64,000 nucleotides of DNA. Source: Paracoccaceae bacterium (lineage in GTDB: Bacteria; Pseudomonadota; Alphaproteobacteria; Rhodobacterales; Rhodobacteraceae). Both the position numbers and the translations under genes were made by a program. The notes under the pieces are model-generated. The model was not told the origin of the DNA and did no database searches. It saw only the letters and a list, made by a program, of their open reading frames with translations. Positions 1-64,000 of this stretch are shown here, piece by piece. Each line of letters opens with the position of its first letter. Position 1 is the stretch's first letter. The stretch covers positions 868,001 to 932,000 of the forward strand of contig OY282431.1 of assembly GCA_958296035.1 (NCBI GenBank), given 5' to 3'.

Positions 1-2
1 GG

Positions 3-2984
3 AAGCAGGCGGAGTTGCAGCGCCGTGAGGACAAACTGGGGGTCCTGCAGTCGCGGCTCGACGCCGCGGAAACTGGCGCGCACCGCCTGCCACTGGTCAA
101 TCGATCGATCGGGCTGGCTGGTCGCAAAGAAGAATATGAGACCGTTAGAAAGGAAATCGCGGCCCTGCCCGATGTGCTGGCAAGCATAACCGGTCAGGAA
201 TTGGGGCAGATTAAGCAGCAACAAGCGCGTATTGGCGAATTGGACATACGAATCCGAGACCTGGAAAGCCAACTGAAAGCCGCGCGCGATTCCACTCGGG
301 GGTCTCGACTGACGGCCGAGGTGAACCAGTCCGAACTCACAGTCTGGCGTGAGAATGCCGAAAAACTGGCTCGCGTCGAGTTGGAGCTTGAGAACGCGAG
401 GGCTCATCGTGGGGAATGTCAAAAGGAAGTCGAGTCTGCCTTGTTGGCTCTCGGTGGGCGCGGTGTGGAGGAGGTCGTCCTCACACTGGCGGAACACAGA
501 CGGCTGTTCGAATTCTTGCGCGCCGCAAGCGACCACCGTACGCGAAGAAGCGCTATCGAAGAAAGACTGCACCTCCTTGCGAGAATCGAGCATGGCGAGA
601 ATGGAGAAAACCAACTCGTGGAACTGCGTGCGGCGCTCGAACTGCTACGCCAGTGGCTTCGTTCTCCTGAAGAGGTATCGCGCCGGGAAAAGCCGGGAGA
701 GCAGAGGGTCTGGATTCTAGTTGCCGTGGCGATCGCAGTCCTCGGTGCAGCCCTGGCGCTGATTGCCGACCCACGGTTCGTTTTACTGTTGGCGGTCGGT
801 GTTGGAATCTTGATGCCGGTCTTCCTGCAGCAAAGTACGAACACAGTTTCAACCGGGCGCCCTCAAGCAGAGAAGGCATTTGCACGTCTCGGTGTAGAAG
901 CGCCCGATCAATGGAGTGCAGGGGCGGTCGAATCACGATTGCGCAACCTCGAAGCAGACGTTGTGTCCATTGAGTCGCGCCTGCAGCGCGCCCGAGACCG
1001 AGATGGAGACAGGCAAAGCCTCAATACACAATTGGAGCAGCTCGACGAGGCAAAAGCCGTACTTGATGAACAGCGGCGCAATTTGCTCAAGAGTCTAAAG
1101 CTGGATTCCCTGCCACCGGACGCGGAACTCGTCGATTTCGCGCGCGCTGTCGATCAACTCAGGGCCACCCGTATCAAGTACGAAGGTGCGACAGGTCGCA
1201 TCGAAGAGTTCGAAGCGGAACGCTTGCGCCTCCTTTCTGAGTTGGCTGACGTTCTACAGCAGCATGGTGAACCGTTACCGAAGGACGCAACGACAGCAAA
1301 GGCTTACCTCGCCGCTCTTTCGGATCGCAATGTACGGTTGATCAGGGGACTCGCCGACGAACGCCAGGCGAATACTCAACTGGATCAGAATTCTGCTGAT
1401 CGCAGGGCAGCTGTGGAAACGATCAGGCAGGTCTACGCGACCGCGTCTGTGGAGGACGGGGATGTGGCAGGCCTGACTGCTCTGCAGGATTTGTTACCGC
1501 GGTACAATGAGTTGCGGCAGAGAGCCACAACCCTCCAGGGCCAAATTAGCCTCGATCGGGAAGAGCTTGCGAAGGCCGGGGAAACTGCATTTGCGGGTCT
1601 CGACAGGGCCAGCCTGGAACTGCTGAAACAACAACTTTCCGCGGCGGCAGCCAGGATCGAAGACTTGCGGGGAGAGATCGCCGATGTAAGTGCGCAGGTG
1701 AACGAAGCCAAGCGGAGCAACAGTCTCCAAGACCTGATTGAGCGGCTGGAGAACGCCCGTACCAAGTTGAAGGACTGTCGCGACGAGGCGCTATTCGCCG
1801 GAGCCGGAAGGTTTCTGGTGGGTGCGGTGGAACGGGAATACGAGGCCACTCAGATGCCCCGAGTGTTCGAGCGGGCCTCGGGCCACTTTTCGGCCTTTAC
1901 AAAGCTCAGTTATGAACTTCGGTTGGGTCGCGACAAAGACGCTCCACGCTTGCGAGCACTCGATGTGGTCAGTAGAGAGACACGGGAACTCGATGAACTC
2001 TCGGACGGCACCCGTGCACAGCTTCTGCTGGCAGCTCGAATGGCATTTGCGGAGGAGGTCGAACAAGGAACGAGCCTTCCACTGTTTCTTGATGAAGCGC
2101 TTGACCAAAGTGATCCAAACCGCTTCGAAGCCATCGCGCGCAGCTTGGGCCGAATTGCAAACGACCAGAAACGTCAGATCTTTTACCTGACAAGCGATCC
2201 ACTGGATCAAGACCGGATTCAACACGCCCTGGCTGCGGAGGATTGTCCGGTCGCCACCAAGATTGATCTCGGATTGCTCCGCGGCATTGAAGTTGGCGTT
2301 ACACAGCCGTCTGATCTTCGAGTTCCGACGAGGCCAGACATCCCGATACCTGATAAGTCTGCACCGGAAGAATACGGGACCACTCTGGGCGTGCCCCGGT
2401 TTGACCCGGCCCGAGGATACTCCTATCAGCATTTCTTCTATTTGTTGCCAGACGATCTCACTCTGTTGCACGCCCTTCTCAGCAACGCCATCGAAAGGGC
2501 AGGGCAATGGGAAACAGTTTCCGGCACCGCCCTGGCGGAGAAACTATCGGCACAATTCGAGACCACCCGTGAGCTCGACTCCCGGATTAGTTTGCTTGAG
2601 GTGTTCTGCGAGCTGTGGAACCGGGGGCGAGGCCGGATCGTCGATCGGGACGTGCTGGTACGGAGCCGCGCCCTGAGCGACCGGTACCTTGATGACGTTG
2701 TGGATATCGCCCGTGACTTGAACGGAGACGCGGAAAAGCTTGTTGCGGAACTCGTTGCGAAAAGGGATCCCCGCCTGAGGAATTTCTGGCGAAGTAAAGT
2801 CGAGGAGTTGGAGGACTATCTTGGCGATAACGGCTATCTGGATGACCGACCAGTACTTGATGAAAGCAATTTGAGGCTTCGCGCTTTGTCGAGTCCACCA
2901 GCCACTGATCTGCCTGATGGGATTGCCGGTGAATGCTTGAACCGCTGGTGGGTTTGGGCTTCGACCCGATCTGCAAGCACTTAA
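3..2984 (+). CDS. YhaN/SbcC-like coiled-coil ATPase, 5'-truncated by the window
   Basis: The reading frame is open to the left edge, so the first start-like codon (TTG at 15) is not the real start and the N-terminal Walker A half lies outside the window. What remains is about 990 residues: long charged coiled coil, two adjacent hydrophobic segments at about residues 232-274 that look like a membrane hairpin, more coiled coil, then the C-terminal ATPase half. That half has an ABC-type signature (LSDGTRAQ) followed by a Walker B-like LPLFLDEALDQ. This layout is typical of the YhaN branch of SMC/Rad50/SbcC-like ATPases, which pair with an SbcD-like nuclease. About 230 residues after the ATPase core form an extension I do not recognise. 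It faces the ssp operon and precedes a methyltransferase-HNH gene, so a defence or repair role is inferred. Family call fairly sure; exact function unknown. Confidence 0.75.
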   Translation, partial: KQAELQRREDKLGVLQSRLDAAETGAHRLPLVNRSIGLAGRKEEYETVRKEIAALPDVLASITGQELGQIKQQQARIGELDIRIRDLESQLKAARDSTRGSRLTAEVNQSELTVWRENAEKLARVELELENARAHRGECQKEVESALLALGGRGVEEVVLTLAEHRRLFEFLRAASDHRTRRSAIEERLHLLARIEHGENGENQLVELRAALELLRQWLRSPEEVSRREKPGEQRVWILVAVAIAVLGAALALIADPRFVLLLAVGVGILMPVFLQQSTNTVSTGRPQAEKAFARLGVEAPDQWSAGAVESRLRNLEADVVSIESRLQRARDRDGDRQSLNTQLEQLDEAKAVLDEQRRNLLKSLKLDSLPPDAELVDFARAVDQLRATRIKYEGATGRIEEFEAERLRLLSELADVLQQHGEPLPKDATTAKAYLAALSDRNVRLIRGLADERQANTQLDQNSADRRAAVETIRQVYATASVEDGDVAGLTALQDLLPRYNELRQRATTLQGQISLDREELAKAGETAFAGLDRASLELLKQQLSAAAARIEDLRGEIADVSAQVNEAKRSNSLQDLIERLENARTKLKDCRDEALFAGAGRFLVGAVEREYEATQMPRVFERASGHFSAFTKLSYELRLGRDKDAPRLRALDVVSRETRELDELSDGTRAQLLLAARMAFAEEVEQGTSLPLFLDEALDQSDPNRFEAIARSLGRIANDQKRQIFYLTSDPLDQDRIQHALAAEDCPVATKIDLGLLRGIEVGVTQPSDLRVPTRPDIPIPDKSAPEEYGTTLGVPRFDPARGYSYQHFFYLLPDDLTLLHALLSNAIERAGQWETVSGTALAEKLSAQFETTRELDSRISLLEVFCELWNRGRGRIVDRDVLVRSRALSDRYLDDVVDIARDLNGDAEKLVAELVAKRDPRLRNFWRSKVEELEDYLGDNGYLDDRPVLDESNLRLRALSSPPATDLPDGIAGECLNRWWVWASTRSAST

Positions 2985-3015
2985 TACCGTTTGAAAGAAT
3001 TAGGTTGTTGGAAGT

Positions 3016-3037
3016 CACCCTTTGTGGGTGTTTGTCT
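3016..3037 (+). terminator. Weak hairpin with T-rich tail after the ATPase gene
   Basis: CACCC and GGGTG arms surround a five-base loop and are followed by TTTGTCT, 31 bases after the stop of the ATPase gene. The stem is only five pairs, so this is at best a weak intrinsic terminator. Confidence 0.25.
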
Positions 3038-3164
3038 CCAAGCTGGTCGGACAGACTACACACTACACATAGACAATATGTCAGAACTTGGGAACTCTCA
3101 TTGTGCTTGGGCATGAATCAGCCGTGGAGTATACAGGCACAGTAATTGAAACTCCTGGTGGCTA

Positions 3165-4871
3165 ATGGCAGATCACATCGGTTGGTATAATGCCAACGTC
3201 AAGATGGTCTTTGCGCGCTATGAGCAGTTAAGTGGAGACTGTGTGCACAGTTGGTTGCTTGATCTGTTACCGCAGCCTCCCGCAACCGTCTTGGATGTGG
3301 GTGCGGGCAGCGGTCGCGATGCTGCCTGGCTGTCCTCAAGGGGGCACGACGTTGTTGCCGTTGAACCCGCAGCGGCAATGCGGAAGGCCGCTGCAGACAG
3401 GCATGTCGATGCATCCGTAAGGTGGATCGATGACCGCTTGCCTACCCTCAAGTCAGTAACGCGGTCGGGATTGTCATTTGACGTAATCCTTCTGAGTGCT
3501 GTGTGGATGCATTTGCCGGGGCGAGATCGGCCTCGGGCATTTCGAAAACTGATCAACTTGCTCAAGCCAGGTGGTTTGCTGGCGATTACCCTGCGCTGCG
3601 GCCCGAGGGATCGCGAAAGAGGTATCCACACAGTTTCTTCGGAAGAAATTGAGGTACTGGCACGAAATCACGGAGCGCTCGTCGTGCAGCGCACGGAGGC
3701 CAAGGATTTGTCGGGTCACGCCCGCATTCGATGGGTCCAGATGGCCATCAGATTGCCGGACGACGGCACAGGGGCACTACCGTTGCTCCGCAGCATTGTG
3801 CTGAATGACAGCAAGAGTTCGACTTACAAGCTAGCACTCTTGCGTGCACTTTGCCGCATCGCTGACGGTGCTGCCGGACTCGCCCGCGCAGAAGGCGACA
3901 AGGTTGCGGTCCCGTTGGGATTGGTATCCCTTTACTGGCTACGACTATACAAGCCACTTCTGTCAGCGGGCCTCCCGCAGAACCCACGCAACACTGGCTA
4001 TCTTCATCTCCAGTTTGTGAAGGCCGCCTACCGGGCGCTGTCCGATGTGTCTCCTCTTGATTTGCGGGTCGGCATGAGGTTTTCCGGCACAAGGTCGGTT
4101 GTCCTGCACCAGGCTCTGAAGGATGCGGCACACACAATTCAGAGAATGCCCGCCCATTACATTCGGTTTCCGGACGGCGAGATGGTCTTGCCCGTAACAA
4201 GGGCAGGGGGAATGCCGCAGCCGTCCCAACTCGTGCTCAATCGGTCCTACCTCTCGCGTTTCGGTGAGATGATGGTTCCAACACACCTCTGGAGATCGCT
4301 GCAGAGGTTTGGAGTGTGGATCGAACCGGCGATAGTCGCCGAATGGGGTCGTCTCATCAAGTTTTACGCTAGCCGCGTGCAAGTACATGTTGATGATGCA
4401 GCGATTGCTGCGGCGATGACATGGGAAGATCCAACCCGGGATGTGCAGCTTGCACGCAAGCGCGCACTGGAAATGTCAAGCAGCGGCAAATTGTCCTGTG
4501 TATGGAGCGGCAGGAGGCTGGACGGTGCCTGTCTGGAAGTCGATCATTGTTTGCCATGGATAGCGTGGCCCTGTGGCGACCTCTGGAACCTGATGCCAAC
4601 GCACAGGAGCATAAATCAAAGCAAGCGAGCAGATCTGCCTTCTGACCGATTGATGCGGTCCGCTCAGGAAAGGATAACCGAATGGTGGGAAACCGCATAT
4701 GTGGAAGGCCAGTCCACGGTATCGGAACGATTCTGGCTTGAGGCACAATCGAGCTTGCCTGCTGTGCCAGCTGGCCAAAGCGGGCTTGGCGATGTATTCG
4801 ATGCGGTTTGCCTGCAGCGAATTCGTCTGAAGCAAGATCAACAGGTTCACGAATGGTCCGGGGATTTGTAA
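3165..4871 (+). CDS. SAM methyltransferase-HNH endonuclease fusion protein
   Basis: A 568-residue protein. Residues about 40-150 are a class I SAM-dependent methyltransferase fold with motif I (LDVGAGSGRD) and an acidic motif II (VVAVEP). The middle third contains a block with NDSKSSTYKLALLRAL and VPLGLVSLYWLRLY, which I associate with HNH nucleases of defence islands. The end (about 440-490) is an HNH domain: CVWSG, EVDHCLPW, DLWNLMP and the following RSINQSK supply the expected His/Asn/His-type positions. A methyltransferase and a nuclease in one chain could modify and cut the same target, or the methyltransferase could act on another molecule; the sequence does not decide. It lies 180 bases after the YhaN-like ATPase on the same strand and converges on the ssp operon. 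Domain calls are seen; a restriction or anti-phage role is inferred. Confidence 0.75.
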   Translation: MADHIGWYNANVKMVFARYEQLSGDCVHSWLLDLLPQPPATVLDVGAGSGRDAAWLSSRGHDVVAVEPAAAMRKAAADRHVDASVRWIDDRLPTLKSVTRSGLSFDVILLSAVWMHLPGRDRPRAFRKLINLLKPGGLLAITLRCGPRDRERGIHTVSSEEIEVLARNHGALVVQRTEAKDLSGHARIRWVQMAIRLPDDGTGALPLLRSIVLNDSKSSTYKLALLRALCRIADGAAGLARAEGDKVAVPLGLVSLYWLRLYKPLLSAGLPQNPRNTGYLHLQFVKAAYRALSDVSPLDLRVGMRFSGTRSVVLHQALKDAAHTIQRMPAHYIRFPDGEMVLPVTRAGGMPQPSQLVLNRSYLSRFGEMMVPTHLWRSLQRFGVWIEPAIVAEWGRLIKFYASRVQVHVDDAAIAAAMTWEDPTRDVQLARKRALEMSSSGKLSCVWSGRRLDGACLEVDHCLPWIAWPCGDLWNLMPTHRSINQSKRADLPSDRLMRSAQERITEWWETAYVEGQSTVSERFWLEAQSSLPAVPAGQSGLGDVFDAVCLQRIRLKQDQQVHEWSGDL

Positions 4872-5306
4872 CCTCGATCCGCAAGGTTCGTACCGGCTTA
4901 TCGCTCCCCTAAACGTTCAGCTGAATGTCAGAAATGCTGGAATGGTACCTCCAACAACTGGTACGACAAGGCTCGATTCAACTGTCGCCGGCTCGGAATA
5001 GCTCAGTAATCCTGCAGTTACACTCCATATGGTGCCGAGCGTGTGGAATCGATTCCATATGAATCAGCGCCAACGTGTCATTGTACGGTGTATACAATCC
5101 GAAAGACACGCTGCCGACTTTGCGAGATATGTCGAGGGTCGAATTAATGGGGCAGGATTACACCCAACGCAACGATTTCGATCTATTGGTCCGATTAAGG
5201 AGAAAGTCCCGAGAACATGGAACGGACTCCTCACAATTTCGACACCCAACCCCCCATGCAACTGTAGGGGCCAAGAAAAGCCTCAACTCAATCATGTATT
5301 GTCCAG
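4872..5306. other. Intergenic gap between convergent genes, no gene seen
   Basis: Lies between the convergent ends of the methyltransferase-HNH gene and sspH. Short open frames here have no recognisable motif or ribosome binding site. I see no hairpin with a T-run on either strand. Confidence 0.5.
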
Positions 5307-8300
5307 TCATACTGGCCTAGGGCCGTTGGGACGCCGTGTTCTCCAATGGTCGATCGCCGACTTGGCAAGTCTTTCGAGTTCATCCGTTTTCGCGAATGGT
5401 ACTTGAACCAAATAATATTTCTTTCCAGGTGGAGAAGCTTCATTTGCCAGAATGCAGGCAAGATGTCCTTTGCCCAGAAGCTTTTCGGCACCGGCACAAT
5501 TCAGCACCATTTGCGAACCTCTCCAGTCTTGCACTCTTAAGCATAACTTGTTGCCCATGTTGTCACGCAGGCGAGAAGGCACAGCCTCAGCGTCAGCGCG
5601 TTGTGTAATGAGCACGAGGTGGATACCCGCCGCGCGGGCTTTCATGCCTAGGTTGGCAACGGAAGAGAGGACAACTTTATTATAGTCCGGTTCCTGTGCC
5701 ATCCACGAGCCAAGCTCATCGTGCACAAGGAATAGGCGCGATAGCCGGGCCCGATTTGAAACTCGTCTATTGTATTCGACAAAATTGGGTACTTCTTGTT
5801 CTTCCAGGAGTTTGTATCGTCGGTCCATTTCAGCGACCAGGTTCTCGAACTCCTGCTTCGCTGATTCCATGTCTGAAATGATGTCCTTTCTGAGGTGCGG
5901 CGCACGTTTCATCCAGCCATAGTCTACCCCCATCTTTGGGTCTACGAGGACCAACTCTACGTTGCTCGGATCATTAAACGCGATCAATTGCAAGAGCAGG
6001 TTTTGAGTGAGTACACCCTTGCCACTACCAGTTTGACCCGCAATGAGCGTGTGTGGGCCATGCTCCTCAAACCCACCAAACTGCCCGCCCAGGTTTAGAT
6101 ACATGAGCCCGTCTGCATCCTCACGGGCGCCGAGTATGAAGTTCGTCCATTCTCCTACAGGACGGTCCGGCCACTTAGCCCCGAGCCACGTTGAAGCTAG
6201 TGGAACCGGTGCTCTCTTCTCTCGTCTGATAAATAACTCAACGATTCCGCGGCCTGGTAGAACATTTACGACATCAAGCCCGTGGGTAGTCAACATTTCG
6301 CTCCGGCGCTTTTCGACTTTATCGATTGTAAGCGTAGGGTGTCCCTTGAAGGTCACGAATACACCGTTGTGCGTTAACCTGTAACTTGGTTCCATGAAAT
6401 TGGCATGCATTCCAAAATGGCTCAGGGCTCGTTGCGTGTGGACGCAAGTCTTGTCTGCCCATGCTCTGGCCTCTGCATCACTTACAGAACCGGTGTCACT
6501 CTTGGCAATTTCCCTGAGCACGGTTGCAATCGTTGCCGGAATGAATCCCTGGCTCGGCTTCGAGATTTCCGGTTGAGTTTCAGGTGTTGCGGCAGGGCTT
6601 GAACCTGGCGGGGACACTGGTTTCGGCTCTGCCAAGGGATTGCCATTTCTTGGATCGAGTTTCTCCGTCTCTGGAGCTGTACTGGCGTGATACCAGTTGA
6701 GGGCGCGTAATCCGACGCTTGGAGGGTCCGCGCCCTTTCCGACCGCCTGCAGAATTGCCTTGATTTTCGGTGAAGGTATTATCGTGTGACCTAGGTGACG
6801 GGCCTCCGAACTGTGTTCCGACAGGATTGATGGCTCATATTCATCGTGCAGGCACAGCGTGGATTCTCCGCAAATGCGAAAGTCAATGTCGCCCGTATGC
6901 ATGTTCTTGAGAAATGAATTGCGAATGGCCTGGTCGCGGATATGGCTTGTCAGCTTTCCGTGGTGGATCAGAAGTTCAGCGAGTTGCCTGCACCAGGCAA
7001 CTCTCGATATCGAATCCTTGTTGTCGATAAGCACGCGCCTAATGTGGTTCACAGTATCTCGAACCTGATTCCCAGCGTCGCTAAGTTCCTGACCAAGGCT
7101 TACCTTCGAAATGAACTTCGCTTCGCCAACTAGGAATGAAACCCTGAAGCCCGGATCAAGGCATTCGACCAGAATGCCGATCATGTCTGCAATCTTGCCC
7201 TTTCCGGAGGTGAACCAGTGGCGATAATCGTCCAGCGACAGCCAGATAATTTGTGAGGCGGCCGGCAAGTTTTTCAAGAGTAAACTTTTCAAATGGATTC
7301 GCACCACACAGAGACCAATTATTTCTCGAGCAGCGTTTTCGTTGCGAGCCGCTGATAGAACTTTGAGCCCCGACAATTGAACGCCATCATTCAACACTTC
7401 ACCTGCAATCGTGCTGGCCTCGCCGTGATCCATTTTGAAAGAATGATCTAACTCTTGCTCTAGTCTCCGAGTAAGTCGGTTGTCGATCTTCTTTGACGAA
7501 ATTACCACGCGCCTTTCGGCATTTGGGAGTGAGGCATCCCTGATAATCCTTACGTCATGCTCTTCGAGCAAGTGTCGAATTGGAACCAGGTCTATGCTGA
7601 TGACCCACTGGGCCAGGTCGTGAGCACGATTTATCAAGTCGCTTACGAGTGAATCGGAATAATTTACCCGTCGGACCAGGGCGCCGTGTTTGTTCACCTC
7701 CAGATTAGCTTCGTTGCACATGGCGTAGAGAAGGTTCTGGTATTCGGCCACCGCGCAGGGAGGGAACTGCTGCGTCAGGTAAATTTCCGTGTCAATCGGA
7801 TCGGCCTCCGCCAGGCGCAGTTTGGCTGTAGCCTTGCTCTCCGGGTCAAACGATTCAAACTGAGTCTCAGCGCTGTCGTGCTCCTGTATCCAGACCGGTC
7901 TAGACTTCCGATTGATTGCGTCATGTAGAAAGATCAGGTCGAAATCATGGATTGAGCCGTTGCCATTATTTTGTGCGTGCTGCGCCGGTCTCACGTCGAC
8001 GCGCAAACGAGAAAGAAAGCTCTTTGCCGTCTCGCTTATATTTTCGTTTTCCAGCCGAAGATTCTGGTCTCGATAAATCTCTTGTAGACGGTCGGGTTCC
8101 TGATGCGAGATTACCAGGTCACACCGCAGTGCAGGATCGCCATGAATTCGTTTTGCCATGAGGCGGGCAATTTCTCGGGGAAGTGTCAGGCTTTCCAGAT
8201 TGTATATAGTTGCAGACAGGTTTGATTTTTCATGAGGATGTATTTCGAGGTACTGATCCATGCTATCCATGAACCATTTTGCAGCGGAGACAGATGTCGC

Positions 8301-10763
8301 CTCTAATTCTTCCTTGTTTCTGCCGACGATCCTGGCAGGCACGAGAAGGCTATAACCATCTCGGTCCTCGACCGATATCAGAGGCTCTTGGCCTGCGATA
8401 GCGATCCCAGGCCAACTCCAGTGGTCGACCAGCCTGCGCCTCTGTGCAAAGGCAATTGTCAAGTCTGCATTCTTTGCGACCTCTGAATCGAGAACCCTAT
8501 CCACGAAACACGCTAGACTTCGGATCTTGGCCTTTCTCTCGACGAGGCGAAATGGATGCCATGCAGGGATTATGGCCATTCTTTGCGATCCATCTGCGTA
8601 AATGAGGCCAATCCGCGCAACCAGAGGCCAGATCTTGGTCTGTGCCTTGCCGGTCGTTGCATGAATTCGGCAGGCGCGACACAATCTCCCGAACAGCTCT
8701 GCCTGTTCGGTCACACTGTCACTTGCAAATGCATCTTGCGGCTTGTTCGCAATTGTTTGAATAGCCTCGCAATACTTGCTCTCAAATGCGTCGATCAGGT
8801 GCCGCAGCTCGTCAGCTGCGTGGTCGTCTAGACTTCCTCCATTCTTGAGATCAAGAATTGTCTGTCTCAATTCCTCGACAATATTGTCATTGCATCGCAC
8901 GTGCCTGGAAAAGGTTCTTCCGGTCTGCGACTGCAGAACATCACTGAACGTGTTTGTGTCTGCCAGTTTCAACGGCGCCACGCTGGTATCTTGTGCACCT
9001 GGTAACGACGCAAAGGTCTGCTTGCGAAATATGCCTCCACCCTCGGTGGCCGATGCTTCAGCAAGTTCACTGACATCTGCCTCGAATGCGAGGCCAATAG
9101 GTTGATCCTTGGACTTCAGCCCGGGTTGCCAAACAGCCTTGATCCGCGGAGCGTCAGAAGGAGGTTTGTAACCTAATGTACCCTTTTGGATGTCCGTCGC
9201 TTCGATCAGGAAGAGTACAAGATCTACCTTGCGCTTGTCTTTTGCGATTGAGGGCTTTTCTGCATTACCATTTAGGCAGGTGTCGATGTCCCACTTAACG
9301 CGGGCACCAAGTTGCCGGTGCAACAGTTGATACTCAAACGTGAATAATCTCTGAACACGCTTATCGAGATTTTTCCAGAAAATTGCCTTGGCGTGCTGAG
9401 ATGCTCGAACCAGAATGCACGGTTCACTCATTTCTACCAAGGCGTCCGACCCTTCCAACAACAGTGCTTCGACGCCTTGTTCAATTGTGGACAATAGATC
9501 TCGTCCAGAGACACTCTTGGGGTAAATGCGCTGCAGCCAAGGTTTGAATAGTCTCGCTTGGGGATGATTCAGTTTGTCCTGCCACTTGTCAAAAAATTCT
9601 CGTTCCTCTTCCTTCGGAGGATTTGAAGGATTGCGCGTCAGGTTTTCGAGCAATGTCCTGTCGGTATCGGAAACTTCATCCCCATAGTTTCCTTCAATGA
9701 ATTTGAGCGTTCTCTTGCCCATGCCTGTGCGTGTGGTTTTTCGAGAACCCGAAAATATTCTCTTGCCAAAACGTGTCCACGAAACGCGTTCACAGAATTC
9801 CTTTTGGCTTTGTCGCCAATCACCGAAGTTGAAGTTAGGCTCGTCATCAAGCAGTCTTTCCACCGCAGCAATAGCGGCCTCAGCTTCATCATTGGCAGCC
9901 TCATCCTCCACGCTTACTTCACGCCGTAAGGTCTCCAGATTTTCGCGTACCTTCGGGATGTTAACTGGGTCCTGACCGGGGGTCAGAAGCTTGGCGTAAA
10001 CGCTGACGTTGTACCATGCAGTATCGAACGCTTGCCTGAATCGGTGTGCTGGTTTGACATCTGTGGAATTTTGAAGCTTTGGGAGCTTTTCGATCCCATC
10101 AAGTGGAATCCCGAGTGCCGGTGCGGCCCTCTGCATGCGCGTATGCACAGGTCTCGAAAACCCTTGAGCCTTAATGGCACGGATGAAGTCTATCCACATC
10201 TCAAGATCAATGAAGACCTGTGAGTCGCGCAGACCATCGAGCAAACTGATCAAGTATTCCCTAGGTCTGCAGCTCTCGCCAAGCATGTCGACCCAGTCAG
10301 TTGTCCTTTCGATAACCGTTTGTTCGTCGATTCGGGAAAGTGGTCCCAATCCCGCTCCGATTTGCTCTCTTTCCTCATCGGAAGGTGCAAATACGATTAC
10401 GTCAGCGGCAGTACTATGCCGCCAATGTATGGCTGACTCGCTTGTCAGGAACCGCCAATCGACTATTAGATTTTCGGCCGCATCTTGGTTAATCCGCAGC
10501 AATAAACTACGATCTTCGATTGGCGTCGCAGGAAACTGCCTTGCTACGCCTTCCAGATGGAGGGCCTTAAGCCCTGCAAGCATGAATGTTACTCTTTCCT
10601 GCTGCGCGGCCGAACGAATTGCCTCATCAACAATATTCCAAACTACTTTGCCGGCATATTGGCCCTTGATATGACATTCATTGCACCGGTTCTTTCCGAC
10701 TCCTGTTGGAATGGACGCTGCGCAGAGGGCACAACTGCCGGTCGAGCCTTCAATGCTACTCAT
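5307..10763 (-). CDS. sspH: SspH/DptH-like FtsK-type ATPase of phosphorothioation-dependent restriction
   Basis: A very large protein of 1818 residues. It opens with a probable zinc site (C11, C14, C27, C30). The last 300 residues are an FtsK/HerA-type motor: Walker A GQTGSGKG with lysine near 1582, the strand ELVLVDPKMG, and a Walker B-like LFLVHDELG. The long middle has no motif I can name. This architecture and size match DptH/SspH, the largest component of the three-protein restriction modules that damage DNA lacking phosphorothioate. It is the last gene of the operon, its start overlapping the end of sspG by 8 bases, which indicates translational coupling. The ATP-driven movement on DNA is inferred from the motor family. 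Assignment to SspH rather than DptH rests on the neighbouring sspABCD genes. Confidence 0.85.
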   Translation of the reverse strand: MSSIEGSTGSCALCAASIPTGVGKNRCNECHIKGQYAGKVVWNIVDEAIRSAAQQERVTFMLAGLKALHLEGVARQFPATPIEDRSLLLRINQDAAENLIVDWRFLTSESAIHWRHSTAADVIVFAPSDEEREQIGAGLGPLSRIDEQTVIERTTDWVDMLGESCRPREYLISLLDGLRDSQVFIDLEMWIDFIRAIKAQGFSRPVHTRMQRAAPALGIPLDGIEKLPKLQNSTDVKPAHRFRQAFDTAWYNVSVYAKLLTPGQDPVNIPKVRENLETLRREVSVEDEAANDEAEAAIAAVERLLDDEPNFNFGDWRQSQKEFCERVSWTRFGKRIFSGSRKTTRTGMGKRTLKFIEGNYGDEVSDTDRTLLENLTRNPSNPPKEEEREFFDKWQDKLNHPQARLFKPWLQRIYPKSVSGRDLLSTIEQGVEALLLEGSDALVEMSEPCILVRASQHAKAIFWKNLDKRVQRLFTFEYQLLHRQLGARVKWDIDTCLNGNAEKPSIAKDKRKVDLVLFLIEATDIQKGTLGYKPPSDAPRIKAVWQPGLKSKDQPIGLAFEADVSELAEASATEGGGIFRKQTFASLPGAQDTSVAPLKLADTNTFSDVLQSQTGRTFSRHVRCNDNIVEELRQTILDLKNGGSLDDHAADELRHLIDAFESKYCEAIQTIANKPQDAFASDSVTEQAELFGRLCRACRIHATTGKAQTKIWPLVARIGLIYADGSQRMAIIPAWHPFRLVERKAKIRSLACFVDRVLDSEVAKNADLTIAFAQRRRLVDHWSWPGIAIAGQEPLISVEDRDGYSLLVPARIVGRNKEELEATSVSAAKWFMDSMDQYLEIHPHEKSNLSATIYNLESLTLPREIARLMAKRIHGDPALRCDLVISHQEPDRLQEIYRDQNLRLENENISETAKSFLSRLRVDVRPAQHAQNNGNGSIHDFDLIFLHDAINRKSRPVWIQEHDSAETQFESFDPESKATAKLRLAEADPIDTEIYLTQQFPPCAVAEYQNLLYAMCNEANLEVNKHGALVRRVNYSDSLVSDLINRAHDLAQWVISIDLVPIRHLLEEHDVRIIRDASLPNAERRVVISSKKIDNRLTRRLEQELDHSFKMDHGEASTIAGEVLNDGVQLSGLKVLSAARNENAAREIIGLCVVRIHLKSLLLKNLPAASQIIWLSLDDYRHWFTSGKGKIADMIGILVECLDPGFRVSFLVGEAKFISKVSLGQELSDAGNQVRDTVNHIRRVLIDNKDSISRVAWCRQLAELLIHHGKLTSHIRDQAIRNSFLKNMHTGDIDFRICGESTLCLHDEYEPSILSEHSSEARHLGHTIIPSPKIKAILQAVGKGADPPSVGLRALNWYHASTAPETEKLDPRNGNPLAEPKPVSPPGSSPAATPETQPEISKPSQGFIPATIATVLREIAKSDTGSVSDAEARAWADKTCVHTQRALSHFGMHANFMEPSYRLTHNGVFVTFKGHPTLTIDKVEKRRSEMLTTHGLDVVNVLPGRGIVELFIRREKRAPVPLASTWLGAKWPDRPVGEWTNFILGAREDADGLMYLNLGGQFGGFEEHGPHTLIAGQTGSGKGVLTQNLLLQLIAFNDPSNVELVLVDPKMGVDYGWMKRAPHLRKDIISDMESAKQEFENLVAEMDRRYKLLEEQEVPNFVEYNRRVSNRARLSRLFLVHDELGSWMAQEPDYNKVVLSSVANLGMKARAAGIHLVLITQRADAEAVPSRLRDNMGNKLCLRVQDWRGSQMVLNCAGAEKLLGKGHLACILANEASPPGKKYYLVQVPFAKTDELERLAKSAIDHWRTRRPNGPRPV

Positions 10764-12276
10764 GGTTACCTATGTAAGGATTGGTTACGAACGCACAGTC
10801 GTCAGATAATCGGTGAACCAGCGCAAGCCGAGCCATCCGTTCTTCAAGTTCCGCTAGATTGGCTTCGAATTGTTGGGCTCCGACGTGCGGACGGTCAAAC
10901 GCCTTTCGAGCCTCGCTGGGGCCGGCTACAATTCCGTATCGTACATAAAGCTTCTCCAGAAACTCCCGAAGTTCTGTTTTCTGATCCGCATTGGCCACCG
11001 TTAGAGCGATCAACGTCTTGTCGCTCATGCAAAACCACGTACCAATTCCTGGCCTTGCCTTAACCAGGCCTGCGTTCTTCGTGAGAGGGAGGAGAAACTT
11101 GTAGATATTGTTCTTGTCTCTCTTGATCGCCTGATCAATACCCTCCTGGAGTTGAGTTTCGGGTGGCGTGGTTGGGTGGTCCTCGGGTGAGACGCCAAAC
11201 AACACCTTTAGAGTCTTGGTAGGTGTGGTGTCTTTGGCGTGATCCTCAACAAATTTCTTGACGGCACGATTTGCCAATTTCCTGTGCCAATCAAAGTGCT
11301 CTTTGGAGCGGTCTCGAAGTTGTTTTTCGGACCCGTCCATAAAGTCCATCATAATTGGTACTGGCCGAGCCTTGCCTGACCCGACCGGAAAGACCTGGTC
11401 TCGGGCAATTTCTGCCAGGTACACAACCAGGTTCAGTGCAGTAATCCGGAACAATGGCTCAAACCTATGACTTTTCGGAAGCCGATTGAGTCTCAGAATG
11501 GCATTCCAGTCTTCGGCCAGTCGCAAATAAGCGTGATGGTCTTTGTGCGGCAGATATCCGATTTGAGTCCTTGACCAGTCGTCCTCATCCGGGTCACTCA
11601 ATGCGTTTGCCACTTGGTTCAATGGGTCATTCGACTGCCCGAAACTGTCTTCGATAAGACTGTTTAACGATTCTGAGAGCTTGGAACGATTGAGCATCAG
11701 ATAGACAAGTTCACCGGCCCGGCCAAAGAACCGACGATCGATCGACCATTTCCCTCTGCTTTCGCGCATGTCAGGCAAGATCATGTCAGGTCCGGTCACA
11801 GCAAGAAAACGCGACGTCCATCGTCGATTGTGGACGACATCGATTTCAGCTGACCGCAATAGTCGGACCGCTTGGCGAAGCGAAGAAATGGAGCATTCAA
11901 AGCTGCTGTCCAGGTAGGCGAAGTGATCTTGGCCACTTCCGCCCGGGTCAAACTGCCCGTTGACTGCAGATTTCCACTGGTCCCACTTTTGATCGTCGTG
12001 AATATTCCCATCATCGGCGATTTCATCGAGATTTCGGTCCTGAAAAAGAAGAAACCTCAGTTTGCGACGACGCCGTAACCTGTACTTGAAGCACTCATGT
12101 TTATCCTCCGTTGGAAGAAAGTTCCCAAGAGGCGTGCCGGCCATCACAGCGAGTGCCTCGAGAACAATCATGAATGGTTCTTGCTCAGTGATAAATCGAT
12201 GGCCGTAAAGGCGCTCCTGAACTTCCATATTGGTGCTGTCGAGGAGTCCATCGGGAGGAGGTAAACACATCACCAC
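10756..12276 (-). CDS. sspG: SspG/DptG-like restriction component
   Basis: A 506-residue protein without a signal peptide or obvious membrane segment. I see no standard nucleotide-binding motif. The length and its position between a P-loop protein and a giant FtsK-like ATPase match DptG/SspG, the middle subunit of the phosphorothioation-dependent restriction complex. Its start overlaps the sspF end by 7 bases and its end overlaps the sspH start by 8, so the three are probably made in fixed ratio. Name assigned mainly from gene order; the biochemical role cannot be read from the sequence. Confidence 0.75.
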   Translation of the reverse strand: MVMCLPPPDGLLDSTNMEVQERLYGHRFITEQEPFMIVLEALAVMAGTPLGNFLPTEDKHECFKYRLRRRRKLRFLLFQDRNLDEIADDGNIHDDQKWDQWKSAVNGQFDPGGSGQDHFAYLDSSFECSISSLRQAVRLLRSAEIDVVHNRRWTSRFLAVTGPDMILPDMRESRGKWSIDRRFFGRAGELVYLMLNRSKLSESLNSLIEDSFGQSNDPLNQVANALSDPDEDDWSRTQIGYLPHKDHHAYLRLAEDWNAILRLNRLPKSHRFEPLFRITALNLVVYLAEIARDQVFPVGSGKARPVPIMMDFMDGSEKQLRDRSKEHFDWHRKLANRAVKKFVEDHAKDTTPTKTLKVLFGVSPEDHPTTPPETQLQEGIDQAIKRDKNNIYKFLLPLTKNAGLVKARPGIGTWFCMSDKTLIALTVANADQKTELREFLEKLYVRYGIVAGPSEARKAFDRPHVGAQQFEANLAELEERMARLALVHRLSDDCAFVTNPYIGNHE

Positions 12277-14063
12277 TTCCCCGTCTGGCCCAGGATACCA
12301 ATCTCGTGGTCAACCAGGTTGCCAATGCTATCCAATGCGATTTGCCGTGGCACTGATGACGAAAGGAATTCCCTATCAATCGCAGCGGTGACCTGCAGTT
12401 GAAAGCGGGTGATGGCTTGAAGGCATTCAGACGAAAAGCTTGCCGGTAGTGCTCCCTCGGCGACCCGCAGGAGGCACTCGACAAGAGTGGGCCACAAATG
12501 GAGGTCAACATTGCGCTTCGGATTTCCTGAAGGCGTAATTCTGAGGATCGGAGGACTTCCGTCACTGGCAACGATCGGCATTGAAAAGAAGGAAAGTGTG
12601 TGGCGCCGGTCTCCTACCTCTGCAACAAGTAATGGCATGCCTTGGCCACGAAAGACACCAGAAGGCTCGGTTAGCCAGATTCGATCACAGGTCTTCGCCA
12701 GCTCGCCAGTCATCATCCGATTCAGCCCTCGCAGCAATTTGCGGCGGATGCGAGGCGGCAAGGGGATGTCTTCGTTTGCACACGAGTTGGCGAGCTTTAT
12801 GTAATCATCTCCATGCCTGAAAAGTGTCAGATTCCAGGGTGAGGTTTCTTGACGATTACCGGTGCTTGCCGGTTCAATTGAGAAGAACAATCGTCGACGC
12901 TGATCAACCACCTTACGCTCAAATGCTGAATCGTAGGTGCTCGTGTCGTTGAGGTACCTTTCCCAGTCCTCGCCAAGCAGTTCTGTGCCGTATTGCTCGC
13001 GATTCGGCAATTCCGAGCAGTCGTTCAGTATGCTGTGATCGAAATAGTTGTTGGTTTCGAATCCAATCCCAAACTCCTCAAGCACCGCAAAAACCCAGTA
13101 CTGGCGTCGCTGCCTGATCCGAAGATTGTTTCCGAACGCATTTGCGTAGGGATTGGTAAGTGCATAGGCCTTCTTGCTGGCCCGATTGCGAGCCTTTTTG
13201 CAGGTCAAGAGCTTGCCTGGGCTTTTTTCGTCACCCAGTAAGATGTTAACGACGAGCAAAATGAGCTGCCTGATTGACACATGACGACCATCAGCAGCTG
13301 CCATGCGGATCAGGTCCCTAAGGCGTGCGCGCATCGTTGCATCACCGCGTTCCTGCAAGATTCTCAGGTTACAGCGGATCGGACACGGATTCTCTACTGA
13401 AGTAAAAGCCGGGCAACCCTCACATTGCCGCCAGTCCGGGTGTTCGACAATGGCGTCGAGAATATCTTCCACTAGCTCATGATGGGATTGACGTGACATG
13501 TTGTGCAGACGATAGACTTCATCCCCACTGTCACTTTTTCCTTTGCGAAGACTCTCGGCTATTAGATCGCCAAGTCCTTCATCTCGGTCTTGGCGGTCTT
13601 TGAAGAACCTAAGCAAGTGTCCGTCATTGACACAAATGACGAACAGCTCATCGGTCCGACCAAGCAAGGAGTCGCGAATAGAGGCGAAAACACTGTCCTT
13701 GTCGGCTTTATTGAGTTCACTCAGGTCCTTGATAAAGGTCACCTTGCGGTGAGGCTGTGAAGGCAAGTCAAGCGTCAGGTACTTTTGGGTGTTGGTCCAC
13801 CCGACTGTTCCAATGTCCAATGCTTCAAGCAGTTTTCTCGCGGTGTATGTCTTGCCATCTCCCGCAGTGCCGGTGAGGATAACCGAGCGAGGGTGGTCCC
13901 CAAGCATGAGACCCTTCAAATTGCCAACGAGAGGTTGTTCAATATGAAGTGGCTCGCAGCCGGTTCTCTTTGCAGCTTCAACAACGAACTCGTCGTAGAG
14001 ATTGTTGGATGATGGTTGCGGTCCGTACGAGGCCAGAAAACTGACAAGTGGATTGTTCGTCAT
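12270..14063 (-). CDS. sspF: SspF/DptF-like P-loop ATPase of phosphorothioation-dependent restriction
   Basis: A 597-residue P-loop protein. Walker A is GTAGDGKT at residues 65-72. A cysteine cluster follows near residues 213-230 (CEGCPAF, then CPIRC), possibly binding zinc. DptF/SspF proteins have the same N-terminal P-loop and overall length and work with the G and H subunits against unmodified DNA. It begins 10 bases after sspD ends, so modification and restriction genes share one transcript with no room for a promoter between them. Domain evidence is seen; restriction of unmodified DNA is known for the family and inferred here. Confidence 0.85.
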   Translation of the reverse strand: MTNNPLVSFLASYGPQPSSNNLYDEFVVEAAKRTGCEPLHIEQPLVGNLKGLMLGDHPRSVILTGTAGDGKTYTARKLLEALDIGTVGWTNTQKYLTLDLPSQPHRKVTFIKDLSELNKADKDSVFASIRDSLLGRTDELFVICVNDGHLLRFFKDRQDRDEGLGDLIAESLRKGKSDSGDEVYRLHNMSRQSHHELVEDILDAIVEHPDWRQCEGCPAFTSVENPCPIRCNLRILQERGDATMRARLRDLIRMAAADGRHVSIRQLILLVVNILLGDEKSPGKLLTCKKARNRASKKAYALTNPYANAFGNNLRIRQRRQYWVFAVLEEFGIGFETNNYFDHSILNDCSELPNREQYGTELLGEDWERYLNDTSTYDSAFERKVVDQRRRLFFSIEPASTGNRQETSPWNLTLFRHGDDYIKLANSCANEDIPLPPRIRRKLLRGLNRMMTGELAKTCDRIWLTEPSGVFRGQGMPLLVAEVGDRRHTLSFFSMPIVASDGSPPILRITPSGNPKRNVDLHLWPTLVECLLRVAEGALPASFSSECLQAITRFQLQVTAAIDREFLSSSVPRQIALDSIGNLVDHEIGILGQTGKW

Positions 14064-14073
14064 GGCGCAGCTC

Positions 14074-14946
14074 TCACAGGTGGCAGATGGCGCAACCCTG
14101 CGCTGGTTGGTCCGGCCGCCTTTCGTAACGTTCCGTTATTCGTTCCAGTTCCTCAAGAGACCTGGTTTGCGACCAGGTGAAACGTCGACCGTCAGGCTTT
14201 GGTTTTTCGTAGTCCTTTGCGGCTTCAAAGAGTTCGGGATGGCGTTCCTTAAGTCGCTGCCATTCACCAACCTGTTGAAAGAAACAGAAGTAGCAGCCAG
14301 AGCGTGACCGCCAATCGTAGTAAGATGGCAAGCCCAATCCGCTTTCCATCAACAGATCGCGCACATCATCCAGCCTAAATCCCATATCCTTCAGCGGATA
14401 TACCGGGATGATGTTTTGCCTATTCGAGATTGCGACCGTTTTAGATTGCGAATTGTCTGACTTGTTGTTGGATTCTGGCCGAGAAGTTCCCAGAAACCCC
14501 TGTCTGTCCTCGTCGGCGCGAATTCCAATGTAGGAAAAGGAGAGGTCTTCACCCACAAAGTGCTCGAACGGTTTGATCTTGAGCATGCGGGTGCACCACC
14601 TCGCCTGCGGGTTCGGCAGGAATCCGGAATAGACTTCATTCAGGAGCACATCGAAAGGAGATCGTCGACCACCTTTGGATCGTACCCGGAGCTCCGGAAG
14701 GTCAAGCGCGGAAAGCCGCGTAATCTCAACTCCGAAGATCGATTCAAACCGCTTCAGGTATCTGTAGGTTTCAGGCAATTCAGCACCGGTGTCGGTAAAT
14801 ACGAACTCAAGAGGAAGATCCCGGTGAGTTTCAATCATGAAGACTGCTAGCGCTGTAGAGTCCTTTCCTCCACTCATTGGGACAATGTGCCGTCTCGAAC
14901 CGTCCTTTACGGCATCTTGAAGATGCGTTGTCTTTACCGCTGTCAC
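14074..14946 (-). CDS. sspD: SspD sulfurtransferase, ATP-pyrophosphatase/PAPS reductase-like
   Basis: A 290-residue protein of the adenine nucleotide alpha-hydrolase superfamily. The PP-loop SGGKDS is at residues 25-30, followed by FTDTGAELPET, as in PAPS reductase and DndC. Cysteines at 118, 218, 221, 285 and 288 are well placed for an iron-sulfur cluster. In phosphorothioation systems this enzyme activates the DNA phosphate with ATP and passes sulfur from the cysteine desulfurase. It is much shorter than typical DndC, and together with DUF4007 SspB this points to the single-stranded Ssp type. Its GTG start overlaps the TGA of the sspC 3' segment as GTGA, so translation depends on ribosomes finishing the full-length sspC frame. 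Confidence 0.88.
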   Translation of the reverse strand: MTAVKTTHLQDAVKDGSRRHIVPMSGGKDSTALAVFMIETHRDLPLEFVFTDTGAELPETYRYLKRFESIFGVEITRLSALDLPELRVRSKGGRRSPFDVLLNEVYSGFLPNPQARWCTRMLKIKPFEHFVGEDLSFSYIGIRADEDRQGFLGTSRPESNNKSDNSQSKTVAISNRQNIIPVYPLKDMGFRLDDVRDLLMESGLGLPSYYDWRSRSGCYFCFFQQVGEWQRLKERHPELFEAAKDYEKPKPDGRRFTWSQTRSLEELERITERYERRPDQPAQGCAICHL

Positions 14947-16043
14947 TTGTGAACCTCTTCCAGATATTGTGTAAGTGTTTCATGGCCAATCTTGCGGCTA
15001 AATCTGTCAAGCGTGCGCGCAAGATAGTTCTTCAGGAACCGCTCGGCTTCCGGCGAGGAATCAGCTTGATCGAACGCCTTGACTTCGAGACGATGGACAG
15101 CAGCCTCAAGGCGCTCTCGAAAGCTTGCCGAGTTCCGGACGCTCCACTCGTCGAAATCAATCCCCAGCAGTATTCCGCTCAACGCTGCCAGGAAGCCGCG
15201 CTCGCCCTGCGGAAACGATGCTGCCCGCTTTGACTGCGACAGAATGCCTTGAGCTTCCTGGTCCAGCCCGGTGAGTTCATGACTATTCAAGGGGAGTGTT
15301 TCTGCCCAGGCAGTGGCGGCCTGCATCAGGGGAAGTGGCGGCCCCGACATTCGGGAGTTAAAGACATGGGCAGCGTGGGCCGTCGCGGCGTTCACATATG
15401 TTTCGGTAACCAACGAGAACTGCTCTATGGCCATGGCGAAAAAATGGACGGACTGATCGGTCAGTACGGCGCCATCCAGTAGTCGCGGGAGATCACGAAC
15501 CAGAAAGTCGAACGGGTCGAATGAGCCTTGGCGAAGGAATGGCTGAAGCAGATCGGCTTCTTTACCCAAACCCGAAGTCTTCAGGGCAGAAGGTGGAAGT
15601 TCGTTCCGCCAAGCAAGAATTGCATCATACAGTCCCCGTATCAGATCGGGTTCAACGGGATCCAAATTGCCGGCGACAAGACAAATCATTTTCTCCAGAT
15701 TTCGGCACTGTACGCTGGATAACGGAAACGTCTCAAGTTCAAATTCAACCGGATTTTCGCACAGCCGGTCGATAAGTGACGGCGTAATGTCGTCCACGTA
15801 TTCGCGACCGGAAGCAACGATCTCCCGAATGGCAATTCCCCGTCCAAATGCTTGCAGACCGGCTGCAATAAGAAGCGGAATGAGACCCTGGCGGATGCCT
15901 AATGGTGGCGCGGTAAGCCTGTCGACAAGTTGATCAAAGCGTGTACGTGATTGACACGGTGGAGAAAGGAATCGTTCAATGTGCTCCCAGGCCGAGCGGG
16001 TGCCGGGATCTGAAACCGCGTCCGGATGTACCCACTGGCCCAT
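14943..16043 (-). CDS. sspC: SspC, C-terminal segment separated by a poly-C frameshift
   Basis: A 366-residue open frame which I read as the rest of SspC, not an independent gene. Upstream in this frame only a short run across the poly-C tract is open before a TGA at 16065-16067, while the long sspC frame runs into the tract and then degenerates. The first ATG (16,043) has no visible ribosome binding site and sits directly after the tract. The text is conserved-looking: LTAPPLGIRQGLIPLLIAAG resembles the C-terminal parts of large ATPases in modification and restriction loci. A run of 14 or 11 C would join the two into about 1,060 residues. It ends at 14,943, overlapping sspD as GTGA. It could in principle be made as a separate polypeptide. 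Confidence 0.75.
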   Translation of the reverse strand: MGQWVHPDAVSDPGTRSAWEHIERFLSPPCQSRTRFDQLVDRLTAPPLGIRQGLIPLLIAAGLQAFGRGIAIREIVASGREYVDDITPSLIDRLCENPVEFELETFPLSSVQCRNLEKMICLVAGNLDPVEPDLIRGLYDAILAWRNELPPSALKTSGLGKEADLLQPFLRQGSFDPFDFLVRDLPRLLDGAVLTDQSVHFFAMAIEQFSLVTETYVNAATAHAAHVFNSRMSGPPLPLMQAATAWAETLPLNSHELTGLDQEAQGILSQSKRAASFPQGERGFLAALSGILLGIDFDEWSVRNSASFRERLEAAVHRLEVKAFDQADSSPEAERFLKNYLARTLDRFSRKIGHETLTQYLEEVHK

Positions 16044-18130
16044 TCCTGGGGGGGGGGGGGTACATCAGTATACAAACCACTTCGCTCGAAAACGGTGCGA
16101 AATATCGATGAATCTGCCGAGGTCGCACCCGCATATCCGAGTGACGCACTTCCGCTACGCTCGATAATCGCCAGCATACAGCGTTTCCGTGCCGATCGTG
16201 CGGTGGCGGTCAGTTTCCTTCGCACTACCTGCTCATTCCCGATGACCGGCGTGTCAGGAAAGCGGCGTTCGAAGATTCTCGTCAACACGTCGCCTGAATC
16301 TTGGCCCGATGCGAAGTCATACCGATGACCAGCGGATACCCATATAACTTCACCGTGATCCGTATTCATTAGATCGTCGAGTGTCCGGTGAAGCAGCAGT
16401 TCTGCCTCTACCTGCAACTCGCCAAGTTCGCGGACAACGAGAGGGTCAGTGTCAACAATGTCAGATCTCCCTAACAGCGAACGAATTGCAACGAGCTCCG
16501 CCAGACTGTCCTTAACTTCAGTTGCCCGGCGTGGCAACGCGACAATCGCGTGCTCTGGAAGCGAGCTTATGGCATCAAGAAGGTCGGAGTTTTCAATCGA
16601 CGCGTCGACAACCAAGGCAACCAGTGCATCTTCACGGTCTGCAGTCTGCGCAAGCTTAGTCAGCCCGTTGGCGCTCATAAGGTTTTGTGAAAGTTCAAAT
16701 CGTCCGGGGGCAAATCGTGTGATCAAATGCTGATGGTTGTAGCGGGGAGCGGTATAGGCGACGGGTGGAAACAGACGTTCAAGTGTGGATACTACGTCTT
16801 GTGAACCAGAAAACTGCTTGACTTCTTCAGCAATCAAGCCTTGGAGGTCGAGGTCAGGTCCGTGCCACAATGACATGTCATCAACGCGGCTTCGATGAAG
16901 CAAAATCTTCCGCTCTACTAATCGGTCGATCTCAGCGTCGGTTTCGTCGACAGGAATAGAAGTTCCTGCCGCGACTGCAAAGGCGAGACGGTTCCGTTGC
17001 AGTCTTCGCCGCTCTCCTACATTTCCGAGCTGCAGTAGAGCAGTTGCCTTTACGATATGTTCTTGCAAGGCCGTATCTGATCTGGAAAGTGCGGTTTCCG
17101 CTTCGACGTAGCGCCGAAATGTTCCACCTATGCCCGTATCCCTGCGCATGGCCGGGACCAGGAAGTCATAAAGTTTGTCTAACCCAATCGTGCATTCTGG
17201 GCTTATGGCGACGGTCTCGTCGAGAAAACGGGAAACGGTTCGCTGATATTGTGCTATTTGCGCAGCCAGCCTAGGCAACAAGTCCAGAGCTGCGGGTGTT
17301 AGCGGTTTTGTCCGAACTAGAAGATGCTCGAGTGCTTTGGCATCACTGAAGTCCGGAAAAAACCCGAGAGACAGTGCATCTGCGGCAATAGTTCTGCCTA
17401 TATGGCCGCGATTGTTGTCAACCTTTCGTGCAATCAGTTCGTAGTCGTCAGCCCAGTCATCAACCAATCTCAAACTGTCGAACCGGCCTTCAATCTTGCT
17501 CCAGGACCACCGAGCGTCGTCCAAAACCCGGCTGGCGTAGCGGTCGAATCCCATGTGCATCAGCGTCGTGAGTGTCACAGTCGGGCGCTTGCGGCGAACC
17601 GTCCATTCCGCTAGGTCCTGAACGGCTAGCAGATCCTCTTCCTTTCCTTCGCGAGCCGTTGACTCGAGATGCTGGCCAAACTCATCCCAAACAATTGCCA
17701 GATGCTCCACGCCGTCCTGACGAAGCTTGCCGACTAGACTGCTCAGTGCTTTCCTCACACTAGTTGGGGGATCGATGTTTGCCTGTTGGCAGAGAGTCTG
17801 CGCCAGATTAAGGCATTTTCCATGTAGCAAGAGTGCGAAGGCACTGCCGGCTGACGATTTGAGCGCTCGCGCCAGCTTCTCGTCCGCCTTTGCAATCTTG
17901 TGGATCAATTCCTCTGCATGTGCTGAGTCGCCTTGCAGGATCGTAATCCCAGCCAAGGCGGCCATCGATTTGCCGGCACCATATGGTGCGATAATGCGGG
18001 TTGCCCGACTGCTGCCAGAATTACAAATCGCCTCGATAACCCGAATTGATTTTTGGGTTGCACAGAAATCCTCAAGTGCCTCCGGCCTGCGGAGGTCTTC
18101 GGCAATGTTTATGGAATAGATCTGGTTCAC
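15899..18130 (-). CDS. sspC: SspC ATPase, N-terminal segment, out of frame after poly-C tract
   Basis: Encodes 743 residues as sequenced, but homology-like sequence ends at about residue 690. After four prolines from the poly-C tract, the remaining 50 residues are out-of-frame readthrough of the downstream segment. Walker A APYGAGKS is at residues 48-55 and a Walker B-like HLAIVWDEFG follows at about 190. SspC is the ATPase of the phosphorothioate modification complex, acting with SspB nickase and SspD. The GTG start overlaps the sspB stop as GTGA. The full-length product would be about 1,060 residues; as sequenced, the modification complex would be incomplete. Confidence 0.82.
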   Translation of the reverse strand: MNQIYSINIAEDLRRPEALEDFCATQKSIRVIEAICNSGSSRATRIIAPYGAGKSMAALAGITILQGDSAHAEELIHKIAKADEKLARALKSSAGSAFALLLHGKCLNLAQTLCQQANIDPPTSVRKALSSLVGKLRQDGVEHLAIVWDEFGQHLESTAREGKEEDLLAVQDLAEWTVRRKRPTVTLTTLMHMGFDRYASRVLDDARWSWSKIEGRFDSLRLVDDWADDYELIARKVDNNRGHIGRTIAADALSLGFFPDFSDAKALEHLLVRTKPLTPAALDLLPRLAAQIAQYQRTVSRFLDETVAISPECTIGLDKLYDFLVPAMRRDTGIGGTFRRYVEAETALSRSDTALQEHIVKATALLQLGNVGERRRLQRNRLAFAVAAGTSIPVDETDAEIDRLVERKILLHRSRVDDMSLWHGPDLDLQGLIAEEVKQFSGSQDVVSTLERLFPPVAYTAPRYNHQHLITRFAPGRFELSQNLMSANGLTKLAQTADREDALVALVVDASIENSDLLDAISSLPEHAIVALPRRATEVKDSLAELVAIRSLLGRSDIVDTDPLVVRELGELQVEAELLLHRTLDDLMNTDHGEVIWVSAGHRYDFASGQDSGDVLTRIFERRFPDTPVIGNEQVVRRKLTATARSARKRCMLAIIERSGSASLGYAGATSADSSIFRTVFERSGLYTDVPPPPQEWASGYIRTRFQIPAPARPGSTLNDSFLHRVNHVHALINLSTGLPRHH
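16048..16060. repeat. 13-base homopolymer in sspC (G on plus, C in the gene), candidate contingency locus
   Basis: Thirteen consecutive G on the plus strand, read as CCC codons (proline) within sspC. The 5' frame continues GTA plus 13 C plus CAG and then runs out of frame. The 3' frame needs 14 or 11 C to follow the same GTA. The break between the two frames falls exactly at this tract. Long poly-G/C runs slip during replication and are known phase-variation switches in restriction-modification genes. They are also a common place for assembly error. Confidence 0.9.
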
Positions 18131-19035
18131 GAGGATGAAGACTTCGCAACATATCCCGCGCGATTGTAAAACAGGCCTGCCCAGGTGGCTGAGCGAGCAC
18201 TCCGAACGGCAATTGTGGATCTGCCTGCTAAGCTGCGAACATCCATGCGCGCCGCACCTAACTGTTGAGCACCCGACGAAGCAACCTCAAGCAATTGTTC
18301 ACGGTTCCGGCCAAGCATACTGGCGACCTGTGAGATTGCGGCATCCGAGATCAAGATGTCAATTTCGACATCTTCATCAAGCAAATGAGACGGTTTCTTG
18401 GCAGCGATTGACGACAGCACTAGTCCAAGCGTTTCTGGTGGCATAGGTGTCGGTTCAGATCGTTCGTATCTGTCGGCCGTGCATAGATGGCGCAACAAAT
18501 TGAGCCGGTGCAAAGAACAGCCAAGATTATCTTCTGGGTCGCCAACGGACCTTGGCACCGGCACCGCGTAGGCTTGCAAAACCGTTGAAACTTCACGTTG
18601 GACACGCTTGATGGTCAATGGCTTGCCGCTCTTCGTTCGGGTGCTTTGGTGCATGCTTTCGACCAGGGTTGCGCGATCGAAACGAGACGGGCGTCGATGA
18701 GAAAAAAACCATGGAAGCGAGGATTTGGTACCAACAGTCATCGCATTAGCATGTACAAACCACCACGTACCAAGTGATGTCATGTAGGGGTCAAACCTGG
18801 CAACTGTCTTGCCGAAGCTTGAAAGCACCAGTGGCTTGTTGTGTCCTGGACGTTCGGCCAGCCCCGTCACGCGCAACCACCAGCCAATTGATCTCGCCAT
18901 GTTACGCCCAACTCCCAACGCGTCGGCAACATCTACCCTGGAAAATGCTCCGGAGCAATTGTTCCACAAATGAAGCATGCCCTTGGTAAGCCAACCCGGA
19001 CGCGGGTAAAACGTTTCGTGTCCACCGAGTTTCAT
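18127..19035 (-). CDS. sspB: SspB, DUF4007 DNA-nicking subunit
   Basis: A 302-residue protein opening with KLGGHETFYPRPGWLTKG, the characteristic start of DUF4007 proteins. In the Ssp phosphorothioation system the DUF4007 protein SspB nicks DNA so that sulfur can be placed on one strand. No catalytic residues can be assigned with certainty from sequence alone. It overlaps sspA upstream as ATGA and sspC downstream as GTGA, so it is firmly in the operon. DUF4007 also occurs in other defence loci, but with SspA and SspD on either side the SspB call is strong. Confidence 0.87.
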   Translation of the reverse strand: MKLGGHETFYPRPGWLTKGMLHLWNNCSGAFSRVDVADALGVGRNMARSIGWWLRVTGLAERPGHNKPLVLSSFGKTVARFDPYMTSLGTWWFVHANAMTVGTKSSLPWFFSHRRPSRFDRATLVESMHQSTRTKSGKPLTIKRVQREVSTVLQAYAVPVPRSVGDPEDNLGCSLHRLNLLRHLCTADRYERSEPTPMPPETLGLVLSSIAAKKPSHLLDEDVEIDILISDAAISQVASMLGRNREQLLEVASSGAQQLGAARMDVRSLAGRSTIAVRSARSATWAGLFYNRAGYVAKSSSS

Positions 19036-20168
19036 GCCAGACCGCCCATTAGCGCGCGCAAACAGGTCACCTCGTCCGCGATCGCTTCAATTGCACGTTC
19101 AATGTCCCGAGAAGAATTGTCGACTGCAAAAGCAAACCTTACGCTGGAGAAGGCTTGCTCCTGAGAAAGACCCATTGCCAATAGAGTAGGCGACGGCTCA
19201 GGGGAGCCCGATGTGCATGCCGATGTCTGAGAGCAGAGGATATTCCGGCTTTCAAGGCGCGCAACCAATGCGGTTCCGTCCACGCCCGAGAACGTGATAT
19301 TGCTTGTATTCGGCAATCGGTCAACCTGCGCACTGTTGACACTTATGCCCGAGAGAAGTTCTCCCAAGCTGGTCTCGAAGTTGTTGCGCAACTGCCTCAA
19401 TCGCTCGACTTCAATACCAAGATTGCGCAACCTGAGATCACATGCCACGCCCAGCCCGACAATTCCAGCGACATTTTCGGTTCCGCCACGAAGGCCCTTT
19501 TCTTGTTTTCCTCCGACCTGAATGACGGGCAGCTCGGCATCTGCATTCATGATGATGAGAGCACCGACACCTTTTGGCGCGTGAAACTTGTGGCCTGAAA
19601 GCGTCAGATAACTGACTTTGCATGATTTAAGATTGACCGGTTTGCGACCAACAACTTGGGAGGCATCCACAAGGACGGGAGCTCCGTGGTGCTCCGCACA
19701 ATTACAAATTGCCGAGAGGTCTTGAAGAGTTCCTGTCTCCCCACTGGCCCAAGCAACAGCAATCAGCGCGGGAAAGTCGACCAAAATGCGGTCCAGTGCC
19801 GCTATGTCCCAACGTCCGTTTCGGTCAACCGGAATGAAATGTAAATCTTCCCCGGCATAGTGTCGGTAAACGCCAGACAACGAAGGATGCTCGGTGTGTG
19901 ATATAATCAACCGGTATCGCGCCTCTCGATAGTGGCGTTGAACGGCCTCGTTTCCCTCAGTGGCACCCGATGTGAAAACGATGTTATCTTCTGCAACTGA
20001 CAACAGCCTTGCCAGACGCCTGCGTGCCAATGAAACCGCCCTTGCTGCAGCTTGTCCAAGACTGTGCTGGCTTGACGGATTGCCCCACACATTCTGCAGC
20101 GTGTGTGTAACGGCCTTGACAACTTCTTCGGCGGGCCGTGTCGTTGCATTGTTGTCGATATAGATCAC
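19032..20168 (-). CDS. sspA: SspA/DndA-like cysteine desulfurase, PLP-dependent
   Basis: A 378-residue class V aminotransferase-fold cysteine desulfurase. The N-terminal YIDNNATTRP, the PLP lysine in SGHKFH (K194) and the catalytic cysteine in SACTSGS (C318) are all present, so it should be active. It removes sulfur from L-cysteine as a persulfide for SspD to use in DNA phosphorothioation. It is the first gene of the operon, with a GTG start. IscS/NifS-type housekeeping enzymes share the fold, but the overlap with DUF4007 sspB assigns it to the modification system. The upstream region runs into IS66 remnants, so the native promoter may have been altered. Confidence 0.87.
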   Translation of the reverse strand: MIYIDNNATTRPAEEVVKAVTHTLQNVWGNPSSQHSLGQAAARAVSLARRRLARLLSVAEDNIVFTSGATEGNEAVQRHYREARYRLIISHTEHPSLSGVYRHYAGEDLHFIPVDRNGRWDIAALDRILVDFPALIAVAWASGETGTLQDLSAICNCAEHHGAPVLVDASQVVGRKPVNLKSCKVSYLTLSGHKFHAPKGVGALIIMNADAELPVIQVGGKQEKGLRGGTENVAGIVGLGVACDLRLRNLGIEVERLRQLRNNFETSLGELLSGISVNSAQVDRLPNTSNITFSGVDGTALVARLESRNILCSQTSACTSGSPEPSPTLLAMGLSQEQAFSSVRFAFAVDNSSRDIERAIEAIADEVTCLRALMGGLA

Positions 20169-20309
20169 GATGCGGAAGTAGGGCTAGATGACTAGCGTGG
20201 CTCTTGCTGCTTGGTTTTGGGTTAGCCGGTAGGGCGCAGGTTCGTCGGTTCCGGCGGCCTCTGGGTGCAAGTAATGGAACTTGCCCATTTAGGCAAACCA
20301 ATGAATTAG

Positions 20310-20645
20310 CCATCGTGAGGTCTGCAAGCTGGTCTCCGGGCGCACGACAGCGCATGTGGCCCGCTTCATCACCCCGGTCTGCAAGCGCCGTGATACCGGT
20401 GCCTTCATACGGGCCCCGGTGCCGGCGTCGCTATTCGAGGGCAGTTGCGCCGATGTCAGCTTTGTGGCCCGCATGCTGACCGACAGGTTCACCTGGCCTA
20501 TGCCCCTCTATCGCCAGCGCCGGCGTCTGGCGGCATTCATGTCAGCTGCTCGAGCCTCGGGAGCTGGACCCGTCGTGCCATTGACCTCTTGCGTCCTGTC
20601 GCCGAGGCGCAGTGGCGCTCTGTGCTGCGTAGCGGTGTTATATTG
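20310..20645 (+). pseudogene. IS66-family transposase (TnpC) internal fragment, frameshifted
   Basis: A fragment resembling the central region of IS66 transposase. One frame reads APVPASLFEG and then FVARMLTDRFTWPMPLYRQR, like the APAP...LLAHVL...PLYRQ section. After a frameshift near 20,540, another frame reads LGSWTRRAIDLLRPV, like the following LADWVGRAA..LLRPL section. Neither the N-terminal part nor the C-terminal catalytic part is present. It lies on the opposite strand from the nearby tnpA and tnpB remnants, so the element was rearranged or two copies decayed here. Confidence 0.65.
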
Positions 20646-20919
20646 CACATTATTTCATCCCAGTAGTAGGGAAACCCGGCGAATTATACTGAGCCCGATT
20701 TAACGAGAATCTGATATAAAACGCCAGGGTGCAGTTGCCCGGGATAGCCCTGTCCGCGGTCACCTGTGGAGCGCTGTTGTTTCCCAGGTAGATTCCAAAG
20801 TCAATTCCCGGATTGATCCACTACGGCATGGGACAATTTGTTCCGTTGTGCGCCGACAGTGTCAAAGGGTTGTGAACGCCTGCCGGGATCATCCGGAACA
20901 CATCATCATCCGGCTCCCG
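20646..20919. other. Sequence between opposed IS66 remnants, no gene seen
   Basis: No recognisable coding sequence. It joins a plus-strand TnpC fragment to a minus-strand tnpB remnant and presumably contains a rearrangement junction. I did not find matching terminal inverted repeats by eye. Confidence 0.4.
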
Positions 20920-21256
20920 TCAGGCAGCCAGGGCGTACCGTTTGCGTTGTCTTGACTTGATGATGTCGAGGCCATCAAGCAGCGCCATGAGCCCGGTGGC
21001 CGAGAGCGGCTCGGCCGGACTGGCGGAGACAAGCCCCTTGAAAAGACCGCACGCCAGGCGCCTGGACCAGATCCAGGTGCCGCCCTGGTCGAAGGCGATG
21101 ACCTTGAGCATGGTCCGCCGCCGATTGCGGAAGACATACCAGGCCCCCGAGGCGGTTGCGAACCAGGGCTGAAAGCCCGTCATGGGTCATGCGCATGGCG
21201 GCGGGTTCGGTGGCCAGCCAGATGTGGCGCCGGTCGGGAAAGCCGGACCCGATCAT
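20920..21256 (-). pseudogene. IS66 TnpB (Orf2), broken by a frameshift
   Basis: The start reads IGSGFPDRRHIWLATEPAAM, like the RVWLATG..DMRKG opening of IS66 TnpB. The end reads WYVFRNRRRTMLKVIAFDQG and then MALLDGLD, the conserved TnpB core and tail. The two halves are in different frames, with the change near a GGGGG run around 21,147. The ATG start overlaps the tnpA stop as ATGA, as in intact IS66 elements. Not functional as sequenced. Confidence 0.75.
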
Positions 21257-21528
21257 GAGCGGCGTATCCGCAAGACAACATCGGGGCCGAGTGCGCGTTC
21301 GATATTCCATCCTGGCGGGGCCGCTTCCGTCTGTACCGATGCGGCGTCCTTGCGGAAGCGCCGGCACCATCTCCGGAAGGTCTTGTTACGGATGCCCTGG
21401 GTGTCGCAGAATTCCCTTTGTGTCAGCGCCGATGACTGCCAGGTGTCATGGAGCGCCTGCCATTGTTCACGGCTACGAGCGGGCGCCCGCACCGGCGTGG
21501 GTGATGTCTGTGCAATGCCGTTCTCCAT
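21253..21528 (-). CDS. tnpA: IS66 TnpA (Orf1)-like protein
   Basis: A 91-residue protein with the TnpA helix-turn-helix pattern: SREQWQALHDTWQSSALTQR followed by FCDTQGIRNKTFRRWCRRFR. It overlaps the broken tnpB by 4 bases. No intact tnpC follows on this strand, so the element cannot move by itself. Confidence 0.7.
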   Translation of the reverse strand: MENGIAQTSPTPVRAPARSREQWQALHDTWQSSALTQREFCDTQGIRNKTFRRWCRRFRKDAASVQTEAAPPGWNIERALGPDVVLRIRRS

Positions 21529-21601
21529 GGGCCAATTTCCTTTTCTGATAGCGGTTTGATACCGGCTTCAGATGCTCGGAGAACAGCGACTGATCGTCAA
21601 C

Positions 21602-21790
21602 AGCCAATCGGGGCTCCCTCGTTTGCCCGCTTACATACTATCGCCCCCTGTGGCGTGCCCCTGCCGGCATCTGGCAAGCCATGTCCTGCGCCGTCTGCGG
21701 TACGATTTCCAGCACCGCAATGGCTTCCAATGTTATTTTCCAAGATACCATGAGGTTTGCGCTCTGCGAACAATGGCAATCGACAGAGTG
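21602..21790 (+). pseudogene. Possible DUF4338/DruA-like transposase-associated fragment
   Basis: A short stretch reading CRHLASHVLRRLRYDFQHRN resembles the LASHVL..R...DW..RYG segment of DUF4338 proteins found in transposons. The surroundings in the same frame to 21,973 are not recognisable. Weak call based on one motif; it is embedded among other mobile-element debris. Confidence 0.3.
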
Positions 21791-21992
21791 CAATTGTTGC
21801 AACCGGCAGGGAGCCCAACACAGCCTGCCTTGGAAGCGGAAGCAGCCCCTGCCACCCATGCCGTCCTTGAGGTGAGCGGCAAGAGTTGGTTGCTTGCCAT
21901 CGGCGATGCCTTCAAGATTGAAAGGATCAGCCTGCATCAGCTGGAGGCAGCCGACATCAGGGGAGTTGTGTAAAGGGAAAAGAACGCTTCCT

Positions 21993-22379
21993 TCACCATA
22001 CCCGAATTACGCCGAAACCGTCGAACACCGGGTCGACCGAGACTACGGGAAACTCGCGCGCCAAAGCCTGAGCGGCAAGCAACCGGTCGAACGGATCGCG
22101 ATGAAGGCCCGGCAAGCGCCCTGCACGTTCTACATCGGCGACGCCGATCGCTAATTCCACGAAACCCTGCCCGGCAATGTGGCCCGCGACATCGACCGCG
22201 ACGGCCTCGCATCCTGGCAGCTTGCCAATCCTGAACTTGGTTGTGATCTCCCAAACCGATGCCGCGCTGACCACAACGTCGTTCAACTCGTTCGCGATCA
22301 CTTCTCGCGCCACACCGGAAAGTCGCCCGCTATCTGCCATCCACCATAGGAACGCATGAGTATCCAGCAATACCTGCAC
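21993..22379 (-). CDS. PIN-domain toxin, VapC family
   Basis: A 128-residue PIN domain starting at GTG 22,379: VQVLLDTHAFLWWM carries the first acidic residue, AASVWEITTK the second region, and HRDPFDRLLAAQA the third acidic cluster, in the D..E..D order of PIN ribonucleases. A longer upstream frame exists but overlaps the antitoxin gene and lacks PIN features, so the GTG start 2 bases after the antitoxin stop is preferred. It probably cleaves RNA when not held by its antitoxin. It sits at the island edge, where it could stabilise the region. Confidence 0.82.
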   Translation of the reverse strand: MQVLLDTHAFLWWMADSGRLSGVAREVIANELNDVVVSAASVWEITTKFRIGKLPGCEAVAVDVAGHIAGQGFVELAIGVADVERAGRLPGLHRDPFDRLLAAQALAREFPVVSVDPVFDGFGVIRVW

Positions 22380-22381
22380 CG

Positions 22382-22615
22382 CTACCGACCTTCCCACGCC
22401 GTCAGCTCGTCCTTCGGCAAGGGATCGAAGAAGGAATCGGGAACGACGATCTTCCCCTTGAGTAGATCGGGCTGGCGCTTTATGGGCGCCTTGCACGCGA
22501 CGAGACGCGCGACGGGCTCGCCCCGCCGGGCAATGACGACGTCCTCGCCGGCTTCGAAGCGCGCCAACAATCGGGAAAGTTCGGTCTTGGCTTGATGGAC
22601 ATTGACGAAGTACAT
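22382..22615 (-). CDS. Phd/YefM-type antitoxin
   Basis: A 77-residue protein reading FVNVHQAKTELSRLLARFE and then EDVVIARRGEPVARLV, the classic Phd/YefM antitoxin fold. The C-terminal third should bind and block the adjacent PIN toxin, and the complex usually represses its own promoter. It directly precedes the toxin gene by 2 bases. Confidence 0.85.
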   Translation of the reverse strand: MYFVNVHQAKTELSRLLARFEAGEDVVIARRGEPVARLVACKAPIKRQPDLLKGKIVVPDSFFDPLPKDELTAWEGR

Positions 22616-22759
22616 GACCTTCCACCCTGCTTGGGCTCAATCTAGCTAACTAGATGGCTAGAAGTGTCATTTAGTCAATGGCGCGAGCGAGGGACAATCG
22701 GACTCGAGGCGCTATACTTCAGTGCATTTTCCGTTCCCCCAACATCGCGGGCATCTCCC

Positions 22760-22965
22760 GGCACAGGGTAACGCGGCTAGCCGAGGCACTGGACCATCTG
22801 GAGGACCGCGACGCGGCGGCGAGGCCATCCACGGCAATCTCGGGACCATCCTCGAATGGGCCAGTGCCGGGCCTGGAAACAAGAGGACCGATGTCCCTAT
22901 GCCGGCGATGTCGGTCCCGGTGGTTGCGGGGGAGGGCCTTACAGCTGGCTCTCGCCAACTGCTGC
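22760..22965 (+). pseudogene. Serine recombinase, C-terminal remnant, frameshifted
   Basis: Two frames together resemble the last 60 residues of large alphaproteobacterial serine recombinases. One frame gives RLAEALDHLEDRDAA. After a shift, the other gives AIHGNLGTILEWASAG, then VPVVAGEGLTAGSRQL, matching the EAIRGLI...LHGDLG.IL and SVVAGAGFEP..FRL pattern of that family tail. The catalytic domain is gone. The remnant lies directly between the toxin-antitoxin pair and ltaE, marking where an element probably integrated. Confidence 0.55.
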
Positions 22966-22972
22966 GCAGTCT

Positions 22973-24022
22973 CTATGAGACTGTGTCGAGGAAACGGACA
23001 ATCTCTTCTTCTGAAGTTGACCAACTGCACACAAGACGTGCGCTGACCAATTCGTCCGGGTCTCCATCAAGCGACTGAGTGTGTGGCCACAGATAGTACT
23101 CCGCGCCGCATTCCAATGCCCTGCGATGTCGATCGCGAGTAAGCGAAGCGAACACCATATTGGCCTGAACCGGATGGAGCAGAGGGTCTGGAAACAAGGC
23201 ATCCAATCCCCGCGCAAGCTGGTCTGCGCGTATATTTGCGCGACTTGCCAGGTCCAGCCAAAGCCCACCTTCAAGATATCGCTTCATTTGCGCAGACAAG
23301 TACCTGTGCTTGGAGGCAAGGTGCCCGCCGCGCTTCCGTCGCAATTCGAACTCCCAGGACAAGGACGGATCAAACAGAATCACGGCTTCAACCCCGAGCA
23401 GTCCGTTCTTGGCACCTCCAAGCGAAAGCACATCGATTCCAGACCGCCAGGAGAGCTCAGCCGGCGTACATCCCAGGTGGGCCAGCGCGTTGGCAAACCG
23501 CGCCCCGTCCATGTGACACCGCAAGCCGAAACTCTTGGCTATATCCATCAATCCGGCAACCTCTGCGGGGGTATAGCAGGTGCCGGTTTCGGTAACATTG
23601 GTCAGCGTGATGGCTCCACGTTGCACATTGTGAACACCGAGAACGCCGGTGTTCGAGATCTTTTGCCGTAATTCCTCAGGATCAATCTTGCCGTGCGCTC
23701 CGCCGACCAGCACCAGCTTGCACCCCCCTGTGTAGAATTCCGGCGCCCCGCACTCGTCCTGTTCGGCGTGGGCCAGTTCATGACAATACACGGCTGACCA
23801 GGGGGGACACAGGCAAGCCAGCGAGAGGGCATTGGCAGCTGTTCCGGACAGCACCAGGAAGACCTCTGCCGCCGGAGCTTCAAAGAGCTCGCGGATATAT
23901 TCACGAACCTGCTGCATAGGCTCGTCGGCACCGTAGGACTTCGCGTGTCCCGTGTTCTGTTCCAGCACCGCTGACATAATCTCGTCAGCCGCCGGACTCG
24001 CATTGTCTGAGGAAAAATACAC
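22973..24022 (-). CDS. ltaE: L-threonine aldolase, low specificity, PLP-dependent
   Basis: A 349-residue fold type I PLP enzyme. Conserved features are the FSSDNASP start, HVYC-like YCHELAHAEQDECGAPEF, HMDGARFANAL for cofactor binding, and the Schiff-base lysine in SLGGAKNG (K205). It splits L-threonine or allo-threonine to glycine and acetaldehyde. The GTG start is one base after the ycgN stop, so it is last in the ppaC-to-ltaE run. It is the first housekeeping gene next to the mobile island and is intact. Confidence 0.9.
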   Translation of the reverse strand: MYFSSDNASPAADEIMSAVLEQNTGHAKSYGADEPMQQVREYIRELFEAPAAEVFLVLSGTAANALSLACLCPPWSAVYCHELAHAEQDECGAPEFYTGGCKLVLVGGAHGKIDPEELRQKISNTGVLGVHNVQRGAITLTNVTETGTCYTPAEVAGLMDIAKSFGLRCHMDGARFANALAHLGCTPAELSWRSGIDVLSLGGAKNGLLGVEAVILFDPSLSWEFELRRKRGGHLASKHRYLSAQMKRYLEGGLWLDLASRANIRADQLARGLDALFPDPLLHPVQANMVFASLTRDRHRRALECGAEYYLWPHTQSLDGDPDELVSARLVCSWSTSEEEIVRFLDTVS

Positions 24023-24023
24023 G

Positions 24024-24461
24024 TCAAGGCTTCCAGATTGAATACTTGAAGAGATCGTCAGGGTTTACCTTGGTTTCGCAGGTGGCCCTGTGTTTGACCG
24101 AGATACCCAATTTGTGGACCAGCCGACGGCTACCGGATATCAGGTAATGCCAGTCATGAAGCGGTTTGCCTTCGTGCCGCAACCTGTAGGCGCAGGTTGA
24201 AGGCATCCACGAAGCGTTGGCACGAATGGACTTTGGCGTCAACTTTACACAGTCGGGGACGATACGTTTCCTTGCCTCGTAGTGGCGACAGCGACAAGTG
24301 TTGCTGTCCAGTAATCGACAATGCACGCTTGTATAGATGACCTCGTCATTCTCCGTGCTGTACTTGAGAAGGCAGCACAAACCGCAACCGTCACACAACG
24401 CCTCCCATTCACGAGGGTTGAGTTCGTCCAATGTGTACCTGTTCCAGAAACCGGGGCGCAT
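24024..24461 (-). CDS. ycgN: YcgN-family cysteine cluster protein (UPF0260)
   Basis: A protein of about 145 residues with the family core FWNRYTLDELNPREWEALCD followed by GCGLCC, then CRLLD..TCRCRHY and DCVKL, cysteines that probably bind a metal or iron-sulfur cluster. Function is unknown in the family. I chose ATG 24,461 because homologues begin a few residues before the FW motif and a GGAAG site precedes it. An alternative ATG at 24,584 overlaps the ribF stop as ATGA and would add 41 residues without family character. Confidence 0.8.
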   Translation of the reverse strand: MRPGFWNRYTLDELNPREWEALCDGCGLCCLLKYSTENDEVIYTSVHCRLLDSNTCRCRHYEARKRIVPDCVKLTPKSIRANASWMPSTCAYRLRHEGKPLHDWHYLISGSRRLVHKLGISVKHRATCETKVNPDDLFKYSIWKP

Positions 24462-24580
24462 TAGTGTCGCTTCCGAAACCGGAATTCCCACGGAACGCAG
24501 CGCCACAGCCAAATGGTTGTAGCCCGTCAGCACCAGGTATTGCGCTCGCCGGGCGAGAATATGAAAAACCCCTCTTGCCG

Positions 24581-25576
24581 TCATGTCGCCATACCGGGCC
24601 GGCGAAATTCGCCGGAACAGCCGCGCGTATCGCCAATGCGACTGGCAAGGACTCGTCGGGCTTCGTGACAGTCCTTTTTCATCTGAGATACTAACGCCCG
24701 CGTTGAGTCAAAGGCGATTTCCTCGCGCAGGTAACCGACAAGAAAGACCGACATGTCACAGCCGTAAATCGAATCGTTGAAATCGAATATATGGACTTCG
24801 AGGTTTGGGGCATGTTCACCAAAGGTGGGGCGAGTTCCTACCGATGCCGCTCCCTGGTAGTGCCGACCGGCATATTTGTCGTCGTGAATTTCGATCAGAA
24901 CGGCATAGATGCCAAGCTTGGGCTGATGTTGATGACCAAGTTCAATATTTGCGGTGGGCATGTCGAGATCATGCCCGCGGCCGGCACCTCGGTTCACCTG
25001 TCCGCGCAATTGATGCCAACACCCCAACATATCCGAAGCCTTGCCGGGATGGCCTAGGCTCAATTCATTGCGGATAGCAGTGGATGATACTTCGACGTCG
25101 GCCCTTGATATGATTTCCAGAATCGTAACGCCAAACCCCAGCCTCTCGCCATCCCTGGCCAATGTTCCCGGATTGCCCATTCTTCGATACCCGTAGCGAA
25201 AATCCTCTCCGACCACGATGTGGGTCACACCCAGGCCACGAGAAATGACTTCGAGCCCGAATTCTGCTGCATCAAGCCGCGAAAACCGCTCGTCAAATGA
25301 CAATTCAAATACGACATTCACTCCAAGAGCGTTGCACCGTTGTGCTTTGACCCTCGGAAGGAAAAGTCGAAACGGAGGGCCTCCCGGCGTGAAGAATTGG
25401 CGGGGATGTGGTTCAAAGGTAATCACTGCGGCGTTCAGCCCTTCCGCTCGGGCCTTGTCAACAGCAGCCCGTATCACGGCCTGATGTCCAATGTGTACAC
25501 CGTCAAAGTTACCGATTGCCGCGACCGTCTCGCGCCATTGGGGTGGCGTGTTCTCGTACCCCCGGATGATTTTCAT
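24581..25576 (-). CDS. ribF: Bifunctional riboflavin kinase/FAD synthetase
   Basis: A 331-residue RibF. The N-terminal FMN adenylyltransferase domain shows IGNFDGVHIGHQ and VVGEDFRYGYRR with the later VSSTAIR motif. The C-terminal riboflavin kinase domain shows the RGAGRGHDLDMPTANI and GAASVGTRPTFGE motifs. It makes FMN and then FAD from riboflavin in the cytoplasm. It lies 57 bases after the HAD hydrolase gene, an arrangement common in alphaproteobacteria. Confidence 0.93.
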   Translation of the reverse strand: MKIIRGYENTPPQWRETVAAIGNFDGVHIGHQAVIRAAVDKARAEGLNAAVITFEPHPRQFFTPGGPPFRLFLPRVKAQRCNALGVNVVFELSFDERFSRLDAAEFGLEVISRGLGVTHIVVGEDFRYGYRRMGNPGTLARDGERLGFGVTILEIISRADVEVSSTAIRNELSLGHPGKASDMLGCWHQLRGQVNRGAGRGHDLDMPTANIELGHQHQPKLGIYAVLIEIHDDKYAGRHYQGAASVGTRPTFGEHAPNLEVHIFDFNDSIYGCDMSVFLVGYLREEIAFDSTRALVSQMKKDCHEARRVLASRIGDTRGCSGEFRRPGMAT

Positions 25577-25633
25577 TCTTCGAGCCCTGAGTATTCACGT
25601 CGAGCGCACGGGAAGACCCGCCTGGAAAGCCTG

Positions 25634-26512
25634 CTAGCGAAACTGACCGATGCTGAATTCGGGATGAATTCCGTGATGTGCAAGAAACTCTCCCAGCAGT
25701 TGGGGGTCAGGTTGATCCTGTGTTCCCGTTTCCTTGGTTGCCAGTCCCCCGGTCACAAACAGCGCCTTGTAGCCGTTTTTCAAAGCTCCCAGAATGTCCG
25801 TACTGATCCCGTCACCGACACATAAAATGCGCTTCTGCCGGATGTCTGGAACCAGTTGGCGAAGCCGAGCATAGGCCAGATCGTATATCGCTTTGCGTGG
25901 TTTGCCAAACAACAGCACCTTGCCACCGATTTGTTCATACGCCTGTGCAATGGCACCTGCACAGATTACTCGGCGGCTCCCCCGGTCAACATGGATATCG
26001 GGGTTGGCGCAAAGCATCGGCAGCGAACGGGACAAGGCGTGCCGGAGCAACGGCAGGTAATCCTCTGCAGTCGCATTGTCTTCATCGAATGGGCCCGTGC
26101 ACACCAGCCCTTCGGCATCGTCCAGGGGAACCCGCCTGATGCCGGATTGCAACACCTTGTCGCCATCGAACGGCTGAAAAAAACCAAGTTCGACAGGCTT
26201 GCCAATGTGAAAGACCTCTTTGCCGACGTCTCCCCTGAATAGCGAAGTGGCGGCCGCGTCACCTGACGTGACAAGGAGATCCCAAGCTGCCTCAAGTACA
26301 CCGAACTCTTGCAGTTGCGTTCTGACCATGTGGTTGCGCCGCGGAGAATTGGTCAACAGGACCACAAATCCGCCTTGCTGGGAATAGTCGGACAAAGCTG
26401 CAACTGCGTGGCGATACGGAACGAGGCCATTGTGTAGGCATCCCCACACATCAAAGAAGAGCGCGTCAAATTGGTGGGCAATGTCACCAAAGCGCTCGAT
26501 AATTTGGGTCAT
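25634..26512 (-). CDS. Class IIA HAD-superfamily hydrolase (TIGR01459 type)
   Basis: A 292-residue HAD phosphatase of the NagD-like class IIA. Motif I is FFDVWGCLHNG, motif II is LLTNSPR, the conserved FGKP precedes the cap exit, and motif III/IV is CVGDGISTDILGA. The first aspartate is present but the usual second aspartate is replaced (DVWG), as is typical of this subgroup found beside ribF. The substrate is not known. It precedes ribF in the same run. Confidence 0.85.
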   Translation of the reverse strand: MTQIIERFGDIAHQFDALFFDVWGCLHNGLVPYRHAVAALSDYSQQGGFVVLLTNSPRRNHMVRTQLQEFGVLEAAWDLLVTSGDAAATSLFRGDVGKEVFHIGKPVELGFFQPFDGDKVLQSGIRRVPLDDAEGLVCTGPFDEDNATAEDYLPLLRHALSRSLPMLCANPDIHVDRGSRRVICAGAIAQAYEQIGGKVLLFGKPRKAIYDLAYARLRQLVPDIRQKRILCVGDGISTDILGALKNGYKALFVTGGLATKETGTQDQPDPQLLGEFLAHHGIHPEFSIGQFR

Positions 26513-26549
26513 CTAGGCAGAATGCTCTGATTCATACGGCTGTCTCGGA

Positions 26550-27479
26550 TTAGGATGGCATCCGCAAATTGGGAATGATCTGTTTCTTCCGGGAAACCAC
26601 ACCCGGCAGACGCAATGTGTCACCACTGGTTCTAGCTGCAAAACTGAGGGTGGCGATTTGCGCCGTCAGAGAATTGGGTATCAGCAGTGTGGCCTCGCTG
26701 TTGAGAATGTCAACAACGAATAGCAGGATCTGATCTGTTCCCTCATTTTCGGCGACCGAGCACATGGCTTCCATCAACCCGGCCTTGCGCCCGAGGATTT
26801 GTTGGGGAGAGGTGGTTTCCAATACGGTGATGCGAAGCCACCTGCCGTCAACGCAGTAGCGCTTGGAGTCCTGCAGCAGCAACTCGGCATCCGAGAAAAT
26901 CGAAACATCCGACTTGGCCGCGAACATCTGCGCGCTCAACTCGCCTATATTGACACCAAGGCCGTCGGCAAGACCTTGCGCCACTTGGCGATCATAAGGC
27001 GTGGTTGTAGGAGAGCGGAACTCAAGCGTATCGGACAGGATACAACTGAGCATGATGCCGCGTATGGAGCTCGGCATTTGGTCAGCATCAATCCCCATCA
27101 GATCATGCATGATGGTTGCGGTGCAGGCCAGGGGTCTGATTGTAACGTGAATTGGGGTGGTGGTGCTCAATCCACCCTGCAAGAGGTGATGGTCGATGAT
27201 CTGAACGATACGGGCCTTGCCAATCCCCGCCGGCAACTCGGCGACATTGTTGGTATCGACAATGACGACCTCATCACCTTCGTCCACGTCTTCGATAATA
27301 GGGGGTTGTTCCAACCCCCAGTGATCCAGCACGAATCGAGCCTCAATATTGGGCTCTCCCAATAAACACGCCTGCGACGGCTGCCGCTTGATTTCGTTCA
27401 GGTACCATTCCCACACTATGGGTGAACCGGTTGAATCGGTGTCGGGTGATTTGTGCCCCAGGATCTTGATCACATGCAT
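26550..27479 (-). CDS. ppaC: Manganese-dependent inorganic pyrophosphatase, DHH family
   Basis: A 309-residue family II pyrophosphatase. Metal-binding motifs are GHKSPDTDS at the start, DTNN, and the DHH signature in IIDHHLL; the C-terminal substrate motif reads SRKKQI. It hydrolyses pyrophosphate to phosphate in the cytosol, pulling biosynthetic reactions forward. First gene of a minus-strand run and divergent from groESL. Confidence 0.93.
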   Translation of the reverse strand: MHVIKILGHKSPDTDSTGSPIVWEWYLNEIKRQPSQACLLGEPNIEARFVLDHWGLEQPPIIEDVDEGDEVVIVDTNNVAELPAGIGKARIVQIIDHHLLQGGLSTTTPIHVTIRPLACTATIMHDLMGIDADQMPSSIRGIMLSCILSDTLEFRSPTTTPYDRQVAQGLADGLGVNIGELSAQMFAAKSDVSIFSDAELLLQDSKRYCVDGRWLRITVLETTSPQQILGRKAGLMEAMCSVAENEGTDQILLFVVDILNSEATLLIPNSLTAQIATLSFAARTSGDTLRLPGVVSRKKQIIPNLRMPS

Positions 27480-27662
27480 CCCCTGTCTATATGGTTCGTC
27501 AACTCGCCAAGTTGAAAAAGTGCCAGGTTGAACTTGATGACACGCGGTCCAATGGCAAACATGAGCGTTGTCGTGACGTCGCCTTGCCTTGTCAAGACCG
27601 TATCCGGGATGGGCATGCGACTTACCCGCTAATACTGGCCGAGACTATTGGCACATGGAGGG

Positions 27663-27691
27663 TTGACAACCCGCTATACCGCTCCTAAATC
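27663..27691 (+). promoter_or_regulatory. Probable sigma-70-type promoter of groESL
   Basis: TTGACA at 27,663-27,668 and a TAAAT-containing -10 region at about 27,686-27,691, spaced by about 17 bases, end just before the CIRCE operator. The -35 matches consensus; the -10 is weak. Confidence 0.55.
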
Positions 27692-27699
27692 CTGAATTG

Positions 27700-27726
27700 T
27701 TAGCACTCGCATGAGGTGAGTGCTAA
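27700..27726. promoter_or_regulatory. CIRCE operator for HrcA repressor
   Basis: A perfect TTAGCACTC, nine-base spacer, GAGTGCTAA inverted repeat lies 54 bases before groES. This is the canonical HrcA binding site, so groESL is probably repressed by HrcA and released on heat or folding stress. Confidence 0.96.
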
Positions 27727-27780
27727 CACGTCTCATGAAGCAAACTGCGCTACAAAACGCCGACCAATGGGAGATACGAT

Positions 27781-28071
27781 ATGAACTTCAAACCACTACA
27801 GGACCGCGTCTTGGTTCGCCGCATTGAAGGCGACGAAATGACCAAGGGTGGACTGATTATTCCTGATACCGCCAAGGAAAAGCCGGCGGAAGGAGAGGTG
27901 CTTTCCTGTGGAGAGGGTGCTCGAAAGGACTCCGGTGAACTGATCCCTATGGGTGTCAGTGCCGGTGACCGTATCCTTTTCGGAAAGTGGTCAGGCACCG
28001 AAGTTACTCTGAATGGCGAGGAGCTCCTGATCATGAAGGAAAGCGACATCCTCGGCATTATTACCGACTAG
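27781..28071 (+). CDS. groES: Co-chaperonin GroES
   Basis: A 96-residue GroES with [12 protein letters not shown] start, the mobile loop region around [15 protein letters not shown], and the conserved roof GEGAR. It caps the GroEL cavity during folding. Preceded by CIRCE and a GGGAG-type ribosome site; groEL follows after 36 bases in one transcript. Confidence 0.97.
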
Positions 28072-29748
<1,677 letters not shown>

Positions 29749-29776
29749 GCATTCCGTTCAGGCAAGAATTCGAAAG

Positions 29777-29799
29777 GGGCACTTCGGTGCCCTTTTTTT
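29777..29799 (+). terminator. Rho-independent terminator of groESL
   Basis: GGGCAC stem, TTCG tetraloop, GTGCCC, then seven T, 28 bases after the groEL stop. A textbook intrinsic terminator. Confidence 0.95.
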
Positions 29800-29802
29800 A
29801 TG

Positions 29803-30543
29803 GACGATGAATCAGTGGTTACATTCCGTTATTCTAGCCCCCAGACTTGGGGCATGAATGGAAGGCAGGGCATGACCCGTAGGCGTATGGAAGATCGACC
29901 CCCCCTCCACCTGTTCAGCTGATGGATGCAGTCCTGAACTAAGCAGTTACCACGAAGTGGATTGTGCCCCGCAGGGTCGATACTGACCAAGGTTCAGGAG
30001 CAAACACAACACCAATCCGAATCGAATTTCAGAATTCAGCCTGCAGAAGACTCTGACACGGTTTGCGTAGGGATGCAGGTTCGTGCAGGCTGCGCTCAAC
30101 AATGGTCGGGCTGCAAAGTCATTGCTAAGTCGAAGAGCGCATTACATCAACAGCTCTCTGATGGCTGCAGGCCATTGCAGCAGCGACAGGAGTTGCCTTA
30201 TGGGCAGATTGGTCAGCATCATTCGCTAAGAACGGACAGGAAAGTGCTTGGTAAGCTGATCAGTGCCGTTGGCTATGCGCTTGACGGCGCTCTCCTGCTG
30301 GCAGTCCGCGGCGATTTGAAAAAGCGCAAGGAAAGCCTGCCTGAACCCGGGAAATCAAGGGTATCCCGGTTTGGGCTTTCTCTCGTTGTTCAGCCATTGG
30401 TCAGCAAGATAGTGGGGTCCAACATAACTTGCGATGACGCGCTAGAAGCATTTGCAGGGACTGTGCAAATCTTGATGGGGAGTAGCTGTGATTTCAGCCT
30501 GAAGCGTCCCAAATGTTTCCAGAGCGGCGCGAGTCCCAGATAG
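29803..30543 (+). other. Non-coding or decayed stretch, possible sugar-kinase relic
   Basis: A 193-residue open frame (29,962-30,543) crosses this stretch but has unnatural composition and no family I trust. A short piece, VGYALDGALLLAVRGDLK near 30,270, is reminiscent of the C-terminal end of BadF-type N-acetylglucosamine kinases. That would fit the nagA pseudogene that follows. I regard the region as decayed sequence. Confidence 0.3.
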
Positions 30544-30559
30544 ACAGAATTTCAACCAC

Positions 30560-31790
30560 CTATCTCGAAGTCAAAATGTTCGATGGCGGAATCGTGCCCC
30601 GAAAGGCTGCTTTGCTGGTCCGGGGCTGCACCGTCGGGAGATCTGTACAGCAGCGAATGTGCCAGATGCCATTTGAAGGTCCAGTTTGATGGTGGTTGGC
30701 TTGCTCCGGGTCTTGTTGATCTTCAAGTCAACGGTGGAGGGGGCGTTCTATTCAATAAAGATCAGCACATCGATGCCATAGCTCAGACTGCCGAGGCACA
30801 CGCAAATCTGGGAGTTGCACATTTCCTGCCGACACTCATTTCGGACCTGCCAGAAGTATGCGGGGCGGCTGTAAGGGCGGTGGAGGCAGCCATTGGAGCA
30901 GGAATTCCAGGTATTGACGGATTGCATCTGGAAGGTCCCACTTCTGCAATTCGCGCAAGGGTGCACATGACGAACGGCACTTCCGTTTCATGTCTGCGTC
31001 TGATGTTAACTCCACTTGGACGCAGTGCAAATGTCGCCGACCCTCTTTCTCACCGTGTCGCCAGATGTGGCTAAGGCCGAGCAGCTTGCCATCCTGGCGT
31101 CTGCTGGTGTGATCGTGTCACTCGGGCACACCGAGCCGAACGCATCGTGCAGGAGCTGCGCGCTGCCCAGACCGAACACCAATTCCTGTTTGTAACTCAC
31201 AACGCGAATATCCCGGTCTTCGGCGACGCCGAGTGGGTCGGAGTGTGTTCTGCGTCAGACAATGGCGCAGAAATGCCGATCGATGAGCAAGGCTCCATCG
31301 ACATGCCTACGATTCGTGATCGGGTTGCCAGCATTCTGGAAGGTGGTAGGGAAGCATTCATGCAACGCAAGGACAAGTAAGGCTCGTCTTGCGCCAAGGT
31401 CCAGTGCAAACAGAGACTCTGGACTGATATGCAATCGAGCCCTCCCATCCAGAGAAGCGGCATGACGGTGATCGACGCTCTGCTGTGCCGGTACCGACCA
31501 CAGTTGGCGTTCAAGCCTGGTAAGCGAACAGGCTGCCGATTTGATGGTGCATTTCATTTAACCGACGGGCCACTTGTCAGGGCTGATCTCGACCTGGCGC
31601 TGGCGGTTCAGTTCATGGTCGGAGAGGTCGGCCTCAAACCGGAAATCGTCCTTCGCATGGCATCATCTGATCCTGCAACTCTGCCTTCGCATTCAGCCGC
31701 ATCCGGTTTTCTGGCTCCTAGTCATCCGGCTACCTTCAACGGGCTCGGCGAAACCCTTTTTGTCAGGAAGATCTGGGTCCGGGGAAACCT
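30560..31790 (+). pseudogene. nagA: N-acetylglucosamine-6-phosphate deacetylase (nagA), multiply frameshifted
   Basis: Pieces of NagA appear in order in several frames. MFDGGIVPRKAALLVRG is the start. APGLVDLQVNGGGGVLFN, AHFLPTLISD and GLHLEGP are the active-site entry. A further frame near 31,040 reads VIVSLGHTEP. Then a frame from about 31,540 reads LTDGPLVRADLDLA and LRMASSDPA, the C-terminal motifs. At least three frame changes and loss of the internal His motifs make it non-functional. The enzyme would remove acetate from GlcNAc-6-phosphate in amino-sugar use. Confidence 0.75.
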
Positions 31791-32044
31791 GTTGACGCTC
31801 CACACGATTCGGCAAAGTGGTCTTGACCTGGGTGTGAAGTGGTTTTTGGGCCTACTTGCTGCAGACACAACATTAGCAGTTCGCGCTCAAGCCGGTATGC
31901 GCATTGTATCCAGTGCCGACGATTCTGTGTCATTCAATGATGAATCAGGTCTCAGGAGCGTGTACAAATTATTCCTGACTACAGTGACGGAATTCCGTTC
32001 AGCAACAAAGCGGGCATTCGACCCGTCCAGCCACAACTCACAGG

Positions 32045-32986
32045 TCAGGCTTGCGAGGACAGGAACTTTTCGGCATCAAGCGCTGCCATGCAACCGCTTC
32101 CTGCCGAGGTTACCGCTTGTCGGTAAATGCTGTCGATCAAATCACCAGCTGCAAAGACACCGGGAATGGAGGTGCGGGTGGTACCCGGGTCTACCGCCAC
32201 GTATCCTCCCGGCAGCATTTCCAATTGGTCAGCCACCAATTGGGAGGCAGGCGAATGGCCGATGGCAATGAAGATTCCGGAACAGTTCAACTTCGTAATG
32301 GTACCGGTGAGCTTGTGCCTCACATGTGCGCCGGTAACGGATTTCGGATTTGAGGTGCCTAGAACCTCAACCAATTCGTGGTCCCAAAGGGTACTGATCT
32401 TGCTGTTACTGAACAGGCGCTCCTGCAGGATCATCTCTGCTCGCAATTGGTCACGACGATGAACCAAAGTGACTTTTTCCGCAAAGTTGGTCAGAAACAG
32501 GCTTTCCTCGACAGCCGTATTTCCTCCGCCCACGACAATGACGTCACATCCGCGAAAGAAAAAACCGTCACATGTTGCGCAGGCAGATACCCCATGCCCC
32601 TTGAATTTTTCCTCGCTAGGCAACCCCAACCAGTTGGCCTGGGCTCCAGTTGCCAGGATCAGTGAGTCGCACGAGTAACGGCAGCCACTGTCACCATATA
32701 CCGCAAAGGGAGGTGAGCGGAGGTCAACCTCGACAATATGATCGGATTCGACACGAACTCCAACGGAAGCAGCATGGCGTTCCATACGCTCCATAAGGTC
32801 CGGCCCCATGACTACCTCATCGCCAGGCCAGTTTTCAACCTCTGTCGTGATGGTCAATTGACCGCCGGGCTGAATGCCCTGCACAAGCACTGGCTTCAAC
32901 ATGGCGCGTGCCGCGTACACCGCCGCGGTATATCCGGCCGGACCCGAACCAACGATGAGCGTTCTTGTGTGCAAAGTCTCTGTCAT
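32045..32986 (-). CDS. trxB: Thioredoxin reductase (NADPH)
   Basis: A 313-residue flavoprotein. FAD-binding GSGPAGYTAAVYAAR is at residues 13-27, the redox pair is CATC at 136-139, NADPH-binding VVGGGNTAVEE follows, and the C-terminal FAD motif is GVFAAGDLID. It reduces thioredoxin with NADPH. Starts at ATG 32,986. Complete and apparently functional, between the nagA pseudogene and a long gene-poor stretch. Confidence 0.95.
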   Translation of the reverse strand: MTETLHTRTLIVGSGPAGYTAAVYAARAMLKPVLVQGIQPGGQLTITTEVENWPGDEVVMGPDLMERMERHAASVGVRVESDHIVEVDLRSPPFAVYGDSGCRYSCDSLILATGAQANWLGLPSEEKFKGHGVSACATCDGFFFRGCDVIVVGGGNTAVEESLFLTNFAEKVTLVHRRDQLRAEMILQERLFSNSKISTLWDHELVEVLGTSNPKSVTGAHVRHKLTGTITKLNCSGIFIAIGHSPASQLVADQLEMLPGGYVAVDPGTTRTSIPGVFAAGDLIDSIYRQAVTSAGSGCMAALDAEKFLSSQA

Positions 32987-34138
32987 TGCTCCTGACTTTC
33001 AATGCTGGCATTCGCAAATGGAACCACTTGGTGTCGCACTTCAAGGGATACAATCAATTTTCTGGGCAAACCGCTCCCGCAATTCGACCTGGTCTCGAAT
33101 GCATCGACAGGGTTGATATAATCCTCAACTGAATAATTGCACTCTCCACGGAAGGTAATTGTCGCGTGTATGCTGCTTGACATTGCGAGCACCAAAAGTC
33201 TCTTTCATGTCTATTCCCATGTACCTGTTGTCGGACACTGACGCCCTGCGCAGGCATCAGGCACCTTTATCAGAATGTGGACCTGACCGGGGTCACGTAC
33301 CTTTGAGCATCTGCCGGCAAGGCTAAGGTTTCAATTGACAAGAACACAGCAAGTCCAACTGCAAGAGTCCCGAAATGCCCAATGCTTTGGGGCGAGGCCT
33401 ACCTTCGAAATTGTTGCCGGGCCAGATCGAAAGATCAGGGCAAGATGAAAAGAATGTAGACAGGAGCGCCGAAGACCAACTCAACCTCAGCCAGGAAGTC
33501 CACCGCAATGAGCACGTTATGTGCCGAGGATTGACATGCTCCCTGTCCCTTTGATACCCGAATTCTGGACAGGCGGGGCTTTATTTCACCCTGATGCCCG
33601 GTTTGGGCAAACAGCAGGTGACCGGACCGGGCCGCGCAGGTGTGCATGGCATGGCGCACGCGTCGGCGTCGGCTGTGTTGGCACCTGTGAAGTGGAGAAA
33701 CCGGTCGTCTTCATGGCGATGCCTGGCTTGCCCGGCGTGTAGGCGACCAGGCAGGACAGGATGTGGAGAAAGGCTTTGTCGACTGAACGATGCCTTGTAG
33801 CCTCGCGTTCCATGTCTCTCTTCAGGGTGCCGAACAGGGTCATGATGAACATCATTTCGCCCCGTGTGCGCGTGGTCTTGCGGATGCGTTTTCGTGTTGT
33901 CGAGGGGACGAGGTGATGTCTTTCCCATGCCTCGTAGACGCAGCCTATATCGTAGAGACAGCAGAAGAGTGCTATGGTAGATGTGTTCAAGGGCGGGGTC
34001 CTCTGGATTGTTGTGATGAACAACCCATAGAATCATCATTCATGGGGAAAGGGAATCCCTCCCACCCGAGAATCGACCCCCTCTTATCCAGAATCGGGGT
34101 TTTGATCCAATGAAGGAAACCAGGAGAAGGAAAGAACA
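32987..34138. other. Gene-poor stretch with a transposase scrap
   Basis: Over 1.1 kb without a convincing gene. A 70-residue minus-strand frame (32,983-33,195) overlaps the trxB start as ATGA but has no recognisable features. An IS982-like fragment lies at 33,825-33,993. The last 150 bases contain the upstream region of the ABC importer, with a good ribosome site but no promoter I can place. Confidence 0.5.
33825..33993 (-). pseudogene. IS982-family transposase N-terminal fragment
   Basis: A minus-strand frame reads VYEAWERHHLVPSTTRKRIR followed by RGEMMFIMTLF, resembling the N-terminal part of IS982 transposases, where an SEM.FI..LF segment precedes the catalytic core. The expected YKDFKHF continuation and DDE domain are absent, so it is a relic. 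Confidence 0.4.
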
Positions 34139-35743
34139 ATGACCAAACTATCAAGAGTGTTTGGATTCGCGGCCATTTCTGCAATTATCGCAGTTGTGGT
34201 CGCATCATCTTCGTTGTTGGCTGCCCCGATGAAAGGAACGCTCGTTGTTGCGGTTAACCAGGAACCTCAGGACCTGGCTGCCCAGGGTGCTTACAAGGAG
34301 ATTAATGCCCCGGGCCTCAGAAACGTGCTCGAGACACTGATTGCGGTGGACCCCGTATCAGGAGAGTTCATTCCGGTCCTGGCCACAGATTGGGAGCGAA
34401 TAGACGGAAGCACGCTGCGCTTCACAATTCGCGACGGTGTCAGTTTTCATGATGGCACCGACATGTCATCAGAGGCCGTAGCTGAATCGATAAACTGGGT
34501 CTGGAGTCTGGAAAACGCATTTACCATTCAGGAATACGCCGGCCCCGGAGAAATTACGGCAGCTGCTATCGATGATTCAACTGTGGAAGTCAGGTCGAGC
34601 GAACCGGATCCGTTGCTGGAATTCCGCATGTCACTCAATGGCATTTCTTCTCCGGCACAACTGGCCAATAATCCCGCCAGACATTTTGATACGCCTGTAG
34701 GAACAGGTCCATATTCCTTCGTGGAATGGAAGCAGGGCCAGTACTGGTCGGCAACCTACAATGCAGACTGGTGGGGGCTGGAAGCGGATGACGCCTATGG
34801 AACAACGAAGCCGGAGTTTGCAGATCTCAAGTTTGTCTTTCGGTCGGAAGATGCGGCAAGAGTGGCAATGGTTCAAAGCGGCGAATCCCAGCTTGCGATG
34901 TTTCCATCCGCGGATGAATGCGCAAGGGCCGCCGATGAAGAGGGTTACAGCTGCGTAACAGGACCGTCCACGACCTATTTGTATGGCCGCCTGGACCATT
35001 CTCTGCATGCCGACGAACGCCTGCAGGATCCGCGGATTCGCGAGGCAATCTTTGCGGCTATCGATATCGAAGGCATCGCTGATCTCTACGGGATGGCGTC
35101 CGTGCCACAGGGTCAACTAGGCGCCAGGGGTACAATTGGTTTTAATGACGCACTACAGCCCTATGCTTACAATCCAGAACGGGCAATGGAACTGCTGGAG
35201 GCTGCGAAATCCGACGGCGTGGACGTAGACGGCCTGAAGATTGAAGTTGTCGGTCGAGATACCACACCACGAATCAAGCCGATCGTGGAGGCGATTGGAG
35301 CAATGCTTGGGCTTTCCAACATTGGGTCCGATATCAGGGTTCAAACACCCGCAGAATTCAATCCAAGAGTACGCATCACAGGATATTCGAATGAGCCGGG
35401 CCGCCAGATGATGCAGGTCCACGTAAAACAGAATCCCTCGGGAGATTATGGTCTCCTGCTGTTGTCCAACTATGCCTGCCCGAATATCGATGATCCTACC
35501 GGTCCCTCAAGATCCTCGGTGTATTGCGACGAGGAATTTGACTCCCAACTCTCCGAGGCACTGGCAAGCTTTGGTGACGAGCGTGGTGAGCGTATGAGAG
35601 AACTCGTGCAATACGTTCATGATCGGCACCTGATTGTTCCGCTGGCTCTGCTCGACAGGGGCCATCTTGTCGAAGCTGGTCTTGACTTCACTTTTGGTAC
35701 CGACCACCGAATTCAGGCTGTCTATTTAGCCTCGGCCGAATAA
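34139..35743 (+). CDS. ABC importer substrate-binding protein, peptide/opine type (SBP family 5)
   Basis: A 534-residue periplasmic binding protein. A signal peptide with a hydrophobic core at about residues 8-29 ends near LAAP. Family 5 features are LVVAVNQEPQDL, then VLATDWERIDGSTLRFTIRD and GVSFHDGTDMS, and GTGPYSFVEWKQG. Such proteins capture peptides, opines, nickel or related solutes; the ligand cannot be read from sequence. First gene of a four-gene importer operon with matching permeases and ATPases. Strong GGAGAAGGAAAG ribosome region before the ATG. Confidence 0.9.
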   Translation: MTKLSRVFGFAAISAIIAVVVASSSLLAAPMKGTLVVAVNQEPQDLAAQGAYKEINAPGLRNVLETLIAVDPVSGEFIPVLATDWERIDGSTLRFTIRDGVSFHDGTDMSSEAVAESINWVWSLENAFTIQEYAGPGEITAAAIDDSTVEVRSSEPDPLLEFRMSLNGISSPAQLANNPARHFDTPVGTGPYSFVEWKQGQYWSATYNADWWGLEADDAYGTTKPEFADLKFVFRSEDAARVAMVQSGESQLAMFPSADECARAADEEGYSCVTGPSTTYLYGRLDHSLHADERLQDPRIREAIFAAIDIEGIADLYGMASVPQGQLGARGTIGFNDALQPYAYNPERAMELLEAAKSDGVDVDGLKIEVVGRDTTPRIKPIVEAIGAMLGLSNIGSDIRVQTPAEFNPRVRITGYSNEPGRQMMQVHVKQNPSGDYGLLLLSNYACPNIDDPTGPSRSSVYCDEEFDSQLSEALASFGDERGERMRELVQYVHDRHLIVPLALLDRGHLVEAGLDFTFGTDHRIQAVYLASAE

Positions 35744-35752
35744 TACACGATA

Positions 35753-35790
35753 CGGCGGCTCAATGATCCATCGGGAGCGTTGAGCCGCCG
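35753..35790 (+). other. Perfect 11-bp hairpin between binding protein and permease genes
   Basis: CGGCGGCTCAA and TTGAGCCGCCG pair perfectly around a 16-base loop, 10 bases after the binding protein stop and 32 before the permease start. There is no T-run. Such hairpins often protect the upstream message and reduce downstream expression in importer operons. Confidence 0.75.
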
Positions 35791-35822
35791 ACACTGACGC
35801 TGCACACGGAAATTGTCCCGCA

Positions 35823-36785
35823 ATGGCGTACTATTTGAGAAGAGCGGGAAATTCGCTCTTGCTGCTTCTCCTGACGGTGAGTTTTGTTTTCATCGCCGGC
35901 AGAATGATCGGGGACCCGGCACTGAATATGCTGGGTCCCGGAGCCAGCGAGGTCGCGCTTGAGAAACTGCGACGCGCTGCAGGCCTGAATGATCCAATTT
36001 GGCTGCAATACATCCGGTATGTCGGCAACCTGCTTACCGGCGACTTTGGTGTCAGCTATCGTTTTGGATATTCGGTGCTTCCTTCGGAAGATCTCGACGA
36101 AATCGGCCAACCCGTCATCGACATCGTGATTGAAAGGCTGCCAGCGACATTCTTGCTGGCGGCTGTGGCAATGGGAGTTGCCGTGCCCCTGGGCGTCCTG
36201 ATGGGTGTCGTCGCAGCTGCCCATCCGCGTTCCGTGGCAGACAGGATAGTTACCATTATTGCCCTTGCCGGTGTGTCGGTCGTTCAGTTCTGGCTAGGAC
36301 TGATGCTGATCGTCTTCTTCGCCGTCCAGCTCGGTTGGCTGCCAACCGGTGGGTACGGCGGGTTTCACCACGTCATTCTGCCCGCCCTGACGCTGGCTGC
36401 CCGCCCGATCGGTCGCATCGCCCAGATCACGAGAAGCGCCATGCTGGATGAGATGTCGAAGCCTTACGTGGTGACAGCCAGGGCTAAGGGGGTCCGGGAA
36501 TGGCAGATCGTCTTTGTGCATGCGCTCAAGAATGCTGCAGTGCCAATCATCACCATGATTGGAGATGAACTCTCGGCACTCTTGACCGGGGCCATTCTAG
36601 TCGAAAAAATATTCGCGTGGCCCGGGATAGGACTGCTGATTATTGACTCGCTGACACGCAGCGACCTGCCCTTGATTCAGGCCTCCATCGCCGTGGTCGC
36701 AACCCTGGTTGTCGTTGTGAATCTTATGGTGGATTTCAGCTATCGTCTGGTCAATCCTCGCATCAAGCTTGGAACGAGGGCCTGA
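35823..36785 (+). CDS. ABC importer permease, DppB type
   Basis: A 320-residue integral membrane protein with about six hydrophobic segments. The EAA loop is seen around ARAKGVREWQIVFVHALKNA and VPIITMIGDE, which contacts the ATPase. Belongs to the DppB/OppB family of peptide-type importers. Second gene of the operon; the next permease follows at once. Confidence 0.9.
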   Translation: MAYYLRRAGNSLLLLLLTVSFVFIAGRMIGDPALNMLGPGASEVALEKLRRAAGLNDPIWLQYIRYVGNLLTGDFGVSYRFGYSVLPSEDLDEIGQPVIDIVIERLPATFLLAAVAMGVAVPLGVLMGVVAAAHPRSVADRIVTIIALAGVSVVQFWLGLMLIVFFAVQLGWLPTGGYGGFHHVILPALTLAARPIGRIAQITRSAMLDEMSKPYVVTARAKGVREWQIVFVHALKNAAVPIITMIGDELSALLTGAILVEKIFAWPGIGLLIIDSLTRSDLPLIQASIAVVATLVVVVNLMVDFSYRLVNPRIKLGTRA

Positions 36786-36789
36786 ACAA

Positions 36790-37728
36790 GTGTCTTCGCC
36801 GGCCGTCATCCCTGGAGATGAAATCGCTGCTTCGCTGGACACCAGGACAACTGCAAGAGACTACCTGTGGGCAATCTTCGGTGACAGGGTTACGCTGTTT
36901 GCATTCGCCTACCTGGTTGTACTGGTCGCATTTACTGTTGGTGCGGAATTTCTGGCTCCGCACGAGGCTACAGGTCTGAACCTTCGCGATCGGCTTCTTC
37001 CACCCGGTGCCACAGGCTCGAAAGGCGCATTTTACCTGCTGGGAACCGATGAACTGGGACGCGATCTCTTTTCCCGCCTCATTTACGGTGCACGGGTTTC
37101 TGTTTCGGTGGGCATGCTCGGCGCTGTTGTATCCTGCTTTGCCGGCGTCATTACCGGTTTGACGGCCGGCTATTACGGCGGGCTGTACGAGGATGTGGTC
37201 ATGCGTCTCGTGGACGGGATGCTGTCGCTTCCCTCTATGCTTGTTGCGCTCTTCATTCTATTTGTACTCGGAGGAGGGTATGGCAATCTAATCCTGGTGT
37301 TTTCTGTTCTCCACTGGATGGTGTTTTGCCGACTGTCCCGCGGACTCGCACTAGATGCCAGATCGGCGACCTATGTACGGGCTGCCAAGGCGTTAGGAGC
37401 GTCCGGGCCACGCATCGTATTCCGGCATATTCTCCCGAATGTGATGGCGCCGATCATAGTCCTGTTCACACTTGAAATAGCCATACTGATACTGTCAGAA
37501 GCTTCACTGAGCTTTCTCGGGTTTGGAGTCCGGCCTCCGGACCCATCCTGGGGGTTGATGATAGCGGACGGGCGGGAACATATTCGTTCCGCCTGGTGGC
37601 TCGTTACCTTCCCGGGGCTTGCGATCTTTCTGACTGCCTTGAGCCTGAATCTTGTTGCCAACTGGATCAGGGCCGTAACCGACCCTGTTCAACGCTGGCG
37701 CTGGCTTTCTCGGGATGTTCGCCGGTGA
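36790..37728 (+). CDS. ABC importer permease, DppC type
   Basis: A 312-residue membrane permease with the family N-terminal extension, GTDELGRDLFSRLIYGAR, and an EAA loop around AAKALGASGPRIVFRHILPN. Pairs with the DppB-like subunit to form the channel. I chose GTG 36,790, preceded by GAGGG, rather than an upstream TTG at 36,769 lying inside the previous gene. Its stop overlaps the ATPase start as GTGA. Confidence 0.88.
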   Translation: MSSPAVIPGDEIAASLDTRTTARDYLWAIFGDRVTLFAFAYLVVLVAFTVGAEFLAPHEATGLNLRDRLLPPGATGSKGAFYLLGTDELGRDLFSRLIYGARVSVSVGMLGAVVSCFAGVITGLTAGYYGGLYEDVVMRLVDGMLSLPSMLVALFILFVLGGGYGNLILVFSVLHWMVFCRLSRGLALDARSATYVRAAKALGASGPRIVFRHILPNVMAPIIVLFTLEIAILILSEASLSFLGFGVRPPDPSWGLMIADGREHIRSAWWLVTFPGLAIFLTALSLNLVANWIRAVTDPVQRWRWLSRDVRR

Positions 37729-39533
37729 CTTTAGAACCCTTGGTCTCGATAGAGTCCCTGCGCGTCGAGTTTCCCTCAAAGGACGAGCCGGTCGTTGCGG
37801 TCAAGGACGTCGGGTTCGAGATATTTCCGGGAGAAATACTCGGGCTTGTCGGGGAGTCTGGATCAGGGAAATCAGTCACCTCCCAAGCTCTGATGCAATT
37901 GACCAAGTTTTCTGCTGGACAAGTGACCCGCGGAAGTCTGAACTTCGTGCGTCGCGACGGCAGCAACACCGACCTTCGGCACGCAGATGAACAACAAATG
38001 CGGGACATACGCGGCAATGAAATCGGCATGATTTTTCAGGAGCCGATGGTCGCGTTGAATCCGTCACTTACAATCGGCTGGCAGTTGTCCGAAGGTCTGA
38101 GAATACACCGGGGGCTGTCCGGAAAGTCCGCCAGGCGCCGGTCTCTGGAACTGCTCCGGAAAGTGAGGATTCCAGAACCTGCGCAAAGGCTAAGGCAATA
38201 TCCTCATGAGCTGTCGGGCGGCATGTGTCAGCGGGTCGTAATAGCCATGGCACTGGCGTGTGAACCTCGCCTGCTAATTGCAGATGAACCGACAACCGCG
38301 CTCGACGTGACTGTCCAGGCAGAAATTCTGGCACTGATAGCAATGCTTCGCAGAGAGACAGGCGCCGCAATCCTGCTCATAACCCATGACATGGCAGTTG
38401 TGGCCCAGATGGCTGATAGGGTTGTTGTCATGTACAGAGGTCAAATTGTTGAACATGGTTCAGTCAGACAAATACTCCATCGACCTGAACACGATTACAC
38501 TCGTACCTTACTTGCTGCCGTTCCCAGAATTGGCGAAATGTCGGGATATTCCGGCCCGAGACGCATGAGAACTGCCGGAAACTCCGGCAAGAGAGACAAG
38601 GAGGCGGTTAGCGGTCGCGAACGCCTGCTGGATGTCAGGAATTTGACGAAGCGATTTCCTGTTCGCGGTGGCCTGCTAGGACGCACCATTGCCAATGTTC
38701 ATGCTGTGGAAGACGTTTCGTTCGTCGTCAACGTGAATGAAACGCTGTCCCTGGTTGGAGAATCGGGTAGCGGAAAATCTACAGCGGGAAATTGTATCTT
38801 GCGCCTGGAAGAGCCAGACAAGGGCAGAATCATGTTCAAGGAGCATGATCTTCTGTCGCTGTCTCGACCGGTAATGCGCAGCATGCGTCGTGAGATGCAG
38901 GTCGTCTTTCAAGATCCCTACGGTTCGCTGAATCCACAACTTCGTTTGCTTGACCAGGTTGCCGAGCCCATTCGCAATCATAAACTCGAAACCGGAACCG
39001 CAGTTGAGGATCGAGTTGCGTCAATCTTCAAGAAAGTTGGCATGCCACGGAGTTTTCTGAGGCGTTATCCCAGCGAATTGTCCGGAGGGCAGAGGCAAAG
39101 GGTCGCCATTGCGCGGTCACTCATTCTGAATCCGAGCTTTATAGTTGCTGATGAAGCTGTATCCTCCCTAGATGTCACGATTCAGGCGCAGGTCCTTAAT
39201 CTGATGATGGATCTTCAGGCAGAACTGGGATTGTCCTATCTATTCATTAGTCATGATATGGCGGTGGTTGAGCGTGTATCGCACCGCGTTGCAGTCATGT
39301 ATCAGGGAAGGATCGTTGAAATTGGATCACGGTCCAGCATTTTCGAAGATCCACGACACGACTACACAAAATCCTTGCTTGCAGCGGTTCCGAGGATGAA
39401 TCCCGACATAAGGGCAGAAGCGATGGCGGTTACCTCGGCCACGGTCGAGTCGCCAATACGGCCGGCCGGCTACAAACCCGACCCTTGCCGGTACGACGAA
39501 GTTTCGCCGGATCACCTGGTGCTGCAAGGTTGA
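37725..39533 (+). CDS. Fused double ATP-binding protein of the ABC importer (DppD-DppF type)
   Basis: A 602-residue protein with two complete ABC ATPase domains. The first has Walker A GESGSGKS, signature LSGGMCQR and Walker [13 protein letters not shown]; the second has Walker A GESGSGKS, signature LSGGQRQR and Walker [13 protein letters not shown]. Each domain ends in the oligopeptide-type C-terminal region that contains [11 protein letters not shown] or the similar [11 protein letters not shown]. It powers import through the preceding permeases. Start is GTG 37,725, overlapping the permease stop; the frame extends upstream without a better start. Confidence 0.92.
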
Positions 39534-40089
39534 CCGGATCAATCGTTGTCGGCCCGAGTAGCAGGTCAGCCAAGGCTGTCAGGTAATTCAACGAGATGAT
39601 TGGACTCTAGATGGGGAAGCTCGAAGCAGCATGACTGCGGCCGCTGACCTTGGAGATATCCGGCCGGGAAAAGTCGCGTGCAGCCAGCAAGCCTTGTAAC
39701 GGTTGGACCGCCAACAGATCGTTGGCCAGAGAACGCCGTTTGAGCTATTGGTGTTCAAGAAGCGCTGAACCAAGAGTGCTTACATCAGGAGCTTCATGTC
39801 CCCCGCCGGGGAGAAGAAGACTTCTGAAACATCTGCTATCTGCCGCCACTCTGACAGGGGCAGGCAAGGAGCAAACTGGCCCGGGCGGCAGCATGCAGGA
39901 CAGTGGTAACGATCGCCGCGGCTGCGGAGTGAGACAGCCAGGTTGGCGATCAAATGAGCGGCTTCGCCCGAATTGACCTGCCTGGGTTATATAACCATGC
40001 AATTGGCAAATCTGTGTCAGACCGTCACCTGTGGCTCCAAGGTCCGGGCGGCAATTGCTCGGCTACTCAAATTGCCGGCCAAGTTTGCC
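39534..40089. other. Intergenic gap between convergent ABC operon and M24 gene
   Basis: I see no convincing gene; short frames lack motifs. A hairpin at 40,049-40,077 lies close to the minus-strand gene end. Confidence 0.5.
40049..40077 (-). terminator. 8-bp hairpin downstream of the M24 hydrolase gene
   Basis: CGGCAATT and AATTGCCG form a perfect stem around a 13-base loop, 12 bases after the end of the minus-strand gene. No T-run follows, so it may mark a 3' end or a factor-dependent terminator. Confidence 0.4.
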
Positions 40090-41235
40090 TCAAATGACGA
40101 TCATTGACAAGTCTCTGTCGGATAGTGGCTGTGCTCCCTGTTCGGTGACGACCGAAGTGCGTCCGGTGCACATGGCCAGTCGATTTTCTCCATCCAGGAG
40201 GATCATGTGAAGGAAGAATGTCATGCCGGGACTAATGATCTGGGACGCGCCAGCGCGAAACACCTGGGGTTCCATCCAGGTCGGTGTAAAGCGCGCTCCC
40301 AACGAATACCCACACGCATTCAGACGAAATCTCTCCATATCGTTCTCCTCGAGAGTTCGAATATGCTCGTTGAAAACAGCCTCCATGGTATTTCCGGGGC
40401 GAAGGGCTTTTTCGCAGCGCAGAAGTGCCTCGATCCCGACTTCATGCATGTTCACATGCTGTTGCTGGGGTGCACCAATAATGATCGTCCGCATCATGGC
40501 GGCATGATAGTGACGGAAGACGCCGGCCCATTCGAGGTTGAGCTGGTCATTGTCGTTTAATCTGCGGGTTCCCGATGCGTAGCGAACCAGAAGCGCGTTT
40601 TCTGATGAACCAATAATGAACTCGTTACCGGGATAGTCTCCGCCACCTTCGAAAATTGCACCTTGCATTCTTGCCAGTATCACGCCTTCGTCCACACCGG
40701 GTGCTGCCGTGGCAATAGCTGCATCCAGGGCGTCCTCTGCAAGCTGTGCTGCCTTGCGGACACAAGACAGTTCGGCCGATGACTTTATGAGCCGCAATTC
40801 CGGAACAATCGTGCTGGCTTCCACAAGCTCCACCATTTCGTCAAGTCGTGAGCGAACGCGCTGATAGTTGTAGCCGGTAAGTCCATAGGTGCTGGTCTCT
40901 ATACCAAGCCGCTTTCCGTCGAGATCGAGTTCGCGAATGAGGTGTGCCAAATCCTCTTCGGGACAGGCGTGGTCGTCGTCGACCCAGACTCTTACGTCTG
41001 AAATATTCGACGTTATCTCCGCTTGCAGCAGGTCCGCCGAACGCGTCAGCAACACCGGGTGAGTTCCACCGATCACAAGACACTGAAAATGGCAAAAGCC
41101 GAACGTGTCGTAACCCGTCAGCCAGTATTGGCTTTCCGGAGCGAACAGCAACATGCCGTCAAGTCCCTGTTTTTCCATGGCGCCGGCCAGGCGGTTGGCC
41201 CTGTCCCTGTACTCCTGACCAGTAAAATGAAGCAT
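40090..41235 (-). CDS. M24-family hydrolase, creatinase/ectoine hydrolase-like
   Basis: A 381-residue protein with a creatinase-type N-terminal domain (ESQYWLTGYDTFGF) and a C-terminal pita-bread domain. Where metal-dependent M24 peptidases carry D..G..Y.SD.TRT, this protein reads LEWAGVFRHYHAAMMRT, so at least one metal aspartate is lost. That resembles the non-metal branch containing creatinase and ectoine hydrolase DoeA. It probably cleaves a small C-N compound, not a peptide. I chose ATG 41,235, preceded by GAGG, over ATG 41,256 inside pgeF. It lies next to a peptide-type importer on the opposite strand. Confidence 0.8.
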   Translation of the reverse strand: MLHFTGQEYRDRANRLAGAMEKQGLDGMLLFAPESQYWLTGYDTFGFCHFQCLVIGGTHPVLLTRSADLLQAEITSNISDVRVWVDDDHACPEEDLAHLIRELDLDGKRLGIETSTYGLTGYNYQRVRSRLDEMVELVEASTIVPELRLIKSSAELSCVRKAAQLAEDALDAAIATAAPGVDEGVILARMQGAIFEGGGDYPGNEFIIGSSENALLVRYASGTRRLNDNDQLNLEWAGVFRHYHAAMMRTIIIGAPQQQHVNMHEVGIEALLRCEKALRPGNTMEAVFNEHIRTLEENDMERFRLNACGYSLGARFTPTWMEPQVFRAGASQIISPGMTFFLHMILLDGENRLAMCTGRTSVVTEQGAQPLSDRDLSMIVI

Positions 41236-41245
41236 TGAGTGGTCC

Positions 41246-42004
41246 TCACATAGCAATTGCCGAAATCATCAGTCCGAAACCAGATTCACCACGATGAAAG
41301 GCTCGACGGCAGGAAAAGAAGTTTTTCTCATCGCCATACGTACAGCGGGGAATCTGCTCATACCTCCCGATTCCTGAACGCTTCAGAAGTTCGAGCCCAA
41401 GTCCTGTCAGATCAAAATCGAGCCGCCCGCGCCGGTTCTGTCGAAAAAATCCTTCACTGGCTGGGATTGATTGTTCAAAAGAATCCAGGACTTCCAATCC
41501 TACCTCATAGTTATCCTGGCTTATTGCCGGACCGATTACCGCGCCGATGTCCTTTCTTCGGGCACCTGTCAACTCCATCTGACTGATCGCAGACTCGACA
41601 ATTCCTGCCTGCAAACCGCGCCAACCAGCATGAACTGCAGCGACAACGCCATTCCTCAGATCGGCCATCAGGAGTGGCATGCAGTCGGCTGTCAGCACGG
41701 CAATTGCAAGACCGCTCGTGCTTGTAACAAGACCATCTGTGTTGACAAGATTGTTCTTCCTGCCGAAATCCACGGATTGCACATGTGTAGTATGTCGTTG
41801 TTGCGGCAGGACAAGGTGTTCGTCGGGAACCCCGATGCTCGCGGCTACCCGCTGTCTGTTCAAGCGGACATGTTCCGGACAGTCATAGTCCCGAAAGCCG
41901 CAATTGAGACTTCTGCAAACTCCTGAGGAATGACCGCCGCGGCGAGCAAAAAAACCATGCCTGAGTGGCCGCAAGATCTCCGACTGGAACTTTGTCACAG
42001 ACAC
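41246..42004 (-). CDS. pgeF: Peptidoglycan editing factor / multicopper polyphenol oxidase-like (YfiH)
   Basis: A 252-residue YfiH/DUF152 protein. Conserved residues appear in LPQQRHTTHV, LTADCMPLLM and AVHAGWRGLQ, with His-Cys-His positions for zinc or copper. In bacteria PgeF corrects misincorporated amino acids in peptidoglycan precursors. Start GTG 42,004 overlaps the end of midA by 10 bases. Confidence 0.9.
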   Translation of the reverse strand: MSVTKFQSEILRPLRHGFFARRGGHSSGVCRSLNCGFRDYDCPEHVRLNRQRVAASIGVPDEHLVLPQQRHTTHVQSVDFGRKNNLVNTDGLVTSTSGLAIAVLTADCMPLLMADLRNGVVAAVHAGWRGLQAGIVESAISQMELTGARRKDIGAVIGPAISQDNYEVGLEVLDSFEQSIPASEGFFRQNRRGRLDFDLTGLGLELLKRSGIGRYEQIPRCTYGDEKNFFSCRRAFHRGESGFGLMISAIAM

Positions 42005-43062
42005 TGTTCAAATCCCGGAGGCGCCGGCGTGTTCCTTCTGTACAAGGCCATCACCTTGAACAATGCCCCCATTTCGTCGACTTCGATCAGTCGTTGGTAA
42101 GCCGCAATATGATCATTCAACCGGTCGCCACTCAGGCCTTGGGCCAGTTTTCGGGCGCGCTGACCGATGCCCAGATGCCGAAGAAAGGAACGCTGGCTTG
42201 TCAGTGCCACGGCAACGCGATCTCCGACAGCGTCCGCAAGCGCCCCAAAATCCACATGGGCACTAAGATCCATCTGTCCCGGATTGGCGAACAACTCACA
42301 TGGCCTGTTGGCAGAAATGGCCTGCAATGTACTTCCGGTCAATTGGGTTTCACCGTAGTCAATAATCAATACCAGCCCACCATTCTGATCGACCAGCTTT
42401 GCCAGCTGCCGCATAATTTGGTCGGCCTGCGGCCGCCACTCTACAATGTCGCCAGGCCTGGCACGATCAAACCAGGAGCCCGCTGGCTGTCCTCTTACCG
42501 GAAGGAAGACCGGAACAAGTTCTTCAGCCTGTGTTGTTACATGAAGCTCACTCCAGGTTTGGTCGCCGCGCCTGAACTGGCGTACCGCCAGCGCATCAAG
42601 AAACTCGTTTGCAATGGCGAAAACTGTCCGGTCGCCCAGGTTGGCCAGGCTTTCAATCCACTCGGGGCTGTAGTGGCCAAGCCGCGCCCTTTGCTGCTCT
42701 TGAAGCGAAGAACTTTGTTCAAACAGAACAAGGCGGCAGCATCGGGCCAACCTGCTTACTCGAAAAAGAGTTCGGAGCAGGTCGGCCATCAACGTGCCTC
42801 GCCCGGGGCCGAGCTCCAGCAGCGTACACGCCTCGGGCTGTCCGAGTTGTTGCCAGTAGCGAGCGAGGCAGACACCGATCATTTCACCAAACATCTGGCT
42901 GATTTCCGGTGCGGTTGTAAAACTGCTTCTGTTTCCAACCGGGTCTGGTCGGTTATAGAACCCATGCTGCGGATGCATGGCACATAACGCCATGTAGTGG
43001 TCGAATCGCAATGCACCCACTAGCCTGATCTGATCGGCTAACAGGTGCCCAAGTGGCGTCAT
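41995..43062 (-). CDS. SAM-dependent methyltransferase, MidA/NDUFAF7 family (DUF185)
   Basis: A 355-residue methyltransferase with the NDUFAF7/MidA signature: start TPLGHLLADQI, YMALCAMHPQHGFY, FTTAPEISQMFGE and SAM-binding LLELGPGRGTLM. In mitochondria the relative methylates a complex I arginine; the bacterial substrate is likely similar but not shown here. The start overlaps the lgt stop as ATGA, and it is followed by pgeF, an order common in alphaproteobacteria. Confidence 0.9.
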   Translation of the reverse strand: MTPLGHLLADQIRLVGALRFDHYMALCAMHPQHGFYNRPDPVGNRSSFTTAPEISQMFGEMIGVCLARYWQQLGQPEACTLLELGPGRGTLMADLLRTLFRVSRLARCCRLVLFEQSSSLQEQQRARLGHYSPEWIESLANLGDRTVFAIANEFLDALAVRQFRRGDQTWSELHVTTQAEELVPVFLPVRGQPAGSWFDRARPGDIVEWRPQADQIMRQLAKLVDQNGGLVLIIDYGETQLTGSTLQAISANRPCELFANPGQMDLSAHVDFGALADAVGDRVAVALTSQRSFLRHLGIGQRARKLAQGLSGDRLNDHIAAYQRLIEVDEMGALFKVMALYRRNTPAPPGFEQCL

Positions 43063-43964
43063 GCGCGCCGCCTTGACCTGCTGTTGGCGTAATACACTAA
43101 AATCAGGCCGGCAACGATCATCGGCAAGGACAAGGACTGCCCGATGGACAATCCGATGCCCTCAGAAAGTCGCAGAACATGCCCCAGGGGATTGTCCGGC
43201 GATATGTAGTGTGCGTCAGCCTGACGAAAAAACTCTACCAGGAATCTCGCCGTTCCGTAGCCCGCAATGAACAGACCTGTAATTCTACCTGGTGTCTTCA
43301 ACCAACCGGCACGATATGCACACCAGATCATGATCCCTCCCAGAAGCAGACCCTCAAGAAGGGCCTCGTAAAGCTGTGACGGATGGCGGGAGCAAAGGGC
43401 CTGCCAATGACCCGGGCAAATTGCTGCAGGCCCGGTCGGAAATACGATGGCCCAAGGCAGCTCGGTTGGCCGACCGTACAGTTCTGCATTGATCAGGTTC
43501 GCTAGTCGTCCCATGAACAGGCCCGGTGTCACTACAATGGAAACACCATCCAGGATCGGCAGTATTGCAATTCGATTGAATCGGCAGAATAGGATAACAG
43601 CAATCGCATTACCCATGAGCCCGCCGTGAAATGACATGCCACCAGACCAGATCATGAGAATCTGCTCGGGATTCTGCAAGAAGAACTGAGGCTGGTAGAG
43701 GAAGACATAACCTAGTCTGCCACCAGCGACTGTACCGATGATAATCCAGGTAAGCAGCACTTCCAGTTGGCCGGGCAGAGCAGGTGGCGTATTCCTGCAC
43801 CATAATGCAGGACGCTTGACCAGCGAAACGAGCCAGAGCCATCCAATTATGAAGCCCAGCACATAGGCCATTGCGTACCAGCGAATGGCAAGATTGAATC
43901 CGGCCACTTCAACGGAAACGATATCAGGACTGATTACTGGGAGATAGATTGCCGGTAGCAACAT
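43059..43964 (-). CDS. lgt: Prolipoprotein diacylglyceryl transferase
   Basis: An inner-membrane protein of about 301 residues with at least seven hydrophobic segments. Lgt hallmarks are IRWYAMAYVLGF, GGRLGYVFLY, MSFHGGLMGN and the signature GRLANLINAELYGRPT, followed by HPSQLYEALLEG. It attaches diacylglycerol to the lipobox cysteine of lipoprotein precursors. Start taken at ATG 43,964; an in-frame TTG at 43,985 lacks a ribosome site. First gene of the lgt-midA-pgeF-M24 run and divergent from ubiK. Confidence 0.93.
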   Translation of the reverse strand: MLLPAIYLPVISPDIVSVEVAGFNLAIRWYAMAYVLGFIIGWLWLVSLVKRPALWCRNTPPALPGQLEVLLTWIIIGTVAGGRLGYVFLYQPQFFLQNPEQILMIWSGGMSFHGGLMGNAIAVILFCRFNRIAILPILDGVSIVVTPGLFMGRLANLINAELYGRPTELPWAIVFPTGPAAICPGHWQALCSRHPSQLYEALLEGLLLGGIMIWCAYRAGWLKTPGRITGLFIAGYGTARFLVEFFRQADAHYISPDNPLGHVLRLSEGIGLSIGQSLSLPMIVAGLILVYYANSRSRRRA

Positions 43965-44216
43965 GCAAGCCTGAGATCGCTGCAAGGAGTTGAGATTCTG
44001 AAGTATTTGCAGTCAGATTTCCAAATTGCAAGTGACACCGGGGCACCAGATTCCGGAGGCATTACCGGCAATCCAGACGCTGCTGTTCCTGGCCCGGAAA
44101 ATCGATGGTTCAATCAACATCGATTTCGACATCGCAGACGCCTGGAATTCTTGATCCCAAGCTTGAATGGCAGCCAGTCAGGCACCATGTGAATCGGTAA
44201 CGCAAGGAAAGGTCAC

Positions 44217-44531
44217 ATGCAGAGCCGGGACAAGTTTTTCGACGATTTGGCCAAGTTGATGCAGAATGCAGTCGGCGTTGCCCAAGATGCGCGCAACGAG
44301 GCCGAGAATGTATTTCGCAGCTTTGTTGAACGAAAGCTTACTGAAATGAACCTCGTTGACCGCGAGGAATTCGAGGCCGTTCGGGAGATGGCGATCAAAG
44401 CCAGAACCGAGAACGATCGGTTGGAGGAACGCATCAGGATCCTTGAAGCAAGACTGGCGGATAATTCCGCTGATGAGGTGCGCCCTTCCGAAAACAAGGC
44501 CGACTCCACAAATGGTAACGGCGACGACTGA
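44217..44531 (+). CDS. ubiK: UbiK-family ubiquinone biosynthesis accessory factor (BMFP/YqiC)
   Basis: A 104-residue protein: amphipathic N-terminal helix RDKFFDDLAKLM, then a long coiled coil ending in a disordered acidic tail. This is the UbiK/BMFP layout, a trimeric helper of the ubiquinone biosynthesis complex at the membrane. AAGGAAAGG ribosome site. Divergent from lgt, a conserved alphaproteobacterial neighbour. Confidence 0.88.
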   Translation: MQSRDKFFDDLAKLMQNAVGVAQDARNEAENVFRSFVERKLTEMNLVDREEFEAVREMAIKARTENDRLEERIRILEARLADNSADEVRPSENKADSTNGNGDD

Positions 44532-44969
44532 GGTTATTTCTCCATCTTGTGGGATCTACCGAGGTTGCCAGACCTCCCGGGGTGATCGCGCTTCCTATGC
44601 CAGGACTGTTGCGAAACATTCCCCAATGCTCGATCGATATCTCGAAGTTGTTTGAACTGGGTGGACTTCCGGTAGCAGATTCAGGCCCTTCCGGCCAAGG
44701 ATGATTCGATGCGCGTGGAGATGATCTTCAGCACTGACCTGCGGGAGAAGTCCGCTGTCAGTTTCCCGTCAGGATGCCAGTTGAACGTAACCCTTTTGCA
44801 ACGCAACTGATTTGCTAGGGGCCGTTCCATGATTTTGCGCTTTACATATGCGCCGGATCTTGGCAGGCGCGTCTGCTAGAGAGCAGAATCCTGTCTGAGA
44901 AAATGTTCAATTGCCCCGACAAGAGGGCTGAACCGGCAGGGAAACGTAGGGCAGGTTCAGAGCAGAATC
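44532..44969. other. Intergenic, no gene seen
   Basis: Lies between ubiK and the YbjN-family gene. I see no coding sequence, RNA gene or hairpin of note. Confidence 0.5.
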
Positions 44970-45473
44970 ATGGCAAGTATTGCAGTCCCCAAGGATGGTG
45001 GAGTTGTCGATCCTATTGCGATCGGCGAGGCCCTGGCGCGGTCTCAGGACTGGCCCTGCGACCGCATTGGTGAAGATGGCGTCGCGATTGTTGTCGACGC
45101 AACGTGGCGCGTTCTCTTCCTGGCACTCATGTGGTCGAGAACCGAAGGGCTGCTCAAACTGACTTGCAGTTTTAATCTTAAGCCAACATCGGGTCGAATT
45201 CTGTCCCTTTTGGAGACTACCAACAGAATAAACGAGTGCTGCTGGGAAGGTGCCTTCACACTGTGTTCTGAAAAGGGTCTCGTGGTTTACCGCAATGTAC
45301 TCGCCCACGACGAGCAGCAGATTGTGAACTGGTGCCATATAGACAAACTGCTCAATTCAGCAATCGAAAGATGCGATAAGTTCTTCCCAGTATTGCAGGC
45401 GACAAATATGGGGCACTCCGGGGTCGGATGTCTGTTGCGACTTGTGATTGCCAAGCCGGTTGGCCACAGCTGA
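44970..45473 (+). CDS. YbjN-domain protein
   Basis: A 167-residue protein similar in plan to alphaproteobacterial YbjN-family proteins that precede proC. It has an ...DWPCDRIGEDGVAI start, a central TCSFNL strand, LLETTNRINECCWEGAFTL, then ERCDKFFPV and a PVGHS end. YbjN folds resemble type III secretion chaperones and bind partner proteins; the partner is unknown. It is more divergent than usual toward the C-terminus, but runs to the expected length. Confidence 0.65.
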   Translation: MASIAVPKDGGVVDPIAIGEALARSQDWPCDRIGEDGVAIVVDATWRVLFLALMWSRTEGLLKLTCSFNLKPTSGRILSLLETTNRINECCWEGAFTLCSEKGLVVYRNVLAHDEQQIVNWCHIDKLLNSAIERCDKFFPVLQATNMGHSGVGCLLRLVIAKPVGHS

Positions 45474-45936
45474 TCCGACATCGATTCCCGGTCGGTCTAT
45501 ACTGGCACGCCGAATCGCCGACATAGGGCGGACCGGATGGTGGGTTGTTGATTGTTCGAATGGGTCAACCTGCACACGTCAAGAACCAGGACCGGATATC
45601 AGCAGACAATCTCATGCCTTGAATTGCTTCGTCACCTCTGCCCGGTTTGCAAGCCGACACAGTCGACAGCTCTTGCCCTTGGCGTGGAAGCGACTGTATC
45701 CACCCGAACCCAGGTATTGTGTAGCAACAAGCCCCTGACAGCCTGAGCGGCTAGGCGAGCCGTCGATTGTTGCTCAGGAATTCCGGCTAATGAGAATTGC
45801 TTCCCCGAGAAATCCACCCTAGAATTGGCTCAAGCAGACGTACTCAATTCCTCGGTTAGTGCCTCAGTTCAGTCAAGATTGGTGCCTGCGAGCAAGGGTC
45901 CAATTGACCTTGTCGGCTTGACAGTAAACAGCGGCG
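45474..45936. other. Intergenic before proC, no gene seen
   Basis: No recognisable coding sequence. TTGACA at 45,918 lies too close to the proC ATG to serve that start. Confidence 0.45.
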
Positions 45937-46851
45937 ATGCAACTGGCAGATCGTCTTGAATTGGCGGGCTTTTGGAGAGACACCTTGGAATATGCTGCCG
46001 AAAAGACCACACGACCAGCAGGGCAAACACCAGGGGACTTCAATTCCTTCCTTGGCAGAGGCCTTGTCCTGCTGGGCTGCGGCAAGATGGGCTCTGCTAT
46101 GTTGAAGGGTTGGCTGGATGGTGGGCTTGATGCATCGCTGGTACACGTGATCGAACCATATCCATCTCCTTGGCTGTGCAGCCAGGGTCTGCAGGTCGGA
46201 CCTGTGCCAGTAGGCGCAAACCCGGCTTTCTGCGCAATTGCCGTAAAGCCCCAGGTGATGTCCGAAGCAATTGACAATGTGAAATCGCTTGGCGGCGGCA
46301 GAACTGTTATTCTGTCAATTGCAGCGGGAACCAGGATACGATTCTTTGAGCAACAGCTAGGATCCAATACGCCCATAATTCGTGCGATGCCCAATACGCC
46401 AGCGGCAATTGGCCGCGGAATTTCGGCATTCGTCGGCAATCGATGCGCGACGAAGGAACATCTCGATCAAGCAGAGACGTTGCTTAGCGCAGTAGGGGAT
46501 ACCGTGCGGCTAAGGGATGAAAGTGAGATCGATGCCGTTACAGCGGTATCGGGATCCGGGCCTGCATACGTGTTTCTCCTTATCGAGACCTTGGCAAGGG
46601 CAGGGGTCCGGGAAGGCCTGTCCGAGACTGTCGCAATGCAGCTGGCAATTTCAACTGTTGCGGGTGCCGGACAACTTGCCCAGCTCGACGGCAAACCGGT
46701 GGAACAGTTACGCAAGGATGTCACCTCGCCTGGCGGCACGACCGCGGCAGCACTTCAACACCTAATGGCTCCGGGATCCGGCCTGGCCCAGCTCATGCAG
46801 CGTGCTGTTCGCGCCGCTTTGGAGCGAGGCAGGGAGCTGGGAAGTGAGTAA
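45937..46851 (+). CDS. proC: Pyrroline-5-carboxylate reductase
   Basis: A 304-residue ProC with an N-terminal NAD(P) fold (LLGCGKMGSAMLKGWLDGG) and the C-terminal dimer domain with SGSGPAYVFLLIE and DVTSPGGTTAAAL, the family signature. It makes L-proline from pyrroline-5-carboxylate. About 38 residues precede the Rossmann motif, longer than usual; the only nearby alternative start in frame is TTG. It overlaps csaA at its 3' end by 8 bases. Confidence 0.93.
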   Translation: MQLADRLELAGFWRDTLEYAAEKTTRPAGQTPGDFNSFLGRGLVLLGCGKMGSAMLKGWLDGGLDASLVHVIEPYPSPWLCSQGLQVGPVPVGANPAFCAIAVKPQVMSEAIDNVKSLGGGRTVILSIAAGTRIRFFEQQLGSNTPIIRAMPNTPAAIGRGISAFVGNRCATKEHLDQAETLLSAVGDTVRLRDESEIDAVTAVSGSGPAYVFLLIETLARAGVREGLSETVAMQLAISTVAGAGQLAQLDGKPVEQLRKDVTSPGGTTAAALQHLMAPGSGLAQLMQRAVRAALERGRELGSE

Positions 46852-47182
46852 GATCGGGTTAGCGGATTTTGCCAAGGTCGAAATCCATGTTGGCCGGATA
46901 GTGCAGGCGGAACCCTATCCGGAAGCCCGCCGGCCGGCCCACAAGTTGTGGATAGATTTTGGAGGGAAACTTGGCGTACGCAAGAGTTCGGCACAGATTA
47001 CCGCGCACTATTCCTGCGCGCAGCTTGTGGGCAGACAGGTCATTGCGGTGACGAATTTTCCTCCTCGACAAATAGGGAAGTTCATGTCTGAAGTGCTGGT
47101 GCTAGGGGTTCCTGACGAAGACGGCGAGGTCGTTCTGCTAGGGCCGGATTCGGATGTCCCTGACGGTGGAAGGATGTTCTGA
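46844..47182 (+). CDS. csaA: CsaA-like tRNA-binding protein
   Basis: A 112-residue OB-fold protein of the EMAP/tRNA-binding type: FAKVEIHVGRIVQAEPYPEA, LGVRKSSAQITAHY, and GRQVIAVTNFPPRQIG. CsaA in other bacteria binds tRNA and has weak chaperone activity. GTG 46,844 is chosen because the conserved domain begins there; its stop overlaps the next start as TGATG. Confidence 0.88.
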   Translation: MSKIGLADFAKVEIHVGRIVQAEPYPEARRPAHKLWIDFGGKLGVRKSSAQITAHYSCAQLVGRQVIAVTNFPPRQIGKFMSEVLVLGVPDEDGEVVLLGPDSDVPDGGRMF

Positions 47183-48147
47183 TGACGTTGCCGAGAGTTT
47201 ACATTTCGAGAGAATTGCCGGCAACTGTCATGCACGCCGCCGCCGAACGATTTGATCTGGTTGAGGATCCTCAATCCCGCCCATTGAACCGCACCGAAGC
47301 TCGCAGGTTCCTGGAAGAATTTGACGGCGTCGTACCGACGCTTGGCGATCACTTCCAAGGGGACGTATTCTCTGATCCGGAACGAATTCGCTGCAAGATT
47401 CTTGCTAACTTCGGTGCCGGCTATAATCATATCGACGCAGCAGCGGCGAGGGCTGCCGGAATTGTCGTCACCAATACTCCCGGGGCGGTTACCGAGGCAA
47501 CTGCTGACATCGGCATGGCACTGATTCTCATGACCGCAAGACGAACTGTGGAAGGCGACAAGCTGCTGAGAAGCGGTGCCTGGTCAGGGTGGCATCCCGT
47601 CCAGATGCTGGGCAGGGGGGTATTCGGAAAGACACTCGGCATTATCGGCATGGGAAGAATTGGACGTGCTATTGCCAGGCGTTGCCACGCCGGGTTCGGA
47701 ATGGACGTCATATTCTTCAATCGCTCTGTGGTCGAAGATGCAGGTGTTCCGGCGCGCCAATTGAGATCAGCTGCAGAAGTAATGCAACAGGCCGACTTTG
47801 TTGTCGTGGCGGTACCGGGAAGTCCCGAGACCCATCACCTGATCAATGCCGAATTGTTTTCGGCGATGCAAAGGGATGCTGTCTTCGTCAATATTTCCAG
47901 GGGCGATGTGGTCGACGAGGCCGCCTTGGTAGCGGCTCTGGAAGACCGGAAACTTGCCGGCGCCGGGCTGGATGTCTACGAGTTCGAGCCCGAGGTTTCC
48001 CAGGAGTTGATCACAATGCCCAACGTTGTCCTGCTGCCTCATCTTGGCACTTCGGTACTGGAGGTCCGCGAGGATATGGGAATGATGGCTCTTGACAATC
48101 TGACAGCATTCTTTGAGGGAAAACCGCTACCAAACCCGGTCAATTGA
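47182..48147 (+). CDS. D-2-hydroxyacid dehydrogenase, glycerate/glyoxylate reductase type
   Basis: A 321-residue NAD(P)-dependent dehydrogenase. Conserved parts are FGAGYNHIDAAAARAAG, IIGMGRIGRAIARR for cofactor binding, the catalytic arginine in VNISRGDVVDE, the glutamate after GLDVYEFEP, and the catalytic histidine in LLPHLGT. Probably reduces glyoxylate or hydroxypyruvate to a D-hydroxyacid. It starts one base into the csaA stop, so proC-csaA-dehydrogenase form an operon. Confidence 0.88.
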   Translation: MTLPRVYISRELPATVMHAAAERFDLVEDPQSRPLNRTEARRFLEEFDGVVPTLGDHFQGDVFSDPERIRCKILANFGAGYNHIDAAAARAAGIVVTNTPGAVTEATADIGMALILMTARRTVEGDKLLRSGAWSGWHPVQMLGRGVFGKTLGIIGMGRIGRAIARRCHAGFGMDVIFFNRSVVEDAGVPARQLRSAAEVMQQADFVVVAVPGSPETHHLINAELFSAMQRDAVFVNISRGDVVDEAALVAALEDRKLAGAGLDVYEFEPEVSQELITMPNVVLLPHLGTSVLEVREDMGMMALDNLTAFFEGKPLPNPVN

Positions 48148-48397
48148 AGTTTTCAAGGCTAGGCACAGGGTTTTGCTTCGCAATTGCTCAAGAAGTAACG
48201 CCAGTACAGGTCTGAGGACATCTGATTGAACCTGTTCGCGCTCGCGCCCTCCTGATGCAGGCTGATCCTGGAGAGGATGGAGCAATTCCTGCCTCGAGAT
48301 CAAGCCAGGTCCTGGAGAATCCGCACAATGGCGCATTGTAAATGTATCGCGCATGCATGATAGGACTAGCCAGTCGAAGGCAGGCCAGGAGGTGCCA

Positions 48398-49504
48398 ATG
48401 AAAATTGCCCGGATTCGTGCTTGGCAAGTCGACCTGCCCCTGGTCGAGGGCCGATATACATGGTCGGACGGTCGATATGTGGAAACATTCGACAGTACCG
48501 TTGTCGAAATCAAGACGGAGTGTGGACTACGCGGATATGGTGAATGCTGTCCCCTGGGGTCGGCCTACCTGCCGTCATTTGCATTAGGTGTCAGGGCAGG
48601 TCTGGCAGAGCTTGCCCCACAATTGATCGGGAAGGATCCTCAAAACCTCAATCAAATCAATCGCACCATGAATCTGGCGTTGCGAGGCCACCCATATGCC
48701 AAGGCACCTCTCGACATTGCTTGCTGGGACATTCTTGGCAAGTCTGTAGATCTGCCAGTCTATGCTTTGCTTGGAGGCGCTTGCCAGCCGGATATCGCCC
48801 TTTATCGAGCGATATCCCAGGACACTGTCGATGGCATGGCACAGAACGTAATGCTGTACCGCGGCCAGGGATATCGCAAGTTCCAACTCAAGGTGGGAGG
48901 TGATGCAGATACGGACATTGACAGAATTCGGACGGTGCGTGCGATGTTGTTGCCAGAGGACATATTGGTTGCTGACGCCAATACCGGTTGGACACGCCAT
49001 GAGGCGGCGAGGGTCGTGAGTGCCGTGGGCGACCTACACGTTTACATCGAGCAGCCATGCCTGAACTTCGATGAGTGCCTTTCGATCCGTGGTCGCACGG
49101 CATTGCCATTTATTCTTGATGAGACAATCGACAGCGTGGAAATGCTGGTCCGCGCCCTCGCCAAGGATGCAATGGATGTTGTCAATCTAAAGATTTCAAA
49201 GGTTGGAGGATTGACCACGGCAAGGCTGATGCGAGACATTTGCCTCGCTTCCCGCATACCCATGACGATCGAGGATACATGGGGGGGCGATATTACCACT
49301 GCCGCGATCGCTCATTTGGCTCAGTCCACGCCTGAAGAATTCTGCTTTTCGGCAACCGACTTCAACTCCTACTGCAGCGTGGCGAACGCCTCCGGTGCCC
49401 CGAAGCGAATCGAGGGACGCATGGCGGCATCCGCAAGACCGGGGCTGGGGATCCGGCCATTGTTCGACGTTTTGAAACAACCGGCCATTGAGATTCGTGC
49501 CTGA
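48398..49504 (+). CDS. Enolase-superfamily enzyme, probable cis-3-hydroxy-L-proline dehydratase
   Basis: A 368-residue mandelate racemase/muconate lactonizing-type enzyme. Catalytic lysine in FQLKVGG (K165), metal ligands D193 (VADANTGW), E219 (IEQP) and D241 (LDET), and the second-side lysine in NLKISKVGG are present. It lies 11 bases before a proline racemase-superfamily gene, and a cis-3-hydroxyproline dehydratase of this fold is known from alphaproteobacteria beside such genes. Substrate is therefore inferred; a different acid-sugar or betaine substrate is possible. ATG 48,398 preferred over the upstream 48,353, which lacks family sequence. Confidence 0.78.
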
Positions 49505-49515
49505 CTGAATCGAGA

Positions 49516-50553
49516 ATGCGTAGCAGCCAGACAATCCACGTCGTATCAGCGCATGCAGAAGGTGAAGTTGGTGATGTCATAGTAGGCGGCGTTGCGCCTC
49601 CGCCAGGCAAGACATTGTGGGAACAGCGCGATTTCATCGCCAGGGACGGAAGGCTCAGGAATTTCATTCTGAACGAACCGAGGGGAGGTGTGTTTCGTCA
49701 TGTGAACCTGCTGGTGCCTCCGGTAAATCCCGAGGCCAATATGGGGTTCATCATCATGGAGCCTGAGGATACGCCACCCATGTCGGGTTCAAATGCCATC
49801 TGCACGGCAACAGTCATATTGGACTGTGGCATAATTCCAATGACCGAACCGATTACGGATCTGGTTCTCGAGGCACCCGGAGGGCTCGTGCCCATTCGGG
49901 CTGACTGTCGCAATGGCAAGGCAGAAAGAATAACCGTCCGCAACCTGCCTTCATTTGCTTGCTCAATCGGAAGTCGACTAGATGTGCCCGGTTTGGGACG
50001 GCTCGATGTTGATACCGCATTCGGAGGCGACAGCTTTGTTATCGTCAATGCATCCTCTCTCGGCTTCGGCCTGGTGCCCGAGGAAGCAGCCCAATTGGCA
50101 GAGACGGGCATGCGGATTGTGTCTGCTGCAAACCGCGACCTGGGGTTTTCTCATCCCGAACTTCCACAGTGGACAACGATTTCCTTTTGCCTGTTTGCGT
50201 CCCCGCCTCAACGTCGCAATGGTTCGCTCTATGCTCGGTCCGCGGTCGTGGTTCGACCAGGAAAAATTGATCGATCGCCAACCGGAACCGCCGTGTCAGC
50301 ACGTATGGCTTTGCTACATGCGCAAGGAATAATGAAGGTTGGCGATTCCCTTACAGCAACGTCAATTATTGATTCGACTTTTGTCGGACGTATCGCTGAC
50401 GTTACAGATGTCGCCGGCAAAGCCGCCATAGTTCCGGAAATCAGTGGCCGGGCATGGATAACCGGTATCCACCAACATCTGCTAGACCCCAGCGACCCGT
50501 GGCCGGAAGGGTATCGGCTCAACGACACCTGGGGCAGGGGCGTGCTACCCTAA
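49516..50553 (+). CDS. Proline racemase-superfamily protein, probable 3-hydroxyproline dehydratase
   Basis: A 345-residue member of the proline racemase superfamily. The two catalytic cysteine positions are replaced: first loop is [10 protein letters not shown] (S90), second is [12 protein letters not shown] (T256). A Thr in the second position is typical of dehydratases rather than racemases, and a Ser/Thr pair is seen in a related branch. With the upstream enolase-type gene it probably handles 3-hydroxyproline. It likely cannot racemise proline. Substrate inferred, not shown. Confidence 0.78.
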
Positions 50554-51756
50554 CAGGTGAAGGGAGACCGTGAATCAGTTTCAACCTCCATCCGGCCCTG
50601 ATCTTGAGCATTTGCATGTGTTCACCACCGATAGCGATTGCGATGTTCCTCCCTATCATGCTGGCCGGTCCTGGTGATAGCATGTAGCGCGCGGCTGAAC
50701 TCGGTCTATCGCGCATGGCCCAAGGTGCGGTACATTCGTTGGCCTGCCTGCGCCCCGAGGACAGCAGTGATCTGATTGCCGTCTGGAAGCGGCACATCAA
50801 ACCGCCCGGAGGACCCTGCAAGGATCAAGCGTACGATCTGGCCGTGAAGTGTGATCACTGGCCAGCACATCTCCACAGTGAATAGTCAGCCTTGGCCGAG
50901 GAGGGCGTGGCTCGTGACGGCGATTTGGCACGAATCGACCTTTCGGCGGCACGCGCCCGCAATATCGAACTGCAGCAATTCTACTATGCAAGCCGCATGA
51001 GCAACAAGATGCGAGAGGCCGAATTGTCGCCGCCGGCGATGATGCAGAAAATCTTTAGGTCTTGCCGTATGACGGGAGTTCCTGCGGGTGATCACATGAT
51101 CGTGACGAGGCCGACTGGGCATTGCCAGGAGGTACGAACGCAAGCTGTCTTATTGAGCACCTTGTGAATCGTGGAGCCCTGCAAGTAGTGGATATGGCAG
51201 TATGAATTGCCCGGTCCCGAGCATTCGGCGTCATATGATCAGTCTCGGTGATCAAACCGGACCAACGCAAGGAACAGGACTTAACGAAGACGCGGTTGTC
51301 GCGTAGGCTGGAAAGACATCTGCAGAAAAACCGGTCTGCCGCTTATAGGCAGACGATTCTTGCCTGGCGCTGCTGGCGGGTTGTGCGTAGGCATCTGGAG
51401 AACACACCCGAACGTCACCGTTCAATTGGGGAAACCTGTCGAATAATAGCCCATGGTATACCTACGGTGTCCAGCTGCACGGTCTGCCAATATAGCTATT
51501 TGAATCGACCATTTTCGCTCGAGCCAATCAGATTGACGTGATACAATCATCAATGCTTGCCTGCGTACCAAATGGCGTGGGACTGTCTACGCTCCTCCAG
51601 ATGGCCTACTCGAAACCACTTTCCCGACTCTCGTCTCCCCGCAACAATGCCAGAGCGTGTTCATACCAAAGTGCAGATTTCCCGAATGATACTGCGATGG
51701 TTTCGCCTGACTGTACCCCCGGGGGTGAGGTAACATGCTCAATTCAGGTGGCCGGG
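50554..51756. other. Long stretch with probable gene decay and a minus-strand terminator
   Basis: A GTG with ribosome site at about 50,571 opens a frame that stops after 34 codons, and further codon-like segments follow in other frames until about 51,170, suggesting a decayed gene I cannot name. At 51,250-51,430 a plus frame containing NRSAAYRQTILAWRCWRVVR faintly resembles the C-terminal part of Vsr/DUF559-type nucleases. No intact gene is present. Confidence 0.35.
51326..51354 (-). terminator. Intrinsic terminator candidate downstream of carB
   Basis: On the minus strand GTCTGCC, seven-base loop, GGCAGAC, three bases, then TTTTT. The stem is perfect over 7 pairs. It lies about 400 bases after the carB stop. 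Confidence 0.5.
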
Positions 51757-54700
51757 TTACAACACCAGGTCATGATCTTGCCCGGGGCGCGACCTTGCCA
51801 ATCGTTGCAGGGAATGAACGTTGAGCCTCCTGGTGCGATGAGACTTCAGGGCCATGGCAAGCGCGTGACTGGCTGTTGCCGTGGTACAGTAAGGAATTCC
51901 GTCGCCAATCGCCTGGGTTCTGATCAGGCGGCTTCCATGATGTTCTTGCTGCAGGTCAGCAGTTTGCATGACGAGCGCAACCTCACCGTTTTTCATGAGA
52001 TCGATAACATTCGGACGCCCTTCATAGTGCTTCCTGACGAAAGTGCTCTCAATTCCGTGGTTGCCAAGAAACTTGGCTGTTCCGCTGGTTGCGACGATCG
52101 AAAAACCGAGTTCGGTCAGGGCCCGGATGCACTCGATCATGATGGAACCCTTGTCGGCATCCCTGATTGATACAAGTACATTTCCACCTTCGGGAATGCG
52201 TACATCTGCAGCCAGCTGCGAACGAAGGAACGCGCCCTCAAACGTATGGTCGAGCCCCATGACTTCGCCGGTTGAACGCATTTCTGGCCCCAGCATGACA
52301 TCTGCCCCCGGGAAGCGTCGAAACGGAAGTACAGCCTCCTTGACCGAGAAATGTCTGGTCTCCGGCGGACGAAGATCAAAGGTATCCAGCTTTTCTCCGG
52401 CCATCACACGGGAAGCAATGGACGCAATCGGTGAACCAACGGCCTTGGCTACAAAGGGAACGGTCCGCGAGGCTCGCGGGTTGACCTCAAGAACATAAAT
52501 CTTGTTGTCCTGCACAGCGAACTGCACATTCATGAGTCCGCAGACTTCCAGTCCCAGCGCCAGTTGGGCAGTCTGATCCTTCAACTCTTCGATTAGTTCT
52601 CTCGGCAATGAGTAGGGAGGCAGCGAACAGGCACTGTCACCGGAATGGACTCCGGCCAGTTCGATATGCTGCATGATACCGGCAACATGTACAGTTTGGC
52701 GATCGCAAATGGCGTCAACGTCAACCTCCACAGCTCGTGGTAGGAATTGATCAATCAGCACCGGACTGTCGCCCGATGCGATTACGGCACTTTTCATATA
52801 CCGTGCAAGTTCGTGTTCGTTGCTGACGATTTCCATGGCCCTGCCACCCAGAACATAGGAGGGCCGGATTACGACCGGATATCCGATCGAATCAGCGACC
52901 CGCAGTGCCTGGGCCGTGCTTTCGGCGGTTCCGTTCCGAGGCTGGAGCAGATTGTGACGACGAAGAAGTTGCTGGAAGCGTTCCCGGTCCTCCGCCAGGT
53001 CAATGGCATCAGGTGTCGTTCCCAAAATCCGATAGCCCTCAGCTTCCAGGGCATGTGCCAGCTTTAGGGGTGTCTGACCTCCGAATTGCACCACAATTCC
53101 TTCCACGGTGCCAGTTTTTGTCTCGACCCGAAGGATTTCAAGCACCTGTTCCAGCCGCAACGGTTCGAAATAGAGTCGGTCGGAGGTGTCGTAATCGGTT
53201 GATACGGTTTCCGGGTTGCAGTTGATCATGATGGTTTCGAAGCCAGCTTCAGCCAGAGCCATGCAGGCGTGGCAGCAGCAGTAGTCGAACTCGATCCCCT
53301 GCCCAATGCGGTTGGGGCCCCCACCAAGCACAACGATCTTTCGGCGTTCTGATGGCCAGGCTTCGCATTCGGGCTCGCCACTGCCGTCAAGACCGGATTC
53401 ATATGTCGAGTACATGTAAGGAGTCAGTGCGTCAAATTCGGCAGCGCAGGTATCGATACGCTTGAATACCGCACGGACATCCAGGCCAAGGCGCGCCTCT
53501 CTGACCTGCTGCTCGGTTGCGCCGACAAGCGCGGCCAGACGGCCGTCGGTGAAGCCGAGCATCTTGAGGTGCCTCATATTGTCGGCATCCTGCGGTAGCC
53601 CGGTCCTTCGAACCTCTTCCTCGGCGTCCACAATTTCGCGAATGCGAGAAACAAACCAGGGATCAAGGCTCGTGGCAGCAAGGATTTCACTGTCGGGCAG
53701 TCCGTGCCTCATGGCCTGAGCAATTATGCGCAACCGGTCCGGTGTCTGGCGCGTGAGTGCCGCGATCACGGCCTCCTGTTCGGGCGCACCTTCGATGCAA
53801 ATCTCGTCAAATCCCGACAGGTCGGTCTCCAGAGAAGCCAGCGCCTTTTGTACGCTTTCGTGAAACGTGCGCCCGATCGCCATGGCTTCGCCAACTGACT
53901 TCATGGCTGTAGTCAGTTCTGGCTTGGCTCCGGGAAATTTTTCGAATGCAAAGCGGGGAATCTTGGTGACAACGTAATCGATGGATGGCTCAAAGGAAGC
54001 TGGCGTGGTTGTCGTAATGTCGTTGGTTAGCTCATCCAGAGTAAACCCGACCGCCAGCTTGGCAGCGATCTTGGCAATTGGAAAACCGGTGGCCTTGGAG
54101 GCAAGGGCTGACGACCGAGAGACACGGGGGTTCATCTCGATAATGACCATGCGCCCGTCGGCTGGGTTGATAGCCCACTGCACATTGGAGCCACCGGTCT
54201 CGACACCGATCTCCCGCAATACTGCGATCGAGCCATTGCGCATCACCTGGTATTCCTTGTCGGTGAGTGTCAGGGCAGGGGCAACGGTGATGGAATCTCC
54301 GGTGTGCACTCCCATCGGATCAACATTTTCAATCGAACACACAATGATGGCGTTGTCAGCCTTGTCCCGCACAACCTCCATCTCGAACTCTTTCCAGCCG
54401 AGCAGGCTTTCATCGATCAATATCTGGCTAACCGGCGATGTGCTCAGACCTTCGCGACACAAGGCTTCGAATTCGTTGCGATTGAAAGCTGCCCCTCCCC
54501 CTGTTCCACCAAGCGTAAACGCCGGCCGGATGATCGCGGGAAGACCCACATGGGCCAGAGACGCCATTGCCTCGTCGATCGAATTTGCGATCGCCGACCT
54601 GGGACTTTCCAGATTGATGCTGTCCATTGCGTCTCTGAAAAGCCGACGGTCTTCGGCCTTGCGGATGGCGTTACGGGACGCCCCAATCAGCTCAACTCCA

Positions 54701-55032
54701 TACCTGTCGAACACACCTCGATCTGCCAGGTCCATGGCAGTGTTGAGTCCTGTCTGCCCACCCATTGTAGGCAAGACCGCATCGGGACGCTCTAGCGAGA
54801 TAATGCGTTCGACTGTTTCGGAAATGACCGGCTCGACATAAGTTGCGTCGGCGACCTCCGGATCAGTCATGATGGTTGCCGGGTTGGAGTTGACAAGAAC
54901 AATCCGAAAGCCCTCTTCGCGCAATGCCTTGCAGGCCTGCGTTCCCGAGTAGTCGAACTCACATGCTTGTCCAATAACAATCGGACCTGCACCAATTATC
55001 AAGATCGAGGAAATGTCTTTTCGTCTAGGCAT
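51757..55032 (-). CDS. carB: Carbamoyl phosphate synthase large subunit
   Basis: A 1091-residue CarB with two homologous ATP-grasp halves. The first has the start [20 protein letters not shown] and [10 protein letters not shown]; the second begins [20 protein letters not shown] and has the [12 protein letters not shown] motif. A C-terminal allosteric domain (about 950-1091) follows. It makes carbamoyl phosphate for pyrimidine and arginine synthesis using ammonia delivered by CarA. No carA is adjacent here. The full family length is present. Confidence 0.96.
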
Positions 55033-55117
55033 CGATTCCCGGAGGTAGGCTCAACAGGGCAAGGATTCGCTGACCGAAATGCAGCTGCGGTCTGGTCGTG
55101 CGGAGTCTTGCGGCAAT

Positions 55118-55169
55118 AGGCGCGAGAATCCGCGTTCATGTTGTCGGTCAGGCATTGGCTCTCGCGCCT
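55118..55169. other. Perfect 10-bp inverted repeat between cfa and carB
   Basis: AGGCGCGAGA and TCTCGCGCCT are perfectly complementary around a 32-base interval, 78 bases after the cfa stop and 85 before the carB start. It may be a cfa 3'-end structure, a carB leader element or a regulator site; there is no T-run. Confidence 0.6.
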
Positions 55170-55246
55170 CGTAATATGGATGCCGATACAAGCGGCCGCC
55201 CCGATGACATCGTAGAAATTACCGGAGCGAGGATGTCCGCCCTAGA

Positions 55247-56443
55247 TTACAGGTAGTTGTAGTCACGGGTCAGAGGAACCGCCCCCGGTTTCTTTGAAAT
55301 CTGAATTTGAAATACAACCTGCCGACCATGCCGGAATGTCATTTCGCTGGCAACAAGGTAGAATCGCCACATTCTGCAAAAGCGATCATCATAAATCTCC
55401 TGAACACGTCCAATATTGCTCATGAAGCGCTCGTACCAGTAGGCGAGTGTTTCTGCATAATGAAGCCGCAACACCTCTACATCGGTAACGCAAAGCCCAA
55501 CGCGTTCAATGGCTGCCATAGTTTCCGAGAGAGCCGGAACGTAACCGCCGGGGAAAATGTACTTGGTAATCCAGGGATTGGTTGCGCCCGGCGGTCCGGT
55601 TCGTCCGATTGTATGGAGAAGCGCCACGCCGTCATCCTCCAGCAATTCCGACAGCTTTCTGAAAAACTTGCGGTAGTGGGGAGCCCCCACATGCTCGAAC
55701 ATGCCCACAGACACGATACGATCGAACTTCTCGTCCACTTTCCGATAGTCAAGCAGCAAGAACTTCGCCTGATCGGTCAATCCTTCGGCAACAGCCCTTT
55801 GGTTCGAAATGCGATGCTGGTTGGTGGCCAGGGTAACCCCTTTCACATTGCACCCATAGTCACGAGCCAGTGTAAGTCCAAGGCCGCCCCATCCGCTGCC
55901 AATGTCGAGAATATTCATTCCCGGCTCAAGCAGTAGCTTGCGTGCAATATGCGCCTTTTTCTGTGCTTGCGCCGTGGCCAGGTCGTCATCAGGCGACTTG
56001 AAATAGGCACAACTATACTGAAGGTCATCGTCCAGGAACAGTTTGTACAATTCGTCCGACAGATCGTAATGGTGTTTCACGTTCCTGCGAGCCCGGGCAA
56101 TCGGATTGAATTGCGTCGCGCGGCGCAAAAGGACCCGCAGGGCTAATGCCAGCCGGCGGGAAAACACGTTATGAGGTGCCGAAATGTTGACCATGACGAG
56201 TTCAAGCAGGCTCTTGAGGTCATCGTTTTCGACCGTAAGTTCACCGCTCATGTAACACTCCCCCAGGGCCAGGTCAGGATTCGTACATAAGCGCTTCAGG
56301 GACTTCTCTGTGTGAATCCTGATCTTGACGGGACGGGTGCCGACTGTACCGGCCTGGGCAACCGAGCCGTCTGGCAACTCGGCGACCAAGAACCCGGTCT
56401 TGATCAGATTCTTGAGGAAATAGCGCAAAAACCGGTACCACAC
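55247..56443 (-). CDS. cfa: Cyclopropane-fatty-acyl-phospholipid synthase
   Basis: A 398-residue Cfa-type methyltransferase. Residues up to about 110 form the family N-terminal lipid-related domain, then NVKHHYDLSDELYKLFLDDD and YSCAYF, SAM-binding LDIGSGWGGLGL, and the C-terminal region with IFPGGYVPALSE. It adds a methylene bridge from SAM to unsaturated membrane acyl chains. GTG start 56,443 preceded by GGAGG. Transcribed toward carB. Confidence 0.93.
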   Translation of the reverse strand: MWYRFLRYFLKNLIKTGFLVAELPDGSVAQAGTVGTRPVKIRIHTEKSLKRLCTNPDLALGECYMSGELTVENDDLKSLLELVMVNISAPHNVFSRRLALALRVLLRRATQFNPIARARRNVKHHYDLSDELYKLFLDDDLQYSCAYFKSPDDDLATAQAQKKAHIARKLLLEPGMNILDIGSGWGGLGLTLARDYGCNVKGVTLATNQHRISNQRAVAEGLTDQAKFLLLDYRKVDEKFDRIVSVGMFEHVGAPHYRKFFRKLSELLEDDGVALLHTIGRTGPPGATNPWITKYIFPGGYVPALSETMAAIERVGLCVTDVEVLRLHYAETLAYWYERFMSNIGRVQEIYDDRFCRMWRFYLVASEMTFRHGRQVVFQIQISKKPGAVPLTRDYNYL

Positions 56444-56889
56444 CGACAGGTTCCTCCCAAGGAAATGATGGTGCTATCCAACTTTGGGAGCTCGCTTCCG
56501 AGATAGGAGCAAAGCATCACCAAGACTACTTTGACATTACTGATAACACAGGAAAACAGCATTTTCCAGATAATGGCAAGTCGCGCCGTCTCGACACAGG
56601 AACCCTTTCGGGGATCAGGGAAATAGCCTCAAAACGTGTGCGGATTGCATGACCGGCAAAGCCAACAAGCAAACCCTGGCGATACATCTACTGTCGCCAT
56701 GATATTTGCGCTGCACAACACCGGGAAAAGGTATTGGAGTGGCAGAACGTTTTCAATCCCCGAGACCAGGTATTTCCTGGACGGTGGAGGGCTGCGCAGC
56801 GATTTCGAGCCCTCCAGGGTTGAATGTTCCGATCTGTGCATTTGTTATCCTGCACGATGACGTCAGTTGGCGTCTTGGCCGGGGCATGG
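56444..56889. other. Intergenic, upstream of cfa, no gene seen
   Basis: No convincing gene or RNA. A 74-residue plus-strand frame has no recognisable features. Confidence 0.5.
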
Positions 56890-57693
56890 TTACGACGTGA
56901 CCCCGCGCGGGCGGCGAGGACGTTCTGCAACACGCTTGCGAAACTCCTCTACCAGCTCGTCACGCTCCAGGCAATGATCCTTGGCAAGTCGCCAGAGTCC
57001 AAAATGCACCCGCGCCATGTCCTGATAATACTGCGCGTACACAAGATTTATTGTTGCGCCCGTCAACGCCCCCATCACCGGCACAGCCTGGGTGCCCAGC
57101 TTTTGGCTGAGAACAGTCGCGAGTCGGGGCGCGACCCTCGCCACCAGTGCTTGCGCAGTTGTGCCTCGAGTGGCAATTCGCGCAGCAAGAAACGCCGTAT
57201 TGGATCCGTCGTCGTCGGCCAGCGGCCCACCGGCTGCCAAGACCTGAATGCACTCCATTCGGCAGTTTTCCCTGGTTGTATCAAACCCGTTCTCGGCTGC
57301 CACGTCCTCGATGGTTCGAAGATACAGTCCGATTGTTACAGGGATTTCGACAACGGTCGAAGCAACACCGCCAAATCCGCCAATCGTTCCAAGGCCGGCA
57401 GCTATCACTTTGTTAGGAGGTGAAACACTCTTGAGTAGACTGCCTTTCTCTTCGGTTGACCTGTGTGCTGCCTGTGCCAACAGGAGCAGAGCCTTTTCAG
57501 TGGCTTGATTAATGATGTCTGTTACCTGGGGTGGCAGGCGAGCCAGCTGAGTCTCGGCTTGGCCTCCGACAAAGTTCAGTGCTTTCATCACTGGGCCGGC
57601 CGCCTTGCTGTTGATCTCGACCAATTTGTCCAACTCTTCGTCCAAGGAAGGCGAAATCGGCGGAGAGTCCAGGTCGGTGAAAGTTATGGCCAT
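56890..57693 (-). CDS. EcsC-family protein
   Basis: A 267-residue EcsC-like protein. The conserved part reads STEEKGSLLKSV, GLGTIGGFGGVASTVVEIPV and TIGLYLRTIEDVA, with two glycine-rich hydrophobic stretches. The family is named after a gene in an ABC exporter operon, but its function is unknown; membrane association is likely. I chose ATG 57,693, preceded by GGAAA, over an upstream start that adds 20 cysteine-rich residues. Confidence 0.8.
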   Translation of the reverse strand: MAITFTDLDSPPISPSLDEELDKLVEINSKAAGPVMKALNFVGGQAETQLARLPPQVTDIINQATEKALLLLAQAAHRSTEEKGSLLKSVSPPNKVIAAGLGTIGGFGGVASTVVEIPVTIGLYLRTIEDVAAENGFDTTRENCRMECIQVLAAGGPLADDDGSNTAFLAARIATRGTTAQALVARVAPRLATVLSQKLGTQAVPVMGALTGATINLVYAQYYQDMARVHFGLWRLAKDHCLERDELVEEFRKRVAERPRRPRGVTS

Positions 57694-58098
57694 AAGCCGT
57701 TTCCAGCTGCAACTGTATTGATTCGCCAGCGAATATCGGCGAACGCAACACATAGATGTGCTGATTGATGCCGTTATTCAACCGTCGGTATCATCGCCAC
57801 GGCGATTGTCTCACACAGCGTGAGGCAGGTGCGTTGACCTAACTAATGCAGTCCTGGCCAAATTAATCCGCACGCAGCGGGTTGGGCAGACGGCACCGGT
57901 GCGCCCGACAAACGAGTTGGTTTATCCTGCCTGGCGCGGTCGTTTGTCCTGGAGTATGTCCGGGGGGCTATATGGCGCGCACCCGTGAAAAGTAGCTTTC
58001 GGCTTTCTCGCATCGCCTTCTTCTCGGTTATTCAATCTTGACATTGGAGGCAAACTGCCGTGAATGCCACGCTCCCACAAATTTATCGGTGAATTGCA
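57694..58098. other. Intergenic between divergent ecsC and aspS
   Basis: Upstream region of both genes. I could not place a confident promoter or RNA. Confidence 0.45.
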
Positions 58099-59925
58099 AT
58101 GGTTAGTCACTTATACCGCACTCACACCTGTTACGACCTGACCCGCGATCATGCGGGACAGACAGTTCGGCTTTCCGGCTGGGTTCATCGGATTCGCGAC
58201 CACGGCGGCGTCCTGTTTGTCGATCTGCGGGATCACTATGGTATTACGCAGGTGCTTGCCGATCCTGACAGTGCCGTGTTTTCCGACGTCGAGAACCTGC
58301 GGGCCGAGTTTGTTATCCGTGTCGACGGTGAAGTTCGGCTACGGGATCCGTCTCTTGTCAACAGCAAGATTGCCACCGGTGAGATCGAGGTGTTCATTCG
58401 CGACATGGAAGTCCTGTCAAGGGCCGAAGAACTTCCCTTGCCGGTATTCGGGGAACCTGATTACCCGGAGGAAATCAGGTTGAAATACAGGTTTCTGGAT
58501 TTGCGTCGAACGCGACTTCATCAACGCATCATGCTGAGATCGAAAGTGATCTCGTGGATCAGGCACCGCATGGAAGCAAGGGGATTTACCGAGTTTCAGA
58601 CGCCGATACTTACCGCCTCGTCACCTGAAGGTGCCAGGGACTACCTGGTTCCCTCGCGGATTCATCAAGGAAAGTTCTATGCGTTGCCGCAGGCCCCGCA
58701 GCAGTTCAAACAACTCATAATGATCGCTGGATTTGACCGCTATTTCCAGATTTCGCCTTGTTTTCGCGACGAGGACCCGAGAGCCGACCGAGCTCCGGGC
58801 GACTTCTACCAGTTGGATGTCGAGATGAGCTTTGCAAACCAGGAAGATGTCTTCTCAACCATCGAGCCGGTCTTGAGGGGTCTTTTCGAGGAGTTTGGCG
58901 GCGGCCGAACCGTCACCAGAAATTTTCCCCGAATTGCCTATCGCGATGCCATGCACGAATATGGCACTGACAAGCCCGATCTCAGGAATCCTCTCAGGAT
59001 GGAAAGCGTAAGCGAGCACTTTGCCGGATCAGGTTTCCGGATTTTCGCTTCACTCCTGGAGCGGAAGGGATGTGAGGTGCGCGCCATACCTGCGCCGGGC
59101 GGCGGAAGCCGTCGCTTTTGTGACCGCATGAACAGTTTTGCACAACGTCAGGGGCTGCCGGGGATGGGTTACATCTTTTGGCGCTCCAGGGCAGGGGAAA
59201 TCGAGGGCGCCGGGCCACTGGCCAAGAACATCGGACCTGAGCGTACCGAGGCCATACGTCGGCAGCTTAACCTGGGAATGGGCGATGCTGCGTTTTTCCT
59301 GGGTGGACGGCCACGTGCATTCGAAGCGGTTGCAGGCCGGGCACGAGACGAGATCGCGGGTCAACTCGACCTGATCGACCACGACAGATTTTCCTTCTGC
59401 TGGATTACCGACTTTCCGATGTTCGAAGAAGATGAGGAAAGTGGAGCATTGGACTTTTCTCACAACCCGTTTTCCATGCCGCAGGGTGGATTGGAGGCGC
59501 TGGAGACCGGAGATCCGCTCGACGTTCTCGGGTATCAGTACGATATAGTCTGCAACGGCGTGGAGCTGTCGTCAGGTGCTGTACGAAACCATCGGCTGGA
59601 TGTGTTGTACAAGGCATTCGAAATCGTCGGCCATGACCGCAAATTTGTCGATGAACACTTTTCGGGAATGGTAAACGCGCTGCGATTCGGGGCCCCACCT
59701 CATGCCGGGATCGCGCCAGGGATAGAGCGCATGGTCATGCTGTTGGCAAATATGGAAAATATTCGGGAGGTAACTCTGTTTCCACTCAATCAGCGAGCCG
59801 AGGACTTGATGCTGGGAGCGCCTACCAGACCAACCAACGAAGCGCTTCGTGATCTTGGGCTACGTATTGTCGGAGACGTTGAGTCCCGTACTCGTCCCGT
59901 CCGGGGGGCAACAGGCCAACGCTGA
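58099..59925 (+). CDS. aspS: Aspartyl-tRNA synthetase, bacterial type
   Basis: A 608-residue class II synthetase. Order: N-terminal OB anticodon-binding domain ([20 protein letters not shown]), catalytic motif 1 near [12 protein letters not shown], motif 2 with [12 protein letters not shown], a GAD insertion at about 300-410, and motif 3 with [12 protein letters not shown]. It charges tRNA-Asp; many alphaproteobacterial forms also charge tRNA-Asn, which cannot be decided here. No strong ribosome site precedes the ATG. Confidence 0.95.
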
Positions 59926-59940
59926 GTGTGTGTCTACCCA

Positions 59941-59970
59941 GGCAGCGTACACCGACAGTGTATGCCTGCC
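59941..59970 (+). other. Long imperfect hairpin after aspS
   Basis: GGCAGCGTACAC pairs with GTGTATGCCTGCC around CGACA, with one bulge and one G-T pair, 15 bases after the aspS stop. No T-run; possibly a 3'-end stabiliser or factor-dependent terminator. Confidence 0.45.
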
Positions 59971-60203
59971 ATTAGGGTGGATTGGACGGTACCTTAACAT
60001 CGAACGGGAACTGGACTCCCGGCAGGTGTCTACAATTGTTCAGGCGCATAGTGTGATCGTCAAGTACTATTACTTTCATAGACGCTTTGGTTTGGCAGAT
60101 CATGCCCGCTTCTGTACGAGGGGTAGGGTGCGGGCGTTCCGGGGTCGGGACAAAGTCCGGCCGGGCTGTCCAAGTGTATCGGCGCGGTGCTGACAGGTGG
60201 TTC

Positions 60204-61106
60204 ATGAATAGCCTTCGGCTTCCGCCTGTCGGTCTGGTTGCTTTCTGTGCAATCCTCTGGGGCGTGTGGTGGTTACCCATTCGCCTCTTGAACGAACAGG
60301 GTATCGACGGTGGCTGGGCAGGAATTCTGCTCAATGCCGTTGCCGCCCTTGTATTATTGCCAGTGATCTTCTTGCGAAAGGAATCGGCTGGTACTTCTGT
60401 CGCCCAGATAGCAGGTGCGATGCTGATAGGCTTCGGCGTTGGACTTTACGCCATCGCGGTCTCATTTACTGATGTGCTCAGAGCAGTCTTGCTCTTCTAT
60501 CTGGCTCCCATGTGGAGCACGATGATCGAGTGCGCCTTTCTGGGGCGGCGTTGGAGTACATTGAGCATTGTTGCAGTGCTGTTGGCCTTGTCCGGTATGG
60601 TTTTGATTCTGGGCGACAACCTGATTCTCGGTCATGTTCGGGCCGGTGATATTCTTGCACTTGTTTCTGGCATTTTCTGGTCGGTTGGAGCCACCTTTGT
60701 ATTCTCCGCCAGCCGTTCCAAACCGCTAGTTAGTGCGGCCATTTGCATGCTGGGTGCGACCTTGGTCGGAATAGGCGCCGCTGTGTTTGCGGGCGGTAGT
60801 ACTGGGGCGCTACCAAGCCGGGATGCTCTGACGGCAGTTGCTCCGATACTTGTGCTGACATCGTGTCTCTACATTGTGCCCATGATCGTGATCACGCTCT
60901 GGGGTGCCGCTGTCCTGGCGCCAGCTCTGCTGAGCTTCCTGTTTTCGCTTGAAATTCTTTCGGGTGTTGGATCAAGTGCCCTTCTCCTGGACGAACCCTT
61001 TGGATGGCGCGAGATCTCTGGAGCTTTGCTTGTGGGCCTCGGTGCTGTCACGGAATTCCTGATGCCCGGTCGAATTGACAAGAAGCAGGAGAATAGTGAT
61101 TCCTGA
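60204..61106 (+). CDS. EamA/DMT-family transporter
   Basis: A 300-residue membrane protein with about ten hydrophobic segments arranged as two EamA repeats, each with conserved small residues (LSGMVLILGDN; LDEPFGWREISGALLVGLG). Drug/metabolite exporters of this type move amino acids, nucleotides or similar small molecules; the substrate is unknown. ATG 60,204 with AGGTGG just before it is preferred over ATG 60,087, which adds 39 hydrophilic residues. Confidence 0.85.
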   Translation: MNSLRLPPVGLVAFCAILWGVWWLPIRLLNEQGIDGGWAGILLNAVAALVLLPVIFLRKESAGTSVAQIAGAMLIGFGVGLYAIAVSFTDVLRAVLLFYLAPMWSTMIECAFLGRRWSTLSIVAVLLALSGMVLILGDNLILGHVRAGDILALVSGIFWSVGATFVFSASRSKPLVSAAICMLGATLVGIGAAVFAGGSTGALPSRDALTAVAPILVLTSCLYIVPMIVITLWGAAVLAPALLSFLFSLEILSGVGSSALLLDEPFGWREISGALLVGLGAVTEFLMPGRIDKKQENSDS

Positions 61107-61183
61107 TCAAGAGTTCACAACTCCGGCAGGCCGACCATTGGCGTTGCTTGCCAGTTGATCACACCAAGGCGAAATGCAAATCA

Positions 61184-62326
61184 ATGGGCTTATCCATGAA
61201 GACATCCATGCACAAAGAGATTGCCCGGGGCTGGAATCATGAGCCGGGCCGCTCCCACTCGCTGCGGGCGCAGGCCTATACAGAGGCCGACTGGTTGAAA
61301 GCTGATTTTGGCAATATCATTTCAAGATCCTGGCAATGGGTGTGTCATGTCGAAAAACTGCGACAACCAGGTTCATATGTGACAGCCAGGATTGCCAACC
61401 ATCCTGTAGTTGTGGTGCGAGATCCTGCAGGGAACCTGCAGGCCTTTTACAATGTGTGCAAACACCGTGCTCACGAACTGATTACGGGAGAGGGAAGAAC
61501 AAAGCGATTTGTCTGCCCCTATCATGCCTGGACATACGACCTGACAGGACAACTTCGGCGCGCACCACATACCGAATCTCTTTCCGGCTTCGATTTGTCG
61601 ACCATTTGTCTGACCCCTGTTGCCGTCGAAGAATTCTGCAATTTTGTATTTGTCAATCTAGACACCACGGCGAACCCGCTCATTGAACAAACAGCAACAC
61701 TTGTTGATGAGATCAAGTCATGGGCGCCGGATTTGGAACACTTAACTCTTGCCCACAGATTAACCTACGACATCCGGTCAAACTGGAAAAATGTGGTCGA
61801 CAATTTTCTTGAGTGTTACCACTGCCCGGTGGCGCACAAGGATTTCTGTACACTCGTCGACATGGACACCTACCGTGTCGAGATACATGGCATTTGGTCC
61901 AGTCACATGGCAGAGGCAGGAAAGGGAGAAAACTCCGCCTATTCGGTAGACGATGCATCCGTGCGCGACCATGCAGTGTGGTGGCTGTGGCCCAACACCT
62001 GCTTGATGCGCTATCCAGGCAGGGGCAATTTTATCATTATGCAAATCATTCCGGTCGATGTGGATCGGACATTCGAAACCTACGATTTCTTCTTCGAGAC
62101 GTCCGAGCCGATCGCCGCCGAGCGGGAAGCAATCAAGTACATAGATTCGGTTTTGCAGGCCGAGGACATTGCACTCGTTGAGAGCGTGCAGCGCGGCATG
62201 GGCACACCGGCATTTGATCAGGGACGAATAGTTCACGACCCCTGCGGGTCAGGAAAATCCGAACACGCCGTTCATCACTTTCACGGCCTGCTTCTGGATG
62301 CCTACTCCAGGGTGATGGCTTCATGA
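61184..62326 (+). CDS. Rieske non-heme iron oxygenase, alpha subunit
   Basis: A protein of about 380 residues. The Rieske [2Fe-2S] centre is CKHRAHE and CPYHAW (C92, H94, C111, H114 from ATG 61,184). The mononuclear iron histidines lie in DNFLECYHCPVAH (H213, H218). This layout matches oxygenases that demethylate or oxidise quaternary amines such as proline betaine or carnitine, as well as aromatic dioxygenases. A reductase partner is not adjacent. Start is uncertain: TTG 61,148, ATG 61,184 or ATG 61,196. It overlaps the next gene as ATGA and forms a catabolic set with two dehydrogenases. Confidence 0.85.
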   Translation: MGLSMKTSMHKEIARGWNHEPGRSHSLRAQAYTEADWLKADFGNIISRSWQWVCHVEKLRQPGSYVTARIANHPVVVVRDPAGNLQAFYNVCKHRAHELITGEGRTKRFVCPYHAWTYDLTGQLRRAPHTESLSGFDLSTICLTPVAVEEFCNFVFVNLDTTANPLIEQTATLVDEIKSWAPDLEHLTLAHRLTYDIRSNWKNVVDNFLECYHCPVAHKDFCTLVDMDTYRVEIHGIWSSHMAEAGKGENSAYSVDDASVRDHAVWWLWPNTCLMRYPGRGNFIIMQIIPVDVDRTFETYDFFFETSEPIAAEREAIKYIDSVLQAEDIALVESVQRGMGTPAFDQGRIVHDPCGSGKSEHAVHHFHGLLLDAYSRVMAS

Positions 62327-63078
62327 GCGGCCGTCTGGAAAATCGCTGCGCTATTGTCACAGGTGGTGCCGGAGGCATAGGGCAGGCAGTTTGCGAGCGC
62401 TTTTCCGAAGAAGGTGCGAAAGTTGTTGCTATCGATATCACTGCCAATGCGCTGGTGCCAGGTGCACAATACCTGGCGTGTGACATTACCGGCGAAGCCG
62501 AAATCGCCGACGCGGTTTCACGGATTGGAGAACAATGGGAAAGGCTCGACATTTTGGTCAACGCAGCCGGAATCGAGATTGAGAAGACTGTCGAGGAGAC
62601 GACGCTCGAAGAATGGAATCGAGTGCTGGCGGTCAACGTTACGGGAACGTTTCTTGTCAGCAAGTATTGCTTGCCCTTGCTGCGACGCTCGGCCCACGCT
62701 TCGATTGTCAATCTGGGTTCGTATGACGGCTTTATCGCCGATCCCTCCCTGGCAGCCTATTGTGCCAGCAAGGGTGCAGTTCATGCCCTGACCAGGGCAA
62801 TGGCCTGTGACCATGGGTCGGAGGGTATCCGCGTGAATGCCGTTTGTCCTGGATTTGTCGATACGCCAATGCTCGAGTCCTTTCTTGGAACGCCTATCAA
62901 CAGTCCAAAGGTTCGCAGCAGGGTCGAACAAATGCATCCCACGCGAACGATAGGAACACCGCAAGACATTGCCGGGTTGGTGTTGTGGCTGGCATCAGAT
63001 GAAGCAAGATATGCATCCGGTCAGTTGTGGATCATTGATGGAGGGCTAACCGCACAGGTTCAGCAAATGAGATCGTGA
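62323..63078 (+). CDS. Short-chain dehydrogenase/reductase
   Basis: A 251-residue classical SDR. NAD(P) motif TGGAGGIGQA, the structural NAAG in VNAAGIE, and the catalytic Ser-Tyr-Lys in GSYDGF...AAYCASKGA. An acidic residue after the second strand (AIDIT) favours NAD. Overlaps the oxygenase stop, so it probably oxidises or reduces an alcohol or ketone in the same pathway. Confidence 0.9.
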   Translation: MSGRLENRCAIVTGGAGGIGQAVCERFSEEGAKVVAIDITANALVPGAQYLACDITGEAEIADAVSRIGEQWERLDILVNAAGIEIEKTVEETTLEEWNRVLAVNVTGTFLVSKYCLPLLRRSAHASIVNLGSYDGFIADPSLAAYCASKGAVHALTRAMACDHGSEGIRVNAVCPGFVDTPMLESFLGTPINSPKVRSRVEQMHPTRTIGTPQDIAGLVLWLASDEARYASGQLWIIDGGLTAQVQQMRS

Positions 63079-63094
63079 AGTTGTCGGGTGCGGA

Positions 63095-63907
63095 ATGGTG
63101 ATGGGTTCTTACTCGATGCAGCACACAAGCTGTGGCAAGTCTGCAGTCAGGTTTCTTGAAAACAAGGTTGCGGTGGTCACGGGCGCCGGGTCCGGGATTG
63201 GTCGGGCAACAGCAAACCGACTGCGTATGCACGGCGCCCGCGTTCTTGGTTGTGGTCGTCGGCCATCCAGGGCGAGAATGGGTTCGGGAATTGACTGGAT
63301 CTCGGCGGATGTGGCCTGTTCGAACGACGTGCGTCGACTCCGGCGCACTGCCGGATTGTTGCCGGGGCGACTGTGCATACTGGTGAACAACGCCGGCATC
63401 CAACTCGAGAAGAAAGTCACAGATTCGACGGACAACGACTGGCGGCAGGTCATGGGCACGAATTGCCAAGGCGTGTTCAACGCCTGTCGCGAGTTCATTC
63501 CGGTCATGGAAGCGAATGGAGGCGGTGTCATTGTCAACATTGGATCGATTTCGGGGCGACTGGCGGATCCAGGACTTGCGCTCTACAACGCTTCCAAGGG
63601 ATTTGTGCATGCTCTCACACGATCCATTGCGGTTGATCATGGACCTGTCATCCGCTGCAATGCGGTCTGTCCTGGATGGATCATGACAGCAATGGCTGAA
63701 GCAGCGTTCGCGCAGTCTGATGATGCTGACCAGATCAGGAGAGACGCCTTGGCGCGGCATCCTGTTGGTAGATTCGGTGCGCCGGATGACATCGCAAAGA
63801 CTGTTGCCTGGCTGGTCTCGGATGATGCAACTTTTGTTACCGGCCAATGCCTGACTGTGGACGGCGGGCTGTCGGCTTCAAGCCCAATACGCACCGACCT
63901 TGTATAG
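63095..63907 (+). CDS. Short-chain dehydrogenase/reductase
   Basis: A 270-residue classical SDR with TGAGSGIGRA, VNNAGIQ, GSISGRLAD...LYNASKGF and a PGWIMTAM substrate-loop region. An arginine-rich stretch after the second strand (GCGRRPSRAR) suggests NADP. It follows the previous SDR by 16 bases. About 24 residues precede the nucleotide motif; a later start is possible. Substrate unknown. Confidence 0.88.
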   Translation: MVMGSYSMQHTSCGKSAVRFLENKVAVVTGAGSGIGRATANRLRMHGARVLGCGRRPSRARMGSGIDWISADVACSNDVRRLRRTAGLLPGRLCILVNNAGIQLEKKVTDSTDNDWRQVMGTNCQGVFNACREFIPVMEANGGGVIVNIGSISGRLADPGLALYNASKGFVHALTRSIAVDHGPVIRCNAVCPGWIMTAMAEAAFAQSDDADQIRRDALARHPVGRFGAPDDIAKTVAWLVSDDATFVTGQCLTVDGGLSASSPIRTDLV

Positions 63908-64000
63908 GCATAGTTTGAACTATTGCGTCAATCTCCTAGTGCAAGAGAAACGAACCCGAACAGAAGCGATAATCGTCATTGCCCGTCAAGCCTGGAGGTT

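Follow-up and report, generated by a model that had tools for sequence, protein, structure and literature searches.

The described system closest to the locus analysed here is SspABCD-SspFGH of Vibrio anguillarum FF-93, which is built from the same kinds of genes (PMC8092258). For that system, sspBCD functioned with IscS in the test described, and SspFGH without modification harmed the E. coli host and caused DNA damage; the consulted parts of PMC8092258 make no mention of a switch, whereas sspC in the DNA analysed here is broken by a homopolymer. Type 4 BREX, as presented in the consulted parts of PMC12839542, has homologues of SspB, SspC, and SspD in common with this operon, which differs from it in carrying sspFGH. 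With regard to switching, the modification-based phage defence Pgl of Streptomyces coelicolor is switched by a G tract in pglX at rates reported as 10^-2 to 10^-4 (PMC4365076); in phasevarions, homopolymer slippage alters DNA modification and hence defence and perhaps gene expression (PMC12707154); and type IIG enzymes of Campylobacter provide a further phase-variable restriction-modification comparison (PMC8713573). These accounts agree with, and add Pgl to, what an earlier sequence-only reading of this DNA had noted, i.e., that poly-G/C switches are known in restriction-modification genes. Pgl switches a methyltransferase, whereas the run described here affects the ATPase SspC, which is related to BrxC/PglY by profile and Foldseek comparisons, and runs in relatives also affect the cysteine desulfurase SspA; restriction-modification in phasevarions involves base methylation, whereas the present system involves phosphorothioation. 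The same reading knew of no such switch in an Ssp system; likewise, no phase-variable phosphorothioation was found in the literature searched, with subscription titles largely outside it, or by term checks in the available text of PMC9239217, PMC12602166, PMC12839542, PMC10853773, PMC6459556, and PMC9531527.

In the window, i.e., the whole 64-kb stretch of DNA that was analysed, PADLOC profiles and in part Pfam identify a minus-strand operon of seven genes in the order sspA-sspB-sspC-sspD-sspF-sspG-sspH (Table 1). The modification genes sspA, sspB, sspC, and sspD are adjacent, with sspC in two frames, as are the restriction genes sspF, sspG, and sspH; with the mechanically listed starts, every gene overlaps the next, apart from sspD and sspF, which are separated by 10 bases, and the six genes other than sspC are open frames. 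Judged from its genes alone, the operon is a complete sspABCD-sspFGH system. The remaining components of Type 4 BREX are PglZ and BrxL, and a profile scan of the eight frames of the seven operon genes found neither. A megablast search for close plasmid relatives gave no match.

Table 1. Positions in the window of the ssp operon genes and of the homopolymer run within sspC.
Feature	Position	Strand	Basis and remarks
sspA (cysteine desulfurase)	19032..20168	-	PADLOC profile, Pfam
sspB (DUF4007)	18127..19035	-	PADLOC profile, Pfam; 4-base overlaps with sspA and sspC (listed starts)
sspC, whole span, two frames	14943-18130	-	PADLOC profile
sspC upstream frame, 743 aa including 49-codon out-of-register tail	15899..18130	-	SspC profile to 733
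sspC downstream frame, 366 aa	14943..16043	-	SspC profile positions 741-1048
C13 run (G13 on +), candidate switch inside sspC coding region	16048..16060	-	
sspD (PAPS reductase-like)	14074..14946	-	PADLOC, Pfam; 4-base overlap with sspC end (listed start)
sspF	12270..14063	-	PADLOC profile
sspG, overlapping sspF	10756..12276	-	PADLOC profile
sspH (FtsK-like C-terminus), overlapping sspG	5307..10763	-	PADLOC profile, Pfam

As assembled, the run comprises exactly 13 bases, G on the plus strand and C on the coding strand, and no other G/C run in the window exceeds 7, where 39 runs of length 5, 6 of length 6, and 2 of length 7 were counted; extrapolation of the run-length decay from length 5 gives an expected number of runs of 13 of approximately 7 x 10^-5 per window. 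No tandem repeats were detected in the window at the default score. The best stretches of the two sspC frames match SspC profile PDLC02779 at positions 147-733 and 741-1048, and close homologues of sspC form a single frame of at least 1,060 residues, as in the relatives G003, G004, and G007 and in Rhodovulum bhavnagarense and Rhodothalassium salexigens, where the frame runs uninterrupted for 1,060-1,241 aa (stop to stop); since the two halves adjoin on the profile and the homologues are single proteins, sspC represents one gene that is out of register. The earlier claims that a 13-base poly-C tract splits sspC, that the halves meet at it, that they sit in different registers at 13 bases, and that the upstream frame degenerates past it, here over 49 out-of-register codons, thus all hold, as does the frame arithmetic, by which 14 or 11 bases give one protein; the TGA placed "immediately" before the tract is near enough, with four bases lying between. 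A ribosome leaving the frame would stop at 15899, approximately 950 bases ahead of sspD, while the downstream frame has an ATG directly after the run. In comparisons with the G003 homologue, mismatch by codon position was 0.32/0.23/0.62 for the N-terminal half (56% amino acid identity) and 0.33/0.27/0.68 for the C-terminal half (52% identity), a pattern indicating that both halves are still evolving as coding sequence and that the downstream half has not decayed. As at a contingency locus, the register of sspC is set by a repeat of an unstable kind that lies within its coding frame.

We consider it probable that this run acts as a slipped-strand phase switch of DNA phosphorothioation, with the downstream SspFGH probably silenced by polarity. 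Replication in living cells would add or remove bases in the C run, and full-length SspC ATPase would be made in one register out of three; in the other registers, including the assembled one, translation would exit the frame at the run and yield SspC without its C-terminal third, so that phosphorothioation should stop. The untranslated stretch between the premature stop and sspD would also lower expression of sspD-sspFGH by polarity, an effect suggested by the single-strand, overlapping organization of the operon together with the length of that stretch; promoter- and terminator-like sites were no more frequent than in shuffled sequences. Modification and the self-damaging restriction arm would consequently go off jointly, and the benefit may be bet-hedging against phages. 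Switching of sspC or sspA alone should be costly, given the harm done by SspFGH without modification, which provides a reason for joint switching.

Comparison with other genomes supports the proposed phase switch, without proving it. SspC relatives are uncommon: they occur in 7 of 61 genomes, in 14 of 394 family genomes, and in 9 of 385 genomes of the class, each count including this genome. Runs were looked for in 33 SspC-like loci outside the window, made up of 10 named records and 23 loci that are more distant; little flanking DNA was covered for the distant loci, with sspA often outside, and likewise upstream of sspB in the G003 locus. In five other family genomes, an ssp modification gene (sspC in three, sspA in two) contains a G run 9-12 bases long. 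In APA_bin_40 (G003, L072), a G10 run lies in frame in the same sspC loop that holds C13 in the window; the Roseovarius genome CAR3_bin_17 (G140, L074) has G11 approximately 50 codons beyond that loop, and its sspC is split into frames of 757 and 321 aa that are both SspC by profile; the SspC of G133 (L090), which is more distant and lies between SspB and SspD by profile, carries G12 in frame. For sspA, G10 splits the gene in bin131 (G004, L075), where both frames match the SspA profile, and G9 is in frame at the same site in p16x60bins.67 (G007, L073). Together with the window, these runs occupy four sites in two genes across six genomes, and the gene is in frame in three of the genomes and out of frame in the other three, so that both registers occur among related genes, as expected for a contingency locus, only across species. 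The expected number of runs of at least 10 per stretch of sspA-sspD length, at each genome's own density, is 0.011 for G003 and 0.074 for G004; the value for G007 (0.012) is indicative only, since the G007 run is 9. By contrast, no run of at least 9 was found in the DNA covered for six of the 10 named records (L076-L081) or for 22 of the 23 more distant loci, which include four of the same genus (L018-L021) from three genomes. The window and G003 runs consist of opposite bases on the coding strand within one loop and thus arose separately. Wherever a profile was used to check sspF (five operons), this gene is open and downstream of the run. We lean towards a broader reading, in which ssp operons of probably sponge-associated Rhodobacteraceae gained homopolymer switches repeatedly, joint SspFGH switching included; this reading spans the four sspA/sspC sites, the one loop with opposite bases, and a wider phase-variable restriction repertoire. 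The sponge origin of some relatives is suggested by MAG names and by the host list in the consulted part of PMC8163846. As a separate observation by eye, sspC in NVQY01000033.1 (NORP181, L079:2026-5428) is frame-broken, its C-terminal third is replaced by an unrelated, HNH-like-looking frame, and the sspD- and sspF-like frames that follow are open.

In an AlphaFold2 model of SspC from G003 (mean pLDDT 84.3, pTM only 0.52), the residues encoded by the run, 690-693, lie at a turn between strands 688-690 and 698-700, with helices 643-657 and 673-683 preceding the hairpin and a mean confidence of 65 for residues 691-700. In this model, the run sits where a beta hairpin turns, and the hairpin looks like the wing of a winged-helix module; truncated SspC would retain the ATPase portion but lack the wing and all that follows it. 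The run loop varies in length among SspC homologues, and length changes that keep the register should therefore be tolerated. Alignments inspected by eye place the G140 site within the 741-750 loop and the G133 site close to the 309-317 loop. No solved SspC structure was found by sequence; the best Foldseek matches were N-terminal structures of BrxC and ORC/Cdc6 AAA+ proteins, with TM-scores over the query of at most 0.28.

Placement of long runs in the restriction-modification genes of this genome also supports the phase switch. The genome (3,644,635 bases, one contig) has six G/C runs of at least 11, one of which is the sspC run of 13. A restriction gene at 1651.9-1656.9 kb (L009/L038:1900-6919) is split at G14 into a nuclease-helicase half and a methylase half of a type IIG/ISP-like enzyme; an intact type ISP enzyme contains an in-frame C11 (L013/L039); and two cassettes, each pairing an IS1595-type transposase frame with a methylase frame downstream (L001/L040:3294-5756 and L006/L041:6023-7403, the transposase identified by Pfam in L040 only), carry runs of 11 and 13 between the frames. 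The remaining run lies between two glycosidase genes (L005). Restriction-modification or ssp genes are thus touched by five of the six runs of at least 11 versus none of 15 runs of 8-10 (Fisher p = 0.0003), the latter comprising nine Pfam-scanned sites and six named by eye. The two cassette methylases have a weak Mrr-like domain, with G11 or G13 directly before TAG/GTG; run length could perhaps govern translational coupling of the transposase and methylase frames. At approximately 2274 kb, C8 (L033:1992-1999) is found where a LapA-like repeat-protein frame meets a second frame, which by eye resembles an autotransporter barrel and has no Pfam match.

At least one G/C run of 11 or more is present in 25 of the 41 family genomes searched, this genome included, and the six runs found here are ordinary for the family; the idea that this genome is unusually rich in long G runs is hence not supported. 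Eight relatives of the genus hold 136 runs of at least 10. The genus survey took 80 stretches with 84 runs (86 entries, two sites being double-counted; none from G005), among which 33 sites had a flanking frame of at least 200 aa and 26 of these were scanned. Thirteen of the 26 were restriction-modification genes (L100, L102, L104, L124, L145, L158, L161, L167, L170, L171, L173, L177, and L179), a rate that is biased since the sites were picked for long flanking frames; at 12 of the 13, the longest flanking frames are in different registers. Many runs in G002 and G006 are flanked by short frames only. For location control, 20 runs from ten other genera were used, taking for each up to five frames of at least 130 aa no more than 100 bases away; the scan covered 65 frames belonging to 19 runs, as one run had no such frame, and no restriction-modification family was among the best 25 of 40 Pfam families. 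We give no weight to the corresponding Fisher comparison (5/6 versus 0/20); the control rests on the best 25 of 40 families. Several other genus run sites, mostly without Pfam match, look like secreted proteins in which the run lies close to the 5' end; signal-like starts with 5'-end G/C runs were seen by eye at L154, L159, L162, L169, and L178 (G004), L118, L122, L123, and L130 (G002), and L143 and L151 (G006), resembling contingency loci of surface proteins. Two genomes of other family genera, G061 and G072, have 33 and 26 G/C runs of at least 11, respectively, partly clustered, which far exceeds the number in most of the 41 family members searched.

With regard to length instability, three insertion-sequence copies in this genome carry G9, G8, and G9 despite 222 identical upstream and 1,301 identical downstream flanking bases, and two further close copies carry G7; the two methylase cassettes differ in length as well, with runs of 11 and 13. 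Either run length shifts faster than substitutions accumulate or assemblies err at homopolymers, and such errors could explain both the exact length of C13 and the differences between the insertion-sequence copies. These copies (L182-L186, in order G9, G7, G8, G7, and G9) lie beside a transposase-like frame. Separately, two adenine methylases of G004 that are similar by eye (L158 and L177) have, at seemingly the same site, a run of 11 with the gene split and a run of 10 with the gene intact, respectively.

Long homopolymers can allow slippage of RNA polymerase or the ribosome. Read-through of C13 by either would give constant, graded production of full-length SspC with no switch, an explanation that would fit the conservation of both halves in spite of the out-of-register gene; we nevertheless consider it unlikely, since a frameshift signal, if fixed, should keep to one place and length, whereas the runs of relatives differ in base, site, and gene and occur both in and out of register, and run length differs between the insertion-sequence copies. 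Misassembly, with a true length that leaves sspC always intact and no switching, would be favoured by the difficulty of calling homopolymers this long and by the genome being a single contig of unspecified read type; it seems improbable to us, as the existence of a long run is itself undoubted, as runs recur in records of different accession prefixes, some out of register, and as 8-base runs in FtsW-, DapE-, and TopA-like genes of this genome (L030, L035, and L036, named by eye) are in frame.

That sspC is a pseudogene broken by chance at a homopolymer would likewise agree with its register in the assembly, while the six other open operon genes, the codon-position constraint in both halves, and the run-associated breaks of the same kind that two further genomes show in ssp genes make chance decay very improbable. 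Division of SspC into two natural proteins at the run, which the sequence-only reading had named as an outcome that would overturn it and for which the two long frames and the ATG directly after the run might speak, was rejected in view of the uninterrupted homologues described above.

A random switch in a modification gene looks suicidal unless restriction is also off, given that SspFGH attacks unmodified self DNA according to the consulted parts of PMC8092258; the position of the run, ahead of sspFGH in an operon of overlapping genes, offers a concrete, testable answer to this puzzle of self-damage. Such a switch would also provide a genetic explanation for the differences in phosphorothioation between cells that are discussed there. 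If the phase switch is real, phase variation of DNA modification would extend from the bases to the backbone, in carriers that look like symbionts rather than pathogens, and a clonal population would contain sulfur-marked and unmarked genomes side by side.
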